From assembly GCF_017916505.1 (NCBI RefSeq), contig NZ_JAFMSZ010000001.1, positions 1 through 64,000 on the forward strand: a stretch of 64,000 nt of DNA, given 5' to 3'. Shown here in pieces: positions 1-64,000 of this stretch (position 1 is the first letter of the stretch; each line of letters begins with the position of its first letter). This DNA is from Naasia sp. SYSU D00057 (lineage in GTDB: Bacteria; Actinomycetota; Actinomycetes; Actinomycetales; Microbacteriaceae). The position numbers and the translations under genes were made by a program. The notes beneath the pieces were generated by a model. The model ran no database searches. It was not told the DNA's origin and worked only from the letters and a program-made list of their open reading frames with translations.

Positions 1-83
1 CGACTGGGTTGATAGGCCGGATGTGGAAGCAGGGACTAAAGACCTGTGCAGCTGACCGGTACTAATAAGCCGATAACTTGACA
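1..83 (+). rRNA. rrl: 23S rRNA, 3' end (partial)
   Basis: The window opens inside the last helices of a 23S rRNA gene. The stretch with GGACTAAAGACC and ACCGGTACTAATAAGCCGAT is the typical actinobacterial 23S 3' end. The 5' part lies outside the window. The exact mature end is estimated, not measured. Confidence 0.93.
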
Positions 84-196
84 ACACACCCCTTGTGGGT
101 AATGCGGTATGAATCGCACGACTGTTGCTCGCGTCCACTTTGTGGTTCCCGATGTACGGGAACAGATCAAGCATGATCACCTGAAACATCAATAGT
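84..196 (+). other. 23S-5S internal transcribed spacer
   Basis: This roughly 113-base spacer separates the 23S end from the 5S gene. It contains no ORF or tRNA. It should be transcribed as part of the rRNA precursor and removed during processing. Confidence 0.8.
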
Positions 197-315
197 GTTT
201 CGGCGGCCATAGCGAGAGGGAAACGCCCGGTCACATTCCGAACCCGGAAGCTAAGACTCTCAGCGCCGATGGTACTGCGGGGGCGACCCCGTGGGAGAGT
301 AGGACACCGCCGGAC
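197..315 (+). rRNA. rrf: 5S rRNA
   Basis: The segment begins GTTTCGGCGGCCATAGCG and carries the conserved 5S core (CCCGGTCACATTCCGAACCC) and the closing strand ending GGACACCGCCGGAC. Its length of about 119 nt is normal. The two ends pair to form helix I. It lies directly after the 23S gene, so it is the last gene of this rrn operon. Confidence 0.96.
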
Positions 316-327
316 TTCTTCGCAGGA

Positions 328-357
328 AGGGCCACCCATCGCCGGGTGGCCCTTTCT
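328..357 (+). terminator. Rho-independent terminator of the rrn operon
   Basis: A perfect 10-bp stem (AGGGCCACCC / GGGTGGCCCT) with a 6-nt loop is followed by a short T-rich tract, 13 bases after the 5S end. It separates the rRNA operon from the next gene. Confidence 0.85.
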
Positions 358-418
358 CGTTTAAGCCCCCGGCGCCGCGGGCCCGTAGACTTTCCACCAG
401 CAGGAAGCGAGAAATACC

Positions 419-2038
419 GTGGCCGACATGTCGAACTCCGACGGCCCCCGTCGCCCGCACCGCGGGGACCGGCGCCCCTCGGAGGGCCCCCGGGGGAACC
501 GTCCCGAGAACGGCTCGCGCCGTTCGAGCGACGGGCAGCGCCGGGCCTCCGACGGTGGCCGCGCGTCCGGGGATGCGCCCCGCCGCTCCGAGGACGGTCC
601 TCGCCGCTCCGGCGACGCGCCCCGCGGCGCCGGTGACGGCCCCCGCCGTACCGGTGACGCCCCGCGTCGCTCCGGTGACGGACCCCGCCGCTTCGAGAGC
701 CCTCGAGGTCAGGACGGTCCTCGCCGATCCGACGGTCCGCGTCGTGACGACGACCGTCGGCGCTCGGACGGCCCGAACCGTCAGGATGGCCCGCGTCGCT
801 TCGAGGGCCAGCGTCGCGACGACGCCGCGCGCCGCTCGGACGGCCCGCGTCGTGACGACGCCCCGCGCCGCTCCGAAGGCCCCCGTCGTGACGACGGCTT
901 CCGCCGCTCGGACAGCCCGCGCCGGGAGGACGGACCTCGCCGCTTCGAGAGCCCGCGCCGGGGTGAGGATGCCGGCCGGTCGTCCGACTCGCCCCGCCGC
1001 TCGTACGACTCCCCGCGCCGCTCAGCCGACGGCGCCCGCCGCGCCGACGGAACCGGAGAGCGCCGCGGTCGCCGCGAGGCCGGGGAACGGCCGGCCTGGA
1101 CGCCGCGGGACTCCGCCCACAAGCACGCGGGGCGCCCCGGCGCATCGCGAGGCGGCGACCAGCGCCGTGGGGACCGGGAGCCGCGCCCCGAGCACGAGGG
1201 CCCCGACCTTCGGCCCTTCCGGCCTCGCCACGACGACCCCGAGGTGCCGGAGGACGTGCTGCCGGCGCAGCTCGAGAAGGGCGCCCGCGTCGAGCTGAAG
1301 ACGCTGAGCAAGGAGAACGCCGACTGGGTGGCCGGCCACCTCGTCATGGCGAGCCGCCTGCTCGACACCGACCCGCAGCTGGCCCACCAGCACGCGCTCT
1401 CGGCCGCCCGGCGCGGCGGCCGCATCGCCATCGTGCGCGAGACCCTCGCGATCACCGCCTACACGACGGGCGACTTCGCGCTCGCCCTGCGGGAGCTGCG
1501 CACGTTCCGCCGCATCTCCGGCTCCAACGATCAGCTGCCGCTCATGGTGGACAGCGAGCGCGGCGTGGGCCGCCCCGACCGCGCGCTCGAGCTCGGCCGC
1601 TCGGTGCCCCGGGACACGCTTTCGGCCGCCGTGCAGGTCGGCCTCGCGATCGCGATGTCGGGCGCCCGGTTGGACCTCGGTCAGCCGGACCTCGCCCTCG
1701 CCGAGCTCGAGATCCCGCAGCTCGACCCGACTCGGGCCTTCTCCTACAGCCCGCCGCTGTTCCGCGCGTACGCCGAGGTGCTCGACGAGCTGGGCCGGGC
1801 GGACGAGGCCGAGCAGTGGCGCGCCCGTGCCGACGTCGCCGAGGACGCCCTCGAGCCCGAGGACGAGGACCTGATCGAGGTCGTCGACCTGGACGAGTCG
1901 GCCGACGACGAGCCCGCCGAGGAACCGGCGGACGGAACGTCGGCACAGAGCGGAACCGACGCGGAGCCGTCCGGCGACACGCCGGAGGGCGACGAGCCGG
2001 AGGGCGACGAGGCCGGGGATGCTCCGGAAGCGCGCTGA
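419..2038 (+). CDS. TPR-like protein with basic N-terminal and acidic C-terminal disordered regions
   Basis: This 539-residue protein has three parts. Residues about 1-270 are low-complexity and very rich in Arg, Asp, Gly, Ser and Pro, built from degenerate RRSDGPRRDD-like repeats. Residues about 275-477 form a helical, TPR-like region in which stretches such as LAHQHALSAARRGGR and ADEAEQWRARADVAEDAL fit TPR helices. The last 60 residues are strongly acidic. By position, before the HAD phosphatase and tlyA, it matches the TPR protein of the actinobacterial tlyA-der block, but the long basic repeat region is unusual. The GTG at 419 has AGGAAG 11 bases upstream; an in-frame ATG at 428 is an alternative. 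The role is unknown. The N-terminus looks suited to binding RNA or DNA, which is inference only. Confidence 0.82.
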   Translation: MADMSNSDGPRRPHRGDRRPSEGPRGNRPENGSRRSSDGQRRASDGGRASGDAPRRSEDGPRRSGDAPRGAGDGPRRTGDAPRRSGDGPRRFESPRGQDGPRRSDGPRRDDDRRRSDGPNRQDGPRRFEGQRRDDAARRSDGPRRDDAPRRSEGPRRDDGFRRSDSPRREDGPRRFESPRRGEDAGRSSDSPRRSYDSPRRSADGARRADGTGERRGRREAGERPAWTPRDSAHKHAGRPGASRGGDQRRGDREPRPEHEGPDLRPFRPRHDDPEVPEDVLPAQLEKGARVELKTLSKENADWVAGHLVMASRLLDTDPQLAHQHALSAARRGGRIAIVRETLAITAYTTGDFALALRELRTFRRISGSNDQLPLMVDSERGVGRPDRALELGRSVPRDTLSAAVQVGLAIAMSGARLDLGQPDLALAELEIPQLDPTRAFSYSPPLFRAYAEVLDELGRADEAEQWRARADVAEDALEPEDEDLIEVVDLDESADDEPAEEPADGTSAQSGTDAEPSGDTPEGDEPEGDEAGDAPEAR

Positions 2039-3041
2039 GGCTCCGACGCCGCTCGACGGCGTCGACGTGCTGCTCGCCGACCTCGACGGCGTCGTCTACG
2101 CGGGACCGGACGCCATCCCGCACGCGGTCGACGCGCTCGAGGGTGCGGCGGCCCGCGGCGTTCGTGTCGGCTACATCACCAACAACGCCTCGCGCAGCGA
2201 CGCGGTCGTCGCCGAGCATCTCGCCGGCTTCGGCCTCACAGTGCGCCCGGAGGACGTCGTCACGTCTCCCCAGGCCGCCATGCGGCTGCTGCGGGCCCAG
2301 CTCCCCGAGGGCGCGCTCGTGCTCGTCGTCGGCGGCGAGGGACTCGTCACCGAGGTGGAGCGGGCCGGCTTCCGCATCACCCGCGTCGCGGCCGACCGCC
2401 CGGACGCGGTGGTGCAGGGCTTCTTCCCGGACGTCTCCTGGCGGGAACTGGCGGAGGCGTCCTTCGCGCTCGCCCGCGACGCGAACGGGGACGGCATCCC
2501 CTGGATCGCGACGAACACCGACTGGACGATCCCGGTCGCCGGCGGCATCGCGCCGGGAAACGGCACGCTGGTGTCCGCCGTGCACACGGCCGTCGGCATC
2601 CTGCCCCAGGTGGCGGGCAAGCCGGAGACTCCCATCTTCGAGGAGGCGGTCCGCCGCTTCTCGGCGAGCAAGCCCCTGTTCCTCGGCGACCGGCTCGACA
2701 CCGACGTGCTCGGCGCCCGGCGCGCCGGCATCCCCTCGGCACACGTGCTCACCGGGATCGACCGGGCGAAGCAGCTGCTCTCCGCCGTGCCGGACCAGCG
2801 GCCGGACTTCCTGCTCGAGGACCTGCGGCAGCTGTCCGAGCCCTATCCGGCGACCGTGGTGAAGCGGGACGAGACGATCGTCGGCTCGGCGCGCGTCGGC
2901 ATCCGGGACGGGCGAGTCGAGGTGCGCGCCGAGGGCGAGCGCCGGATCGACCTGCTGCGCGCCGCCTGCGCCGCCATCTGGGGGTCGGGCCTGCCGATCT
3001 ACGCGCTCGACGTGCCCGAGCGGCTCTACACCGCCCGCTGA
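2019..3041 (+). CDS. HAD-superfamily hydrolase, subclass IIA
   Basis: This is a 340-residue HAD phosphatase of the NagD/p-nitrophenyl phosphatase type. The N-terminal DLDGVVY is the catalytic DxDGx motif with the nucleophile Asp, YITNNAS is the substrate-contact segment of IIA enzymes, and FLGDRLDTDVLGARRAG is the C-terminal metal-binding GDxxxxD motif. Its start overlaps the preceding gene by 20 bases, so the two are probably translationally coupled. The natural substrate cannot be read from the sequence; sugar or glycerol phosphates are typical for the family. The last 16 bases overlap the convergent ABC ATPase gene. Confidence 0.9.
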   Translation: MLRKRAEAPTPLDGVDVLLADLDGVVYAGPDAIPHAVDALEGAAARGVRVGYITNNASRSDAVVAEHLAGFGLTVRPEDVVTSPQAAMRLLRAQLPEGALVLVVGGEGLVTEVERAGFRITRVAADRPDAVVQGFFPDVSWRELAEASFALARDANGDGIPWIATNTDWTIPVAGGIAPGNGTLVSAVHTAVGILPQVAGKPETPIFEEAVRRFSASKPLFLGDRLDTDVLGARRAGIPSAHVLTGIDRAKQLLSAVPDQRPDFLLEDLRQLSEPYPATVVKRDETIVGSARVGIRDGRVEVRAEGERRIDLLRAACAAIWGSGLPIYALDVPERLYTAR

Positions 3042-3841
3042 GCCCCCGAGTGGTGCCGCCCGATCGGCAGCACCAGCGGCGTCCCGGAGACGGCGTCGGG
3101 CACGACCCGCGACTCCATGCCGAAGACCTCGCGCACCGTCGCCTCGGTGACGACGTCCGCCGGAGCGCCGTGGGAGTGCAGGCGGCCGTCCTTCACTGCG
3201 AACAGCTCGTCCGCGTACCGGGCGGCGAGGTTGAGGTCGTGCAGCACCATGACGATCGTCGTGCCGCTCTGCCGGTTGAGGTCGGTCAGGAGGTCGAGCA
3301 CCTCCACCTGGTGGGTGACGTCGAGGAACGTCGTCGGCTCGTCGAGGAGGAGCACGTCGGTGCCCTGGGCGAGCGCCATCGCGATCCAGACCCGCTGCCG
3401 CTGGCCGCCGGACAGCTCGTCGACGGGCCGATCGGCGAGCTCGAGCACGTCCGTCATCCGCAGGGCGGAGGTGACGGCCTGCTCGTCGTCGGTCGTCCAG
3501 GGCCGCAGGAACGAGCGGTGCGGGTAGCGTCCGCGCGCCACGAGGTCGGCGACCGCGATGCCGTCCGGTGCGACAGGCGTCTGCGGCAGGAGCCCCAGCA
3601 CCTTCGCCACCTCCCGGGTCGGCTGCTCGGCGATGGACCGGCCGTCGAGCAGCACCCTGCCCGACCTCGGCGGCAGCAGGCGGGCCATCGACCGCAGCAG
3701 GGTCGACTTGCCGCACGCGTTGGCGCCGACGATGACGCTGATCCGGCCGGCCGGGATGGTGAGGCTGAGGTCCTCGAGGACGAGTCGGTCGTCGTAGCCG
3801 ACGCTCAGCGCGTCGGTGGCGAGGGAGCGGTTGACCGTCAC
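3026..3841 (-). CDS. Iron-siderophore ABC transporter, ATP-binding protein
   Basis: This 271-residue ATPase is of the FecE/FepC/FhuC type. Walker A is GANACGKST, the ABC signature is LSGGQRQR and Walker B is VLLLDEPTTFLD, followed by the switch histidine in VLHDLNLAARYAD. It powers uptake of ferric siderophore through the two permeases encoded upstream in the same operon. Its ATG overlaps the stop of the preceding permease by 4 bp. The C-terminus runs 16 bases into the convergent HAD gene. Iron control is expected through the box at 6964-6982. Confidence 0.95.
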   Translation of the reverse strand: MTVNRSLATDALSVGYDDRLVLEDLSLTIPAGRISVIVGANACGKSTLLRSMARLLPPRSGRVLLDGRSIAEQPTREVAKVLGLLPQTPVAPDGIAVADLVARGRYPHRSFLRPWTTDDEQAVTSALRMTDVLELADRPVDELSGGQRQRVWIAMALAQGTDVLLLDEPTTFLDVTHQVEVLDLLTDLNRQSGTTIVMVLHDLNLAARYADELFAVKDGRLHSHGAPADVVTEATVREVFGMESRVVPDAVSGTPLVLPIGRHHSGAQRAV

Positions 3842-4854
3842 AGTCGACCTCCGGTGCGGTTGGACCTGGCGACGAGCCAGAGCAGGTAGGGGGCCCCGAC
3901 AGCGCCGGTGACGACGCCGACCGGGATGGTCGTGAAGAGCAGGTTGCTGCCGATGAGGTCCGCCGCGAGCACGAGGGCCGCTCCGACCAGCGCGGCAGGG
4001 GCGAGCAGCGACGCCCCCGGCAGCAGGCGGGCGGCGATCGGCCCGGCGAGGAACGCGACGAACGCGACCGGTCCGGCCGCGGCCGTGGCGACCGAGATGA
4101 GCCCGACCGCGACGACCACGATCAGGAGCCGCGTGGGGTCCGGCTTGACCCCGAGCGCGGCGGCCGCGTCATCGCCGAGCTGCAGCACGGAGAGGCGACG
4201 GGACAGCGCGAACGCGGCGGGGGTGAGGATCAGCATGGCGAGGGCGAGGGGCGGCACGTCGCCCCAGAACGCGCTGCTGAGGCTGCCGGACAGCCAGCGC
4301 AGCGCCTCCGCGGCCTTGTAGACCTCGGTCCGGGTGAGCACCCACTGGATGACGGCGAGGAGCACGGTGCCGAGGGCGATCCCGATGAGCACGAGCCGGG
4401 CGCCCTGGACGCCGCCCCGCCAGGACAGTGCGTAGAGGAGGAGCGCGACGGCGAGGCCCGCGACCACCGCCACAACGGATACGACCGCGCCCTGGGCGCC
4501 GAAGAAGCCGATCGCGACGACCGCCGCGGCGCTCGAGCCGTAGCCGACGCCCAGGATGTCGGGGCTCGCGAGGGGGTTGCGGAGCATCGTCTGGAACAGC
4601 GTGCCGGCCATGCCGAACGCCGCGCCGACGAGCAGGGCGACGATCGCGCGGGGCATCCGCAGCCGGCCGACCGTGAAGGACGCCCCGGGGACATCCTGCC
4701 CGAGCACGACCCCCAGCACGTCGGGCAGTCCGTAGATCCGGTCGCCCACCACCAGGGTGACGAGGAAGAGGGCGACGACGAGCACCGCGAGGACCGCGGT
4801 CACCACGATGCGGCGCCGGACCCGAGCGGTCCGGCCTGCGGCGAGCTCGCTCAC
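3838..4854 (-). CDS. Iron-siderophore ABC transporter permease (FepG/FecD type)
   Basis: This 338-residue BtuC/FecCD-family membrane protein has about 9-10 hydrophobic segments. The family hallmarks are MRNPLASPDILGVGYGSS near residue 100 and AGPVAFVAFLAGPIAARL in the C-terminal half. The GTG start (VSELAAG) at 4854 overlaps the upstream permease stop by 4 bp (GTGA). A much longer open frame exists upstream, but that sequence is the out-of-frame shadow of the other permease. It pairs with the permease at 4851-5906 to form the import channel. Confidence 0.93.
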   Translation of the reverse strand: MSELAAGRTARVRRRIVVTAVLAVLVVALFLVTLVVGDRIYGLPDVLGVVLGQDVPGASFTVGRLRMPRAIVALLVGAAFGMAGTLFQTMLRNPLASPDILGVGYGSSAAAVVAIGFFGAQGAVVSVVAVVAGLAVALLLYALSWRGGVQGARLVLIGIALGTVLLAVIQWVLTRTEVYKAAEALRWLSGSLSSAFWGDVPPLALAMLILTPAAFALSRRLSVLQLGDDAAAALGVKPDPTRLLIVVVAVGLISVATAAAGPVAFVAFLAGPIAARLLPGASLLAPAALVGAALVLAADLIGSNLLFTTIPVGVVTGAVGAPYLLWLVARSNRTGGRL

Positions 4855-5906
4855 AGCTCGCGGACCTTCGCGCGCCGGATCAGCCAGATGAAGAAGGGGG
4901 CGCCGACCACGGCGGTCATGATGCCGACGGGGATGTCGGTGGGGCGGCTGATCACCCGGCCGAGCACGTCGGCGCCGAGGAGGAGGACGGCACCGAGCAG
5001 GGCCGAGTAGGGGAGCAGCCAGCGGTGTCCGGGCCCGGTGAAGACGCGGGCGGCGTGCGGCACGACGAGTCCGACGAAACCGATGGGACCCGCGACCGCG
5101 ACGGCCCCTGCGCTGAGCAGGACGGCGGCGAGCCCCGCGAGGACCCGGGCGCCGCCCACCCGGCCGCCGAGGCCCCGCGCCACGTCGTCGCCGAGCGCGA
5201 GCACGTCGAGCCCTGGGGCGGACAGCAGCGCGAGGAGGACGCCGAGGGCGAGGAACGGGAGGACGGGCGCCATCTCGCCGAAGTCGGCGCCGCCCACCCC
5301 TCCCACCTGCCAGAAGCGGAACACGTTGAAGACGTCGGTGCGCACGAGGAGCACCGCGGAGACGAGGGAGACCAGAGCGGCCGAGGTGGCGGCTCCGGCG
5401 ACCGCGAGCTTCAGCGGCGTCGCTCCCGCTCGGCCGAGCGATCCGACGGCGTAGACGAGGAGTGCCGCACCTGCGGCGCCCACGAGGGCGAACCAGATGT
5501 ACTGGCTCGTCGAGCTGATCGCGAAGAAGGCGATGCCGATCACCACGGCCAGGGCGCTGCCGGCGTTCACGCCGAGGAGGCCGGGGTCGGCGAGCGGGTT
5601 GCGGGTGATGCCCTGCATGACGGCGCCTGAGACGCCGAGGGCGGCGCCGACGAGGAGCGCGAGCGCGGTCCGCGGCACGCGCGTCGCGACGGCCTGCTGC
5701 CCGAAGTCGCCCGCGGCGGGGTCGAGGATGCCGCCGACCACCTCCGTCCAGGAGACGACCCGCGAGCCGAAGACGAGGGACAGGAGGGCGAGGACGAGCA
5801 GCGCCGCCAGGCCGAGGACGAGGCCGGTGAGGAGCCGCCGACGGTGAAGCGCCGGCCGGGCCCCGCGGGACCCGGCCGGCGTCGACGTCGTCTGCTCCGC
5901 GATCAC
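4851..5906 (-). CDS. Iron-siderophore ABC transporter permease (FepD/FecC type)
   Basis: This 351-residue FecCD-family permease has an N-terminal transmembrane helix at about residues 25-45 and eight or more further helices. Conserved family segments are TRNPLADPGLLGVNAGSA and GPIGFVGLVVPHAAR, and the RVISRPTDIPVGIMTA region lies near the C-terminus. The GTG start overlaps the binding-protein stop by 4 bp. The two permeases are clearly paralogous and probably form a heterodimer, as in FepD-FepG. Confidence 0.93.
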   Translation of the reverse strand: MIAEQTTSTPAGSRGARPALHRRRLLTGLVLGLAALLVLALLSLVFGSRVVSWTEVVGGILDPAAGDFGQQAVATRVPRTALALLVGAALGVSGAVMQGITRNPLADPGLLGVNAGSALAVVIGIAFFAISSTSQYIWFALVGAAGAALLVYAVGSLGRAGATPLKLAVAGAATSAALVSLVSAVLLVRTDVFNVFRFWQVGGVGGADFGEMAPVLPFLALGVLLALLSAPGLDVLALGDDVARGLGGRVGGARVLAGLAAVLLSAGAVAVAGPIGFVGLVVPHAARVFTGPGHRWLLPYSALLGAVLLLGADVLGRVISRPTDIPVGIMTAVVGAPFFIWLIRRAKVREL

Positions 5907-6940
5907 TGCACCTTCGCTGCCGCGTCGGCGAGCAGCTGCGTGTACTCCTCAATGCCCCACGGGATGGACAGGACGGTCGGGGTGGTGGTGGCCGCGGCCA
6001 GCGGGTTCAGCTGGTCGATGATCGCCACCGCGCCGTTCTGCACCGCGGGGAGGGAGCCGAGCAGCGGATTCGCCTGCAGCGCCGCGAGGGAGCCGGCGTC
6101 GCCGTAGTTGACGATGATGTCCGAATCGGCGATGAGGTCGATGTTCTCGGCGGAGACCGTCGCGAAGAACTGGCCGGCGTTCTCCTCGCCCAGCTGCGTG
6201 ACTCCCTCAGAGTCCTCCATCCCGAGGTCGTGCAGGAAGGAGACCCGGGCGTCCTCGGGCAGGTAGACGTAGACGGAGCTGTCGTCGCTCGGGTCGACCC
6301 AGACGTAGGCGAAGGTCGTGCCCTCGAGCTCCGGGTGCGCGGCCGCGGCATCGGCGATCACGCCCTCGGTCTCGGCGACGAGGGTCTCCGCCTCGTCCGC
6401 GAGCCCGAGCGCCTGGCCGTTCAGGGTCACGCTCTCCCGCCAGTTCACGAGCCACGGGTCATCCGGGAAGGCCACGGTCGGCGCGATCTCGGAGAGCGTT
6501 CCGTAGTCCTCCTCCGTCATCCCGGAGTTCGCTCCGAGGATGACGTCCGGCGCCGCGTCGGCGACCTGCTCGAAGTTGTAGCCGTCGGCCTCGTCGAACA
6601 GCTCGGGGGTCTCGCCGCCGAGCTCGTCGATCGCGTCCTGAACCCAGGGGAGGATGCCGTCGCCGTTGTCGTCGGCGAAGGTGACGAACGGCATGCCGAC
6701 GGGCACGACGCCGAGCGCGAGCGCGACATCCTGGTTGCCCCAGGCGACGGCGGCCACCCGCTCGGGGGCGGCGTCGATCTCGGTGCTGCCGTAGGCGTGC
6801 TCGACCGTGACCGGGAAGCCGCTCCCGCCGCCGCTCGCGCCGCCGGACGCCTCGGGCGTCGCCGATCCGGAACAGGCGGTGAGGAGCAGAGCCCCGGAGA
6901 GGGTCAGTGCGGTCAGAAGGGGCTTGCGGGCGATGCGCAC
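5903..6940 (-). CDS. Iron-siderophore binding lipoprotein
   Basis: This 345-residue solute-binding protein of the FepB/FecB type has a lipoprotein signal: basic MRIARK, a hydrophobic core, then lipobox LTAC with the acylated Cys at residue 23. The mature part starts with a Ser/Gly-rich linker, followed by a periplasmic-binding fold with motifs such as PERVAAVAWGNQDVALALG and ADAAPDVILGANSG. It is anchored outside the membrane and delivers ferric siderophore to the permeases. The GTG start at 6940 has AAGGACG six bases upstream. It is the first gene of the four-gene operon, and an IdeR/DtxR box lies just upstream. Confidence 0.94.
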   Translation of the reverse strand: MRIARKPLLTALTLSGALLLTACSGSATPEASGGASGGGSGFPVTVEHAYGSTEIDAAPERVAAVAWGNQDVALALGVVPVGMPFVTFADDNGDGILPWVQDAIDELGGETPELFDEADGYNFEQVADAAPDVILGANSGMTEEDYGTLSEIAPTVAFPDDPWLVNWRESVTLNGQALGLADEAETLVAETEGVIADAAAAHPELEGTTFAYVWVDPSDDSSVYVYLPEDARVSFLHDLGMEDSEGVTQLGEENAGQFFATVSAENIDLIADSDIIVNYGDAGSLAALQANPLLGSLPAVQNGAVAIIDQLNPLAAATTTPTVLSIPWGIEEYTQLLADAAAKVQ

Positions 6941-6963
6941 GGGGCGACGTCCTTTCGCTTCGG

Positions 6964-6982
6964 TCAGGTAAGGCTAACCTAA
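6964..6982 (-). promoter_or_regulatory. IdeR/DtxR iron box
   Basis: The 19-mer TCAGGTAAGGCTAACCTAA matches the actinobacterial iron-box consensus TTAGGTTAGGCTAACCTAA at 17 of 19 positions. It lies 24 bases before the start codon of the siderophore-binding lipoprotein, where a bound iron-loaded repressor would block transcription. This predicts repression of the whole importer operon in iron-rich conditions. Confidence 0.88.
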
Positions 6983-7045
6983 CCAGCGGGGCGACGGCAG
7001 GGTCAAATCGGCCCGGGAAGCCGCCGTCCGGGTACCGTTGACGGG

Positions 7046-7180
7046 ATGTCCGACTCCCAGGTGCCCGACGCGATCGCCGAGATCGAGGAGCTGCCCCTCG
7101 CCGACCGGGCGGACCGGTACCTGGTGCTCCTCGACGAGCTGCGGCGCCGGCTCGAGGACGCGGACGCGGCGGGCCGATGA
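7046..7180 (+). CDS. Small conserved-position protein upstream of tlyA
   Basis: This ORF of 44 codons starts with ATG (MSDSQVPDAIAEIEELPLAD) and ends with TGA inside the tlyA start (ATGA, 4-bp overlap). The peptide is acidic and predicted helical, with a heptad-like YLVLLDELRRRLEDAD. Actinobacterial genomes often have a similarly short gene at exactly this place, between the HAD phosphatase and tlyA. The function is unknown; translational coupling to tlyA is likely from the overlap. Confidence 0.72.
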   Translation: MSDSQVPDAIAEIEELPLADRADRYLVLLDELRRRLEDADAAGR

Positions 7181-7983
7181 CGGACGCCCGCCTCGACGCG
7201 GCGCTCGTCGAGCGGGGCCTCGCGCGCTCCCGCACCCACGCGGCGCGTCTCATCGCCGACGGGCTCGTCACGGTCGAGGGCAGGCCCGCCGTCAAGCCCG
7301 CGCTGCGCGTGCCGGACGGCGCACGGATCGACGTCGCGCCCACCGACGCCTACGTCAGCCGCGCCGCCCACAAGCTCCTCGCTGCTCTCGACACCTTCGC
7401 CGTCCCCGTCGAGGGCCGCCTCGCGCTGGACGCCGGCGCCTCCACCGGCGGGTTCACGCAGGTGCTCCTCGAGCGCGGCGCCGAACGGGTGATCGCGGTC
7501 GACGTCGGCCACGGTCAGCTCGTGCCCGAGCTCGCCCGGGACCCGCGGGTCGACGCCCACGAGGGCGTGAACGTCCGCGACCTCGATCCCGCCGCGCTCG
7601 CCCGCCTCACCGGCTCCGACCGGCGCCCGGACCTGGTCGTCGCCGACCTCTCCTTCATCTCGCTCACCCACGTGCTTCCGGCGCTCGTCTCGGTCACGAT
7701 GCCGGACGCCGACTTCGTGGTCCTGATCAAGCCGCAGTTCGAGGTCGGGCGCGGCGGCGTGAAGGAGGGCATCGTCCGCGGCGCCGGTCTCCGCGCCGAC
7801 GCGATCCGGGACGTGCTCTGGGCCGCCTGGGATCTCGGCCTCGGCTCTGCGGGACTCACCGCCTCCCCGATCGCGGGCACGAACGGGAACCGGGAGTACC
7901 TCGCGCACCTCACCACCCGGGCGGGGGATCCGTCCGGGCTGCTGGAGCCGCAGCGACTCACCCGGCTCACCTCGGAGGGCTAG
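7177..7983 (+). CDS. tlyA: TlyA family rRNA (cytidine-2'-O)-methyltransferase
   Basis: This protein of 268 residues has an S4 RNA-binding domain at about residues 1-60 (RLDAALVERGLARSRTHAARLI) followed by an FtsJ-like Rossmann methyltransferase. The SAM-binding loop is LDAGASTGGFTQVLLERGA. The expected K-D-K-E catalytic residues are visible in RAAHKLL, VVADLSFISL, LIKPQFEVG and NREYL. In mycobacteria TlyA 2'-O-methylates 16S and 23S rRNA and confers capreomycin sensitivity. The ATG overlaps the small upstream ORF. Confidence 0.95.
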   Translation: MTDARLDAALVERGLARSRTHAARLIADGLVTVEGRPAVKPALRVPDGARIDVAPTDAYVSRAAHKLLAALDTFAVPVEGRLALDAGASTGGFTQVLLERGAERVIAVDVGHGQLVPELARDPRVDAHEGVNVRDLDPAALARLTGSDRRPDLVVADLSFISLTHVLPALVSVTMPDADFVVLIKPQFEVGRGGVKEGIVRGAGLRADAIRDVLWAAWDLGLGSAGLTASPIAGTNGNREYLAHLTTRAGDPSGLLEPQRLTRLTSEG

Positions 7984-8093
7984 CCGGCGACGTCCAGGCG
8001 ATTCGGCTTGCGGGCGGCTTCGCGGCCGGCGCGCACTCTCCGCTTCCGTGGCGGATTGCACGACCGCGCGGACGCAACTGCTCGTGCCCGACG

Positions 8094-8405
8094 TCAGCGC
8101 GGGGTCGGCGGCGCCGTGCTCTCGGGCGTGACCACCAGGCCGCCGGAGGAGTTCGACGCGTCGAGGAGGGCGACCAGCCAGTCGCGGTTGATGGCCGGCG
8201 GGCGGCCGCCGGAGAAGTGGAAGTGCATCGGGATGCCGTTGTCGATCCAGAGCGCATCGCGGCCCTCGCCCGAGTCCCGGGAGCCCGACCAGCTGAGCAG
8301 GAAGTGCTCGCCGCGGCGCAGCTTCGTGCTGATGACGATCTGCAGGTGGGCGAGCAGCCGGTCCTCGAACTCGAACGTCGAGTCGCCGTAGCGCAGTCTG
8401 CCCAC
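8094..8405 (-). CDS. DUF7882-like small protein of Microbacteriaceae
   Basis: This 103-residue protein starts VGRLRYGDSTFEFEDRLLAHLQ, resembling a small family common in Microbacteriaceae that databases have often mislabelled as ATP-dependent DNA ligase. It is far too short for a ligase and lacks the KxDG motif. A GTG start with AGAAGGGG six bases upstream supports the call. The centre has LLSWSGSRDSGEGRD and a short proline/threonine-rich tail. It lies antisense to the surrounding block, between tlyA and nadK. The function is unknown. Confidence 0.75.
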   Translation of the reverse strand: MGRLRYGDSTFEFEDRLLAHLQIVISTKLRRGEHFLLSWSGSRDSGEGRDALWIDNGIPMHFHFSGGRPPAINRDWLVALLDASNSSGGLVVTPESTAPPTPR

Positions 8406-8550
8406 CGATACCCCTTCTGGCTCTGCACGTCACAGTAGCGAGGCCGGGGGCGCGAGGGTGAGCCCCGCCGCGCCCCACCGGCCGGATGGGCGGTCCGTCG
8501 GCGGAGTCCGACAGAATGGAGGGACAGCAGCGAGGGCGGGAGCGCAAACG

Positions 8551-9458
8551 GTGACGGATTCGCGGTACATGCTCGTCGTGTCCCACACCGGGCGGCGCGA
8601 GTCCCGCGACGCGGCGGCGATGGTCGTCACCCGGCTCGTCGCCGCGGGCGTCACGCCCGTGCTCCTCGAGGTCGAGCGCGACGACCTGCTCGCGGCGTGC
8701 GGCGACTTCGGCGGCGGCGTGCAGATGCTCGACGGCATGGATCCCGCTCTGCTCGAGCTCGTGATCGTCCTCGGCGGCGACGGCACCATCCTCCGCGCGG
8801 CCGAGATCGTCCGCGGCTCCTCGGTGCCGATCCTCGGCGTCAACCTCGGGCACGTCGGCTTCCTCGCGGAGGCCGAGCGCGACGACCTCGACGAGACGCT
8901 GCGCCGCGTGCTGCTCCGCGACTACGAGGTCGAGGAGCGCATGACGATCGACGTCAACGTGCTCGTCGACAGCACCGTCGTCTACACGAGCTGGGCGCTC
9001 AACGAGGCGACCATCGAGAAGGCGAGCCGCGAGCGCATGCTCGAGGTCGTCGTCGAGATCAACGACCGCCCGCTGTCGTCGTTCGGCTGCGACGGCGTCG
9101 TGCTGTCCACGCCGACGGGGTCCACCGCCTACGCCTTCTCCGGCGGCGGACCGGTGGTCTGGCCCAACATCGACGCGATCCTGCTCGTGCCGCTCGCCGC
9201 GCACGCCCTCTTCGCACGGCCGCTCGTCGTCGCGCCCACCTCCTCGGTCGCCGTCGAGCTGCTGCGCCGCACCGACGGCAGCGGCATCCTCTTCTGCGAC
9301 GGCCGCCGGACGCACAACCTGCCGCCGGGCGCTCGCGTCGAGGTCACCGGGTCGGACACCCCGGTCCGCCTCGCACGCCTGCAGCGCGGCGTGTTCACGG
9401 ACCGGCTGGTCCGCAAGTTCGACCTGCCCGTGACCGGGTGGAGGGGGCGCGCGGGCGC

Positions 9459-9462
<4 letters not shown>
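8551..9462 (+). CDS. nadK: NAD kinase
   Basis: This 303-residue enzyme phosphorylates NAD to NADP. It has the GGDGT motif (LGGDGTILRAAE) that binds ATP/polyphosphate, and the downstream GCDGVVLSTPTGSTAYAFS block typical of NAD kinases. The GTG at 8551 follows GAGGGCGGGAG with normal spacing; an open frame extends to 8458 but gives an unrelated Pro/Arg-rich leader. A possible -10 (CAGAAT) lies at 8512-8517. The stop overlaps the recN start by 4 bp. Confidence 0.95.
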
Positions 9463-13592
<4,130 letters not shown>

Positions 13593-13602
13593 CGGCAGGG
13601 CG

Positions 13603-14511
13603 ATGACGCCCGAGGCGGCGGTCGCGGGCTATCTGCAGCACGTCGGCATCGAGCGCGGCCTCGCCGCCAACACGGTCGCGGCCTACCGCCGCGACCTCGC
13701 CGCGTACACCGCGTTCCTCGCCGAGCGCGGCATCGACGACGTCGGCGCGGTCACCTCGCCCGACATCGCCGCCTTCTCGCAGCACCTGCGCGGAGCGGAC
13801 GGCACGGCGATGCGGGCGTCGTCGGTCGGCCGGATGCTCTCCTCGGTGCGGGGGCTGCACCGGTTCCTCGTCGAGGACCGCGTGCTCGAGGCGGACCCCG
13901 CCGGCGACGTGAAGCCGCCGAAGCTGGGGCTGCGCCTGCCGAAGGCCATCTCGGTGGACGACATGTCCGCGCTCCTCGCGGCGGTGTCCGCCGACGAGCC
14001 GGTGGCGCTCCGCGACCGCGCGCTGCTCGAGCTGCTCTACGCGACCGGCGCCCGCATCGGCGAGGCGGTCGCCCTCGACGTCGACGACCTCGCCGCCGAG
14101 GACGGCGTCGTGAAGCTCGCCGGCAAGGGCGGCAAGGAGCGCATCGTGCCGATCGGCAGCTTCGCGCGCGACGCGGTCGGCGCGTACCTCTCGCGGGTGC
14201 GGCCCGACTGGGCGTCCCGCGGCGCCTCGACGCCGGCCCTCTTCCTCGGCCCGCGCGGCGGTCGGGTGTCCCGCCAGACGGCGTGGCTCGTCATCCGAGC
14301 CGCGGCGGAGAAGGCGGGCCTCGAGAAGGCGGTGTCGCCGCACACGTTCCGCCACTCGTTCGCGACGCACCTGCTCGCAGGCGGTGCCGACGTGCGCGTC
14401 GTGCAGGAGTTGCTCGGCCATTCGTCGGTCGCGACGACGCAGATCTACACCCTCGTGACGGCCGACACGCTGCGCGACATGTACCTCACGTCCCACCCCC
14501 GCGCCCGCTGA
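13603..14511 (+). CDS. xerD: Site-specific tyrosine recombinase XerD
   Basis: This 302-residue recombinase resolves chromosome dimers at dif. It has an N-terminal SAM-like core-binding domain (about 1-95) and a catalytic domain with Arg in LYATGARIGEAVALD, Lys in GKGGKERIVPIG, HxxR in SPHTFRHSFATHLL, His in LLGHSSVATTQIYT and the nucleophile Tyr in the same segment. It lies 10 bases after the nudix gene and is followed by parA-scpA-scpB, matching the Rv1701-like locus. Confidence 0.95.
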   Translation: MTPEAAVAGYLQHVGIERGLAANTVAAYRRDLAAYTAFLAERGIDDVGAVTSPDIAAFSQHLRGADGTAMRASSVGRMLSSVRGLHRFLVEDRVLEADPAGDVKPPKLGLRLPKAISVDDMSALLAAVSADEPVALRDRALLELLYATGARIGEAVALDVDDLAAEDGVVKLAGKGGKERIVPIGSFARDAVGAYLSRVRPDWASRGASTPALFLGPRGGRVSRQTAWLVIRAAAEKAGLEKAVSPHTFRHSFATHLLAGGADVRVVQELLGHSSVATTQIYTLVTADTLRDMYLTSHPRAR

Positions 14512-14657
14512 CCGCGCGCGCCGGTCGTGCGGATGTCCGCCACCCCGCGGACGGTTGCGAGTTGTCCCCACCCCCGGCGAGAGGCGGGCAGATGCCTGGG
14601 AGTCGGCTGAGTCCGGCGACACGCGGCGTGGCCCCCGGCCGCTCGGGAGGCCCTCCG

Positions 14658-14663
14658 TACACT
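14658..14663 (+). promoter_or_regulatory. Candidate -10 element of the parA-scpAB operon
   Basis: TACACT lies 43 bases upstream of the parA ATG in a 195-bp gap after xerD. No convincing -35 is visible. This gap is the most likely place for a promoter driving parA, scpA, scpB and rluB. Confidence 0.4.
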
Positions 14664-14706
14664 GGCTCGAGGGGACAGGAAGACCCACGAGCAGAGGAAC
14701 GTCGGG

Positions 14707-15588
14707 ATGACGCAGATCACGGACACAGTCACTGAGACCCCAACGACCCAGGCGATCACCATCGCGGGTCGCGAGTTCCGGGAGTTCCCGGAACCCGCGC
14801 CGCTGAAGGGCCACGGGCCCGCCCGCATCATCTCGCTCTGCAACCAGAAGGGCGGGGTGGGCAAGACCACCACGAGCATCAACCTCGGCGCCGCCCTCGC
14901 CGAGTACGGCCGCCGCGTGCTCGCCATCGACTTCGACCCGCAGGGCGCGCTCTCGGCGGGCCTCGGCGTGCAGATGCACGACGTCGTCACCATCTACGAC
15001 CTCCTGCTCGGCACGGTTCGCGACCCCAACCTGGCGATCCAGCGGACGTCGATCCCCGGGCTCGACGTGATCCCGGCGAACATCGACCTGTCGGCTGCCG
15101 AGGTGCACCTCGTCAACGAGGTCGCCCGCGAGCAGGCGCTCGCCCGCGTTCTGCGGCGCGTGTCGGAGGACTACGACGTGATCCTCATCGACTGCCAGCC
15201 CTCGCTCGGCCTGCTGACCGTCAACGCGCTCACCGCCAGCCACGGCGTGCTCATCCCGCTCGAGTGCGAGTACTTCGCCCTCCGCGGCGTGGCGCTGCTC
15301 ATCGAGACGATCGAGAAGGTGAAGGACCGCCTCAACCCGGCCCTCGAGCTGGACGGCATCCTGCCGACCATGTACGACTCGCGCACCCTGCACGCCCGCG
15401 AGGTGCTCGAGCGGGTCGTGGAGGCGTTCGACGCGAGCGTGCTCGACACGGTGATCGGCCGCACCATCAAGTTCCCGGACGCCTCGGTGGCCGGGGTCCC
15501 GGTGCTGTCCTTCGCTCCCGAGCACAACGCGGCGAAGGCCTACCGCCGGCTCGCCCGCGAGCTCGTGTCCCGCGGTGCCGTCGCCTAG
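14707..15588 (+). CDS. ParA/Soj-family ATPase
   Basis: This 293-residue MinD/ParA-type ATPase has the deviant Walker A in CNQKGGVGKTTTSINLGAALAE, Walker A' in AIDFDPQGALSAGLG and Walker B in YDVILIDCQPSLGLLTVNAL. About 35 residues precede the ATPase fold. It is the scpAB-linked paralogue (Rv1708 type), distinct from the oriC parAB pair, since no parB follows. It probably assists chromosome organisation together with ScpAB. The stop overlaps scpA by 14 bp. Confidence 0.93.
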   Translation: MTQITDTVTETPTTQAITIAGREFREFPEPAPLKGHGPARIISLCNQKGGVGKTTTSINLGAALAEYGRRVLAIDFDPQGALSAGLGVQMHDVVTIYDLLLGTVRDPNLAIQRTSIPGLDVIPANIDLSAAEVHLVNEVAREQALARVLRRVSEDYDVILIDCQPSLGLLTVNALTASHGVLIPLECEYFALRGVALLIETIEKVKDRLNPALELDGILPTMYDSRTLHAREVLERVVEAFDASVLDTVIGRTIKFPDASVAGVPVLSFAPEHNAAKAYRRLARELVSRGAVA

Positions 15589-16423
15589 GTCGCTCACGAC
15601 TGCGCCGGAGCTCGACACCGACGCGCCGACCGGCGCGGAGGCAGCCGGCTTCTCGGTGCGAGTCGGGGGATTCGACGGACCCTTCGACCTGCTGCTCTCC
15701 CTGATCGGCAAGCACCAGCTCGACATCACCGAGATCGCCCTCTCGGCGATCACCGACGAGTTCCTCGCCTACCTCCGCGGCCTCGACACCGAGCAGGAGC
15801 TGGACGAGGCGAGCGAGTTCCTCGTCGTCGCCGCGACCCTCCTCGACCTCAAGATCGCGGGGCTCCTGCCGCAGGGCGAGCTCGTCGACGCCGAGGATGT
15901 CGCCCTGCTCGAGGCGCGCGACCTGCTGTTCGCCCGGCTGCTGCAGTACCGGGCGTTCAAGGAGGCCTCCGCCTGGTTCGCGAGCCGCTTCGAGGCGGAG
16001 ACCGCACGGCACTACCGCGCCGTCCGGCTCGAGGAGAAGTACCGCCGCGCGCCCACCGAGCTCGCCTGGACCGCGTCGCCCGCCGACTTCGCCGGCCTCG
16101 CCGCCCTCGCCTTGGCGCCCCGCGCCCTGCCCACGATCGCGACGGAGCACCTGCACGTGCCGCGCGTCAGCATCCGGGAGCAGGCCGCGATCCTCGTCGC
16201 GATCCTGCGGCGCGGGGAGCCGCGCACCTTCCGGTCGCTAGTCGCCGGCGTCGACGGACCGGGCGTGATCGTGGCGCGCTTCCTCGCCGTGCTCGAGCTG
16301 TACCGTAATGGAGCCATCGCCTTCGAGCAGCTGGAGCCGCTCGGCGAGCTGACCCTGCGCTGGACCGCCGACGTCTGGAACGACGACCGTCTCGCCGATC
16401 TCGGAGCCGACTATGACGAATGA
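15575..16423 (+). CDS. scpA: Segregation and condensation protein A
   Basis: This 282-residue kleisin has the N-terminal hallmark VGGFDGPFDLLLSLIGKHQLDI and the C-terminal winged-helix segment (TFRSLVAG, VIVARFLAVLELYRNGAIAFEQLEPLG) that contacts the SMC head. With ScpB and SMC it forms the condensin complex. The GTG start at 15575 overlaps parA; the first 25 residues are a variable leader, so a later start is possible. Confidence 0.94.
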   Translation: MPSPRSLTTAPELDTDAPTGAEAAGFSVRVGGFDGPFDLLLSLIGKHQLDITEIALSAITDEFLAYLRGLDTEQELDEASEFLVVAATLLDLKIAGLLPQGELVDAEDVALLEARDLLFARLLQYRAFKEASAWFASRFEAETARHYRAVRLEEKYRRAPTELAWTASPADFAGLAALALAPRALPTIATEHLHVPRVSIREQAAILVAILRRGEPRTFRSLVAGVDGPGVIVARFLAVLELYRNGAIAFEQLEPLGELTLRWTADVWNDDRLADLGADYDE

Positions 16424-17093
16424 GGACCTCGACCTGGAGCGGGAGCCCGTCGCGGTGCTCCTCGGGCTCGGCCGGGCACCCGCGCCGACCACCCTGGCAC
16501 CCGCGCCCGCCGCGTCGTCCGCTCCGCTCGCCCCGAAGACGGCGCGCGACGCACTCGACGCCGCCCTGGAGGCCGTGCTGATGGTGTCCGACGAGCCGCA
16601 GCCGCTCGTCGCCCTCGCGAGCGCCGTGCAGCGTCCCGTCGCCGAGGTGCGGCGTGCCGTGCAGCGCCTCGTCGCCGACTACGACGGGGAGGACGGCGGC
16701 GTGCGCCGCGGCTTCGAGCTGCGGGAGGTGGGCGGCGGCTGGCGGATCTACGTCCGCCCCGAGCACGACGAGCTGGTCCGCGACTTCGTTCTGACGCAGA
16801 GCCCCACCCGGCTGTCGCAGGCAGCGCTCGAGACCCTCGCCGTGATCGCCTACAAGCAGCCGATCAGCCGCGGCCAGGTGGCGGCCATCCGCGCCGTGAA
16901 CGTCGACAGCGTCGTGCGCACGCTCGTCGGACGCGGCCTCATCGAGGAGGTCGCCACGGACCCGGAGACGGGCGCGGTCCTGTACGGCACGACCGCCCTC
17001 ATGCTGACCCACCTCGGCATCAACTCGCTCGACGAGCTGCCGCCGATCTCGCCGCTGCTCGCGGGTGTCGACGAGGTGGCCGATGTCCTCTGA
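16413..17093 (+). CDS. scpB: Segregation and condensation protein B
   Basis: This 226-residue protein consists of two winged-helix domains (about 55-130 and 135-205), with the diagnostic LSQAALETLAVIAYKQPISRGQ and the motif VRTLVGRGLIEEV. It dimerises and bridges ScpA in the condensin complex. An N-terminal Ala/Pro-rich leader of about 45 residues precedes the first domain. The start overlaps scpA by 11 bp. Confidence 0.95.
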   Translation: MTNEDLDLEREPVAVLLGLGRAPAPTTLAPAPAASSAPLAPKTARDALDAALEAVLMVSDEPQPLVALASAVQRPVAEVRRAVQRLVADYDGEDGGVRRGFELREVGGGWRIYVRPEHDELVRDFVLTQSPTRLSQAALETLAVIAYKQPISRGQVAAIRAVNVDSVVRTLVGRGLIEEVATDPETGAVLYGTTALMLTHLGINSLDELPPISPLLAGVDEVADVL

Positions 17094-17868
17094 GTCGATG
17101 CCCGGGTCCACCTCCGGCGCGCCCGAGGGCGTCCGGCTGCAGAAGGTGCTCGCGAACGCGGGTGTCGCGTCACGCCGGGTCTGCGAGGAGATGATCGCCG
17201 CCGGTCGCGTCACCGTGAACGGCACGGTCGTCACCGAGCTCGGCCGCCGCATCGATCCCGAGGCGGACAAGGTCTCGGTCGACGGCGTGGCCGTGCAGCT
17301 CGACACGACGAAGCGCTACCTCATGCTCAACAAGCCGGTCGGCGTCGTGAGCTCCCTGCGCGACGAGCGGGGAAGGCCCGACCTGCGCCGGTGGACGGAC
17401 CGCTTCGAGGAGCGCGTCTTCAACGTGGGCCGCCTCGACGCCGACACGTCCGGGCTGCTGATCCTCACCAACGACGGCGAACTCGCGCACGTGCTCGCTC
17501 ATCCGTCGTTCGGCGTCACGAAGACCTACATCGCCCTCGTCCGCGGGCAGGTGCAGCCGCGCACGCTGAGCCGGCTGACGGCCGGCATCGAGCTCGAGGA
17601 CGGGTTCATCCAGGCCGACCGCGCGAGGCTCATGCCCGAGCGCGGCGCGAACAGCCTCGTCGAGATCACACTGCACTCCGGCCGGAACCGCATCGTGCGG
17701 CGCATGCTCGACGCGGTCGGGCACCCCGTGATCGACCTCGTGCGCCGCCAGTTCGGGCCCCTGCACCTCGGCTCGCTGCCGTCGGGGGAGATCCGCGACC
17801 TCAGTAAGGTGGAACTCGGCCAACTGCTCACCCTGTCCAGGGACGGCCGCCGATCCCCGCAGGAGTAA
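17083..17868 (+). CDS. rluB: 23S rRNA pseudouridine synthase, RsuA/RluB family
   Basis: This 261-residue enzyme has an N-terminal S4 domain ([20 protein letters not shown]) and a pseudouridine synthase domain with the catalytic Asp in [18 protein letters not shown]. The RsuA-family segments [16 protein letters not shown] and [17 protein letters not shown] are present. The ATG at 17083 overlaps scpB by 11 bp and has GAGG just upstream; a GTG at 17065 is an alternative. RluB modifies helix 89-90 of 23S rRNA in E. coli; the exact target here is inferred. Confidence 0.93.
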
Positions 17869-17870
17869 GT

Positions 17871-18950
17871 GTGAACGCCCGTACCGCCGGACCCGTCCTG
17901 GTCGTCGGCACCGGGCTCCTCGGCGCGAGTGTCGGCCTCGGCCTCCGCTACGAGGGAGTCGACGTGCTGCTCGCGGACGCGTCGCCCGCCGCGCTCGACT
18001 TGGCCGTCGACTACGGCGCCGGGCGCCGCCCCCGCCACGGGGACGACCCCGCTCTCGTGGTCGTGGCGGTGCCGCCCGACCAGATCGCCGACACCGTCGC
18101 CAAGGCGCTCGCGCACCACCCCCGAGCTCTCGTCACCGACGTCGGCAGCGTCAAGCAGCGGCCGCTCGAGGGTCTCCGGGCGCTCGGCGCGGACCTCTCC
18201 CGCTACCTCGGCTCGCATCCGCTGGCGGGCCGCGAGCGGGGCGGGCCGATCTCCGCCCGGGCCGACCTCTTCTTCGGGCGGCCCTGGGTCATCACGCCGC
18301 ACGAGCTCACGACCCCCGACCAGATCCGGGTGCTCGAGGACCTGATCCTCGACCTCGAGGGCACGCCGGTGCGGCTGACGCCCGAGGAGCACGACGAGAG
18401 CGTCGCGGTCATCTCGCACGTGCCGCAGCTCGTCGCGTCCCTCATGGCCGCGCGTCTCGCCGACGCCCCGGCGGCCGCGGTGGGCATCGCCGGCCAGGGC
18501 GTCCGCGACCTCACGCGCATCGCGTCGAGCAGCCCCGAGCTCTGGGTGCAGATCCTCGGCGCCAACGCCGGCGCCGTCGTGCCCGTCCTCGACGCCCTCG
18601 CCGCCGACCTCGACGGACTCCGGGACGCCCTGCGCGAGCAGGACCGGCCCGGGGCGCGGCGGACGGTCGCCGAGGTCCTCGCCGCGGGCAACACCGGCGT
18701 CGCCCGTCTCCCGGGCAAGCACGGCCAGGACTGGCGGTTCGCCTCGCTGATCGTGCTCATCGACGACCGGCCCGGCCAGCTCGCCGCGCTGCTCACCGAG
18801 ATCGGGGAGATCGGCATCAACCTGGAGGACCTGCGCCTCGAGCATTCGCCCCGCGCTCCCATCGGGATCGTCGAGGTCGTGGTCGTGCCCGAGGTGCGGG
18901 ACCGGCTGGAGCGGGAGCTGACGGAGCGAGGGTGGAGGATCGCGGGATGA
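17871..18950 (+). CDS. tyrA: Prephenate dehydrogenase
   Basis: This 359-residue enzyme of tyrosine synthesis has an N-terminal Rossmann motif ([16 protein letters not shown]), a dehydrogenase core with [13 protein letters not shown] carrying the catalytic His region, and a C-terminal ACT domain ([20 protein letters not shown]) at about residues 285-355 that probably senses tyrosine. The GTG start lies 2 bases after rluB. The ATGA overlap couples it to cmk. Confidence 0.94.
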
Positions 18951-19627
18951 CGCGCTGGTCGCGGACAGTGGTGGCAGTCGACGGGCCGGCAGGCAGCGGC
19001 AAGTCGAGCGTGAGCCGGGCCGCCGCGCGCGCTCTCGGCTTCGAGTTCCTCGACACGGGGGCGGCCTACCGGGCGATCGCCTGGCTCGGCCTCGAGCGGG
19101 GCGTCGACTTCGACGACTCATCCGCGGTGGCGGCGCTCGTCGACGAGCTCGACGAGCGGGTGACCACGGACCCCGACGACGTGCGCGTCACGGTCGGTGG
19201 CGTGGACGTGACGGATGCGATCCGGGAGCCGCGGGTGACATCCGTCGTCTCCGCCGTCGCGCGCGTGCCGCAGGTGCGCGAGCGCCTCAACGAGCACTTC
19301 CGCGAGCGCCTCGACGCGCCCGGCCTGCCCGGCATCGTCGCGGAGGGCCGCGACATCACGACCGTCGTCGCGCCCGACGCGTCCGTGCGCGTGCTGCTGA
19401 CTGCGGACGAGAGCGTGCGGGTGCAGCGCCGCCGGGCGGAGCTGTCCGGCGCGTCCACCGCCGACGTCACGCGTCTCGTCGTGGAGCGCGACCGCAAGGA
19501 CGCCCAGGTCGTCGACTTCATGACCGCGGCGGAGGGCGTGACGACGCTCGACTCGACGTCCCTCTCCTTCGAGGAGACCGTCGACGCGATGGTCGCCCTG
19601 GTCCGCGAGGCCGCTGCCGGCGCCTAG
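18947..19627 (+). CDS. cmk: Cytidylate kinase
   Basis: This 226-residue kinase phosphorylates CMP and dCMP. The P-loop is [15 protein letters not shown], the CMP-binding segment is [15 protein letters not shown], and [20 protein letters not shown] is typical of the family. The ATG at 18947 overlaps the tyrA stop (ATGA) with GGAGG upstream. The cmk-der order is conserved in actinobacteria. Confidence 0.95.
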
Positions 19628-19732
19628 CGTCGTCCGATCTGCGGCGGCCACGGCGGCCGGCGGCGGTCGTCCGCACCGCCCGGGGGCGCTCGGGAGGGTG
19701 CCCTCCCGCCGGTGCGGCAGGATGGAAGCACC

Positions 19733-21241
19733 ATGAGTGACACCGACCGCGAGTACGACGCCGGCGACGACGACCTCGAGCAGCGCCTCGCGACCCTCGA
19801 CGAGGACCTCGCCCAGCGCCGCGCCTCGTCGCTGCGCGCCGGCCTGAACGACTACGAGCTGGAGGACGAGGACCTCGACATCCTCGACCTCTCCGTCGAG
19901 GACCCGGACGAGGTCCGCTACCTCCCGGCGCTGCCGGTGCTCGCGATCGTCGGCCGGCCGAACGTCGGCAAGTCCGCGCTCGTCAACCGCATCCTCGGCC
20001 GCCGCGAGGCGGTCGTCGAGGACGTCCCCGGCGTCACCCGCGACCGCGTCTCGTACCGGGCGGAGTGGAACGGCCGCTTCTTCACCCTCGTCGACACGGG
20101 CGGCTGGGAGCCGGACGCGCGCGGCATCGACGCGTCCGTCGCCGCTCAGGCCGAGGTCGCCGTCGACCTCGCCGACGCCGTGCTCTTCGTCGTGGACGCT
20201 GTCGTCGGCGCGACCAGCACCGACGAGCGCGTCGTCCGGATGCTCCGGCAGAGCGGCAAGCCGGTCCTCCTCGTCGCCAACAAGGTCGACGACGCCGTGC
20301 AGGAGCCGTACATCGCCGAGCTGTGGTCCCTCGGTCTCGGCGAGCCGCATCCCGTCTCGGCCCTGCACGGCCGCGGCGTCGCGGACCTGCTCGACGCCTC
20401 CCTCGACGTGCTGCCCGAGGTGTCCGCCGTCGCCAAGGAGGAGGTCGGCGGACCCCGCCGCGTCGCCATCGTCGGCCGGCCGAACGTCGGCAAGTCGAGC
20501 CTGCTCAACAAGGCCGCGGGGGAGGAGCGGGTCGTGGTCAACGAGCTCGCCGGCACCACGCGCGACCCGGTGGACGAGCAGATCGAGCTCGGCGGGAAGG
20601 TGTGGCGCTTCGTCGACACGGCGGGCATCCGCCGCCGCGTGCACATGCAGCAGGGCGCCGACTTCTACGCGTCGCTGCGCACCACCGCAGCACTGGAGCG
20701 CGCTGAGGTCGCCGTCGTCGTGATCGACGTCACGGAGCCGATCAGCGAGCAGGACGTCCGCATCATCGACCTCGTCCTGCAGTCGGGCCGCGCGCTCGTG
20801 CTCGCGTTCAACAAGTGGGACCTGCTCGACGACGAGCGCCGGCGGCTGCTCGAGCGGGAGATCGAGCAGGACCTCGCGCACGTCGCGTGGGCGCCGCGCG
20901 TGAACCTGTCTGCCCGCACCGGCCGGCACCTCGAGAAGCTGGTCCCCGCGATCGAGCTCGCGCTCGACAGCTGGGACACGCGCATCGGCACCGGTAAGTT
21001 CAACGCCTTCCTCGCCGAGCTCGTCGCCGCCCACCCGCACCCGGTGCGGGGCGGTCGGCAGCCGCGCATCCTGTTCGGCACGCAGGCGTCCACGCGCCCG
21101 CCGACGTTCGTGCTGTTCACGACCGGATTCCTCGACCCCGGCTACCGGCGCTTCATCCAGCGCCGCCTCCGCGAGATCTACGGCTTCGAGGGGACCCCGA
21201 TCGTGCTCAACATGAGGGTCCGCGAGCGCCGCAAGAAGTAG
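19733..21241 (+). CDS. der: Ribosome biogenesis GTPase Der (EngA)
   Basis: This 502-residue protein has two tandem G domains, with [12 protein letters not shown] at about residue 75 and [12 protein letters not shown] at about residue 250, each followed by DTGGWE or DTAGIRRR and NKVD or NKWD motifs. A KH-like C-terminal domain completes the EngA architecture. It acts in 50S subunit assembly. An acidic N-terminal extension of about 65 residues precedes the first G domain, which is common in actinobacteria. The ATG at 19733 follows GGAAG. Confidence 0.96.
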
Positions 21242-21348
21242 CGCCGCCGCTCCGGCGGGTCGGACCGGGTGTCGCCTGGTGGGCCGGGCGGGGGCCGTAC
21301 GTCGGGTCTGCGCGGGCATGCCGTCCGCTTCAGCAGGCATGGATGTGG

Positions 21349-21425
21349 TTCAGCAGGCATGGGTGTGTTTCAGCAGGCATGGGTGGCCATGATCTGCCTG
21401 CTGGTGCCGTTCCGTGCCTGCTGGA
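21349..21425. repeat. 77-bp dyad unit A1
   Basis: F at 21349 and 21369, R at 21396 and 21416. Spacers are 10, 17 and 10 bases. Both R copies end GG instead of GA. A further exact F lies at 21329. Confidence 0.85.
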
Positions 21426-21504
21426 CCGAATACCGAAGCCGCTAGGTGCCTGCTGAGCAGGGCGGTGCCCGCCCGCATGTCGCTCAGCAGGCGATGCCGG
21501 GCCG

Positions 21505-21581
21505 CTCATCAGGCACGCGTGCTGTTCAGCAGGCATGGGCGGCCTTGTTCTGCCTGCTGATGCCGTTCCGTGCCTGCTGAA
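21505..21581. repeat. 77-bp dyad unit A2
   Basis: F at 21505 (two mismatches, CTCATCAGGC) and 21525, R at 21552 and 21572. Spacers are 10, 17 and 10 bases. TTCAGCAGGCA and TGCCTGCTGAA form a perfect 11-bp inverted pair. Confidence 0.88.
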
Positions 21582-21655
21582 TCGAGTACGGAAGCCGCTG
21601 CAGCCCTGCGGCACAGGGCGGGCCCGCAAGTCGTTCAGCAGGCGATGCCGGAACG

Positions 21656-21732
21656 CTCGGCAGGCACGCATGCTGTTCAGCAGGCATGGGCGGCCTTGTT
21701 CTGCCTGCTGATGCCGTTCCGTGCCTGCTGAA
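21656..21732. repeat. 77-bp dyad unit A3
   Basis: F at 21656 (two mismatches, CTCGGCAGGC) and 21676, R at 21703 and 21723. Spacers are 10, 17 and 10 bases. It is nearly identical to unit A2. Confidence 0.88.
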
Positions 21733-21783
21733 CCGGGTACGGAGGCCGCTAGGTGCCTGCTGAACCGCGCTCAGCGGCGACGC

Positions 21784-22620
21784 TCAGTGGCGGGCGAGGA
21801 CGGCCATCACCGTCTCGAGGACGAGCGGCCACTCGTAGATGACGTGCGCGTAGCTGAAGTGCAGGACGGTGAGGCCTCGCTGGTTGAGGAGCGCGGTCCG
21901 TCGCCGGTCACGGGAGAAGGACCCCTCCTGAGCATGGGTGGACCGGCCGTCGAGCTCGATGACGAGCCAGCCGTCGATGAGCAGGTCGACCCGGCCCACT
22001 CCGGGCACGACGACCTGCGGTTCCGCTCGGATGCCCGACAGCTGGAGCCGATATCGGGCGATCGACTCGATCCCCTCCTCGCTCCGCCCGTCGACGTGCT
22101 GAGCGACCCGCGCAAGGTGCGGCGGCAGTCCGGCCAGCAGTGCGAGGACCGCCCCCTCGGAGGCGATCCGGCGGAACAGGAGCGAGTCCAGGATGGCGAC
22201 CGCATAGTCGGCGGGCTGGCACTCGACAGCATGCGCGATGGCGCGGGGGAGTGAGCTGACGCCCTCCGACCACTCCTGCCGATCGACCTTGGAGTGCCAG
22301 TGGACGGTGACGCCGTCGCGAGTCGCCGGGTCCGCGTTCCTCAGGCGCCGTCCGGCCGCTGAGAACGGCATCGCGAGATGCAGCCCGGTGTCCGGCGGGC
22401 ACCAGGCGCCGTAGAGCCGCAGCGCCGACACGCATCCGGGGCGGCCGCCGAGCTGCATCGCCCTGATCAGGTCGGGGTCCGTCCCCGGCTCGGCGTACCA
22501 GCCGCGGACGACCCGCTGCAGCCGGCCGTCCTGCAGGGACCGCTGCACGCCGCCGAGTGTCATCCCTCGATCCCGCAGCGTCGCGCTTCGCAGAAGGGGT
22601 GGGGTCCGGAGAGCAGGCAT
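21784..22620 (-). CDS. AbiEi-type winged-helix plus DUF559 (PD-(D/E)XK nuclease-like) protein
   Basis: This 278-residue protein has an N-terminal segment (LRDRGMTLGGVQRSLQDGRL then QRVVRGWYA) resembling the winged-helix of AbiEi-type antitoxins. Its C-terminal half (about 185-275) resembles the DUF559/Vsr-like nuclease fold, with a Glu in EEGIESIARYRL, Asp in VGRVDLLIDGWL and the ExD pair in VIELDGRSTHA, then DRRRTALLNQRG. No cognate AbiEii toxin lies beside it, so a standard toxin-antitoxin pair is unlikely. It is bracketed by repeat clusters A and B. Its start codon sits inside a degenerate repeat copy (AGAGCAGGCAT on the plus strand). The function is unknown. Confidence 0.82.
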   Translation of the reverse strand: MPALRTPPLLRSATLRDRGMTLGGVQRSLQDGRLQRVVRGWYAEPGTDPDLIRAMQLGGRPGCVSALRLYGAWCPPDTGLHLAMPFSAAGRRLRNADPATRDGVTVHWHSKVDRQEWSEGVSSLPRAIAHAVECQPADYAVAILDSLLFRRIASEGAVLALLAGLPPHLARVAQHVDGRSEEGIESIARYRLQLSGIRAEPQVVVPGVGRVDLLIDGWLVIELDGRSTHAQEGSFSRDRRRTALLNQRGLTVLHFSYAHVIYEWPLVLETVMAVLARH

Positions 22621-22724
22621 GCCGGCAGTGTGCGGCGCAGGGCCGGGCGGACGCGGCCCCGGGAGGAAGTCGCAACAAAGGCCGTCTTCCGATCGTGCTG
22701 GGGAGGACGGAGGCTTGGTAGGGC

Positions 22725-22801
22725 GTCAGCAGGCACCGAGTGGGTTCAGCAGGCGCGGCAGGCCCGATTTCGCCTGCTGAGTCGCGGATGTGCCTGCTGA
22801 A
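22725..22801. repeat. 77-bp dyad unit B1
   Basis: F at 22725 (one mismatch) and 22745, R at 22772 and 22792. Spacers are 10, 17 and 10 bases. It begins about 105 bp upstream of the DUF559 gene start codon. Confidence 0.87.
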
Positions 22802-22906
22802 GACGATCGCCGTCCCGATCAGTGGTGAAGGCGCCAGTTGAGAACGCAGGTTTCAGCCGACCGACGGTGGCGGCTGCGGAGTGGGAGGCGATTCCTGCTG
22901 GACCGC

Positions 22907-22983
22907 TTCAGCAGGCGCCGACGGGGTTCAGCAGGCGCGGCAGGGCCGATTTCGCCTGCTGAGCAGCGGATGTGCCTGCTGAA
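22907..22983. repeat. 77-bp dyad unit B2
   Basis: F at 22907 and 22927 (both exact), R at 22954 and 22974. Spacers are 10, 17 and 10 bases. The 17-base spacer differs from that of B1 by one base. Confidence 0.88.
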
Positions 22984-23067
22984 GCAGATGTCCTGTGCAG
23001 CGGGGGAAGCGCGGTGCCCGGCTGGGTCGGAAGTGTTCCTGCTGAGCCGGAGGTGCCCGTGGGCGGC

Positions 23068-23144
23068 TTCGGCAGGCGTGGAGGGGATTCAGCAGGAATG
23101 GCAGGGCCGATTGTGCCTGCTGAACCGTGCGCATGCCTGCTGAA
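23068..23144. repeat. 77-bp dyad unit B3
   Basis: F at 23068 and 23088 (one mismatch each), R at 23115 and 23135 (both exact). Spacers are 10, 17 and 10 bases. Confidence 0.86.
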
Positions 23145-23345
23145 GCCGATGCCGGTTTCTGCCGAGCGGCCCAGGTGCCTGCTGAGCGGGAGGCTTGCCT
23201 GCTGAACAGGGCCCCCGCCCGGCCCCTGCCCGCCCCGCCCTGCCCCCCGCCTCGGCCCGCCGCCCTGCCCGCAAGCCCATCCCGAGGGAGACCGAGCCCG
23301 GGACCGGCGGCGCGCGGCCCAGGCAGTGCCGCGCGCCGGGCAGGG

Positions 23346-23726
23346 TCAGCTCATCCGCTGCGAGATGCAGATGAAGTTGCCCTCGCTGTCGCGGAACCAG
23401 GCGGTGCGGGCCTCCTCGTCCTCGACCACGCCGTTCTCGGTCTTCATCACACCGGGAATCTCGAAGTCCTCGAACACGACCCCGCGCTCGCGCATGACCC
23501 GCATCTCCTCGGCGAGGTCGTCCGTGCCGAAGCACAGCTGCGTGTTCTTCGCGGTGCCCGCGTTCTCGGTCTCGTAGAGGTCGAAGGCAGAGCCGTCGAC
23601 GCGGTAGGTGAGGAGGCGGCCCTCCTCGTGCTCCTCGGCGGGATCCAAGCCGAGCATGTCGTGGTAGAACCGGCGAGCCCGGGCCAAGTCGGCGGCGGGC
23701 AGCACGGCGTGCATTTCCTTGAGCAT
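23346..23726 (-). CDS. VOC (glyoxalase/bleomycin-resistance) family protein
   Basis: This 126-residue single-domain VOC protein starts MLKEMHAVLPAADLARARRF and has the paired beta-alpha-beta-beta-beta halves (LCFGTDDLAEEMRVMRERG in the second). The ATG at 23726 has GGAGGAGC a few bases upstream; an open frame continues upstream but is Pro/Arg-rich noise. The metal ligands cannot be fixed without alignment, so the substrate is unknown. Confidence 0.87.
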   Translation of the reverse strand: MLKEMHAVLPAADLARARRFYHDMLGLDPAEEHEEGRLLTYRVDGSAFDLYETENAGTAKNTQLCFGTDDLAEEMRVMRERGVVFEDFEIPGVMKTENGVVEDEEARTAWFRDSEGNFICISQRMS

Positions 23727-24001
23727 GGTCGCTCCTCCAGGAACGGGAGTGGCCCGGGAGTCGACGGGCCGGGGAAGGGCGAAAGCGTCACGCAGGCGCT
23801 TCCCGTCCGGCGGCGGTGCCGTCGGGAAGAGGGTCAGCCGAATGCTACGCCGCACCCATCCGGCGCGGCAGGGGGCGGAACGGGGGCGCCGACGCCCGTG
23901 GAGACGGCACCGAGCGCCGCCCGTCCACTGGGGCGACAGGGGCGCGCAGCGGGCGGAAGATGCCCGGGAATGCGGACGCCGCCACGCCGGTTGCACCCGA
24001 C

Positions 24002-24394
24002 ATGGCTACGACGACTCTGACCAAGGAGACGCACGACGAGACCGTCGCCGACGGCATCGTCCTCATCGACTTCTGGGCCGCCTGGTGCGGTCCGTGCCGA
24101 CAGTTCGCCCCCATCTTCGAGAAGGCGAGCGAGGCGCACCCGGATGTGACCTTCGCCAAGGTGGACACCGACGCCGAGCAGCAGCTCTCCGCCGAGTACG
24201 GCATCCGCTCCATCCCGACGCTGGTCGTCTACCGCGACGGCATCCCCGTCTTCGGGCAGCCCGGCGCGATTCCCGGCGCAGCCCTCGAGGACCTCATCGG
24301 CCAGGTGAAGGCGCTCGACATGGACGACGTCAGGAAGCGCTACGAGGAGGCCCGCGCGGCCGCTCAGGCGCAGGCTGTCGCGCCCCAGGCCTGA
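24002..24394 (+). CDS. trxA: Thioredoxin
   Basis: This 130-residue thioredoxin has the active site WCGPC in FWAAWCGPCRQFAPIFEKAS and the cis-Pro in IRSIPTLVVYRDG. Ala-rich, charged residues after about position 105 form a C-terminal extension not found in the shortest thioredoxins. The ATG at 24002 gives MATTTLTKETHDETV; longer in-frame extension upstream is not thioredoxin-like. It is a single-gene unit. Confidence 0.93.
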   Translation: MATTTLTKETHDETVADGIVLIDFWAAWCGPCRQFAPIFEKASEAHPDVTFAKVDTDAEQQLSAEYGIRSIPTLVVYRDGIPVFGQPGAIPGAALEDLIGQVKALDMDDVRKRYEEARAAAQAQAVAPQA

Positions 24395-24443
24395 CGCCCC
24401 CGGTGCGGCGCCGCGACAGGGCGGCGCCGCCATACTGGGAGGC

Positions 24444-25685
24444 ATGACCAGCGGCGCGGCCGGGGGCCTGCGGCGCGGCGCCGCGGCCCTCTTCAGCGTC
24501 CTCGTGCGGGTGCGGCTGCCCGCCGTCCTGGTTCTCGCCGCCACCGCCGCGGCGATCACCCTGCTGTCGATCGAGACCCCGATCGCGTCGAGCGCCTACG
24601 GGATCCCGCTCGCGGTCGCGTTCGGACTGGTCCTCGCGCACGTCGGCGCCCTGCCGCTGGCCGTGGTGAGCCCGGTGACCGCCTCCGTGCTCGCGCTGGC
24701 CGCCAGTCTCGCGCTGCAGCTGCTCTCCGCCGACGTCGTCTCCCGGCCCTGGCCCTGGTGGCCGGTCATGATCGTCACGCACACCCTGCTCGTGCTGATC
24801 GTCGGCGTCCGCGCCCCGTGGACGCGCGCCCTCGGCGCGTGGCTCGTCACCGCCGTGGCCTCCTTCGTGACCGTGCTCAATGTCCGGCACGCGGACACCG
24901 AGGCGGCGTCCCAGAACCTCGTCACCTTCGTGTCCATCACGGGCGGCGTGCTGGTGGCCGCCATCGTGCTCATGCAGTGGCACAGCATCCGTCGGCAGCT
25001 GATCAGCGAGCGGCAGTCGAGCGCCGAGGAGTACTCCCGCCGCGTGCTCGCGGAGGACCGCGCCCGCATCGCCCGCGAGCTGCACGACGTGGTCGCGCAC
25101 AGCATGTCCATCATCAACATCCAGGCCAGCACCGCCCGCTACCGGGACCCGTCGCTCAGCGCCAGCGCCATCGAGGAGTTCGAGGAGATCGCCACCTCCT
25201 CGCGCCAGGCGCTCGGCGAGATGCGCGGCCTGCTCGGCGTGCTCCGGCCCGACGACGTGGCCGGGGAGCTGTCCCCGCAGCCGGGGGTCCGCGACATCGC
25301 CGAGCTGGTCGCACAGGCCCGTCGGAACGGCATGCGGATCACACTCGAGGGCCTCGACTCGCTGGATGCCGACGACCTCTCGGAGGTCGTCGGGCTGACC
25401 GCCTACCGGATCGTCCAGGAGGCGCTCACGAACGCGTTCCGCCACGCTCCCGGCGCTCCGGTGTGGGTGAACATCGAGCGCTCCGGCCTCGCCCTCGTCG
25501 TCTCGGTCCGCAACGGCTCCTCCGTGTCGCTGCGCTCGACGAGCGGTTCGCGGCTCGGACTCATCGGGATGCGGGAGCGCGTCACGAGCGTGAGCGGCTC
25601 CCTCCAGACCGAGAAGACCGCGGACGACGGCTTCCTCGTCCGCGCTGTCCTGCCCATCCGCAGCGAGGGAACGGGAGCGGCATGA
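24444..25685 (+). CDS. DesK/NarL-type sensor histidine kinase
   Basis: This 413-residue membrane kinase has about five to six hydrophobic segments in residues 20-175, no large extracellular loop, then a coiled linker (SERQSSAEEYSRRVLAEDRA). The HisKA_3 phospho-acceptor is His in ARIARELHDVVAHSMSIINI, followed by a HATPase domain with the N-box RIVQEALTNAFRHAPG and GLIGMRERV. The loop-poor, all-membrane sensor resembles DesK, which senses membrane thickness or fluidity. It is coupled by ATGA overlap to a response regulator, and a desaturase follows, which supports this role. Confidence 0.9.
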   Translation: MTSGAAGGLRRGAAALFSVLVRVRLPAVLVLAATAAAITLLSIETPIASSAYGIPLAVAFGLVLAHVGALPLAVVSPVTASVLALAASLALQLLSADVVSRPWPWWPVMIVTHTLLVLIVGVRAPWTRALGAWLVTAVASFVTVLNVRHADTEAASQNLVTFVSITGGVLVAAIVLMQWHSIRRQLISERQSSAEEYSRRVLAEDRARIARELHDVVAHSMSIINIQASTARYRDPSLSASAIEEFEEIATSSRQALGEMRGLLGVLRPDDVAGELSPQPGVRDIAELVAQARRNGMRITLEGLDSLDADDLSEVVGLTAYRIVQEALTNAFRHAPGAPVWVNIERSGLALVVSVRNGSSVSLRSTSGSRLGLIGMRERVTSVSGSLQTEKTADDGFLVRAVLPIRSEGTGAA

Positions 25686-26341
25686 CCATCCGAGTCGCCA
25701 TCGCGGACGACCAGGCCATGGTGCGGGCCGGCTTCGCCGCCCTCCTCGGCGCCCAGCCCGACATCGAGGTCGTCGGCGAGGCGCACAACGGCGAGGAGGC
25801 CATCGCCCTCGTCGCCGCGGCGCAGCCCGACGTCGTGCTGATGGACGTCCGGATGCCGGTCCTCGACGGCATCGAGGCCACCGGATCGATCGTCCAGTCG
25901 GATCCGCACGTCCGAGTCATCATGCTGACCACGTTCGACATCGACGAGTACGTGTACGACGCCATCCGCGCGGGAGCCAGCGGCTTCCTGCTCAAGGACG
26001 CCCTGCCGGCCGACCTCGTCAACGCGGTGCGCGTCGTGGCCGCCGGGGACGCCCTCCTCGCGCCCAAGGTGACCCGGCGGATGATCGAGCGCTTCGCGGC
26101 GGGCCCCGCCCCGCGCCGGCCCGTCGAGCTCGAGGGGCTCACCGAGCGCGAGCGGGAGGTGCTCGTCCAGGTCGCGCGGGGACGCAGCAACCAGGAGATC
26201 TCGCGCGACCTGTTCATCGCGGAGCAGACCGTGAAGTCGCACGTCAGCCGCGTGCTCGCGAAGCTCGGGGTCCGGGACCGCGCCCAGGCCGTCGTCGCCG
26301 CCTACGAGAGCGGCCTCGTCGTGCCGGGCCCGGCCCGGTAG
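25682..26341 (+). CDS. DesR-like LuxR/NarL-family response regulator
   Basis: This 219-residue regulator has a receiver domain with acidic pair DD at residues 9-10, phospho-acceptor Asp near 55 (VVLMDVRMPVLDG), Thr in LTTFD and Lys in FLLKDALP. Its C-terminal LuxR-type HTH is LTEREREVLVQVARGRSNQE with the recognition helix in TVKSHVSRVLAKLG. It is cotranscribed with the kinase by 4-bp overlap. Its likely target is the desaturase promoter 100 bases downstream. Confidence 0.94.
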   Translation: MTIRVAIADDQAMVRAGFAALLGAQPDIEVVGEAHNGEEAIALVAAAQPDVVLMDVRMPVLDGIEATGSIVQSDPHVRVIMLTTFDIDEYVYDAIRAGASGFLLKDALPADLVNAVRVVAAGDALLAPKVTRRMIERFAAGPAPRRPVELEGLTEREREVLVQVARGRSNQEISRDLFIAEQTVKSHVSRVLAKLGVRDRAQAVVAAYESGLVVPGPAR

Positions 26342-26366
26342 CTCGACTTCGCGCTAGGCCTTTCGG

Positions 26367-26395
26367 CCCTACCGGTCAACCCTACGGAGGTAGGG
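26367..26395 (+). promoter_or_regulatory. Candidate response-regulator operator before the desaturase
   Basis: CCCTAC (26380) and GTAGGG (26390) form a perfect 6-bp inverted repeat with a 4-bp GGAG spacer, and another CCCTAC half-site lies at 26367. A dyad of this size and position suits a NarL/LuxR-type dimer such as the adjacent regulator. Binding is inferred. Confidence 0.55.
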
Positions 26396-26439
26396 GGTGA
26401 ACGGCTCCCCGGAGGGACGACCGGGCCTTCCGCGCTCCG

Positions 26440-26445
26440 TAGCGT
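26440..26445 (+). promoter_or_regulatory. Candidate -10 element of a leaderless desaturase mRNA
   Basis: TAGCGT ends six bases before the desaturase ATG and no Shine-Dalgarno sequence precedes the ATG. The same hexamer precedes the aldehyde dehydrogenase GTG at the same distance (30861-30866). Confidence 0.5.
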
Positions 26446-26451
26446 GGCCAC

Positions 26452-27561
26452 ATGACCACGATCACCCCGAGCACGTTCCGGCCCACACAGCCGCGGACCG
26501 TGCGTGCCGGACGAGCGCAGGATGCGCACACCAGCGACTACACGGCCCTGGCCAAGGAGATCAAGGCCGCGGGCCTGCTCGAGCGCCGGCCCCGTTGGTA
26601 CGCGGTCCGCACCGTCGTGCTCGCCGCCGCCGTCGCCCTCGGCTTCGTGCTGCTCTTCACCCTCGGTCAGACCTGGTGGCAGCTCCTCGTCGCCGTCTAC
26701 TTCTCGGTCGTCTTCACCCAGATCGCGTTCCTCGCCCACGACAGCGCCCACCGGCAGATGTTCGAGTCGGGCAAGCGCAACGAGTGGTTCTCACGGGTCA
26801 TCGGCAACCTCTTCGTCGGCCTCAGCTACGGCTGGTGGATGACGAAGCACTCCAAGCACCACGCCAACCCGAACACCATGGGCAAGGACGGCGACATCCG
26901 CCCCGGCGCGATCATCTTCACCCAGGAGGACGCGGCTCCGGTCAGCGGCCTGCACGCCAAGATCATGGCCAAGCAGGGCTGGTTCTTCCTGCCGATCCTG
27001 CTGCTCTCCGGCGCCGACCTGCACGTCAGCGCCGTCAAGGCCGTGCTCGGCGCCGAGCCGGTGAAGCACCGCGTGTCCGAGGGGATCCTGCTCGCGATCC
27101 GCCTCATCGGGTTCCCCGTGCTCGTCCTCCTCGCGCTCGGCCCGGTGCTCGGCGCCGCGTTCCTCGTGGTCCAGGTCGCCGCGTTCGGCCTCTACATGGG
27201 CGGCAGCTTCGCCCCCAACCACAAGGGCATGCCCCTCATCGGCGAGAACGAGAAGGTCGACTTCCTCCGCCGCCAGGTGCTCACCTCGCGCAACATCAGC
27301 GGCCGCTGGGTCGTCCCCACCGCGATGGGCGGCCTCAACTACCAGGTCGAGCACCACCTCTTCCCGAACATGCCGAGCGTGAACCTCCGCAAGGCCCGCC
27401 CGATCGTGCAGCGCTACTGCGCGGACCTCGGCGTGCCCTACACGGAGACGACGTTCCTCCAGTCGTACGGCATCATCATCCGCTACCTGCACAAGGTCGG
27501 CGTCAAGTCGGCGGACCCGTTCGACTGCCCGCTGGCCGCCACCTACCGCGCGGCGGCCTGA
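26452..27561 (+). CDS. Membrane fatty acid desaturase
   Basis: This 369-residue integral membrane di-iron desaturase introduces double bonds into acyl chains. It has the three histidine boxes: HDSAHRQ near residue 99, HSKHH near 139 and QVEHHLFP near 303. Hydrophobic pairs lie at about 55-95 and 180-235. It follows a DesK/DesR-like system and a candidate operator, as expected for membrane-fluidity control. The regiochemistry cannot be told from sequence. The 3' end overlaps the convergent FAD monooxygenase gene by 19 bp. Confidence 0.94.
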   Translation: MTTITPSTFRPTQPRTVRAGRAQDAHTSDYTALAKEIKAAGLLERRPRWYAVRTVVLAAAVALGFVLLFTLGQTWWQLLVAVYFSVVFTQIAFLAHDSAHRQMFESGKRNEWFSRVIGNLFVGLSYGWWMTKHSKHHANPNTMGKDGDIRPGAIIFTQEDAAPVSGLHAKIMAKQGWFFLPILLLSGADLHVSAVKAVLGAEPVKHRVSEGILLAIRLIGFPVLVLLALGPVLGAAFLVVQVAAFGLYMGGSFAPNHKGMPLIGENEKVDFLRRQVLTSRNISGRWVVPTAMGGLNYQVEHHLFPNMPSVNLRKARPIVQRYCADLGVPYTETTFLQSYGIIIRYLHKVGVKSADPFDCPLAATYRAAA

Positions 27562-28823
27562 GGCGTCACCGGCAGCGCCTCCGCGGTCCGCACGTGCTCG
27601 GGGAGCACCCCGAACGCGAACACGGACGGGATGACGCGGGTGATCGGGCTGTTCCGCAGCGCCGTCCGCACCGCTGCGGGCACCTGATCCGGGTCGAAGC
27701 CCCGGGTGAGGATGCGGGCGATCACGCCCTTCTGCACGAGCAGCTGGATCCGCTGCGTGACGACGGTGGGCAGCCAGCGCCGGCGCTGCACCCGTGCCAG
27801 CAGCGCCGGGTTGAGGGTCCGCTCGAACCGCAGGGCGTCCGCCTGCGCCCGCCGGAGCGGCCCGGCGAGCAGGTTCGCGGCGGCGACCGCGTCCTGCACG
27901 GCGAGGTTGATGCCGACTCCGCCGACGGGTGACATCGTGTGCGCGGCGTCGCCGATCGCGAGGATGCCGGGCGCCCACCAGCGGCGCAGCCGGGTGATCG
28001 ACACCTGCAGCGTGCGCACCTGATCCCAGTCGGTGATGGCGTCGACACGGTCGGCCGTCCACGGCAGCACCGCGGCGACCCGCCGGCGGAAGGCGGGGAT
28101 GCCCTCGGCACGGACCTCCGCGTCCGCACCCGCCCGCACGAGATAGGCGACCTGCCAGTAGTCGTCCCGGTTCACCGCGACGCCCATCGCCCGGTCGCCG
28201 ACCATGCCCGAGAGCCCCTCCTCGTCGCCCTCATGGCGCGGCAGCCGGAACCAGAGCACGTCGAGGGGCGCGTCGAAGTCGTGCAGCCGGGCGCCGATCG
28301 CCGCCCGCATCGTGGACCGGCGGCCGTCCGCCGCGACGGTGAGCACGGCGCGCAGCTCGTGCTCGCCCGCCGCGTCCCGGTATCGGACGCCTGAGACCGC
28401 GCCGCCGCTGCCGCGCAGGGGCCCGAGGACCTCCGCGGCGCGCAGCAGCCGGAAGGAGGGATAGCGCTCCGCGTGCCGAACGAGCAGCTCCAGCAGATCC
28501 CACTGCGGCGCCATCGCGATCTCGTGGAACGGCGCCCGCGGCCGCACGCGACCGAGGTCCGCCTCGAGCAGCGGGCCCCTCGGCGTGCTGAGCCGCAGGG
28601 ACGGCATCCGGCCCCGCACGATCCCCTGGAACTCGTCGAGCAGGCCGAGCTCGTCGAGGATCTCCTGGGTGCTCGGATGCACGGTGTCGCCCCGGAAATC
28701 CCGGAGGAAGTCGGCGTGCTTCTCGAGCACCGTGACCTCGATGCCGGACCGGGCGAGCAGCAGCCCGAGCACTACCCCGGCGGGCCCGCCGCCCGCGATC
28801 GCGACCGTCGTCGGCTCGCTCAT
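27543..28823 (-). CDS. FAD-dependent aromatic-type monooxygenase
   Basis: This 426-residue flavoprotein of the PHBH/UbiH family has the N-terminal dinucleotide motif AIAGGGPAGVVLGLLLARSG, the DG-type central segment VAADGRRSTMRAAIG and the C-terminal FAD-ribityl motif GDAAHTMSPVGGVGINLAVQ. The ATG at 28823 gives MSEPTTVAIAG; a start at 28844 would add seven residues. The substrate is unknown. It is the last gene of a minus-strand run that begins with the sigma factor. Confidence 0.9.
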   Translation of the reverse strand: MSEPTTVAIAGGGPAGVVLGLLLARSGIEVTVLEKHADFLRDFRGDTVHPSTQEILDELGLLDEFQGIVRGRMPSLRLSTPRGPLLEADLGRVRPRAPFHEIAMAPQWDLLELLVRHAERYPSFRLLRAAEVLGPLRGSGGAVSGVRYRDAAGEHELRAVLTVAADGRRSTMRAAIGARLHDFDAPLDVLWFRLPRHEGDEEGLSGMVGDRAMGVAVNRDDYWQVAYLVRAGADAEVRAEGIPAFRRRVAAVLPWTADRVDAITDWDQVRTLQVSITRLRRWWAPGILAIGDAAHTMSPVGGVGINLAVQDAVAAANLLAGPLRRAQADALRFERTLNPALLARVQRRRWLPTVVTQRIQLLVQKGVIARILTRGFDPDQVPAAVRTALRNSPITRVIPSVFAFGVLPEHVRTAEALPVTPQAAAR

Positions 28824-28884
28824 GCGCCGATCATGGCCTCGCACCCGCCCGCGCGCCAGAGGCGCCCGCCATGGCGGGCGCCGG

Positions 28885-29349
28885 TCAGCTCCAGTCGGGC
28901 AGCGCCGCCCGCTCGGCGGGGTCGAGCGGCTCGGTGAGTCGGAGGGTGTTGCCGAACGGATCGGTGAGCGCGAGCAGCCGAGCGTTCCACGGGACCTCCT
29001 CGGGCCCCTGCACCCACACGGCCGGCCCGAGCACCGGCACGTGCCGACGACGGTCGTCGAGGCCTGCGCGGTACGCGTCGAGCCCGGTGAGCCAGAGGTC
29101 GACGGTCGACCCGGGGGAGGGCTCGTAGGGGCGCTCGCTGAGGTGCAGGGAGGTGGCGCCGCGGCTGACCTGCCCGAACCAGAGGGAGTCGCCGCCCTCG
29201 ACGGGGTCGCCGAAGTCGACGGTGAACCCGAGGAAGTCGCGGTACCAGGCGAGCGCCGTATCGACGTCGAAGATGCGGAACACCGGGATGGTGACCGACC
29301 GCGCGCCCCAGGGGAGAGGTGACGGCGGAACGTCCGCTGTGCTGCTCAT
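28885..29349 (-). CDS. VOC family protein (glyoxalase/bleomycin-resistance type)
   Basis: This protein of 154 residues has a VOC fold, with the characteristic IPVFRIFDVDTALAWYRDFL start of the first module and ALTDPFGNTLRLTEP near the end of the second. It lies 12 bases after the membrane protein at 29362-30186. The ligand is unknown. Confidence 0.87.
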   Translation of the reverse strand: MSSTADVPPSPLPWGARSVTIPVFRIFDVDTALAWYRDFLGFTVDFGDPVEGGDSLWFGQVSRGATSLHLSERPYEPSPGSTVDLWLTGLDAYRAGLDDRRRHVPVLGPAVWVQGPEEVPWNARLLALTDPFGNTLRLTEPLDPAERAALPDWS

Positions 29350-29361
29350 GCTCGCCCGTGC

Positions 29362-30186
29362 CTACTGAAGGGTGATGGTGGTGAGGGGCCCGCCCGCGTA
29401 CTGGGGAGCGCCGCCGTCCTCCGGGGTGAAGGGGACGATCGCGGAGACGCCGTAGGTGCCGGGGGCGAGCGGCGGGAGGTCCTCGCGGAACGACTCCGAC
29501 TCCTCGTCAACCGTGTCGCAGCGCACCGTCGACAGAGTCGCCGGGAGGTCCATCGACTCGCCGGGGTCGAGGTCGACCTCCATCGCGATCTGGATGACCG
29601 GGCCGTTCGAATGCCAGACGGTGATCCCGTTCTCGGACACCGTGACGGCGGGCCGTGCGCCGGTCCAGCCGACCGCACGCTCCGTTCCCGTGTTGGTAAG
29701 GGTCACCGTGCCGGCGACCTCCGCGCCGTCGGCGGGCGCGGTCTCCGGGAAGCGCGGGGTCGCGACGAGACCGGACTCGACGGGCGCCAGCTCCGCGAGG
29801 GGACCGGCGCACCCGTTCACCTTCTCCGGAGGAGCGAGGCTGATCGCGCCGCCCGCCGCGTCTCCGCCCGCCGCGGGGCCGCCGGCGGCAGGGCCGGTGC
29901 CGGGTTCGGGCTCGCCCGGGGCGACCGGGTCGGCGGGGGTCGTCATCACCTGTCCGTCGCGGGGTGGCACGGTCGCGGCCACGAAGACGGTCGCGCCGGC
30001 GGCGACCACCACGGTGGCGCCCACGCCGGCGGTGATCAGCTTGCGGGTGCGGCGGTGCCCGCGTGACCGGGACAGCACCCGCGACACGTCGAGGGCCGAG
30101 GCGGAGGGCGCGCCGCCCGCCGCGGAGCGCAGCAGGTCCCGCATCGCCGCCTCGTCGCGGGCGCCGGGCTCGATCTGGTCGTTCAT
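29362..30186 (-). CDS. Membrane protein paired with a SigE-family sigma factor
   Basis: This 274-residue protein has a cytoplasmic N-terminus of about 50 residues, one transmembrane helix (ITAGVGATVVVAAGATVFVA) and an extracellular Pro/Gly-rich and beta-rich domain. Gene order directly after an ECF sigma factor and single-pass topology suggest an anti-sigma or sigma-accessory role, but no zinc-binding HxxxCxxC motif is present. GAGGAG precedes the ATG. Function is inferred from context only. Confidence 0.78.
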   Translation of the reverse strand: MNDQIEPGARDEAAMRDLLRSAAGGAPSASALDVSRVLSRSRGHRRTRKLITAGVGATVVVAAGATVFVAATVPPRDGQVMTTPADPVAPGEPEPGTGPAAGGPAAGGDAAGGAISLAPPEKVNGCAGPLAELAPVESGLVATPRFPETAPADGAEVAGTVTLTNTGTERAVGWTGARPAVTVSENGITVWHSNGPVIQIAMEVDLDPGESMDLPATLSTVRCDTVDEESESFREDLPPLAPGTYGVSAIVPFTPEDGGAPQYAGGPLTTITLQ

Positions 30187-30228
30187 GAGGATCTCCTCGG
30201 GGTGGGTCTGGGGTCGGGTCCGCGCCGG

Positions 30229-30744
30229 TCAGGGCCGGCGGTCGAGGGTGCTGGGGGAGGGACCGAGCGCGTGCGCGAGCTTCACGTGGGCGTCGCTGAG
30301 GTAGCGCTTCACGGTGCCCGGGCTGATGCCGAGCCGCTCGGCGATGCCGTCGACGGGCAGGTCCTCCCAGTAGCGGAGGACGACGCAGGCACGCTCCCGC
30401 GGGCTGAGGCGCCGCAGCTGATGCTGGACGTCGAGGCGCTCGTCCCCGGGGCCGGCGGTCTCGTCGCCGGTGGCGGCGAGATGACGGATGGAGCGCCAGC
30501 GGCTCGCGCGCCGGGTGCCGTCGAGGAACCCGTTGAGGATTGCCCGGCGCACATACGCCTCCGCCGCCGCGGCGCTGAGGTCCCCGCGAGCCCGGCCGAA
30601 GGTGCGGACGAGGGCGTCCTGCACGAGGTCGGCGGCATCCTCGCGGCTGCCGCAGAGCAGGTAGGCGTAGCGCAGCAGCGCGTCGCCGCGCTCGGCGACC
30701 AGGGTCGCCGCCACCTCCTGCCAGCCGGGGACGGTCGTGCTCAT
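30229..30744 (-). CDS. SigE-family ECF RNA polymerase sigma factor
   Basis: This 171-residue sigma factor has region 2 (LLRYAYLLCGSREDAADLVQDALVRTFGR) and region 4 (LSPRERACVVLRYWEDLPVDGIAERLGIS), with the recognition helix in PGTVKRYLSDAHVKL. An AAGGAG sequence lies just before the ATG. It is followed at 42 bp by a membrane protein that may control it. Target promoters are unknown. Confidence 0.92.
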   Translation of the reverse strand: MSTTVPGWQEVAATLVAERGDALLRYAYLLCGSREDAADLVQDALVRTFGRARGDLSAAAAEAYVRRAILNGFLDGTRRASRWRSIRHLAATGDETAGPGDERLDVQHQLRRLSPRERACVVLRYWEDLPVDGIAERLGISPGTVKRYLSDAHVKLAHALGPSPSTLDRRP

Positions 30745-30860
30745 GGGACTCCTTCGGGAGAGGGACGGCGATGTCCGCGTCCATTCTCCTGATCCCTAGA
30801 ACGAACGAGCGGGTCGAAAGGTTGGGGTCGGTGCTCGGGAACCCGGGGATCGGGTCCCGG

Positions 30861-30866
30861 TAGCGT
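30861..30866 (+). promoter_or_regulatory. Candidate -10 element before the aldehyde dehydrogenase
   Basis: TAGCGT ends six bases before the GTG at 30873, with no Shine-Dalgarno sequence between. This suggests a leaderless mRNA. Confidence 0.5.
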
Positions 30867-30872
30867 GAGCCT

Positions 30873-32468
30873 GTGACCGACACCGCCGTCGCGCCCTCGG
30901 TGCGCACCCCGCTCGATCCGCGCTCCTCGCTCGGCCCCGCCGTCGCCGGACGCCTCGCCGCGCTCGTCGGCGCGGCGCCCGGGCGCCCGCGTCGCACCTC
31001 CTTCGCGCCCTTCGACGGGTCCCCCCTCGGCGAGGTGCCGCTGTCGGACTCGGCGGACGTCTCTCGCGCCGTCGAGGGCGCGCGGGCCGCCCAGCCGGCG
31101 TGGGCGGCCCTGCCGCTGCGCGAGCGCGCGGCCGTGCTGCTGCGCTTCCACGACCTGCTGCTCGACCGGCAGGAGGGCGTGCTCGACATCATGCAGCTCG
31201 AGACCGGCAAGGCCCGGGTCGACGCGTTCGAGGAGCTGGAGGACGCCGCCATCACGGCCCGCTACTACGCGCACAGCGCCTCCCGGCACCTCCGCCCCCG
31301 CCGCCGCCAGGGCGCGCTGCCGCTCCTCACCGCCACCACGGAGCACCTCCGGCCGAAGGGCGTCGTCGGCGTCATCAGCCCCTGGAACTATCCGCTGACC
31401 CTCGCCGTCTCCGACGCCGTCGCCGCGCTGATGGCCGGCAACGGCGTCGTGCTGAAGCCCGACTCCCAGACGCCGTTCACCGCGCTCGCCGCGGTCGAGC
31501 TGCTCTACGAGGCGGGTCTGCCTCGCAACCTGTTCCCCGTCGTCTGCGGACCGGGCGCGGAGATCGGGCCCGCCCTCATCGGCGCGGTCGACTACGTCAT
31601 GTTCACGGGGTCGACGGCGACGGGCCGGACGATCGCCCGGCAGTGCGCCGAGCGGCTCATCGGCTTCTCCGCCGAGCTCGGCGGCAAGAACCCGCTGCTC
31701 GTGCTCGCGGACGCCGACCTGCACCGTGCCGTCGAGGGTGCGGTGCGCGCCTGCTTCGCGAACTCGGGCCAGCTGTGCGTCAGCATCGAGCGGCTCTACG
31801 TGGTCGACGAGGTGTACGACCGCTTCGTGCCCGCCTTCGTCGAGGCGGTGCGGAGCATGCGGATCGCGACCGGCCTCGGATGGGAGGCGCGGATGGGGTC
31901 GCTCGTCAGCGCGCAGCAGCTCGAGACGGTCACCCGGCACGTGGACGACGCGACCGCGAGGGGCGCCCGTGTGCTGACCGGCGGACGACCGCGGCCGGAC
32001 CTCGGCCCGCTCTTCTACGAGCCGACCGTGCTCGAGGGGGTGACCGACGAGATGCTGCTCGGCCGCGACGAGACCTTCGGGCCCGTCGTCGCGGTGCACC
32101 GGGTGCGCGACGAAGCGGAGGCGGTGGCTCGTGCCAACGACTCCGACTACGGCCTCAACGCGAGCGTGTGGGCCTCGTCCCGGACCGGGCGGCGGGTCGC
32201 CGCACTGCTCCGCGCCGGCACGGTCAACGTGAACGACGGCTACGCCGCCGCGTGGGCCTCGCACGACGCGCCCATGGGCGGGATGAAGGACTCGGGCGTC
32301 GGCCGCCGGCACGGTGCGGAGGGCATCCGCAAGTACACGGAGCCGCAGACGGTCGCGGTGCAGCGGCTGCTGCCGATCGGCCCGTTCGGCGGGATGAGCA
32401 ACGAGCAGTACGCGCAGACGATGACCCGGGCGGTGCGGGTGCTGAGGCGCCTCCCGTTCCTCGACTAG
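30873..32468 (+). CDS. Succinate-semialdehyde dehydrogenase (GabD2-like)
   Basis: This 531-residue aldehyde dehydrogenase has the NAD(P)-binding segment GVVGVISPWNYPLTLAVSDA, the general base Glu in FSAELGGKNPLLVLADA and the catalytic Cys in CFANSGQLCVSIERLY. The overall N-terminus and the SRTGRRVAALLRAGTVNVND region fit the actinobacterial GabD2 (succinic semialdehyde dehydrogenase) group. It oxidises an aldehyde to its acid with NAD(P). The GTG at 30873 is probably leaderless. The next gene starts 10 bases downstream. Confidence 0.9.
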   Translation: MTDTAVAPSVRTPLDPRSSLGPAVAGRLAALVGAAPGRPRRTSFAPFDGSPLGEVPLSDSADVSRAVEGARAAQPAWAALPLRERAAVLLRFHDLLLDRQEGVLDIMQLETGKARVDAFEELEDAAITARYYAHSASRHLRPRRRQGALPLLTATTEHLRPKGVVGVISPWNYPLTLAVSDAVAALMAGNGVVLKPDSQTPFTALAAVELLYEAGLPRNLFPVVCGPGAEIGPALIGAVDYVMFTGSTATGRTIARQCAERLIGFSAELGGKNPLLVLADADLHRAVEGAVRACFANSGQLCVSIERLYVVDEVYDRFVPAFVEAVRSMRIATGLGWEARMGSLVSAQQLETVTRHVDDATARGARVLTGGRPRPDLGPLFYEPTVLEGVTDEMLLGRDETFGPVVAVHRVRDEAEAVARANDSDYGLNASVWASSRTGRRVAALLRAGTVNVNDGYAAAWASHDAPMGGMKDSGVGRRHGAEGIRKYTEPQTVAVQRLLPIGPFGGMSNEQYAQTMTRAVRVLRRLPFLD

Positions 32469-32478
32469 GAGCGCGGCC

Positions 32479-33294
32479 GTGGGAGGAACCGCCCTCCGGG
32501 ACAGCACCGTGCTCGTCACCGGCGGGGGCAGCGGCATCGGCCGCCTCATGGCGCTCGGCGCGGCCGGTCGCGGCGCGCGGGTCGTGATCTGGGACCTCGA
32601 CCGGGCGGCGGGGGAGGGCGTGCGCGACCGCATCCGCTCGCTCGGCGGGACCGCGCACGCGTTCGAGGTGGACGTCGCCGACCGGGAGCAGGTGCGCGAG
32701 GCGGCCGCGGCGACCCTCGCGGCGGTCGACCGGATCGACGTGCTCGTGGGCAACGCCGGCGTCGTGACCGGCAAGCGCCTGCTGGAGGCGACCGAGGAGC
32801 AGATCGCGCGCACGTTCGAGGTCAACGTCCTCGCCCTCTACTGGGTGGCGCGCGCCTTCCTGCCCGGCATGATCGCCCGCCGCCGCGGCACCGTCGTGAC
32901 GATCGCGAGCGCGGCCGGCCTGATCGGCGTCGCCCGGCAGACCGACTACTCGGCGAGCAAGCACGCCGCGGTGGGCTTCGACGAGTCGCTGCGCGCCGAG
33001 CTGCGGGCGGATCGCACCGGCGTCCGAACCCTCGTCGTGTGCCCGTACTACATCGACACCGGCATGTTCGCGGGCGTCCGTACCCGCTTCCCGCTGCTGC
33101 TGCCGATCCTGCAGCCGAAGCGGGTGGCCGTTCGGATCCTCGACGCGATCGAGAGCGGCCGCTCGCGCCTGCTGCTGCCGCCGTTCGTGCGCCTGCTGCC
33201 CGTCACGCGCCTGCTGCCCGTCCGGGCGTTCGACGCGCTCGCCGACCTTCTCGGCGTCAACCGCTCGATGTCGCGGTTCACCGGACGGCGCTAG
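32479..33294 (+). CDS. Short-chain dehydrogenase/reductase
   Basis: This 271-residue classical SDR has the cofactor motif VTGGGSGIGRLMALGAAG, NAG in VGNAGVV, catalytic Ser in TIASAAGL and YxxxK in DYSASKHAAVGF. The WDLDRAA after strand 2 suggests NAD preference. It lies 10 bases after the aldehyde dehydrogenase and may share its transcript. The substrate is unknown; the C-terminal half resembles all-trans-retinol or epidermal-type SDRs only loosely. Confidence 0.91.
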   Translation: MGGTALRDSTVLVTGGGSGIGRLMALGAAGRGARVVIWDLDRAAGEGVRDRIRSLGGTAHAFEVDVADREQVREAAAATLAAVDRIDVLVGNAGVVTGKRLLEATEEQIARTFEVNVLALYWVARAFLPGMIARRRGTVVTIASAAGLIGVARQTDYSASKHAAVGFDESLRAELRADRTGVRTLVVCPYYIDTGMFAGVRTRFPLLLPILQPKRVAVRILDAIESGRSRLLLPPFVRLLPVTRLLPVRAFDALADLLGVNRSMSRFTGRR

Positions 33295-33326
33295 CGGGTC
33301 GCGGCCGTGGGGAGCAGGATCGGGGC

Positions 33327-34712
33327 ATGCGGGGGCCGCGGCCGAATCTCGTCCTGATCGTCGTCGACGATCTGGGCGCCCGCGACCTCTCCTGCTACGG
33401 CTCGACCTTCCACGAGACGCCCCGCATCGACGCGCTGGCCGCCGAGGGGATGCGGTTCGAGCAGGCGTATGCGGCCTCCCCTGTCTGCTCGCCGAGCCGG
33501 GCCAGTCTGATGACCGGCAAGTATCCGGCACAGGTGGGCATCACCCAGTATCTCGGCGGCGCGAGCGTCGGCCGGCTGGCCGACGTGCCGTACTTCGCCG
33601 GACTTCCCGAGAATGAGTACACCCTCGCGCGGGCGCTGCGCGCCGAGGGGTACCGCACCTGGCACGTCGGCAAGTGGCACCTCGGTTCCCGGCAGCACTG
33701 GCCGGAGCGGCACGGCTTCGATGTCAACGTCGGCGGGTGCGACCTGGGCTCCCCGCACACCTACTGGAGCCCGTACGGCATCCCCACCCCCGCCGACGGC
33801 CCCGAGGGCGAGTACCTCACGGATCGGCTGACCGACGAGGCGATCGCCCTGCTGCGGACGCCGGACGAGCGCCCCTTCTTCCTCAACCTCTGGCACTACG
33901 CGGTGCACATCCCGCTCGAGGCACCCGCCGACGTGGTCGCCCGCTTCGAGCGGAGGGCGGAGGAGCTCGGCCTCGATCCCGAGCCGCTCGAGCCCGGCGA
34001 GGAGATGCCGGCGTGGCACCTGGCGGGCGAGCGGGTGATGCGCCGGCGCTATCAATCGCACCCGGTGTACGCGGCGATGCTCGCCAACCTCGACGCGAAC
34101 GTGGGTCGGCTGCTCGACGCGCTCGAGGAGGTCGGGCAGGCGGAGAACACCCTCGTCGTCCTCACCTCCGACAACGGCGGGCTCGCCACCGCGGAGGGCT
34201 CGCCCACCTCGAACGCCCCGCTGGCCGAGGGGAAGGGGTGGTTGCACGAGGGCGGGGTCCGCGTGCCGTTCCTCGCCCGCTGGCCGGAGCACCTTCCTGC
34301 GGGGACGGTGTCCGACCTGCCGCTCAGCAGTCCTGACCTCTACCCGACCCTGCTCGGAGCTGCGGGCGCCCAGCCCCGGCCCCAGCAGCACGTCGACGGG
34401 GTGGATCTCCTGCCCGCGTGGACCGGCCGGCACCCTCCCGACCGACCCCTGTTCTGGCACTACCCGCACTACTCGAACCAGGGGTCGACGCCGGGCGCGG
34501 CGGTACGGGACGGGCGCTACAAGCTGGTCCGGTTCTTCGAGGACGGACGGGAGGCGCTGTTCGACCTGGACGCCGACGAGGGGGAGCGGCACGACGTGGC
34601 GGGCCGGCACCCGGGCATCGTGGAGCGGCTCGGGCGTCTGCTCGACGGCTGGCTGGAGGACGTGGGCGCGGAGATCCCGCGGCCGAACCCGTACGAGCGC
34701 TTCCGGGACTGA
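33327..34712 (+). CDS. Type I sulfatase
   Basis: This 461-residue arylsulfatase-family enzyme starts MRGPRPNLVLIVVDDLGARD with the metal-binding Asp pair. CSPSRASLMTG is the C-x-P-S-R signature whose Cys is converted to formylglycine. Other family elements are WHVGKWHLG and TSDNGG. No signal peptide is seen, and no formylglycine-generating enzyme gene lies nearby, so one must be encoded elsewhere. The ATG at 33327 is chosen because the sulfatase fold begins there; the 5' extension of the frame belongs to the SDR gene region. Confidence 0.92.
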   Translation: MRGPRPNLVLIVVDDLGARDLSCYGSTFHETPRIDALAAEGMRFEQAYAASPVCSPSRASLMTGKYPAQVGITQYLGGASVGRLADVPYFAGLPENEYTLARALRAEGYRTWHVGKWHLGSRQHWPERHGFDVNVGGCDLGSPHTYWSPYGIPTPADGPEGEYLTDRLTDEAIALLRTPDERPFFLNLWHYAVHIPLEAPADVVARFERRAEELGLDPEPLEPGEEMPAWHLAGERVMRRRYQSHPVYAAMLANLDANVGRLLDALEEVGQAENTLVVLTSDNGGLATAEGSPTSNAPLAEGKGWLHEGGVRVPFLARWPEHLPAGTVSDLPLSSPDLYPTLLGAAGAQPRPQQHVDGVDLLPAWTGRHPPDRPLFWHYPHYSNQGSTPGAAVRDGRYKLVRFFEDGREALFDLDADEGERHDVAGRHPGIVERLGRLLDGWLEDVGAEIPRPNPYERFRD

Positions 34713-34782
34713 CCGACCAGTGGCGCGGCGTCTCGCTGCGCCGAGGCGTCGCCCGGCGTCGGCCGAGGGGTGCGGTCTTCGG

Positions 34783-36156
34783 TCAGGCGGTGGGGAGGAG
34801 GTGCCGCCCAGCGCGTCGGGGCGTCTGGCCGGCGTCGATCCACGGCGGCGGGACGAGGTGCGGCACCCCGTCGAGCATCCGGAGGGTCCAGCCGTCGTTG
34901 TCGAACCGTCGATGATGGAAGCGGCAGAGCAGCACTCCGTTGTCGAGGTCGGTGGGCCCGTGCGCCCACCACGGCTTCACGTGGGCGGCCTCGCACCGCG
35001 CGGGCGGTTCCGGGCAGCCGGGCCAGATGCAGCCCCCGTCGCGGAGGGCCAGCGCGAGTCGCTGGTTGGTGGCGAAGAGTCGCCGGCGCTCGCCGAGGTC
35101 GAGCGGCTCGGATTCCCCGCCGAGGACGACGGGGATGATGTCGGCCTCGCAGGCGAGGCGACGGGCGGTGGCGGCGCTGATGGGCTCATCGCTGCCGAAG
35201 ATGGTGGCGCTGCCGACGCCGTTGACGAGCGCGTCGTAGCCGACGGTGACGAGCATCGTCACCGCCGTGCCGGACAGATCGCCGTCATCGTGCTTGAGCG
35301 CGTCGTGGCAGATGGAGACCAGGGCGTCGTAGCGCTTCTGGTCGGTCGTGCGCTCGTCCTCCACCGCCCGGTCGGAGTCCTCCTCACCCTCCTCTTGGAA
35401 GGAGACCTGCCGCCGGGGCGCGACGCGCGCCTCCAGCGCGGTGAGGATGAAGCCGGCGCCCTCTGCGTCAGGGGCGATGATCCACAGCGGCAGGCCGTCC
35501 CTGTGTTTCGCGAGCCGGAAGGCACGGCGCCTGTGCAGCGTCTCCTCCCGCGGTTCGACGCCGTCGGGGTCGAACCGGTCGAGGACGTCGCGGCAGTAGC
35601 GGGCGAAGAGGGCGAGCGGCATGTCGACGGCCTCGGCGGCGAGCACGGCTTCGAGCTGAGCGAGGGTGACTGAGTCGACGCGAGGGGCGAGCGCCTCGAG
35701 GGTGCGGACCGCGGTGCGGGCGGCGGCGATGTCGATGCTCCCGGCGTCGAATGCGGCCGCGATGACGGGATGCGGGCTGTCGAGGGGCTCGCCCGTCAGG
35801 CTGGTGCGCCGGGCGAGGTCCGTGCCGACGCGGCACCATTCGACCGCGCGGGAGAGCGGGACGTGTGCGGCCACCGCGACGGCCGCCGCCGCGGACTTCT
35901 CGCCGATCCGCTTCGCGAGCGGCTCCTCGACGCCGCGCGCCGATCGCACCTCGACCTGTCCCGCGAGATGCGCTGCGACCGCCTCGGCCAGATGGACGAC
36001 GGCTCCGATGCGCTCCAGCAGCTCGAGGACCGCGGCGTCCGACAGTCCGGCCAGGGCGTCGGCGATGTGCTCGTCCCCTCCGGTGGCCGACAACTCCGCG
36101 AACCGGGCGGCGAGCGCCGCCGCCTGCTCGGCGAGGGTGTCGGACGGGTTCGTCAT
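34783..36156 (-). CDS. DUF222 protein with C-terminal HNH endonuclease domain
   Basis: This 457-residue protein has an N-terminal helical DUF222-type domain (LAGQVEVRSARGVEEPLAKR, ARRTSLTGEPL) and a C-terminal HNH motif: CIWPGCP, CEAAHVKPW and LCRFHHRRFDNDGW. Two Cys pairs and the AAH...DN...H core indicate a zinc-stabilised HNH nuclease fold. Such genes are multi-copy in actinobacteria and have been linked to mobile DNA, but their role is unproven. The ATG at 36156 gives MTNPSDTLAEQA; 10 more residues upstream are possible. Confidence 0.9.
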   Translation of the reverse strand: MTNPSDTLAEQAAALAARFAELSATGGDEHIADALAGLSDAAVLELLERIGAVVHLAEAVAAHLAGQVEVRSARGVEEPLAKRIGEKSAAAAVAVAAHVPLSRAVEWCRVGTDLARRTSLTGEPLDSPHPVIAAAFDAGSIDIAAARTAVRTLEALAPRVDSVTLAQLEAVLAAEAVDMPLALFARYCRDVLDRFDPDGVEPREETLHRRRAFRLAKHRDGLPLWIIAPDAEGAGFILTALEARVAPRRQVSFQEEGEEDSDRAVEDERTTDQKRYDALVSICHDALKHDDGDLSGTAVTMLVTVGYDALVNGVGSATIFGSDEPISAATARRLACEADIIPVVLGGESEPLDLGERRRLFATNQRLALALRDGGCIWPGCPEPPARCEAAHVKPWWAHGPTDLDNGVLLCRFHHRRFDNDGWTLRMLDGVPHLVPPPWIDAGQTPRRAGRHLLPTA

Positions 36157-36291
36157 GGGAGTGATTCTCCTGGTAGCCACCGACATTCACCCGTGTCGGA
36201 GCGTACTTATCCACACCCTCCGCCGGCGATGTCGGAGAGGGTGGCGGAGGGTCCGTTCCGGCCCGTCCCACTGCGGCGGGATGTCCCGCCG

Positions 36292-37057
36292 TCAGACCGG
36301 CAGCCGCCCCCGCGGGAACCCGCCGTTGCTGTAGAGCAGCTGCCCGTTGATCCAGGCGCCGTTCTCGGAGAGGAGGAAGCGGACCAGGTTCGCGGTGTCC
36401 GCCGGCGTGCCGAGCCGTCCGGTCGGCTGCGCCCGGATCGCGCTGTCGCGGATCTCGTCCTTCATCCAGCCGGTGTCGACCGGACCGGGATTGACGACGT
36501 TGGCCCGAAGGCCGAGATGCCCGAGCTCGTGCGCGGACGCGAGCACCAGGCGGTCGAGGGCGGCCTTGGTCGCGCCATACGGCAGGTTGCCGACCGTGTG
36601 GTCGCTGGTCAGCGCGACAACCGAGCCGCCCGCGGCGGGGAGCTGGCGGGCGAACGCGGCGACGAGCAGCCAGGGCGCTCGCACGTTCACCGCATAGTGC
36701 CGGTCGAAGCTCTCGACCGTGGTGCTGAGGGTGTCGGAGTCGACGCTCTCGGTTGAGCAGATCACGAGGGCGTCGAGCGAGCCGAGCGCCTCCGCAGCAC
36801 GCGGGACGAGCGCCGCGGCCTCGTCGGGGTGCTCGAGGTCGGCGGGCAGCAGCTCGACGCGCACGCCGAGATCCCGCAGCTCGTCGGCGATCCGCTCGCT
36901 CGGGGTCGTCGGGCGCGCTCGGGAGGCCGAGCCGCTGGTCGTAGGGGGTCCAGTAGGAGAGCGCGAGGTCCCACCCGTCGGCGGCGAGCCCGGCGGCGAT
37001 GCCCGCCCCGATGCCCGCCCGCCGTCCCACACCGGTGATCAGAGCAGTCGAAGTCAC
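36292..37057 (-). pseudogene. Frameshifted SDR-family oxidoreductase
   Basis: The GTG at 37057 opens an SDR N-terminus (VTSTALITGVGRRAGIGAGI, cofactor motif present), but the frame is lost near 36894-36905. The rest (ERIADELRDLG onward, with YGATKAALDRLVLASAHELG and a normal C-terminus) is in another frame. The joint has the tandem GAGCGAGC beside a run of four Cs. Removing 4 bp or 1 bp would restore a full protein of about 253-254 residues. Either a true recent frameshift or a sequencing error is possible. Confidence 0.8.
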
Positions 37058-37229
37058 CGCACCATGGTGGCATCGACGCCGGCGGGCGCCGATCGGTCGG
37101 AGGCTCTCCTCCTCGGGACCGAGCGGGCTGAGCGGTCGGCACTGCGTGCGGATGATCGTCCTCATCCTCGGGGATGAGATGCATCGAAACGGCAGGTCGC
37201 GGCGCCCTTTCGCGCTCTACCGTGGCGGC

Positions 37230-37298
37230 ATGCCAGTCACCCCGTTCCCTCCCGCGTCGCAGTCCACGTTCCGTCGCGTCGACGAGCCCCGGCGATGA
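37230..37298 (+). CDS. Putative 22-residue leader peptide
   Basis: ATG at 37230 opens a 22-codon frame (MPVTPFPPASQSTFRRVDEP...) whose TGA overlaps the next ATG (ATGA at 37295). TACCGT at 37218-37223 ends six bases before the ATG, fitting a leaderless mRNA. The overlap suggests that its translation could couple to the following gene. No family is recognised. Confidence 0.35.
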   Translation: MPVTPFPPASQSTFRRVDEPRR

Positions 37299-37609
37299 GT
37301 GCCCTGCTCGGATCCAGCGCCATCGGCGCGATCGCGTCGCTGCTCACCGCGGCGGCGCTCGTGCTCGTCACGATCATCGTCGTCGGTGCGCTGACGGTCC
37401 TCGGCGCCGCCGTCCTTCAGTCGGGGAAGTCCTTCCGGCGGAAGTCGTCTCGCCGTCCTCGCCGCGCCGAGTCCGCCGCCCGGCTCGCCCGCCTGGCGAC
37501 GGCCGGAGCGGGTGCACGCGCGACGGCCGAATCGAGGAGGGGCGCCGACACGGAGCTCCGTGCGCCGGGGGCTCCGGGAGCCGGTAAGCTATCCGAGGTC
37601 CTCGGCTGA
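37295..37609 (+). CDS. Small membrane protein, unrecognised
   Basis: This 104-codon frame encodes an N-terminal transmembrane helix (about residues 9-41, very Ala/Val/Leu/Ile-rich) and then a basic, Arg/Ala-rich tail. It has no clear Shine-Dalgarno sequence, but the 4-bp overlap with the 22-codon ORF offers coupled initiation. It ends 13 bases before tRNA-Pro. I do not recognise it. Confidence 0.45.
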   Translation: MSALLGSSAIGAIASLLTAAALVLVTIIVVGALTVLGAAVLQSGKSFRRKSSRRPRRAESAARLARLATAGAGARATAESRRGADTELRAPGAPGAGKLSEVLG

Positions 37610-37622
37610 GCCGGGGCAGCCA

Positions 37623-37696
<74 letters not shown>

Positions 37697-37703
37697 CCGG
37701 CAC

Positions 37704-37736
37704 GAAGAAGGGGTCGTCCATCGGACGGCCCCTTTC
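37704..37736 (+). terminator. Rho-independent terminator after tRNA-Pro
   Basis: GGGGTCGTCC and GGACGGCCCC form a 10-bp stem with one G-T pair and a 3-nt loop (ATC), followed by TTTCTT. It lies 8 bases after the tRNA. Confidence 0.8.
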
Positions 37737-38043
37737 TTCGTGCCACGAGTCTGACGAAGGGCCCCCGCGCCGAGGGGCCTCGGGCGCCGCGCAGCGGCGT
37801 CCGGGCGAGCTGCGGGGACGCAGCCCGACAGGAGGTCGCAGAGCGGGACCGGATTCCGAGAGATCGGGGTGCGGTCCCTTTCTCGTTCTCGCGGTCCGAC
37901 GCCAGTCCTGACGCCAGTTCGCGTCGCGGCCCCGCTCCAGTGCGACGACGTTCCGTATGTCTCAGTCGCCTCGTTCTCGTCGCTGATGTTTCGGCCCGCG
38001 GCCGCCGCGGGTTGCGGCGACGCCACCGAGAGTGGCGACGTGC
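37737..38043. other. Non-coding gap before the copper operon
   Basis: About 307 bases lie between the tRNA terminator and the first CsoR site. Open frames here are short and carry no recognisable domain or ribosome binding site. Nothing further was identified. Confidence 0.5.
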
Positions 38044-38060
38044 GTACCCCCGGGGGGTAC
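38044..38060 (+). promoter_or_regulatory. CsoR operator 1
   Basis: GTACCCCCGGGGGGTAC is a 17-bp near-perfect palindrome of the G/C-tract type bound by CsoR repressors. It covers the expected -35 region of the copper operon. Confidence 0.75.
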
Positions 38061-38066
38061 CTGTGT

Positions 38067-38072
38067 TAGGGT
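38067..38072 (+). promoter_or_regulatory. Candidate -10 element of csoR-copZ-copA
   Basis: TAGGGT lies between the two palindromes. A start site near 38079 would fall inside operator 2, so CsoR bound at either site would block RNA polymerase. Confidence 0.5.
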
Positions 38073-38077
38073 CGCAG

Positions 38078-38092
38078 TACCCCCAGGGGGTA
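38078..38092 (+). promoter_or_regulatory. CsoR operator 2
   Basis: TACCCCCAGGGGGTA is a perfect 15-bp palindrome of the CsoR type, placed over the predicted transcription start and 16 bases before the csoR ATG. Confidence 0.8.
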
Positions 38093-38108
38093 TTGAAGGA
38101 GGAGCCGG

Positions 38109-38390
38109 ATGGTCGGGTACAGCGCAAGCAAGGACGAGCTGCTCAAGCGCCTTCGCCGTGCGGAGGGTCAGGTGCGGGGCATCCAGCGGATGGTGGAGGA
38201 GGACGTCTACTGCATCGACGTGCTCACGCAGGTATCCGCCGTGACCAAGGCGTTGGAGAACGTCGCCCTCGCTCTGCTCGATGATCACCTGGGCCACTGC
38301 GTCGCTGAAGCGAGCGCCCAGGGCGGACCCGTGTCCGACGAGAAGCTCCGGGAAGCGTCTGCGGCGATCGCCCGTCTCGTCCGCTCCTAG
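38109..38390 (+). CDS. csoR: Copper-sensing repressor CsoR
   Basis: This 93-residue helical repressor has the Cu(I) ligands Cys35 ([10 protein letters not shown]), His60 and Cys64 (DDHLGHCV), which is the C-x(n)-H-x3-C pattern of CsoR and not the RcnR or CstR pattern. [21 protein letters not shown] is the conserved first helix. It is expected to bind the two upstream palindromes and release on Cu(I) binding. GGAGG lies before the ATG. It is the first gene of the operon. Confidence 0.95.
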
Positions 38391-38432
38391 CGCCCCTGAT
38401 TCACACCGCCTCGAGAAACGGAAACACGACCC

Positions 38433-38768
38433 ATGAGCAACATCGACACCGCCCGCAATCTCCGGCCGCTCGCCGGTGCGAACTCCGGCTGCGCGTGCTG
38501 TTCCCCGGCGTGCGAGAGCGAGACCCCCGCCGCCGCGGCAGATGCCGCTGCTCGGACTTTCCTCGTCGCCGGCATGACCTGTTCCCACTGTGTCGCCAGC
38601 GTCAGGGAGGAGCTCAGTGCGCTCGAAGGCGTCACCTCCGTCGAGGTGGAGCTGCGAGCGGGCTCCGAGTCCCGCGTCACGGTGGCGAGCGCCTCGCCTC
38701 TCGACATCGCGCGGGTGCGGGCCTCCGTGTCCGAGGCGGGCTACAGCCTCATCGACGCAGTGCGATGA
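38433..38768 (+). CDS. copZ: Heavy-metal-associated (CopZ-like) copper chaperone
   Basis: This 111-residue protein has a C-terminal HMA domain of about 68 residues with GMTCSHC as the Cu(I)-binding motif. A Cys-rich N-terminal stretch ([10 protein letters not shown]) at residues 19-28 could bind additional metal and is not part of standard CopZ. It probably passes Cu(I) to CopA or CsoR. Its stop overlaps copA by 4 bp. Confidence 0.92.
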
Positions 38769-40993
38769 CCGCTCCTATCGAGTTCGAGATCGGGGGGATG
38801 ACCTGCGCCTCCTGCGCCAATCGCGTCGAGCGGAAGCTGAACCGGCTCCCCGGGGTCGAGGCGACGGTGAACTACGCCACCGAGAAGGCCCGCGTGCAGG
38901 TGCCGGAGGGCACCGACGTCACATCGTTGATCGCGGCGGTGGAGGCGGCCGGCTACAGTGCGGCCCTGCCTGCCCCGCCCCCACCGGCTTCGAGTGAGAC
39001 TCGGCAACAGGACGAGGCCGAGGTGCGTCCGCTCCGGCAGCGGCTGCTCGTGTCCGCGGCGCTCGCGCTGCCGGTCGCCCTGCTGTCGATGGTGCCGGCA
39101 TTGCAGTTCCCGAACTGGCAATGGCTGACCCTGACCCTTGCCGCACCCGTCGCGGTCTGGGGAGCATGGCCGTTCCATCGCGCCGCGTGGGTCAACGCCC
39201 GGCATGGGGCCGCCACGATGGACACGCTGATCAGCGTGGGCGTGCTCGCAGCCTTCGGCTGGTCGCTCTACGCCCTCTTCCTCGGATCGGCCGGCATGCG
39301 GGGCATGACCATGGGCTGGACGCTGTTCCCGCAGACAGGATCCGGCGGTGAGGAGCTCTACCTCGAGGTGGCGGCGGCGGTCACCGTGTTCATCCTGGCC
39401 GGCCGGTACATCGAAGCCCGCTCCAAGCGGAAGTCGGGAGAGGCGCTTCGCGCCCTGCTCGAGCTCGAGGCGAAAGAGGCGACGGCGCTCGAGGGCGGCG
39501 TCGAGCGCAAGGTGCCGGTCTCGTCGCTTGCCGTTGGGAACCGCTTCGTGGTGCGACCCGGCGAGAAGATCGCCACGGATGGCGTCGTGGTCGAAGGGTC
39601 GTCTGCCGTCGACATGAGCCTGCTGACGGGGGAGTCCGTCCCGGTCGAGGTGGCGGTCGGAAGCCGGGTCGTCGGCGCGACCATCAACGCCGGAGGTCGG
39701 CTGGTCGTCGAGGCGACGCGCGTCGGTGCCGACACCGAGCTGTCGCGGCTCGGCCGCCTCATCGAGGACGCGCAGGCCGGGAAGGCGGAGGTGCAGCGCC
39801 TCGCCGACCGGGTGTCCGGGATCTTCGTGCCCGTGGTGATCGGACTCGCCGTCGCGACGTTCACCGCATGGGCTCTTCTGGGTCCTTCTCTGGAAGCCGC
39901 CTTCACGGCCGCGGTGGCCACGCTGATCATCGCGTGCCCCTGTGCGCTCGGACTCGCGACGCCGACCGCGCTGATGGTCGGCACCGGACGAGGCTCACAG
40001 CTCGGGATACTCATCCGCGGACCCCGGGTGCTGGAGCAGACCCGCCGCATCGACACCATCGTGCTCGACAAGACCGGAACCGTGACGACCGGACTCATGA
40101 CCGTGACCTCGCTGCGGGTGGCCGATGGCGTCGACGCGGGTAACGCTCTCGCCCTCGCAGCCGGCGCCGAGCAGGGCTCGGAGCACCCGATCGGCCGCGC
40201 GGTCGTCGCGGAGGCCGCCCGTCGCGGCCTCGTCATGCCGGCCGCCGAGTCGTTCGCGTCGCACCAGGGCCGTGGCGTGCAGGCGATGGTCGGCGGTCAC
40301 CTGGTGGTCGCCGGGCGTGCCGACTGGCTCGCCGAGGACTGGGCGATCGCGCTTCCGGCTTCCCTCGCCCCGGCGGTCTCCGACACGGAAAGTGCGGGCG
40401 GTACCGCCGTGGTGCTCGCCTGGGACGGGGTGGCGCGTGCCGTGATCGGCGTGGGGGACACGGTGAAGGAGACGAGCGCGGCGGCGGTCGCGATGTTCCG
40501 GCGGCTGGGCCTCACACCCGTCCTCCTGACCGGCGACAACGAGGGCGCCGCGCGCTCGGCCGCCGCGCAGGTCGGGATCACCGAGGTCCTCGCACGCGCC
40601 ACGCCGCAGGGCAAGCTCGAGCACATCCGCCGCCTGCAGGAGCAGGGCCGAGTCGTGGCGATGGTCGGCGACGGGGTGAACGACGCAGCGGCGCTCGCCG
40701 CGGCCGACCTGGGCATCGCCATGGGAGGCGGAACCGACGCCGCGATCGCCGCGAGCGACGTCACCGTCGTGCGCGACGACCTCGTCACGGTCGGTGATGC
40801 GATCCGCCTCGCCCGGCGCACACTCGGGACCATCAAGGGAAACCTCTTCTGGGCGTTCGCCTACAACGTTGCGGCGATCCCCGTCGCAATGCTCGGCCTG
40901 CTCAACCCGCTGGTCGCCGGGGCCGCCATGGCCTTCTCCTCGGTGTTCGTCGTGACGAACAGTCTGCGGCTGCGCCGCTTCGCCGGCAGCTGA
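38765..40993 (+). CDS. copA: Cu(I)-exporting P1B-type ATPase
   Basis: This 742-residue pump has one N-terminal HMA domain (GMTCASC near residue 12), the TGES actuator motif, the membrane metal site CPC in [17 protein letters not shown], the phosphorylated Asp in DKTGT, the HP motif in [11 protein letters not shown] and [20 protein letters not shown]. The last helices carry YN ([11 protein letters not shown]) and MAFSS, completing the P1B-1 Cu(I) signature. It exports Cu(I) from the cytoplasm. The ATG overlaps copZ (ATGA). Confidence 0.96.
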
Positions 40994-41210
40994 CACGGGG
41001 AGGGCGGTGTCCGGGGGTTCGCGCCGATCGCCGTGCGCGCCTGAGCCGACGCCTGCATTCGGGTCGGGCCAACCGCCTGCTCCTCAGCAGTGCTAGGGGA
41101 TTCTCGAGTGGTCGGGATGACCGGAAGTGCCTGGTCAGCGCCGGTTCCCTCCGAAGGGGTCGCTCATCCGGAGCCCCTCCCCGCAAGGCGCTATGGGATT
41201 GAGTCCGCGA

Positions 41211-42776
41211 TCAGTCGGGCGCCGCGGTCGTGCTGGGCTTCGGAGCCGGGCTCGGCTGAGGGGAGGTGCTGGGTTGAGGGGTCGGGCTCGGAACCGGCGC
41301 CGGCTGGCTCTGGGCGCTGGGCTGGGGCACGGGCTCGGGCGCCGGGCTGGAGCCGGGCGCCGGGCTGGCTTCGGGGGTGGGGCTGGAGACGGGTGCCGGT
41401 GTCGACGTCGGCTCGGGGGCCGGGCCGGGCGTCGTTATGGCGTCGGGCTCCGGCGTCGCGCTCGGTTCGGTGGCTGGGGCGGGTCCCGGGCCGGCGCTGG
41501 GTTCGGGGATCGGAGTGGGCGTAGGAGTGACGCCGGGCTCGGGGGTCGGGCTCGGCTCCGGAGTGCCGACCGGTTCGGTGAACGAGGGCGGTTGGGCGGG
41601 CGCACCAGTGCCCGGCGCTGGACTTCCCGCGCCGGGAGGGGATGCGATGCAGGACGGATCCTCGACGTAGGTGAGCGTTGCGGTCCCTGGCAGGAGTCCC
41701 TCGCTGCTCGCGACCGCGACGGTCACAGGGCCGGGAGGCGCCGGGGGAGCCGTGAAGAGGTAGGACGGACCGTCGTCGATCCTCGTCACCCCGACCTGCG
41801 TCGCGCCGACGAGCACCGCCGTGACGTCGACGAAGCGTCCGATCAGCCGGAGGGTGGTTCCGCCGCAGGAGGCAGCGGTGGGCCGCTCCTCGGCTGAGGA
41901 TGCTCCGCTTGCGCTGAGCCCGGTCAGCTCCCCGACGTGGTGCGCCGCGCCCGGCTCCGGCGTCTGGTAGTCCCAGTCGGTGGCTGTGCCGCCAGGCGCC
42001 CATGGCGTGCCGTGAGGTGCCGGATGGGCGATACCGCCGGGCGCGTGGCCCATGATCATGCCCCCGCCGGCCCGTGGGGGTCCGGCGTACCTCGTGAGCC
42101 AGGCGAACGCGTCGACCGCCTCGGTGCCGCCGAGTCGCAGCTCGAAATGCAGGTGTGCGCCGGTGGACCATCCGGTGCTGCCGACTCGGCCGACGAAGTC
42201 GCCGACCTTGACGACCTGACCCTCGGCGAGCGGCACGGAGCCGACCTGCAGGTGCGCGTAGGTGCTGGTCACCGGCTCGCGGTCGATCGTGTGCCCGATC
42301 ACCACGTGCACGCCGAGCCCGCCGCTGCCTTCGACAGAACGCACGACGCCGTCGGCGATCGCGTAGACCGGGGCGCCGTCACCGGGGAGGAAGTCGGTCC
42401 CACGGTGGAAGCTCGAGCAGCGGACGCACGGCGGCACACGGGGCCCGAAGCCGTCGGAGATCCACGCCGGACCCTCGAACGGCCACTGCACCGGGTACCG
42501 CGGGTCGGAGGCACCGGACTGCTCCGCGCCGCGCTCCGCCCCCGGCTGCGCCGGAGCGGAGGTCGGCGTGGGTGTCGGTGTCGGCGTCGATTCCGCCACC
42601 GTGACCGCGGCCAGGGCCGGCGTCCCGGCCTCTGCCCGGGGCGACGTTCCCAGAGCGGTAACTCCGCCATTCGCGACCACCCCTGCCGCGAGGCCCAGGA
42701 GCGCGGTGACCCCGAGGGCGGCGGCGACGACCCCCCGGAGCGTGCGGGAGGAGTCGCGGCGGTGACGAGGTCGCAT
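41211..42776 (-). CDS. Secreted M23 family peptidase with TIG-like domain and Pro-rich tail
   Basis: This 521-residue exported protein has an N-terminal signal helix (about residues 14-36) and an M23 LytM domain at about 90-230. That domain has zinc ligands in HRGTDF and AHLHFEL and the CVRCSS pair usual in actinobacterial members. A beta-rich IPT/TIG-like domain follows (about 295-375), then about 140 residues of Pro/Thr/Ser/Glu repeats (PEPSPTPEP-like) that may span the cell wall. There is no sortase motif. It probably cleaves peptidoglycan cross-links. The ATG is at 42776. Confidence 0.9.
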   Translation of the reverse strand: MRPRHRRDSSRTLRGVVAAALGVTALLGLAAGVVANGGVTALGTSPRAEAGTPALAAVTVAESTPTPTPTPTSAPAQPGAERGAEQSGASDPRYPVQWPFEGPAWISDGFGPRVPPCVRCSSFHRGTDFLPGDGAPVYAIADGVVRSVEGSGGLGVHVVIGHTIDREPVTSTYAHLQVGSVPLAEGQVVKVGDFVGRVGSTGWSTGAHLHFELRLGGTEAVDAFAWLTRYAGPPRAGGGMIMGHAPGGIAHPAPHGTPWAPGGTATDWDYQTPEPGAAHHVGELTGLSASGASSAEERPTAASCGGTTLRLIGRFVDVTAVLVGATQVGVTRIDDGPSYLFTAPPAPPGPVTVAVASSEGLLPGTATLTYVEDPSCIASPPGAGSPAPGTGAPAQPPSFTEPVGTPEPSPTPEPGVTPTPTPIPEPSAGPGPAPATEPSATPEPDAITTPGPAPEPTSTPAPVSSPTPEASPAPGSSPAPEPVPQPSAQSQPAPVPSPTPQPSTSPQPSPAPKPSTTAAPD

Positions 42777-42975
42777 GGTGGTGGCCCCCAGCGTCGTGGC
42801 TGTTCCCTCGGGTAGCTCGGGTGCTGGGACCAGCCTGGATGCCAGACGATACGGTCGCGCGGGAGCGCGGGGCAAGGACTCCAGGCCCTTCACAGTTTCC
42901 GGGGAACCGCGTCGGCGGAGATGAGGCCGGGGATGGACAGGGGGCGGTCGGCCCCACGGGGTCGTCCACCGCGCC

Positions 42976-45687
42976 TCAGGACGGCGGGTGCTCCTGGTGA
43001 GGACTGCCGACCGCGGCCGCGGACTCCGTTCCGAGCGCGATCTCGAGCACTGCATCTCGCGGCATCCGCCGCCCGACGACCCGGGAGGCCTCGAACTCGG
43101 CGGCGCGGTCGGTGGCGAGGACGGCCTCGACGAACGACTGGTAGGTGACGTACGAGCGCTGCTCGCGAAGGCCGGTGCGGGCGCGCAGCGCTTCGGCGGC
43201 GCCGAGGAGGAAGCCGGCGCGTTCGATGTCGCCGGCGGCTGCGGCGCATCCGGCCAGGCCCTCGAGTGCGTAGGCGTCGCCGTCCTCGTTGTGCAGGCGC
43301 AGCGAGCGGTCCAGAGCACGAGCGAACAGCTCGGGCTGCGGCTTCCCATCGGCGAGACGGGACCAGCCGATCTGGATGAGCGCCACCCGCTCCGCGAACT
43401 GGTCGCCCGTGTGCTCGGCGAGGTGCCGAGCGCGGTCGAAGCACTCGACGGCGCGGGCGGGTTCTCCGCGAAGCCGGAGGATGCGCCCGAGCACGCTCTC
43501 GAACAGCGAGAGGAAGGTCGGGTCGCTCCGGACGGCGGCCAGCTCGAGCGCGGAGCGCAGCCGCGCCTCCGCACGGTCGAGGTCGCGCGGGGTGACCGAC
43601 ATGCAGGACAGCGACGCGATCGCGAGTGCCAGCCCCTCGCCGAACTCGTCGCCGACCGCGTGGAAGAGCGCGACCGCCTCCTCTGGGGGCTCCCTCCGGA
43701 TCTCCCCGTCGGGCTGCCACAGCACCACCCAGGAGGAGAACGCCATCGCGATCGCCCGAGTCCGCGGTGACAGCTCCCGGCCGGAGTCGAGCACGGCCTC
43801 CATCCAGGCCTTCACTTCGGGCAGCAGCCCGCGGATCCACCAGTAGAGGAACAGCCGCCACACCACGTCGGCGACGATGTCCGCCTCGCCGATGGCGATC
43901 AGGTGGCGGCACCCGGCGCGCAGGTCGTCGCGTTCCGCCTCGAGTCGGTCGAGGGCGGCGGGCTGGGTCGCGCCGCGCAGCCGGAGCTCGGTCTCGGCCG
44001 CGAGGCGCACGTAGTACTCGGCGTGCGCGCGGCGCACAGCGGCGGCCCCCGGGTCGAGCGCGAAGCGGGCCGTCGCCATCTCGCGCACCGGCACGAGCAT
44101 CGAGAAGAGCGGCACGCCGAGGTGGTCGCGCTGTCGCACCAGGCTGCCGTCGACGAGTTCGAGCATGGTGCCGAGCAGGTCCGCCGCCCACGGCTCGCCC
44201 GCAGTGACGGCCTCGACAGCGTCGAGGCTGAAGTCGCCGGCGAACACGCCCAGGCGGTCGAAGAGCGCCCGCGCGTCGGCGCTGAGCAGATCGATGCTCC
44301 ACCCCACGGTGGCTTCGATCGTGCGCTGTCGTTCGGGAACGTCCCGGGCGGCGGTCACGAGCAGCGGCAGAACGCGGTCGAGCCGGCCGAGCATCGCGGC
44401 GGGCGTGAGCACCCGGATGCGCGCCGCCGCGAGCTCGATGGCGAGTGGCACTCCCTCCAGAGCCCGGCAGATGCGGGCGACGTCCTCCGCGTTCTCGTCG
44501 GTCACGTCGAATCGGGGATCGGCGGCCCGTGCACGATCGCGGAACAGCTGCACGGCCGGCGACTCGAGGAGCGCCCGGACCGACGGCGGTGACGGCTCGG
44601 TGGGAACGTCGAGCGGCTCGACATCGAAGACCTGCTCGCCGCGCACCCGCAGCCGGACGCGGCTCGTGACGAGGAAGGTGGCGCCGGGCAGGTCGGTGAG
44701 GAGGGAGACGACATCGGGCGCGGCATCGACGATCTGCTCGAAGTTGTCGAGCACGATCAGGTCGCGCCGACCGGCGCGCGCGATGCCGAGCTGCTCGCTC
44801 AGCGGTGCATCACCGGTGTGACGGACCCCCAGCTCGCGCGCGATCGCGCCCAGCACCTCGCCGGGGTCGCGCACCTGAGCGAGCGGAACGAACGTGACCC
44901 GGTCGAAGGCCGGGCCGGCGCGATGTGCGACCTCGATCGCGAGGCGGCTCTTGCCGATCCCGCCGGGCCCGACGAGGGTCACGAGCCGCCGCGCTTCCCC
45001 GCTCAGCCAGCCGAGCAGCGTCGCGAGGTCGCGCTCGCGGCCGAGGACGGGGGAGTAGGGCGCCGGAAGCCGCCCGCCGCCCGCTGTCGCCGGGGGCGGG
45101 ACCACGCGCGCCCGCGAGGCGTCGAAACGCTCGGCGAGCAGCGTCGCGAGGTCGGCGGTCACCAGCTCGGCCAGCTGGTCCGGCGTCGAGAACGGCGTGT
45201 ACGACGCCGTGTCGTCGCCGCGGATCCGGTTCATCAGCTCGGTGAGCCGCGGCGAGCGCTCCGCCGGCTGCTTCACGTAGATGAGCTTCGGCATCTCGCG
45301 GGGCGCCAGACGGTACTCGTCCTCGAGTCCCGAGATCTCCTCGCCGGGCGCGACCCACCCGTACTCCTGCCAGTAGACGCCGACGAACACGTCGCTCTGC
45401 TCGAGGTAGGCCCGATAGAGCTGCCGCGGCGGATGCGGCCGGGCGCCGAGCTCGAACATCACGGGCGCCAGCCGCAGCCGTTCGATCGCGGCGCGAGCGG
45501 CGCGGCGCTCGGGCTCCAGCTCCTTCAGGGTGGAGCTCACGAAGATCCGCAGGCGCTGGTCAGGGGTGCGGATGACGGGCCCGGCGCTCGGGCGATCGTC
45601 AACGGCGACACCGTCGGCGTCCTGCTGATGATCCCGCGACGAAGCGGCCATGCCGCCATTGTCCGGCGGGAGGGGATCGCCGTCCAT
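42976..45687 (-). CDS. DUF4062 - STAND ATPase - TPR protein
   Basis: The protein has about 903 residues. Residues about 45-125 resemble DUF4062 (RIFVSSTLKELEPERRAARA, ELGARPHPP, QSDVFVGVYWQEYGW). A STAND/NB-ARC-like ATPase (COG3903 type) follows at about 215-540, with P-loop VGPGGIGKSRLAIEV, Walker B LIVLDNFEQIV, sensor TSRVRLRV and GVPLAIELAAAR. The remainder (about 560-880) is TPR-like helical repeats. DUF4062 has been compared to TIR-like effector or protein-interaction folds. This N-effector/STAND/repeat layout is shared by signalling and defence proteins. There is no HTH. Starts at 45690 (GTG), 45687 and 45651 (ATG) are all possible. Confidence 0.85.
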   Translation of the reverse strand: MDGDPLPPDNGGMAASSRDHQQDADGVAVDDRPSAGPVIRTPDQRLRIFVSSTLKELEPERRAARAAIERLRLAPVMFELGARPHPPRQLYRAYLEQSDVFVGVYWQEYGWVAPGEEISGLEDEYRLAPREMPKLIYVKQPAERSPRLTELMNRIRGDDTASYTPFSTPDQLAELVTADLATLLAERFDASRARVVPPPATAGGGRLPAPYSPVLGRERDLATLLGWLSGEARRLVTLVGPGGIGKSRLAIEVAHRAGPAFDRVTFVPLAQVRDPGEVLGAIARELGVRHTGDAPLSEQLGIARAGRRDLIVLDNFEQIVDAAPDVVSLLTDLPGATFLVTSRVRLRVRGEQVFDVEPLDVPTEPSPPSVRALLESPAVQLFRDRARAADPRFDVTDENAEDVARICRALEGVPLAIELAAARIRVLTPAAMLGRLDRVLPLLVTAARDVPERQRTIEATVGWSIDLLSADARALFDRLGVFAGDFSLDAVEAVTAGEPWAADLLGTMLELVDGSLVRQRDHLGVPLFSMLVPVREMATARFALDPGAAAVRRAHAEYYVRLAAETELRLRGATQPAALDRLEAERDDLRAGCRHLIAIGEADIVADVVWRLFLYWWIRGLLPEVKAWMEAVLDSGRELSPRTRAIAMAFSSWVVLWQPDGEIRREPPEEAVALFHAVGDEFGEGLALAIASLSCMSVTPRDLDRAEARLRSALELAAVRSDPTFLSLFESVLGRILRLRGEPARAVECFDRARHLAEHTGDQFAERVALIQIGWSRLADGKPQPELFARALDRSLRLHNEDGDAYALEGLAGCAAAAGDIERAGFLLGAAEALRARTGLREQRSYVTYQSFVEAVLATDRAAEFEASRVVGRRMPRDAVLEIALGTESAAAVGSPHQEHPPS

Positions 45688-45829
45688 CACTCACGCCAGT
45701 ACGGGCGTGATCTCGCCGCCCCGCGGTCCGCATCCTGGCCGCAGGGGATCCGGGCCGGGTGGCACGGGAGAACCGGATGCCGGCACGAGAGACGACGATC
45801 GGCGTGGGTGGTGTCCTAGCCTCCCTCCT

Positions 45830-46099
45830 ATGGAGATGGTCTTCATCCACGGGCCGGCGGCGTCCGGGAAACTGACTACGGCACGGGCCCTGGCCGAGCG
45901 GACCGGCTTCGCCCTCTTCCACAATCACCTCGTGGTCGACGCTCTGCTGGCCCTCGCAGCGGAATCGGCGGAACGACCGCAGCTCCCCTCCGGATTGACG
46001 ATCGACACGACTCGGAGCGATCCGGCGCGGACCGCGTCCCGCATCCTGGAGGAGCTGCACCTGACGCCGGTGCCCGAGCATTCCCCCTTCCCGTCTTAG
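45830..46099 (+). pseudogene. P-loop kinase-like protein with internal deletion
   Basis: This 89-codon frame starts like a complete P-loop kinase (MVFIHGPAASGKLTTARALA, then HNHLVVDALLAL) and ends like the same family (LPSGLTIDTTRSDPARTASR). Members that I know are about 170-190 residues long; the central part with the lid and the second half of the fold is missing between about residues 42 and 52. The frame stays open, so an in-frame deletion is likely. It is probably non-functional. Confidence 0.65.
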
Positions 46100-46152
46100 C
46101 CCCTCCCGCGAGTGGACTGCAGGACGGGTGAGCCCCACTGGAGCGAGGTGTG

Positions 46153-46818
46153 ATGTCCCGACTTCTCACCCAGGCGGTGCGGAACAACTCGGAGTGGTGC
46201 GACCTCGTCGCGCGCATGAACGGCGTTCCCACCCTCTGGACGGACGGCGTGTGGGAGGCCGCATCGGCGATGCCGCCGGCCTATCCGCGGGCCATCACCC
46301 TCCGGCCCGGCGTGCGGTCGCTCCCGGACCTGCCGCCGCACTCCGGGGTCAAAGACAGCTACGCGGACCTGGAGGAGGAGCGGCTCGAGCTGCTCTTCGA
46401 GGCCGAGTGGATCGGGCTCGCCGGCCCCGTCGAGGGCCCGGCCCTCGGCTGGCGGGAGGTGCCGCCCCGCGAGTTCGGGGCATGGCGCCTCGCGCACGGA
46501 GAGGCCGAGGCCCTGCCGCCCGCGCTGCTCGAGCACCCCGACGTCCGTGTCCTCACGCTCGACCGCCCTTTCGACGGCCGCGGCGGCGACTGGAGCGGCG
46601 CGATCCTCAACCTCGCAGCGGCCGCCGTCGGGATCAGCAACGTGTTCCTGGGCGACGTCGACGAGGCGGCCGCCTGGCGCGGCCTCGCCCATGCGGCGCG
46701 AGCGCACTTCGGCGACCGGCCGCTCGTCGGCTACGAGAGCGGCGACGCGCTCCGGCCGGCGCTGCTGGCGGGCTTTCCCGCGCTCGGTCCGCTGAGGGTC
46801 TGGCTCACCCCGAGGTGA
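46153..46818 (+). CDS. Conserved hypothetical protein
   Basis: This 221-residue protein is not recognised with confidence. The N-terminal RLLTQAVRNNSEWCDLVARM and middle GWREVPPREFGAWRLAHGEA, followed by LNLAAAAVGISNVFLGDVDE and PLVGYESGDAL, have the look of a small soluble alpha/beta protein with possible acetyltransferase-like spacing. The ATG at 46153 has GAGCGAGG upstream; a GTG at 46150 is also possible. It stands alone on the plus strand. Confidence 0.8.
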   Translation: MSRLLTQAVRNNSEWCDLVARMNGVPTLWTDGVWEAASAMPPAYPRAITLRPGVRSLPDLPPHSGVKDSYADLEEERLELLFEAEWIGLAGPVEGPALGWREVPPREFGAWRLAHGEAEALPPALLEHPDVRVLTLDRPFDGRGGDWSGAILNLAAAAVGISNVFLGDVDEAAAWRGLAHAARAHFGDRPLVGYESGDALRPALLAGFPALGPLRVWLTPR

Positions 46819-46922
46819 CAGCGCCCACCGAGGGCGACGCGCCGCGACTTCGGGACGGGGGCTTGTAACTCTCTTGCCCGAGGGGAACGATCGGAGGTGG
46901 GAAGCGTCACGAGGGAGTGATG

Positions 46923-48263
46923 ATGAACGAATTTCGGTTACCGACCTCTGCGGTCAGCCGGCGTCAGGTCCTGCTCGGCGGGATGGCGGTGCTCGGCGCC
47001 GCGGCACTCGCCGGCTGCGCCGGACCGGCCCAGGCCTCCGGCCGCTCGCAGCTCAAGTTCTGGCATCTGCTGAGCGGAGGCGACGGCGTCAAGATGCAGG
47101 GGCTCATCGACGAGGCGAACGCCGCGTCGGACACCTACCGGGTGGCGCCGACGGTGCTCGCCTGGGGCACGCCGTACTACACCAAGCTCGCCATGGCGTC
47201 GGCCGGCGGCAAGGCGCCCGACGTGGCGATCATGCACGCGACCCGGGTCGCGGGCTACGCGCCCGGCGGCCTCGTCGACCCGTGGGATCTCGACGAGCTC
47301 GCTGCGCTCGGCGTCGACCAGAACACCTTCCCGGAGCGGATCTGGGAGAAGGGGTTCAGCGGCGACCAGCTGTACAGCGTCGCCCTCGACGCCCACCCGT
47401 TCATCCTCATGTACAACACCGACATCTGCGACCAGGCGGGACTGCTCGGCTCGAACGGGCAGCTGAACCCGATCGACTCCCCGGACGCGTTCCTCGACGC
47501 GGCTCGAGCGGTCAACGGGGTGACCGGCACGCAGGCTCTCGCCTACGGGTATCTCGGCGACGGCGCGCAGATGTGGCGCCTGTTCTACACCCTCTACTCG
47601 CAGCAGGGCGCGACGATGACCGTCACGCCCGGCCAGAAGATGGAGTACGAGGAGGACGCCGCGGTCACCGCCCTCGAGTACATGCAGGCGCTGCTCGACG
47701 GCACGATCGCCAACCCGCAGTCGGACTACCCGAGCGCGGTCGCGGAGTTCGCGACGGGCGAGGCCGGGATGTTCCTCACCGGTGTGTGGGAGCTGCCGAC
47801 GATGCAGCAGAACGAGGTCCCGTTCGACGCCTCCCCGATTCCGACCCTGTTCGGGACCCCCGCGTCGTACGCGGACTCGCACTCGTTCGTCCTGCCGCAC
47901 CAGGATTCCCCGGACCCGGCCAAGCGCAAGGCGGTGTACCAGTTCGTCGCCGACCTCCTCACCAGCTCGTTCGCGTGGGCCGAGGCCGGCCACGTGCCGG
48001 CCTACCTCCCGGTGACGGAGAGCCCCGACTACGCGGACCTCGAGCCGCAGGCGCACTACGCGGCCGCTGCCGACAACATCGTCTACGACCCGCCCGCCTG
48101 GTTCACCGGCTCCGGAAGCAACTTCCAGGCCGACTTCGGTCAGGCGATCCAGCCCGCCCTGCTCGGCGGCGAGGATGCCGCGGGCGCCTTCCGCTCCTTC
48201 GTCGATCGGGTGAACACCCTGCTGTCCTCACCGAATCCCGTCAACCCGGAAGGGGGTGTCTGA
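46923..48263 (+). CDS. ABC sugar transporter, substrate-binding lipoprotein
   Basis: This 446-residue family-1 extracellular solute-binding protein has a twin-arginine-like lipoprotein signal (SRRQVLLGGMAVLGAA then lipobox LAGC). The mature part has LKFWHLLSGGDG near the start, and GEAGMFLTGVWELP is typical of sugar-binding proteins. It is the first of four genes ending in an arabinofuranosidase, so an arabinose-containing sugar or oligosaccharide is the likely ligand. Tandem ATGs at 46920 and 46923 both follow GAGGGAG. Confidence 0.92.
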   Translation: MNEFRLPTSAVSRRQVLLGGMAVLGAAALAGCAGPAQASGRSQLKFWHLLSGGDGVKMQGLIDEANAASDTYRVAPTVLAWGTPYYTKLAMASAGGKAPDVAIMHATRVAGYAPGGLVDPWDLDELAALGVDQNTFPERIWEKGFSGDQLYSVALDAHPFILMYNTDICDQAGLLGSNGQLNPIDSPDAFLDAARAVNGVTGTQALAYGYLGDGAQMWRLFYTLYSQQGATMTVTPGQKMEYEEDAAVTALEYMQALLDGTIANPQSDYPSAVAEFATGEAGMFLTGVWELPTMQQNEVPFDASPIPTLFGTPASYADSHSFVLPHQDSPDPAKRKAVYQFVADLLTSSFAWAEAGHVPAYLPVTESPDYADLEPQAHYAAAADNIVYDPPAWFTGSGSNFQADFGQAIQPALLGGEDAAGAFRSFVDRVNTLLSSPNPVNPEGGV

Positions 48264-49219
48264 TGACCGCCACCACCGCGGCCCAGGGCGATCGCAGCGT
48301 CGCGCTCGCCGGAGTGGCCGGACACGACGCCGCGGCGTCGAGAAGCGGCCGGCGACGCCGTGACAACCTCGTCGGCTGGGGCTTCGTCGCCCCGTTCCTC
48401 GTCTTCTTCGTCCTGTTCCTCATCTGGCCGATCCTGTTCGGGATCTACCTCAGCTTCACGGACCAGTCGCTCGCCGGGACCGGCGGCAACCTGGTGGGCT
48501 TCGCCAACTACGCCGAAGCCCTCTCCGACCCCATCATGTGGCGCTCGTTCGGCAACACCGTGTGGTTCACGGTGGTCAGCACGGTGCCGCTCGTGCTCAT
48601 CGCCCTGATCATGGCGCTCCTCGTGGATCAGGGGCTGCCGGGGCAGTGGCTCTGGCGGCTGTCCTTCTTCATGCCCTTCCTGCTCGCCTCGACGGTCGCG
48701 TCGCAGATCTGGGTCTGGATCTACAACCCGCAGCTCGGCATCGCGAACGCGGTCATCGGGGCGCTCGGCATGGAGCCGGTCGCCTGGCTGCAGGACGCGG
48801 ACACCGCCCTGTACGCCATCATCGTGCAGACCGTGTGGTGGACGATCGGCTTCAACTTCCTGCTCTACCTCGCGGCGCTGCAGAACATCCCGCCGCAGCA
48901 CTACGAGGCGGCGTCGATCGACGGTGCGGGGAAGTGGCGGCAGCTCTGGTCGATCACGCTGCCGCAGCTCGGCCCGACCACTGTGCTCATCGTGATTCTG
49001 CAGATCCTGGCCTCGCTGAAGCTGTTCGACCAGGTGTACCAGATGCTCGGCGGGGTCTCGAGCCCGACCACGCGGTCGGTGGTCCTGTACATCTTCGAGT
49101 CCGGGTTCACCGGCTACCGGTTCGGCTACTCGGCCGCCATCTCATACGTGTTCTTCGCGATCATCATCATCATCTCGGTCGCTCAATACCCGATCACTCG
49201 CAGGAGGAGGGCGTCATGA
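48263..49219 (+). CDS. ABC sugar transporter permease (MalF type)
   Basis: This 318-residue permease has six hydrophobic segments and the EAA loop EAASIDGAGKWRQLWSITLP that contacts the ATPase. An N-terminal cytoplasmic stretch of about 35 residues ends in SGRRRRDNLVGWGFVAPFLV. Its ATG shares one base with the preceding stop (TGATG). No ATPase gene is in the cluster, so a shared MsiK-like ATPase elsewhere probably powers it. Confidence 0.94.
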   Translation: MTATTAAQGDRSVALAGVAGHDAAASRSGRRRRDNLVGWGFVAPFLVFFVLFLIWPILFGIYLSFTDQSLAGTGGNLVGFANYAEALSDPIMWRSFGNTVWFTVVSTVPLVLIALIMALLVDQGLPGQWLWRLSFFMPFLLASTVASQIWVWIYNPQLGIANAVIGALGMEPVAWLQDADTALYAIIVQTVWWTIGFNFLLYLAALQNIPPQHYEAASIDGAGKWRQLWSITLPQLGPTTVLIVILQILASLKLFDQVYQMLGGVSSPTTRSVVLYIFESGFTGYRFGYSAAISYVFFAIIIIISVAQYPITRRRRAS

Positions 49220-50136
49220 CCACGCTCGTCGGAAGCGACCTGGACGCGGCGGAGCGCGACGTCGAGCCGACCAAGGCTCCGCGGCGGGGCTCCTCCCACA
49301 GGCCGGGGGAGAAGCCGTTCGGGGTCGGCCGGATCATCGCGTTCGCGGTGCTCGCACTCCTCGCGCTCGGCTGGCTGCTGCCCTTCCTGTGGGCGGTGGA
49401 CACCGCCTTCAAGACGGAGACCGACGCCGCGTCCGCGCCGTCCTGGATTCCCAGTGAGGGCTTCACCACCCAGGCGTTCGAGGCGATCCTGTCGCAGGGC
49501 AACGTGCCGACGTGGGCGTTCAACAGTCTGATCACCTCGGTCGCGATCACGCTGATCACGCTAGTGATCTCGTCCCTGGCGGCCTACGCGTTCTCCCGCC
49601 TCGAGTTCGCCGGGCGGCGCTGGCTGTTCGTGCTGATCATCGCGTCGATCATCGTCCCGCCGCAGGTCCTGATGATCCCGCTCTACTACGAGATGCTCAC
49701 CTTCCGGATGGTCGACACGTACTGGGGCCTGATCCTTCCCCAGGTCGTGATCCCCGCGATGGTGTTCATCCTCAAGAAGTTCTTCGACAACGTGCCGATC
49801 GAGCTCGAGGAGGCCGCGCGGATGGACGGTGCGAACCGCCTGCGCGTGTTCTGGTCGGTCGTGCTGCCGCTGTCCCGGCCGATCCTCGCCTCGGTCGCGA
49901 TCTTCGTCTTCATCACCGCCTGGAACAACTTCCTCTGGCCGTTCCTCGTCATCAACGACACCTCCCTGATGACCCTGCCCATCGGCCTGCAGACGGTGAT
50001 CAGCGCCTACGGCGTTCAGTACGCCCAGCTGATGGCGCAGGCGGTGCTCGCCGCCCTGCCGCTGGTCGTGGTGTTCCTCATCTTCCAGCGCCAGGTCATC
50101 AAGGGCGTCGCGACCTCCGGCTTCGGCGGCCAGTAG
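49216..50136 (+). CDS. ABC sugar transporter permease (MalG type)
   Basis: This 306-residue permease has six membrane segments and the EAA motif ELEEAARMDGANRLRVFWSVVLP. It pairs with the MalF-type permease; the starts overlap by ATGA and AGGAGG lies upstream. The N-terminal 40 residues are cytoplasmic and charged. Confidence 0.94.
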   Translation: MTTLVGSDLDAAERDVEPTKAPRRGSSHRPGEKPFGVGRIIAFAVLALLALGWLLPFLWAVDTAFKTETDAASAPSWIPSEGFTTQAFEAILSQGNVPTWAFNSLITSVAITLITLVISSLAAYAFSRLEFAGRRWLFVLIIASIIVPPQVLMIPLYYEMLTFRMVDTYWGLILPQVVIPAMVFILKKFFDNVPIELEEAARMDGANRLRVFWSVVLPLSRPILASVAIFVFITAWNNFLWPFLVINDTSLMTLPIGLQTVISAYGVQYAQLMAQAVLAALPLVVVFLIFQRQVIKGVATSGFGGQ

Positions 50137-50175
50137 CGCCCCTCCCGTCCCGTTCGTTACCCACCGAGGAGACCG

Positions 50176-51708
50176 ATGTCCCGCGCCCGGATCACGCTCG
50201 ACCGCGACTTCACGCTCGGGGAGGTGCCGCGCCGGATCTTCGGCTCGTTCGTCGAGCACATGGGCCGATGCGTCTACACCGGCATCTACGAGCCGGGACA
50301 CCCGGCGGCCGACGAGAACGGGTACCGGCGCGACGTCCTCGACCTTGTCGGCGAGCTCGGCCCGACCGTCGTGCGCTACCCGGGCGGCAACTTCGTGTCC
50401 GGGTACAATTGGGAGGACGGCGTCGGGCCGGTCGAGCAGCGGCCGCGCCGCCTCGACGGCGCATGGCACACGATCGAGACGAACGCGTTCGGGCTGCACG
50501 AGTTCGTCGGCTGGGCGAAGCTCGCGAACGTCGAGATCATGGAGGCGATCAACCTCGGCACCCGCGGGGTCGACGCCGCCCGCGAGCTGGTCGAGTACGC
50601 GAACCACCCGGGCGGGACGCTCCTGTCGGACCGCCGCCGGGCGAACGGCGCCGAGGAGCCCTTCGACATCAAGCTCTGGTGCCTCGGCAACGAGCTCGAC
50701 GGGCCGTGGCAGATCGGCGGCAAGACCGCCTACGAGTACGGCCGGCTCGCGCAGGAGGCCGCGAAGGCGATGCGCTACGTCGACCCGACGATCGAGCTCA
50801 TCGCGGTCGGGTCGTCGAACTCCGGCATGCCGACGTTCGGCGAGTGGGAGCGGACCGTGCTCACCCACACGTACGACGAGATCGACTACATCTCGATGCA
50901 CGCCTACTACCAGGAGGAGGACGGCGACGTCGCGAGCTTCCTCGCCACGGCCATCGACACCGACTACTTCATCGAGTCGGTGGTCGCCACGGCGGACGCG
51001 GTGAAGGCGGTCGGCCGGCACAAGCGGCAGGTGAACGTCTCGTTCGACGAGTGGAACGTCTGGTACCAGAAGGGCCTCGACACGCCCGACCAGCCGACCA
51101 AGGTGGCCGCCTCGTGGCGTGAGCACCCGCGGCTGATCGAGGACCGCTACAACGTGACCGACGCCGTGGTGGTCGGCACGCTGCTCAACTCGATCCTGCG
51201 CCACGGCGACCGCGTGAAGATCGCGAACCAGGCGCAGCTCGTCAACGTGATCGCGCCGATCCGCTCCGAGGAGGGCGGGCCGGCCTGGCGGCAGACGATC
51301 TTCTGGCCCTTCGCGCGCATGTCCGAGCACGCGCGCGGCCAGATCCTCCGGCCGGCGGTGCACTCGGACCGGATCGACACCGCCAAGTTCGGCGACGCCG
51401 ACGTCGTCGACGCGAGCGCCACGTGGGACGAGGAGCACGGCCGGGTCGCCGTCTTCCTCGGCCACCGGGGCCTGGAGGAGAGCGCCGAGGTGGAGGTGAC
51501 GCTGCGGGGACTGACGGCGTCCCGGATCGCGCAGGCTGAGGTGCTCGACGTCCCGGAGGGCCGGGACCGCTTCACCGCGAACACGGAGGAGGAGCAGCCG
51601 GTCGGCCTGCGTCCCCTCGACGGGGTCACCGCCGACGGCGGCACCGTGCGGCTGACGCTGCCGCCGCTCAGCTGGGCGGTCGTGCTCATCGAGGTCGCCG
51701 TCGCCTGA
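50176..51708 (+). CDS. GH51 alpha-L-arabinofuranosidase
   Basis: This 510-residue family 51 glycoside hydrolase has the acid/base Glu in WCLGNELDGPWQ and the nucleophile Glu in VSFDEWNVWY, on a TIM barrel, with a C-terminal beta domain (about 395-505). EHMGRCVYTGIYEPGH and VVRYPGGNFVSGYNWEDGVG are family hallmarks. There is no signal peptide, so it acts in the cytoplasm on imported arabino-oligosaccharides. It lies 39 bp after the transporter genes with GAGGAG upstream. Confidence 0.95.
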   Translation: MSRARITLDRDFTLGEVPRRIFGSFVEHMGRCVYTGIYEPGHPAADENGYRRDVLDLVGELGPTVVRYPGGNFVSGYNWEDGVGPVEQRPRRLDGAWHTIETNAFGLHEFVGWAKLANVEIMEAINLGTRGVDAARELVEYANHPGGTLLSDRRRANGAEEPFDIKLWCLGNELDGPWQIGGKTAYEYGRLAQEAAKAMRYVDPTIELIAVGSSNSGMPTFGEWERTVLTHTYDEIDYISMHAYYQEEDGDVASFLATAIDTDYFIESVVATADAVKAVGRHKRQVNVSFDEWNVWYQKGLDTPDQPTKVAASWREHPRLIEDRYNVTDAVVVGTLLNSILRHGDRVKIANQAQLVNVIAPIRSEEGGPAWRQTIFWPFARMSEHARGQILRPAVHSDRIDTAKFGDADVVDASATWDEEHGRVAVFLGHRGLEESAEVEVTLRGLTASRIAQAEVLDVPEGRDRFTANTEEEQPVGLRPLDGVTADGGTVRLTLPPLSWAVVLIEVAVA

Positions 51709-51757
51709 GCGGATCCGCTCAGCCCCGCCCGCCCGCATGCGATAGAGGAGGATGCCG

Positions 51758-52816
51758 ATGCCTTTCCGGCGGGGACGCCGCGCAGGGACAGCGGCGCTGG
51801 CCGTCGCCGCACTCGCCGCGGGACTGACGGGCTGCACGTTCGGGGCGGGCGGCGGCGGCGAGACGGGGGCGACCCCCGGCAGCGCGGAGCCGCCGGCGGC
51901 CGCCGCTCCGGACGGCGGCGAAGGCGGAAGCATCCCCGGCATCGTCGACGAGGTGCGCGCGTCCGTCGTCACGATCTTCACCGAGGGCGGACTCGGCAGC
52001 GGCGTCGTGTACGCCGAGGACGGCCTCATCCTCACCAACGAGCACGTGGTGCGCGGGTTCCGTGCCGTCGAGGTCGCCTTCGCGGACGGGGACCGGGTCG
52101 CGGGCGTGGTGGAGGCGACCGACCCGGTGTCCGACCTCGCCCTGGTGCGCGCGGACCGGACAGGCCTGTCGCCGGCGGAGTTCGCGACCGAGCTGCCGGA
52201 GATCGGCGAGCTCGCCGTCGTGATCGGGTCGCCGCTCGGGTTCGAGAACACGGTGACGGCGGGCATCGTCTCCGGACTGCACCGTCAGATCCCGGGATCG
52301 GCCACGAGCAGTCAGGCGCTCGTCGACCTCATTCAGACGGACGCGGCAATCAGCCCCGGCAACTCCGGCGGCGCGGTCGTGAACGGGCGGGGCCAGATCA
52401 TCGGCATCAGCGAGGCGTACATCCCGCCGCAGCAGGGCGCCGTGGCGCTCGGGTTCGCGATCCCCGCGGTCACCGCCACCGAGGTCGCGGAGGAGCTGCT
52501 CGAGGACGGCACGGCGGACCACGCCTTCATCGGCCTCGCGCCCGGGCAGGTGACGCCGCAGCTCGCCGACCGGCTCGGGCTGGAGGACGCCGAGGGCGTC
52601 GCGGTGCTCTCCGTCGTGGAGGGCGGTCCCGCCGCCGCGGCGGGCCTGCGCCCGGGCGACCTGCTCAAGTCGATCGACGGCGATGCGCTCGCTTCGCCCG
52701 AGGACCTCCTCGGCGCGCTGCGCGGGCGCGATCCGGGCGACGAGGTCGAGGTCGAGTTCCGGCGCGGCGACGACCTCGAGACCGTGACGGTGACCCTGTC
52801 GGACAGGCCCGAGTAG
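51758..52816 (+). CDS. HtrA/DegP-like serine protease with PDZ domain (lipoprotein)
   Basis: This 352-residue protease has a lipoprotein signal (lipobox LTGC), a Gly/Ala-rich linker, a trypsin-like domain with His in TNEHVVRG, Asp in DPVSDLALVRAD and Ser in PGNSGGAVV, then a C-terminal PDZ domain (about 265-350). It is probably anchored outside the membrane and acts in envelope protein quality control. The ATG at 51758 has AGGAGG at a 6-base spacing; the ATG at 51752 abuts it and is less likely. Confidence 0.93.
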   Translation: MPFRRGRRAGTAALAVAALAAGLTGCTFGAGGGGETGATPGSAEPPAAAAPDGGEGGSIPGIVDEVRASVVTIFTEGGLGSGVVYAEDGLILTNEHVVRGFRAVEVAFADGDRVAGVVEATDPVSDLALVRADRTGLSPAEFATELPEIGELAVVIGSPLGFENTVTAGIVSGLHRQIPGSATSSQALVDLIQTDAAISPGNSGGAVVNGRGQIIGISEAYIPPQQGAVALGFAIPAVTATEVAEELLEDGTADHAFIGLAPGQVTPQLADRLGLEDAEGVAVLSVVEGGPAAAAGLRPGDLLKSIDGDALASPEDLLGALRGRDPGDEVEVEFRRGDDLETVTVTLSDRPE

Positions 52817-52850
52817 CCGGGTCCCAGCCGCCGGCCGTCGCCCGGCGGTC

Positions 52851-52865
52851 AGGGCCATAGGTCCT
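52851..52865 (+). promoter_or_regulatory. Inverted repeat resembling a DosR/DevR-type box
   Basis: AGGGCCATAGGTCCT is an imperfect 15-bp dyad that matches the DosR-like core GGGACTWWAGTCCC at 10 of 14 positions. It lies 47 bases before the DUF1918 start codon. Confidence 0.4.
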
Positions 52866-52911
52866 ACCCGGCGCGCGACGCCCGGACGTACCGTCGAGCA
52901 GGAGGTGCGCA

Positions 52912-53109
52912 ATGGGACAGAAGCCGGGCGACCGGGTCATCATCCGCGGGCGGACCGTCGAGTCCGCCGACCGGCACGGCGAGATCCTCGAGGCCCGCGG
53001 CCCCGACGGCGGCCCGCCCTATTACGTGCGCTTCGACGACGGGCACACAACCCTCGTCTACCCGGGCACGGACTTCGTGATCGAGCACGCGGGCGAGAAC
53101 GCCCGCTGA
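52912..53109 (+). CDS. DUF1918 domain protein
   Basis: This 65-residue protein consists of one DUF1918 beta-barrel-like domain (PGDRVIIRGRTV, DRHGEILEARGPDG, YYVRFDDGHTTLVYPGTDF). Such small proteins are common in actinobacteria and associated with stress-type genes; their biochemical role is unknown. CAGGAGG precedes the ATG. A DosR-like dyad lies upstream. Confidence 0.88.
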   Translation: MGQKPGDRVIIRGRTVESADRHGEILEARGPDGGPPYYVRFDDGHTTLVYPGTDFVIEHAGENAR

Positions 53110-53188
53110 TGACGCACCCGCTCGAGCGGCCGCGCTCGGCGAGGACGCCTCCGCCCGGAGCCCGGGCTGACGGCCGCGAGGAGCAGGA

Positions 53189-54961
53189 TTGACGACGACG
53201 GAGAGCCGGCCCTCGCAGAGCCGAGCGGCAGGACCGCGGCCGACCGGCATCCCTCCCGGTCAGCTGGCCGCGTTCCCCTCAGGGCATGTCGAGCGCAAGG
53301 GCAACGTGCTCGTCAGCTGGATCACGTCGACCGACCACAAGACCATCGGCTACCTGTACCTGATCACGTCGTTCACGTACTTCCTCATCGGCGGCGTGAT
53401 GGCGCTCGCCATCCGTGCGCAGCTCTGGGAGCCGAACCTCGCGATCGTGCCGACCCACGAGCAGTACAACCAGCTCTTCACCATGCACGGCACGGTGATG
53501 CTCCTCATGTTCGCGACCCCCCTCTTCGCCGGGTTCGCCAACGTGATCATGCCCCTGCAGATCGGGGCGCCCGACGTCGCGTTCCCGCGGCTCAACGCGT
53601 TCGCGTACTGGCTGTTCAACTTCGGCAGCCTCATCGCGATCGGCGGGTTCTTCACGCCGCAGGGCGCCGCGAACTTCGGCTGGACCGCCTACACGCCGCT
53701 GTCCGACGCGGTGTTCTCACCGAACCTCGGCGGCAACCTCTGGGTCTTCGGCCTCGGCCTCTCCGGCTTCTCGACGATCCTCGGCTCGGTCAACTTCGTG
53801 ACGACCATCATCACGATGCGCGCGCCGGGGATGACCATGTTCCGGATGCCGATCTTCACCTGGAACACCCTCGTCACTGGCCTGCTCGTGCTGATCGCGT
53901 TCCCGGTGCTCGCGGCTGCCCTCCTCGCGCTCGGCGCCGACCGCGTGGTCGGCGCCCACATCTACGAGCCCGAGCTCGGTGGCTCGATCCTGTGGCAGCA
54001 CCTGTTCTGGTTCTTCGGCCATCCCGAGGTGTACATCATCGCGCTGCCGTTCTTCGGCATCATCACGGAGGTCATTCCGGTATTCAGCCGCAAGCCGATC
54101 TTCGGCTACCGCACGCTCGTCTACGCGACGATCACGATCGCGGCGCTGTCGGCCGTCGTGTGGGCGCACCACATGTACGTCACCGGTTCCGTGCTGCTGC
54201 CGTTCTTCGCCCTGACGACGATGCTGATCGCCATCCCGACCGGCGTGAAGATCTTCAACTGGGTCGGCACGATGTGGCGCGGGTCCGTGACGTTCGAGAC
54301 GCCGCTGCTGTGGACGATCGGCTTCCTCATCACTTTCGTGTTCGGGGGGCTGACGGGCGTCATCCTCGCCTCGCCCCCGCTCGACTTCCACGTGTCGGAC
54401 ACGTACTTCGTCGTGGCCCACTTCCACTACGTGGTGTTCGGCACCGTGGTGTTCGCGATGTTCGCCGGCTTCTACTTCTGGTGGCCCAAGTGGACCGGGA
54501 AGCTGCTCGACGAGAGACTCGGCAAGATCCACTTCTGGATGCTGTTCATCGGCTTCCACACCACGTTCCTGGTCCAGCACTGGCTCGGCGTGGTCGCGAT
54601 GCCGCGGCGGTACTACACGTACCAGCCGGAGGACGGCATCACGTGGATGAATCAGCTCTCCACGGTCGGCGCCATGCTCCTCGGCGCGTCGATGGTCCCG
54701 TTCCTCTACAACGTCTGGATCACGTGGCGCCGCGGGGCCGAGGTGACCGTGAACGATCCCTGGGGATTCGGGCGCTCCCTCGAGTGGGCCACATCGTGCC
54801 CGCCGCCGCGGCACAACTTCACGTCGATCCCGAGCATCCGGTCCGAGTCGCCGGCGTTCGACCTGCACCACCCCGAGGCGGCCATGCCGTTCGGACGCGG
54901 GCCCGCGAAGGACGCCCCGGAGGCCGCCACCTACGACACCGCCGACGACGAGGTGAAGTAG
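53189..54961 (+). CDS. ctaD: Cytochrome c oxidase subunit I
   Basis: This 590-residue haem-copper oxidase subunit has 12 or more hydrophobic helices. [13 protein letters not shown] holds the CuB His and the cross-linked Tyr, and WAHHMYV and [10 protein letters not shown] hold the remaining CuB and haem ligands. N-terminal [19 protein letters not shown] is typical of proton-channel-bearing A-type oxidases. The start is a TTG at 53189 with GAGGAGCAGG upstream. No ctaC, ctaE or ctaF is beside it, so the complex must be completed by genes elsewhere. Confidence 0.95.
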
Positions 54962-55011
54962 CCGCTTCCGCCGCACTTCCCGTGTGCGCGCGCCCCCGCT
55001 ACGGTGCGAGA

Positions 55012-55947
55012 GTGCACCCGGAGACCGAGCCGCACGCCTCCGGATTCCTCTCGCCGGGGGACGGGCAGCGGATCTACTGGGAAATGTGCGGGGCCCCCGA
55101 CGGCATCCCGGCGCTCGTGGTGCACGGCGGCCCGGGCAGCGGTGCGGCCGCCGGCTGGCGGCGCTTCTTCGATCCCTCCCGCTACCGGGTTGTGCTCGTG
55201 GATCAGCGCGGCTGCGGCCGCAGCACCCCGTCGGCGCGCGACCCGGGCACCGACCTGTCCGTCAACACCACCGACGCGCTGATCCGCGACTTCGAGCTGC
55301 TGCGCGAGGCGCTCGGCATCGACCGCTGGCTGCTGCTCGGCGCGAGCTGGGGCACCACCCTTGCGCTGGCTTACGCGCAGGCGCATCCCGACCGGGTGAC
55401 CCGGCTGGTGCTGTTCAGCGTCACCACCACGACGCCGCGCGAGGTGGAGTGGATCACCCGCGACCTGGGCCGGGTCTTCCCGGCCGAATGGGACGCGTTC
55501 GTCGGCCACCTGCCGGAGGGCGAGCGAGACGGCAGCATTCCTGCGGCGTACGCCCGGCTGCTCTCTGACACCGATCCGGGCGTGCGCGGCGCTGCGGCCT
55601 CCGCGTGGTGCCGGTGGGAGGACACGCACGTGTCGCTCGCGCCGGGCTGGCGCCCCGATCCGCGCTACGCCGACCCGATGTTCCGGCTGACCTTCGCGCG
55701 CCTCGTCACCCACTACTGGGCCCACGCGGCATGGCGGCGGCAGGACGAGCTCCTCGACGGCGTGGAGCTTCTCGGGCACGTGCCGGCGACCCTGCTGCAC
55801 GGCCGGCACGACCTCAGCAGCCCCCTTGAGATCCCGTTCCGCCTCCACCAGCGCTGGCCGGGCTCCGAGCTGCACGTCCCCGACGCCGGCCACGGCGTCG
55901 GGCTGGGGGAGTCGGTGCGGCAGGTCCTCGACGACGTCGCGCGCTGA
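55012..55947 (+). CDS. pip: Proline iminopeptidase
   Basis: This 311-residue alpha/beta hydrolase releases N-terminal proline. HGGPGSG is the oxyanion motif, the nucleophile Ser is in LLGASWGTTLALAYAQAHP, and the acid and His lie in HGRHDLSSP and DAGHGVGL. DQRGCGRSTP is the diagnostic family segment. The start is a GTG at 55012 (VHPETEPHASGF) without a strong Shine-Dalgarno sequence. Confidence 0.93.
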   Translation: MHPETEPHASGFLSPGDGQRIYWEMCGAPDGIPALVVHGGPGSGAAAGWRRFFDPSRYRVVLVDQRGCGRSTPSARDPGTDLSVNTTDALIRDFELLREALGIDRWLLLGASWGTTLALAYAQAHPDRVTRLVLFSVTTTTPREVEWITRDLGRVFPAEWDAFVGHLPEGERDGSIPAAYARLLSDTDPGVRGAAASAWCRWEDTHVSLAPGWRPDPRYADPMFRLTFARLVTHYWAHAAWRRQDELLDGVELLGHVPATLLHGRHDLSSPLEIPFRLHQRWPGSELHVPDAGHGVGLGESVRQVLDDVAR

Positions 55948-55974
55948 GCTCGGCCCTCGTCGAGCCGCCCCGAC

Positions 55975-56652
55975 TCAGCGGGAGCGGCGTCCGCCGCGGC
56001 TCTTCGGGGTGCGCCGGTTCCCCGCTCCGCCCGCTCCGCGGGGCTTGGGGCGCTCCGCCTTCCGCTGCGGCTGCTGGGGCGGGCGGCGGACCGGCTCCGG
56101 CGCCGGCTCCGGGGCCGCCCCCCGGGAGCTGTTCGCCGTGCGGCCGCGGACGACGCCGATGAACTCGTCGATCAGCGGGCTCTCCGTCGAGGTGCGCCAG
56201 ACGAGGCCCACCCGGGTGGGCTCGGCGTCACTGATCTCCCGGGCGACGAGGTCCCGCCGTCCGGTGGCGCGGAACACCGACTGCGGCATCCGGGCGATCC
56301 CGTGACCGGCGGCGACGATGTCGAGGGTGCCCTCGTCCCAGCCGGGGTAGAGCTCCTCGTCCGCGAGGTCGGCGAGGGTGACGGAGTCGAACACCTTCAC
56401 CGGATGGTCCTTCGCGGCGATCACCATGGGGGTCTCGCTCCACAGGGGGATCACGTGCAGGTCGTCGTCCGCGCCCTCGACCGGCAGGCGGGAGAACACC
56501 ATGTCGGTGCCCGCCTCGAGCGCCTCGAGAGCGGCGCCCTCGTCGACCGCGACGACGGTGAGCGGCACGTCCGGCATGCGCTCACGCCACACCCGCACCC
56601 ACTTGTCGGCGCTGACGCCGGGGACGACGCCGATCTCGAGTGCCTCCGCCAC
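55975..56652 (-). CDS. LysR-type substrate-binding domain protein lacking an HTH
   Basis: This 225-residue protein covers only the ligand-binding domain of LysR-type regulators (EALEIGVVPGVSADKWVRVW; the two alpha/beta lobes to about residue 180). There is no N-terminal helix-turn-helix: the GTG at 56652 opens at the first strand and the upstream bases hold a promoter, not a domain. The last 45 residues are very basic and Pro-rich (RKAERPKPRGAGGAGNRRTP), possibly nucleic-acid-binding. It is divergent from the DUF5997 gene, an arrangement common in Microbacteriaceae. Confidence 0.8.
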   Translation of the reverse strand: MAEALEIGVVPGVSADKWVRVWRERMPDVPLTVVAVDEGAALEALEAGTDMVFSRLPVEGADDDLHVIPLWSETPMVIAAKDHPVKVFDSVTLADLADEELYPGWDEGTLDIVAAGHGIARMPQSVFRATGRRDLVAREISDAEPTRVGLVWRTSTESPLIDEFIGVVRGRTANSSRGAAPEPAPEPVRRPPQQPQRKAERPKPRGAGGAGNRRTPKSRGGRRSR

Positions 56653-56659
56653 CAGGCCA

Positions 56660-56669
56660 AGGGTAGCCT
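56660..56669. promoter_or_regulatory. Overlapping divergent -10 elements
   Basis: AGGGTAGCCT holds TAGCCT on the plus strand (56664-56669) and TACCCT on the minus strand (56665-56660), sharing one TA. Each lies seven bases from a GTG start (56677 plus, 56652 minus), which suggests two leaderless, divergent transcripts. Confidence 0.55.
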
Positions 56670-56676
56670 TGACCCC

Positions 56677-57063
56677 GTGCCGCAGGACCAGACCATGAAG
56701 CCCGAGACCGCGGCGAAGAAGCTCGGCGTGCTCCTCGCCGCGACCCCCGAGGAGTTCCGCGCCCAGCCCGTGACCCGCTCCCAGCTGAACGAGCTGCAGG
56801 AGAACCCGCCCGAGTGGCTCGCCGAGCTCCGGCGCACGGGCCCGCATCCCCGGCCCGTCGTCGCCGCCAAGCTGGGCGTCTCGATCGCCGGGCTCGCCCG
56901 AGGCGGGGTGAGCGAGCCGCTCACGACGGACGAGATCCAGGAGCTGCTGCGCCAGAAGCCCGAGTGGCTCGTCCGCGAGCGCGAGGTGCACGCCGGCGTC
57001 ATGGCGGAGAACGCCCGCGTCAAGAAGAGCCGGGCCGAGGCGGCGAAGAGCCAGGGCGCCTAG
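56677..57063 (+). CDS. DUF5997 family protein
   Basis: This 128-residue protein belongs to a small actinobacterial family (MKPETAAKKLGVLLAATPEE, NPPEWLAELRRTGPHPRPVV, GLARGGVSEPLTTDEIQEL). Several segments repeat the pattern of a Pro-Glu-Trp-Leu helix (PPEWLAELR and KPEWLVRER), suggesting an internal duplication. The role is unknown. The GTG at 56677 fits a leaderless transcript; the ATG at 56695 is the alternative. Confidence 0.85.
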   Translation: MPQDQTMKPETAAKKLGVLLAATPEEFRAQPVTRSQLNELQENPPEWLAELRRTGPHPRPVVAAKLGVSIAGLARGGVSEPLTTDEIQELLRQKPEWLVREREVHAGVMAENARVKKSRAEAAKSQGA

Positions 57064-57065
57064 CC

Positions 57066-57767
57066 TTGGCCGCCCGCCCCGCCGTCGCGACCGCGTGGTC
57101 GGCGGCCGGTGTCGCGCTCGCCGGGCTGTTCCGCATCGCCCAGCTCGTGCGGCATCCGCGGCCCATCCACTCCCGCGGCGCGCTCTTCGACGCCTCTCTC
57201 ACCTGGGTCGGCGGCGCGGACTCCGGCATCGACTGGGTCGACCAGCCCGCCGGCACGCGGCAGACCGGCGTCGGGCGCGTGTCCCGCTCGGTCGGTCTGC
57301 CGCCCGCCCTGCCGGACATCTTGGGGCTCGCCGTCCGCGTCGAGACTCCGGAGGGTCCCGCGGACCTCGAGCTCTCCACGTCCGGGGTCGGCGTGCCGGG
57401 CCGGTTCGCCCTGATGCCGCACCTGCGGGCGGAGGGCGGCTGGTTCGGCACCCTCCTGCCGTACCGGGGGCGGCACGGGAACGTGATGCTCGGCGCGCGC
57501 GTGCGCCTCTCCGCTTCCGCCGTGCCGACCAGCCCGGACGAGCGGAGCGCCGGCGCGGTCGGGCCCTGGCTCTTCGACCTCTACTCGGCACCGCTGACCG
57601 GGCGGTGGCGTCGGTTCGCGACGCTCGAGCTTACGGCGACGACCGACGCCGACGACACGACCGGGCTGCGCTTCGACGCGGTCCGCCGCCCGCTGCCGGG
57701 CGCCGGCTTCGCCGCTTGGCACCGCCGGGTGCGCGAGCCGTCGTACCGGGCGGTGCAGGGCCGCTAG
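57066..57767 (+). CDS. Conserved hypothetical protein with catalase-like segments
   Basis: This 233-residue protein has GRVSRSVGLPPALPDILGLA, a pattern seen in catalase-fold-like small proteins that are sometimes annotated as phosphodiesterases, and a beta-rich remainder. No haem-ligating Tyr motif is evident. The TTG at 57066 is the only start close to the DUF5997 stop; it lacks a clear Shine-Dalgarno sequence, so coupled translation is assumed. The last 4 bases overlap the convergent ATPase gene. Confidence 0.7.
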   Translation: MAARPAVATAWSAAGVALAGLFRIAQLVRHPRPIHSRGALFDASLTWVGGADSGIDWVDQPAGTRQTGVGRVSRSVGLPPALPDILGLAVRVETPEGPADLELSTSGVGVPGRFALMPHLRAEGGWFGTLLPYRGRHGNVMLGARVRLSASAVPTSPDERSAGAVGPWLFDLYSAPLTGRWRRFATLELTATTDADDTTGLRFDAVRRPLPGAGFAAWHRRVREPSYRAVQGR

Positions 57768-59602
57768 CGCCGCCGGCGGCGGGTGCCGAAGATGCCCTCG
57801 ACGATGCCGGTGAGCACGGTCTTCGTCACCGGCGACCGCAGCACCTCCTCCATCGGCGAGCGCTCGGGACGCCGACGGGGCGTCGTGCGAGTCCGCCTCT
57901 GCTCGGAGCGGGCGGCCCTCTCCTCGCGGGAGCGCTGCCGCTCGATCGCCTCCTGCTGACGGCGGAGCTCCTCGTCCGCCTCGGCACGGGCGCGCTCGGC
58001 CTCCGCCGCCTCGGCGGCGCGGGACGCCGCCTCGAGGTGCGCGGCGAGCAGCTCCCGCGCCGACACCCGGTCGAGCGCGGCGCCGTACCGCGGGAGCAGG
58101 GGAGAGGCCGCGATCGCGGCGTCGATGCCGGCGTCCGGGGTCGGCGACATCGAGCCCCGCGGCGCCCGCAGCCGAGTCCACGCCACGGGGGTCGGAGCGC
58201 CGCGCTCGCTCATCACGGTGACGATCGCCTCGCCCGTGCCGAGCACGGTGAGGACCTCCTCGAGGTCGTAACCGGACGTCGGATAGGTGGACGCGCTCGC
58301 CCGCAGCGCCTTCGCGTCCTCCGGCGTGAAGGCCCGCAGCTGGTGCTGGATGCGCGACCCGAGCTGGGCGAGCACGTCGCCCGGCACGTCCTTCGGCGTC
58401 TGGGTGACGAAGAAGACGCCGACGCCCTTCGACCGGATGAGCCGCACGGTCTGCACGATCGACCGCAGGAACTCCTTCGACGCGTCGGCGAAGAGCAGGT
58501 GCGCCTCGTCGAAGAAGAACACGAGCTTCGGCCTGTCGAGGTCGCCCACCTCGGGCAGCTCGTTGTACAGCTCGGCGAGCAGCCACATGAGGAAGGTCGA
58601 GTAGAGCGCCGGCTGGTCCTGCACCTCTGGCAGCTCGAGCAGGCTGATGACGCCCGCTCCGTCGGTCACGCGCAGCAGGTCCGCCGTGTCGAGCTCGGGC
58701 TCGCCGAAGAAGACGTCGGCGCCCTGGTCGGCGAACGTGATGAGCTTCCGGAGGATCACCCCGACGGTCGCCTTCGACAGGCCGCCGAGCCCGGCGAGCT
58801 CGCCCTTGCCCTCGTCGCTCGTCAGGTAGGCGAGCACGGCGCGGAGGTCGGCGAGGTCGAGCAGCGGCAGCCCCTCGAGGTCCGCGTAGTGGAAGACGAG
58901 CCCGAGGCTCGACTCCTGGGTGTCGTTGAGCCCGAGCACCTTGCTCAGCAGCACCGGACCGAAGCCGGCGACGGTCGCGCGGATCGGCACCCCGCGCCCC
59001 CGCCCGCCGAGCGAGAAGAACTCGGCGGGGAACGCGGCGGGCGCCCAGTCCTGGCCGATGCCGCGCGTCCGGTCGAGCAGCCGCTCGCTCGGCGCGCCCG
59101 CGGTCGCTACCCCGGAGAGGTCGCCCTTGACGTCCGGCGCGAAGACGGGGACGCCGTGCGCCGACAGCTGCTCGGCGAGCAGCTGGAGCGTGCGCGTCTT
59201 GCCGGTCCCCGTGGCGCCCGCGACCAGGCCGTGCCGGTTCGTCATCGCGAGCGGGATCCGGATCGGCACGTCCGCTCGGGGGTCGCCGTTGACGAGGGCG
59301 CCGAGCTCGAGCACCGGTCCTTCCCCGGCGTACCCGACGCGCACGGCGTCCACCTCCGACTCCGACAGCGGACCCGGTGCGGCGGGTGCGCTCGGTGCGG
59401 CCGGTTCGCTCGGTGCGGCCGGTTCGCTCGACGCGGCCGGTGCGCTCGATGCGGCGGGTGCGCTCGGTGCGGACGCCCGGCGGGCGGCCTCCTCGGCGCG
59501 GAGGACGGCGGCTTCCGCCTCCTCCTGCGCCCTGCGGAGGGCGGCGATGGCGGCGTCCGCCTCGGCTCGGGCGGCGGCGACGGGATCGACGTCCTGGCTC
59601 AT
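57764..59602 (-). CDS. HerA/DUF853-type ATPase (YjgR-like)
   Basis: This 612-residue P-loop ATPase has an Ala/Ser/Pro/Glu repeat linker at residues 35-75 after a coiled N-terminus. Walker A is GATGTGKTRTLQLLAEQ and Walker B is KLVFFFDEAHLLF, followed by the VGVFFVTQTPKDVP and RIQHQLRAFTPEDAKALRA segments of the DUF853 family. The C-terminus (about 510-600) is a charged coiled-coil. The family is related to HerA hexameric translocases; its cellular task is not established. Confidence 0.92.
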   Translation of the reverse strand: MSQDVDPVAAARAEADAAIAALRRAQEEAEAAVLRAEEAARRASAPSAPAASSAPAASSEPAAPSEPAAPSAPAAPGPLSESEVDAVRVGYAGEGPVLELGALVNGDPRADVPIRIPLAMTNRHGLVAGATGTGKTRTLQLLAEQLSAHGVPVFAPDVKGDLSGVATAGAPSERLLDRTRGIGQDWAPAAFPAEFFSLGGRGRGVPIRATVAGFGPVLLSKVLGLNDTQESSLGLVFHYADLEGLPLLDLADLRAVLAYLTSDEGKGELAGLGGLSKATVGVILRKLITFADQGADVFFGEPELDTADLLRVTDGAGVISLLELPEVQDQPALYSTFLMWLLAELYNELPEVGDLDRPKLVFFFDEAHLLFADASKEFLRSIVQTVRLIRSKGVGVFFVTQTPKDVPGDVLAQLGSRIQHQLRAFTPEDAKALRASASTYPTSGYDLEEVLTVLGTGEAIVTVMSERGAPTPVAWTRLRAPRGSMSPTPDAGIDAAIAASPLLPRYGAALDRVSARELLAAHLEAASRAAEAAEAERARAEADEELRRQQEAIERQRSREERAARSEQRRTRTTPRRRPERSPMEEVLRSPVTKTVLTGIVEGIFGTRRRRR

Positions 59603-59669
59603 GGCCGAAGCCTAGAGGCGGCGCCGCGGACGCCGCCTCTCGTCCATCGGGGGTTGCGGCGCGCGTGGG

Positions 59670-59840
59670 TCAGACGCGTCCGCTTCGCCCTCCGATCATC
59701 CGGACGATGAACAGGACCACCGCCACGACGAGCAGGATGAGCCCGACCCACAGCAGGAACTGCAGGGCCTCGGCGAATCCGCCCACGAGGAGCAGGATGA
59801 TCGCGATCACGGCGACGACGATCAGCAGGGTGTTGTTCAC
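59670..59840 (-). CDS. Small two-helix membrane protein (56 aa)
   Basis: This GTG-started frame encodes VNNTLLIVVAVIAIILLLVG, a short turn, then LQFLLWVGLILLVVAVVLFI and a basic RMIGGRSGRV end. It is a typical small membrane protein with two helices and no known function; similar hydrophobic miniproteins are widespread in Microbacteriaceae. AAGGGAG lies about 9 bases before the GTG. Confidence 0.75.
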   Translation of the reverse strand: MNNTLLIVVAVIAIILLLVGGFAEALQFLLWVGLILLVVAVVLFIVRMIGGRSGRV

Positions 59841-60017
59841 GGGGTTCGCTCCCTTCCTCTTGCGCTGCGCGCACGCCCGCCGAGCCGTCGGCGCTGACGC
59901 CCCGTGCCGGGATGGGGCTCATGCTAGGACCGCGGCGGGGGCGCGGATAGTCCTTCTTCCCCACGCCGCCGTGGCCCCGCACGCGCGGTCCGCCGGCGTT
60001 TGTGCGGAGCCGGGGGC

Positions 60018-60031
60018 GGGACGAAGGTCCC
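60018..60031. promoter_or_regulatory. DosR/DevR-like inverted repeat
   Basis: GGGACGAAGGTCCC is a perfect 5-bp inverted repeat with a 4-bp centre and matches the DosR-type core at 12 of 14 positions. It lies about 38 bases before the VOC gene start and 178 bases from the divergent small membrane protein. Confidence 0.5.
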
Positions 60032-60068
60032 TGGTCGCACCCGGGGCCGCCGCCAGGGTGGAGGGGTG

Positions 60069-60437
60069 GTGAACAGAGTCGTGCACTTCGAGATCCCGAT
60101 CGACGACCCCGACCGGGCGGGCGCCTTCTACGGGCGGGTCTTCGACTGGACGGTCTCCCGCTGGGGCGACGTCCCGTACTGGCCGATGTCGACCGGCGAG
60201 GCGCCGGGCGTCGGCGCCGAGGGCGCCCTCACCCCGCGCAGCGACGCCCCGGAAGGGGTCCTCGTCTACGTCCAGGTCGACGACCTCGACGCGGCGCTGC
60301 AGCGCATCCGCGACGCGGGCGGCACCGTGGTCGCCGAGAGGACGCCGATCCCGGGCATGGGCTGGTTCGGCACCTTCCGAGACCCCGAGGGCAACCTGCT
60401 CGGGCTGATCCAGGACGACCCCTCCGTCCCCGGATGA
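60069..60437 (+). CDS. VOC family protein
   Basis: This 122-residue single-domain VOC protein starts VNRVVHFEIPIDDPDRAGAF and has VYVQVDDLDAALQRIRDAGG and FRDPEGNLLGLIQ in the second half. Tandem GTG codons at 60066 and 60069 follow GGAGGGG; 60069 has better spacing. The DosR-like dyad upstream suggests stress or hypoxia control. Confidence 0.85.
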   Translation: MNRVVHFEIPIDDPDRAGAFYGRVFDWTVSRWGDVPYWPMSTGEAPGVGAEGALTPRSDAPEGVLVYVQVDDLDAALQRIRDAGGTVVAERTPIPGMGWFGTFRDPEGNLLGLIQDDPSVPG

Positions 60438-60495
60438 CGCCGGGTCGGGCTTCCCGGTCGGCTAGCGTTGAGGCTCCCGTCCCGGCAGGAGTCTC

Positions 60496-61509
60496 ATGCG
60501 CGTGTTCGCCTGTCCCCACTGCGGCGCCTGGGTCGAGTTCGAGGACCGCCGGTGCCTCGCCTGCGACACGCACCTCGCGTACGCGCTCGACCGCGACGAG
60601 ATCGTCCGCTCGGTCCGCGGCCTCACCTGCCGCTACCGCTCCCTGATCAGCTGCAACTGGGTCGCCGACCCCGCCCCCGAGGCGGAGGGCGGCTGCTTCT
60701 CCTGCCGGCTCACGGTCGAGCGCCCTGATCTCGAGGACCCGGCCGCGGTCAGCCGGCTCGCGATCGCCGAGCACGCGAAGCGCCGAGTGCTGCGCCAGCT
60801 CCACCACCTGCGGCTCCCGATCACGCCCCGACACGACGACGCCGGCCTGGGCTTCGCGCTCAAGGTGCCGGGGGAGGGCGAGCAGGTGCTCACCGGCCAC
60901 GCGGACGGGCTCATCACCATCAACCTCACCGAGGCGAGCGACCCGCACCGCGAGGAGGTGCGCATCAGCCTCGGGGAGCCGTACCGCACCATGGTGGGTC
61001 ACATGCGCCACGAGGTCGGCCACTGGTACTGGCAGGTCCTCGTCGACGGCACCGACCTCATCGACCCCTTCCGCGCCCTGTTCGGCGACGAGCGCCAGGA
61101 CTACGGCGACGCGCTCGAGGCCCACTACGGCGACGACGCGGGGACGACGGACGCGGAGGAGCACATCTCCGGTTACGCCACCATGCACCCGTGGGAGGAC
61201 TTCGGCGAGACCTTCGCCCACTACCTGCACATCGCCGACAGCCTCGAGACCGCCGCGGCCGTGGGCCTGCGGGTGCACGGCCCGACCGGCGTGCCCTACC
61301 CGCTCGCGTCGAGCCTGCACTCGGAGGGGCTCCTCGACATCTCCGACGTGCCGATGACCGCGGTGCTCGCCGCCTGGCACGGCTTCGCCCTCGCCGCCAA
61401 CGCGCTCAACCGCTCGATGGGGGAGCCGGACCTCTACCCGTTCGTCGTGACGCCTGCGGTGGCCGAGAAGCTCGACTTCGTGCACGACCTCGTGCGCCGC
61501 ATCCGCTGA
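60496..61509 (+). CDS. Putative zinc-binding metallopeptidase with N-terminal zinc ribbon
   Basis: This 337-residue protein starts with a zinc ribbon (CPHCGAWVEFEDRRCLACDT), and a further Cys pair lies near residue 70 (CFSC). Its peptidase-like core has HExGH in MRHEVGHWYW and additional acidic residues (DFGETFAHYLH) that fit the third metal ligand. It resembles the COG4307-type putative zinc peptidases. The biochemical activity has not been established to my knowledge. Confidence 0.88.
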   Translation: MRVFACPHCGAWVEFEDRRCLACDTHLAYALDRDEIVRSVRGLTCRYRSLISCNWVADPAPEAEGGCFSCRLTVERPDLEDPAAVSRLAIAEHAKRRVLRQLHHLRLPITPRHDDAGLGFALKVPGEGEQVLTGHADGLITINLTEASDPHREEVRISLGEPYRTMVGHMRHEVGHWYWQVLVDGTDLIDPFRALFGDERQDYGDALEAHYGDDAGTTDAEEHISGYATMHPWEDFGETFAHYLHIADSLETAAAVGLRVHGPTGVPYPLASSLHSEGLLDISDVPMTAVLAAWHGFALAANALNRSMGEPDLYPFVVTPAVAEKLDFVHDLVRRIR

Positions 61510-61510
61510 G

Positions 61511-61873
61511 CTAGCGGGAGCGGAGCCGCTCCAGGTCGCGGCGCTCCCGCTTCGTGGGGCGGCCCGCACCGCGATCCCGCAGGATCGGGGCGGGGGCCTC
61601 CGTCCGCGGCGGCGGGGGAGGAGTGCGGTCGTCGACCGCCTCACGGGCGACAGGGGCGCCGACGCGCTTCAGCAGCAGAGCCCGCACGCCGAGGATGTGG
61701 TCACGGTCCGTGCGCGCGATGACCTCGTCGCCGATCCGCACCGTCTGGGCCGGCTTCGCGCGCTCGCCGTTGACCCGCACGTGGCCCGCCTTGCACGCCG
61801 CAGTGGCGAGCGAGCGGGTCTTGTAGACGCGGACCGCCCACAGCCACACGTCGACGCGCACCGAGTCCGCCAT
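61511..61873 (-). CDS. S4-domain RNA-binding protein (Hsp15-like)
   Basis: This 120-residue protein has one S4 domain at about residues 5-55 (VRVDVWLWAVRVYKTRSLA, GHVRVNGERAKPAQTVRIG) and a basic Arg/Pro-rich tail with GRPTKRERRDLERLR. The family includes Hsp15, which binds stalled 50S subunits. It lies opposite the peptidase gene with a 1-bp gap between stops. A role in ribosome rescue is inferred from the fold. Confidence 0.9.
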   Translation of the reverse strand: MADSVRVDVWLWAVRVYKTRSLATAACKAGHVRVNGERAKPAQTVRIGDEVIARTDRDHILGVRALLLKRVGAPVAREAVDDRTPPPPPRTEAPAPILRDRGAGRPTKRERRDLERLRSR

Positions 61874-62013
61874 GCCCCGAGACTACGTCCGCTCGGCGTG
61901 GCGCACATTCCGGCCCGCTGTCCACCCCCAGCCCGCTGGTCCGCCACGCGCCCCCGACAGGGGGACAATGGGGGAACACGCCGAGTGCGTGCGCAAGTGG
62001 ACAGGAGCGTTGG

Positions 62014-63036
62014 TTGGACGGAAATGCTACGTGGAGGCACCGCAACGTGTCTCTGCTGTCGGTCGCGAGCACGGTCGCCCCTCGGGTGACGACCTCGGAG
62101 CAGATCGACGACCGCCTCCGCCCGGTGCTCAAGCGGCTGCGGCTCCCCTCGGGACTCCTGCAGCGCGTCGCCGGCATCCAGGAGCGGCGCAACTGGGGTG
62201 AGGGCGTCACCTTCGACGACGCCGCGATCGACGCGGGCAGCCGCGCCCTGCAGGACGCCGGCATCCGGCCCGATGAGGTCGGCCTGCTCATCAACACGTC
62301 GGTGACCCGGCCCCACCTCGAGCCGTCCGTCGCGGTGCGCCTGCACCACGGCCTCGGCCTGCCCTCCTCGGCCATCAACTTCGACATCGCGAACGCGTGC
62401 CTCGGCTTCGTCAACGGCATGAGCCTCGCCGCTCAGATGATCGACTCCGGCCAGATCAAGTACGCGGTCGTCATCGACGGCGAGGACGCCGACCAGATCC
62501 AGGTGAACACGATCGAGCGCCTGATGCGCCCGGACATCAAGCGCGCCGACTTCATGAGCGAGTTCGCGACCCTCACCCTCGGCTCCGGCGCCGCGGCGGC
62601 CGTGCTCGGCCCGGCCGACGCCCACCCGTCCGGACACCGCCTCGTCGGCGGCATCACCCGGGCGGCCACCCAGTTCCACGACGTCTGCGTCGGCAGCGTC
62701 GACGGCATGTTCACCGACGCGAAGGCCCTGCTGAAGGGCGGGATGGACCTCGTGGTCTCCGCCTGGAAGGAGGCCACCCGCGACTGGAACTGGCAGGGGA
62801 TGGACCGCTACATCATGCACCAGGTGTCGGACGTGCACACGAACGCGTTCGTGAAGGCCGTCGGCCTGGATCGCGCGCGCGTTCCCCTCACCTACCCCCG
62901 TTACGGCAACGTCGGCCCCGCCTCGATCCCGATGACGCTCGTCGACGAGAAGGACCGGCTCCAGCCCGGCAACCGCGTGCTCCTCATGGGCGTCGGCTCC
63001 GGCCTCAACACCTCGATGCTGGAACTGGCCTGGTGA
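62014..63036 (+). CDS. oleA: OleA-type 3-oxoacyl-ACP/acyl-CoA condensing enzyme
   Basis: This 340-residue thiolase-superfamily enzyme of the FabH/OleA group has the active-site Cys in FDIANACLGFVNGM, the His in YIMHQVSDVHT and Asn in YGNVGPASIP. Together with the alpha/beta hydrolase that follows, it fits OleA of olefin biosynthesis, which joins two fatty acyl-CoAs head to head. The start TTG at 62014 gives GNATWRH, matching the GNATFRH-like N-terminus that I recall for actinobacterial OleA; AGGAGCG precedes it. A GTG at 62047 is the alternative. Confidence 0.87.
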   Translation: MDGNATWRHRNVSLLSVASTVAPRVTTSEQIDDRLRPVLKRLRLPSGLLQRVAGIQERRNWGEGVTFDDAAIDAGSRALQDAGIRPDEVGLLINTSVTRPHLEPSVAVRLHHGLGLPSSAINFDIANACLGFVNGMSLAAQMIDSGQIKYAVVIDGEDADQIQVNTIERLMRPDIKRADFMSEFATLTLGSGAAAAVLGPADAHPSGHRLVGGITRAATQFHDVCVGSVDGMFTDAKALLKGGMDLVVSAWKEATRDWNWQGMDRYIMHQVSDVHTNAFVKAVGLDRARVPLTYPRYGNVGPASIPMTLVDEKDRLQPGNRVLLMGVGSGLNTSMLELAW

Positions 63037-64000
63037 GCCCGGCGGCCCCGGCTGCCCTTCCGCGCGAGGCGGAAGGAGCCGGACAGGGCCCCGCGGCGCC
63101 CGCCGCCCTTCCGCCGAGAGGGCTGCCCGGACTCGATCCGGCGTTCTCCCGGCTCGTCGACGTGCCGGGCGAGGCTTCGTGGCACGTGCTCGACAACGGC
63201 CCGCGCCTCGCCGAGCTCGGCGTCGAGCCGGTCGGCACCCTCCTCTGCGTGCACGGCAATCCCACCTGGTCCTACCTCTGGCGCCGCCTCGTCGCCGCCG
63301 CGACCGCCGCTGCGGAGGCGGGCGCGCCGGCCTGGCGCGTCGTGGCTCCCGACCAGCTGGAGATGGGCTTCTCCGCGCGCACCGGAACGAGGCGGCGCCT
63401 CGCCGACCGCGTCCGCGATCTCGGGCTGCTCACCGACGAGCTGGCCCTTCCCGGGCCGGTCGTCACGGTCGGGCACGACTGGGGCGGAGTCGTCGCCCTC
63501 GGCTGGGCCGTCGACCACGCCGACCGGCTCGCCGGCGTCGTCACCCTCAACACGGCGGTGCACCAGCCGGAGGACGACCCCATCCCGGCCCCGCTGCGGC
63601 TCGCCCTGCAGCCCGCGCTCCTCGCGCCGGCCACGCGGACGACGCCCGCCTTCCTCGAGACCACCCTGGCGCTCGGGCACCCGCCCCTCCCCGCGGAGGT
63701 GAAGGACGCCTACCGCGCGCCGTACGGGACGGCCGACCGTCGGTCCGGCATCCGCGACTTCGTCGCCGACATCCCGGTGGACGAGTCCCACCCCAGCCGG
63801 GCTGAGCTCGACCGCATCGCCAAGGGCGTCCGCGGGCTCGACGTGCCGGCGCTCGTGCTCTGGGGGGCGAAGGACCCGGTCTTCCGCGACCGCTACCTCG
63901 ACGATCTGCTCGGCCGGCTGCGCTTCGCCCGGGTGCACCGGTTCCCGGCCGCCGGGCACCTGATCGCCGAGGACGTCGACTACGCCGCCGCCGTGCTGGA
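63033..64000 (+). CDS. oleB: OleB-type beta-lactone decarboxylase (alpha/beta hydrolase), partial
   Basis: The frame opens with GTG at 63033 (GTGA overlap with oleA) and is still open at the window end, at about 322 residues. It has HGNPTWSYLWRRL, the nucleophile Asp in VGHDWGGVVALGW and an acid and His in GAKDPVFRD and GHLIAED, a haloalkane-dehalogenase-like set. OleB removes CO2 from the beta-lactone to give the olefin. In many actinobacteria OleB is fused to OleC; whether this one continues into an OleC domain cannot be seen. The N-terminal 40 residues are Ala/Pro-rich. Confidence 0.85.
   Translation, partial: MSPAAPAALPREAEGAGQGPAAPAALPPRGLPGLDPAFSRLVDVPGEASWHVLDNGPRLAELGVEPVGTLLCVHGNPTWSYLWRRLVAAATAAAEAGAPAWRVVAPDQLEMGFSARTGTRRRLADRVRDLGLLTDELALPGPVVTVGHDWGGVVALGWAVDHADRLAGVVTLNTAVHQPEDDPIPAPLRLALQPALLAPATRTTPAFLETTLALGHPPLPAEVKDAYRAPYGTADRRSGIRDFVADIPVDESHPSRAELDRIAKGVRGLDVPALVLWGAKDPVFRDRYLDDLLGRLRFARVHRFPAAGHLIAEDVDYAAAVL

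Follow-up and report, generated by a model that had tools for sequence, protein, structure and literature searches.

The gap between the der/engA GTPase gene (19712..21241, plus strand) and the convergent VOC/glyoxalase-like gene (23346..23735, minus strand) of Naasia sp. SYSU D00057 contains a nuclease gene surrounded by palindromic units, which raises the question of what these units are and what the gene has to do with them. The window analyzed here, a stretch of 64,000 nucleotides, is part of contig C11 of the 3.36-Mb genome of this strain (G000). An earlier note had described six 77-bp units around the gene, in which a ten-mer (F) and its inverse (R) follow each other as F, 10 bases, F, 17 bases, R, 10 bases, R. 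A site search recovers all six, in register and with this order and spacing, at 21349..21425, 21505..21581, 21656..21732, 22725..22801, 22907..22983, and 23068..23144, each by its pattern and geometry and with no strand assigned. The ten-mers themselves are far above chance: allowing at most one mismatch, TTCAGCAGGC and its inverse occur at 36 sites in the 64-kb window, compared with an average of 2.5 in shuffled sequences, which never reach 36. The array is nevertheless less uniform than the note implied. Several of the 24 ten-mers in the six units carry one or two mismatches (CTCATCAGGC at 21505, CTCGGCAGGC at 21656, and GCCTGCTGGT at 21396 are examples), a third F site, at 21329, precedes the first unit by 20 bp, lone F sites occur at 21483 and 21634 and lone R sites at 21448 and, after the third unit, at 21755 (21755-21764), and an unstranded half unit (R-10-R, with R at 23177 and 23197) occupies 23177..23206. 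In the congener G004, the der and VOC genes are directly adjacent, with neither nuclease nor units between them. Repeats of other kinds also occur in the window, namely densely packed, GC-rich tandem repeats at 551-1042, whose periods range from 18 to 72 bp and which probably lie in a repetitive coding region, and an 18-bp tandem array, CGGTGCGGCCGGTGCGCT, at 59374-59472 (5.4 copies, 90% matches).

The six units belong to a dispersed family in which one palindromic unit is present in about 70 copies. The full four-site pattern is found at 70 places across G000 and a reversed-pattern control at none; in four congeners it is found at 1-13 places each, and a pattern with a shorter core at 6-31. 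When 84,980 species were scanned for exact matches, in a set from which the genome of the window was possibly left out, only Naasia and A. flavum gave any. The spacing within these copies is strict. In 800 kb of G000, same-strand neighbors of the core CAGCAGG are 20 bp apart in 154 cases, compared with 6 cases at 19 bp and 15 at 21 bp, and the inner distance from F to R is 26 bp in 64 cases and 25 or 27 bp in one case each. Among 72 units aligned from the same 800 kb, the motif columns show 96% pairwise identity and the spacers 39-47%, and the same four-site geometry recurs with other spacers in four congeners. The units end in tTCAGC/GCTGAa. An invariant spacing with divergent spacers, seen in five congeneric genomes, bears out the proposals that the geometry is selected, that the units are not a simple satellite, and that they are likely to form a protein-binding array; it is also the outcome of the comparison with relatives that the note had put forward, spacing being conserved more than spacer sequence. 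Tandem clusters of units or half units, in which as many as seven units share a single site, are found at 10199-10741 of locus L078 and at 223860-224009 of contig C16 of G000, which suggests local amplification.

The same note had offered a structured RNA element as the other option, and the data do not support it. Folded as single strands, the units do give strong predicted hairpins, with MFE z values of -4.7 to -6.8. However, the two spacer arms of a unit are no more complementary to each other than to the arms of other units, with a z of roughly -1 to -1.5 in G000, which shows no compensatory pairing, and in the other genomes z is near zero, the center alone reaching 2.3 in G008. A structured RNA with selected spacer pairing is not supported, as compensatory base changes within units do not rise above shuffles in the five genomes. 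An Rfam search of the units gave only sub-threshold matches to vertebrate miRNAs, a chance likeness of hairpins; no T-tract is consistently present at the units, and neither a GTAG nor a CGTC tag was found at the hairpin foot, the GTAG foot being absent from the unit consensus. Selection is thus visible on the sites and their spacing and not on the pairing of spacers, which favors recognition by a protein of all four sites of the dyad.

Where the copies lie in the genome is equally specific. In the 800-kb sample (24% of G000, with genes called by our own simple hexamer gene finder), all 38 unit clusters are intergenic, 22 of them between convergent genes, 13 between tandem genes, 2 between divergent genes, and 1 at the end of a stretch. 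In the background of gaps of at least 100 bp, 55 lie between convergent genes, 137 between tandem genes, and 82 between divergent genes, so that the convergent excess has a p of about 1e-8. Convergent gaps are the classical location of REP sequences (PMC3733652). Between species, 7 unit positions are shared and 5 are absent, in a comparison biased by the choice of stretches for holding units. Insertion of a unit would be tolerated mainly downstream of genes.

The gene in the middle of the array (21784..22620, minus strand) encodes a protein of 278 aa with an AbiEi-like N-terminal part and a DUF559/MTES_1575 domain of the EDxHD type. Its nuclease residues are intact: all of 17 diverse members of the family have E185, D212, D224, H229, and D238, and in an alignment of 114 sequences E185, D212, H229, and D238 each account for at least 97% of residues in their columns, E222 for 94%, and R241 for 95%. 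A search of the PDB with the family profile matched 3hrl (1.6e-8) and 3r3p, a 'Mobile intron protein' (1.6e-4), which we take to be the EDxHD homing endonuclease I-Bth0305I. From the family motif, we infer that the conserved residues correspond to the catalytic residues of that enzyme. At the N-terminus, sequence comparison indicates a domain resembling the DNA-binding domain of AbiEi: the window protein matches AbiEi_3_N weakly (17.3 bits, for a cut-off of 26), AbiEi_4 matches 6 and AbiEi_3_N matches 4 of the 17 members, and PADLOC gives an AbiEi match at 1e-3. No DUF1814 nucleotidyltransferase toxin gene was found adjacent to the window gene, whose neighbors are der and VOC, and an AlphaFold model made without an alignment was too poor to use (pLDDT 36). 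EDxHD enzymes of the I-Bth0305I kind are reported to dimerize on target sequences almost 60 bp long (PMC3943268), and AbiEi antitoxins, including Rv2827c of M. tuberculosis, autoregulate through multiple inverted repeats (PMC7319586). By analogy with both, a symmetric complex on the 77-bp four-site dyad would be plausible.

Within the genus, gene and units go together. The subfamily of the window protein (52-66% identity in the alignment) is genus-specific and occurs in G000, in two copies, and in G003, G004, G006, and G007, with a pseudogene in G008. Most copies adjoin an sdhB-like gene, the window copy being the one between der and VOC, and dyad units lie on both sides of every copy inspected, including the G008 pseudogene. 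The flanking motif varies with the copy, being CAGCAGGACTTTCTGCA for the second copy in G000, CAACAGGC in G004 and G006, and CAGCAGGYGAAA-like in G003, and the spacing is 19 bp at the sdhB-adjacent copies and 20 bp at the window copy and the pseudogene. Dispersed CAGCAGG/CAACAGG dyads, counted with an outer-pair pattern, number 15-52 in each of G003, G004, G006, G007, and G008, compared with 1 in G001 and 0 in G002, which both lack the subfamily; the incomplete genome G005, in which no gene was detected, has 14. Among the matches listed for the 52 dyads of G004, the majority are CAACAGGC, the motif that flanks the gene of that same genome. On a smaller scale, other paralogues show the same, with dispersed CCCAAATCACGGA and AATGCAGGA dyads in G008, CGCGGATCAGGA and GACCAAATCAAGGAGA dyads in G006, and CAGCAGGACTTTCT dyads in G000. 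Some motifs are common to several congeners, as are their genes. In some congeners, however, the amplified units are spaced by 20 bp and are not an exact match to those on either side of the resident gene, where the spacing is 19 bp, so that orphan families have to be assumed. In an uncultured Naasia MAG (G008, locus L050, 634-1426), a decayed nuclease gene lies between two intact units beside sdhB, which indicates that units outlive the gene. Two further observations concern the genus: contigs C1-C6 of G001 carry as many as nine DUF559 genes, whose motifs, AATTCAGG and GATCCGGA among them, were not found in the other genomes sampled, and at locus L113 of G000 (position 7997), the flanks of a gene that is not next to known units align with a score of 63, far above other genes.

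The association extends beyond Naasia. We compared the left and right 450 bp of homologues drawn from Microbacteriaceae and other Actinomycetes, leaving out of the flank statistics one locus (L195) that is a contig-end artefact. In a looser test, whose single-gene control includes the window nuclease, the two flanks align with each other better than 99% of mismatched flanks do at 54% of 114 loci, and 46% fail. A stringent test, which demands an identical exact 9-mer dyad of equal span on both sides, was passed by 38 of 113 nuclease loci, compared with 9 of 2000 mismatched flank pairs; another contig-end artefact, L235, was kept in the looser test and left out of this one. Among control genes of similar size from five genomes, the stringent test was passed by 0 of 618, or by 1 of 619 if the window nuclease is counted. 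About two thirds of the class-wide loci thus fail it. A link between nuclease and units that is merely local is ruled out by these flanks, and the AbiEi/DUF559 protein that had been proposed as the partner of the units is supported beyond the window, as its homologues across the class have flanking dyads of their own.

Across Actinomycetes, the gene-flanking units span 53-138 bp; the distance from the end of the upstream one to the start of the protein's aligned part has a median of 162 bp, and that from the aligned end to the start of the downstream one a median of 49 bp. The clear cases comprise 27 inverted and 13 direct pairs, a mixture which argues against a single transposon-like end structure. 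CAGG points inward in 19 of the 38 motifs and CCTG in 3, as expected of one recognition mode with variable extensions, and motifs unrelated to one another (L184, L248, and L176) also come as double sites with a distance of 19-20 bp. In one other genus (G024, 400 kb sampled), no more than one or two dispersed copies exist of the unit that most clearly flanks a gene, so dispersal is not automatic. Homologues of the nuclease are also carried by one short phage record (MT839994.1, 3332-4108) and by four actinobacterial plasmids (NZ_LR134454.1, NZ_LR134468.1, NZ_LR134466.1, and NZ_CP116225.1).

We consider it probable that the units form a family of palindromic repeats dispersed between genes and that the nuclease gene they flank encodes the cognate protein, which multiplied them in the manner of a RAYT. 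The best reading is a partnership similar to REPIN/RAYT, with a sequence-specific nuclease in place of the HUH transposase. The association of gene and units is itself shown by the data, and binding of the nuclease to the units is likely. The protein would most likely contact the CAGCAGGC sites in the form of a symmetric oligomer, on DNA that is double-stranded or extruded, which would account for the need for a fixed 20/27/20 spacing. Cleavage and mobilization are steps that we infer: the nuclease, or an ancestor of it, would nick or cut DNA at the units and provoke repair or copying, which would multiply the units and keep the gene bracketed by them, as a RAYT does with its REPs or REPINs. 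Different motifs for each paralogue would then give several nuclease-repeat pairs in one genome. It counts against such activity that an active nuclease facing about 70 chromosomal targets would need restraint. More tentatively, with the chances somewhat against it, these AbiEi-EDxHD nucleases may constitute a hitherto unrecognized class of intragenomic replicators in Actinomycetes that bracket themselves with private multi-site palindromes, copy these across the genome with a specificity set paralogue by paralogue, and do so without a transposase.

Next in our ranking comes a regulatory function, which we regard as unlikely, in which the units are operators through which the AbiEi-like protein represses its own gene, the copies scattered over the genome serve as decoys or make up a regulon, and the nuclease domain has another task, such as phage defence. 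The autoregulation of AbiEi antitoxins such as Rv2827c on multiple inverted repeats (PMC7319586) is in line with this, as is the position of the upstream unit, but an operator explains neither the equal unit past the end of the gene nor the location of the dispersed units, which are found at 3' ends and seldom in divergent promoter regions (2 of 37), and the DUF1814 partner gene is not adjacent to the nuclease. We give slightly less credence still to the units being bidirectional terminators or mRNA 3'-end hairpins, which we place third and in which the link to the nuclease would be the by-product of a selfish gene that insulates itself. The strong predicted hairpins and the placement between convergent genes are what such elements should show, yet the spacers lack compensatory change within units, the motifs are conserved as sequence beyond mere pairing, the T-tract is not consistent, and a private motif for each paralogue is left unexplained.

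It is very improbable that the units are ordinary MITEs or IS-derived ends moved by an unrelated transposase, the nuclease being a passenger in repeat-rich gaps. Dispersed intergenic palindromes whose presence differs between species would fit this origin, but a passenger cannot explain copy-specific dyads on both flanks across the class or several nuclease-repeat pairs in one genome, and Y1 transposase, the only transposase screened for, is absent from the genus. The dispersal of the units by the nuclease therefore ranks first. The partnership of this nuclease with a repeat family looks previously undescribed: within the open-access literature, subscription literature and outside preprints being beyond the scope of the search, no paper joins DUF559 with AbiEi, and papers on DUF559 that concern palindromic repeats or homing are unrelated by their titles and abstracts. 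Actinobacteria commonly carry several copies of DUF559/AbiEi-type genes, which are so far unexplained. Should every such gene be flanked by a palindromic target of its own, genome sequences would reveal the protein-DNA specificity of natural pairs in the hundreds, a large family now listed as 'unknown' could be tested for its function, and REP-like repeats would be seen to arise with an enzyme other than an HUH transposase.

Among known systems, the closest is REPIN/REP-RAYT (PMC3116915, PMC3733652), in which a repeat-flanked gene spreads its repeats (PMC3116915). The likeness includes short extragenic palindromes with paired inverted sites in tens of copies, their location in convergent and tandem gaps, the flanking of the cognate gene, and several gene-repeat pairs per genome. 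In Naasia, however, the candidate cognate protein is an AbiEi-like plus EDxHD nuclease and not an HUH/Y1 enzyme, and the units have four sites, a fixed spacing of 19-20 bp, and no GTAG foot. Indeed, the Y1/HUH transposase domain PF01797 is absent from G000 and eight congeners, in a screen whose controls matched in 5 of 14 genomes; with the defining transposase absent, the pair is not a member of REPIN/RAYT, although by analogy it may work like one. I-Bth0305I (PDB 3r3p; PMC3943268) shares with the Naasia protein a catalytic domain that is homologous by profile and the EDxHD-type residues, whereas the Naasia gene is intergenic, bracketed by dispersed repeats, and outside introns and conserved genes. 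The arrangement is not that of a homing endonuclease element, since the window gene lies in the der-VOC gap and interrupts no gene or intron. The type IV antitoxin AbiEi (Rv2827c and S. agalactiae AbiEi; PMC7319586) has an N-terminal DNA-binding domain that the N-terminus of the Naasia protein weakly resembles, and it is known to bind inverted repeats beside its gene (PMC7319586). The Naasia protein differs from it in ending in a nuclease, in having no DUF1814 toxin as a neighbor, and in its repeats, which occur also downstream of the gene and throughout the genome.
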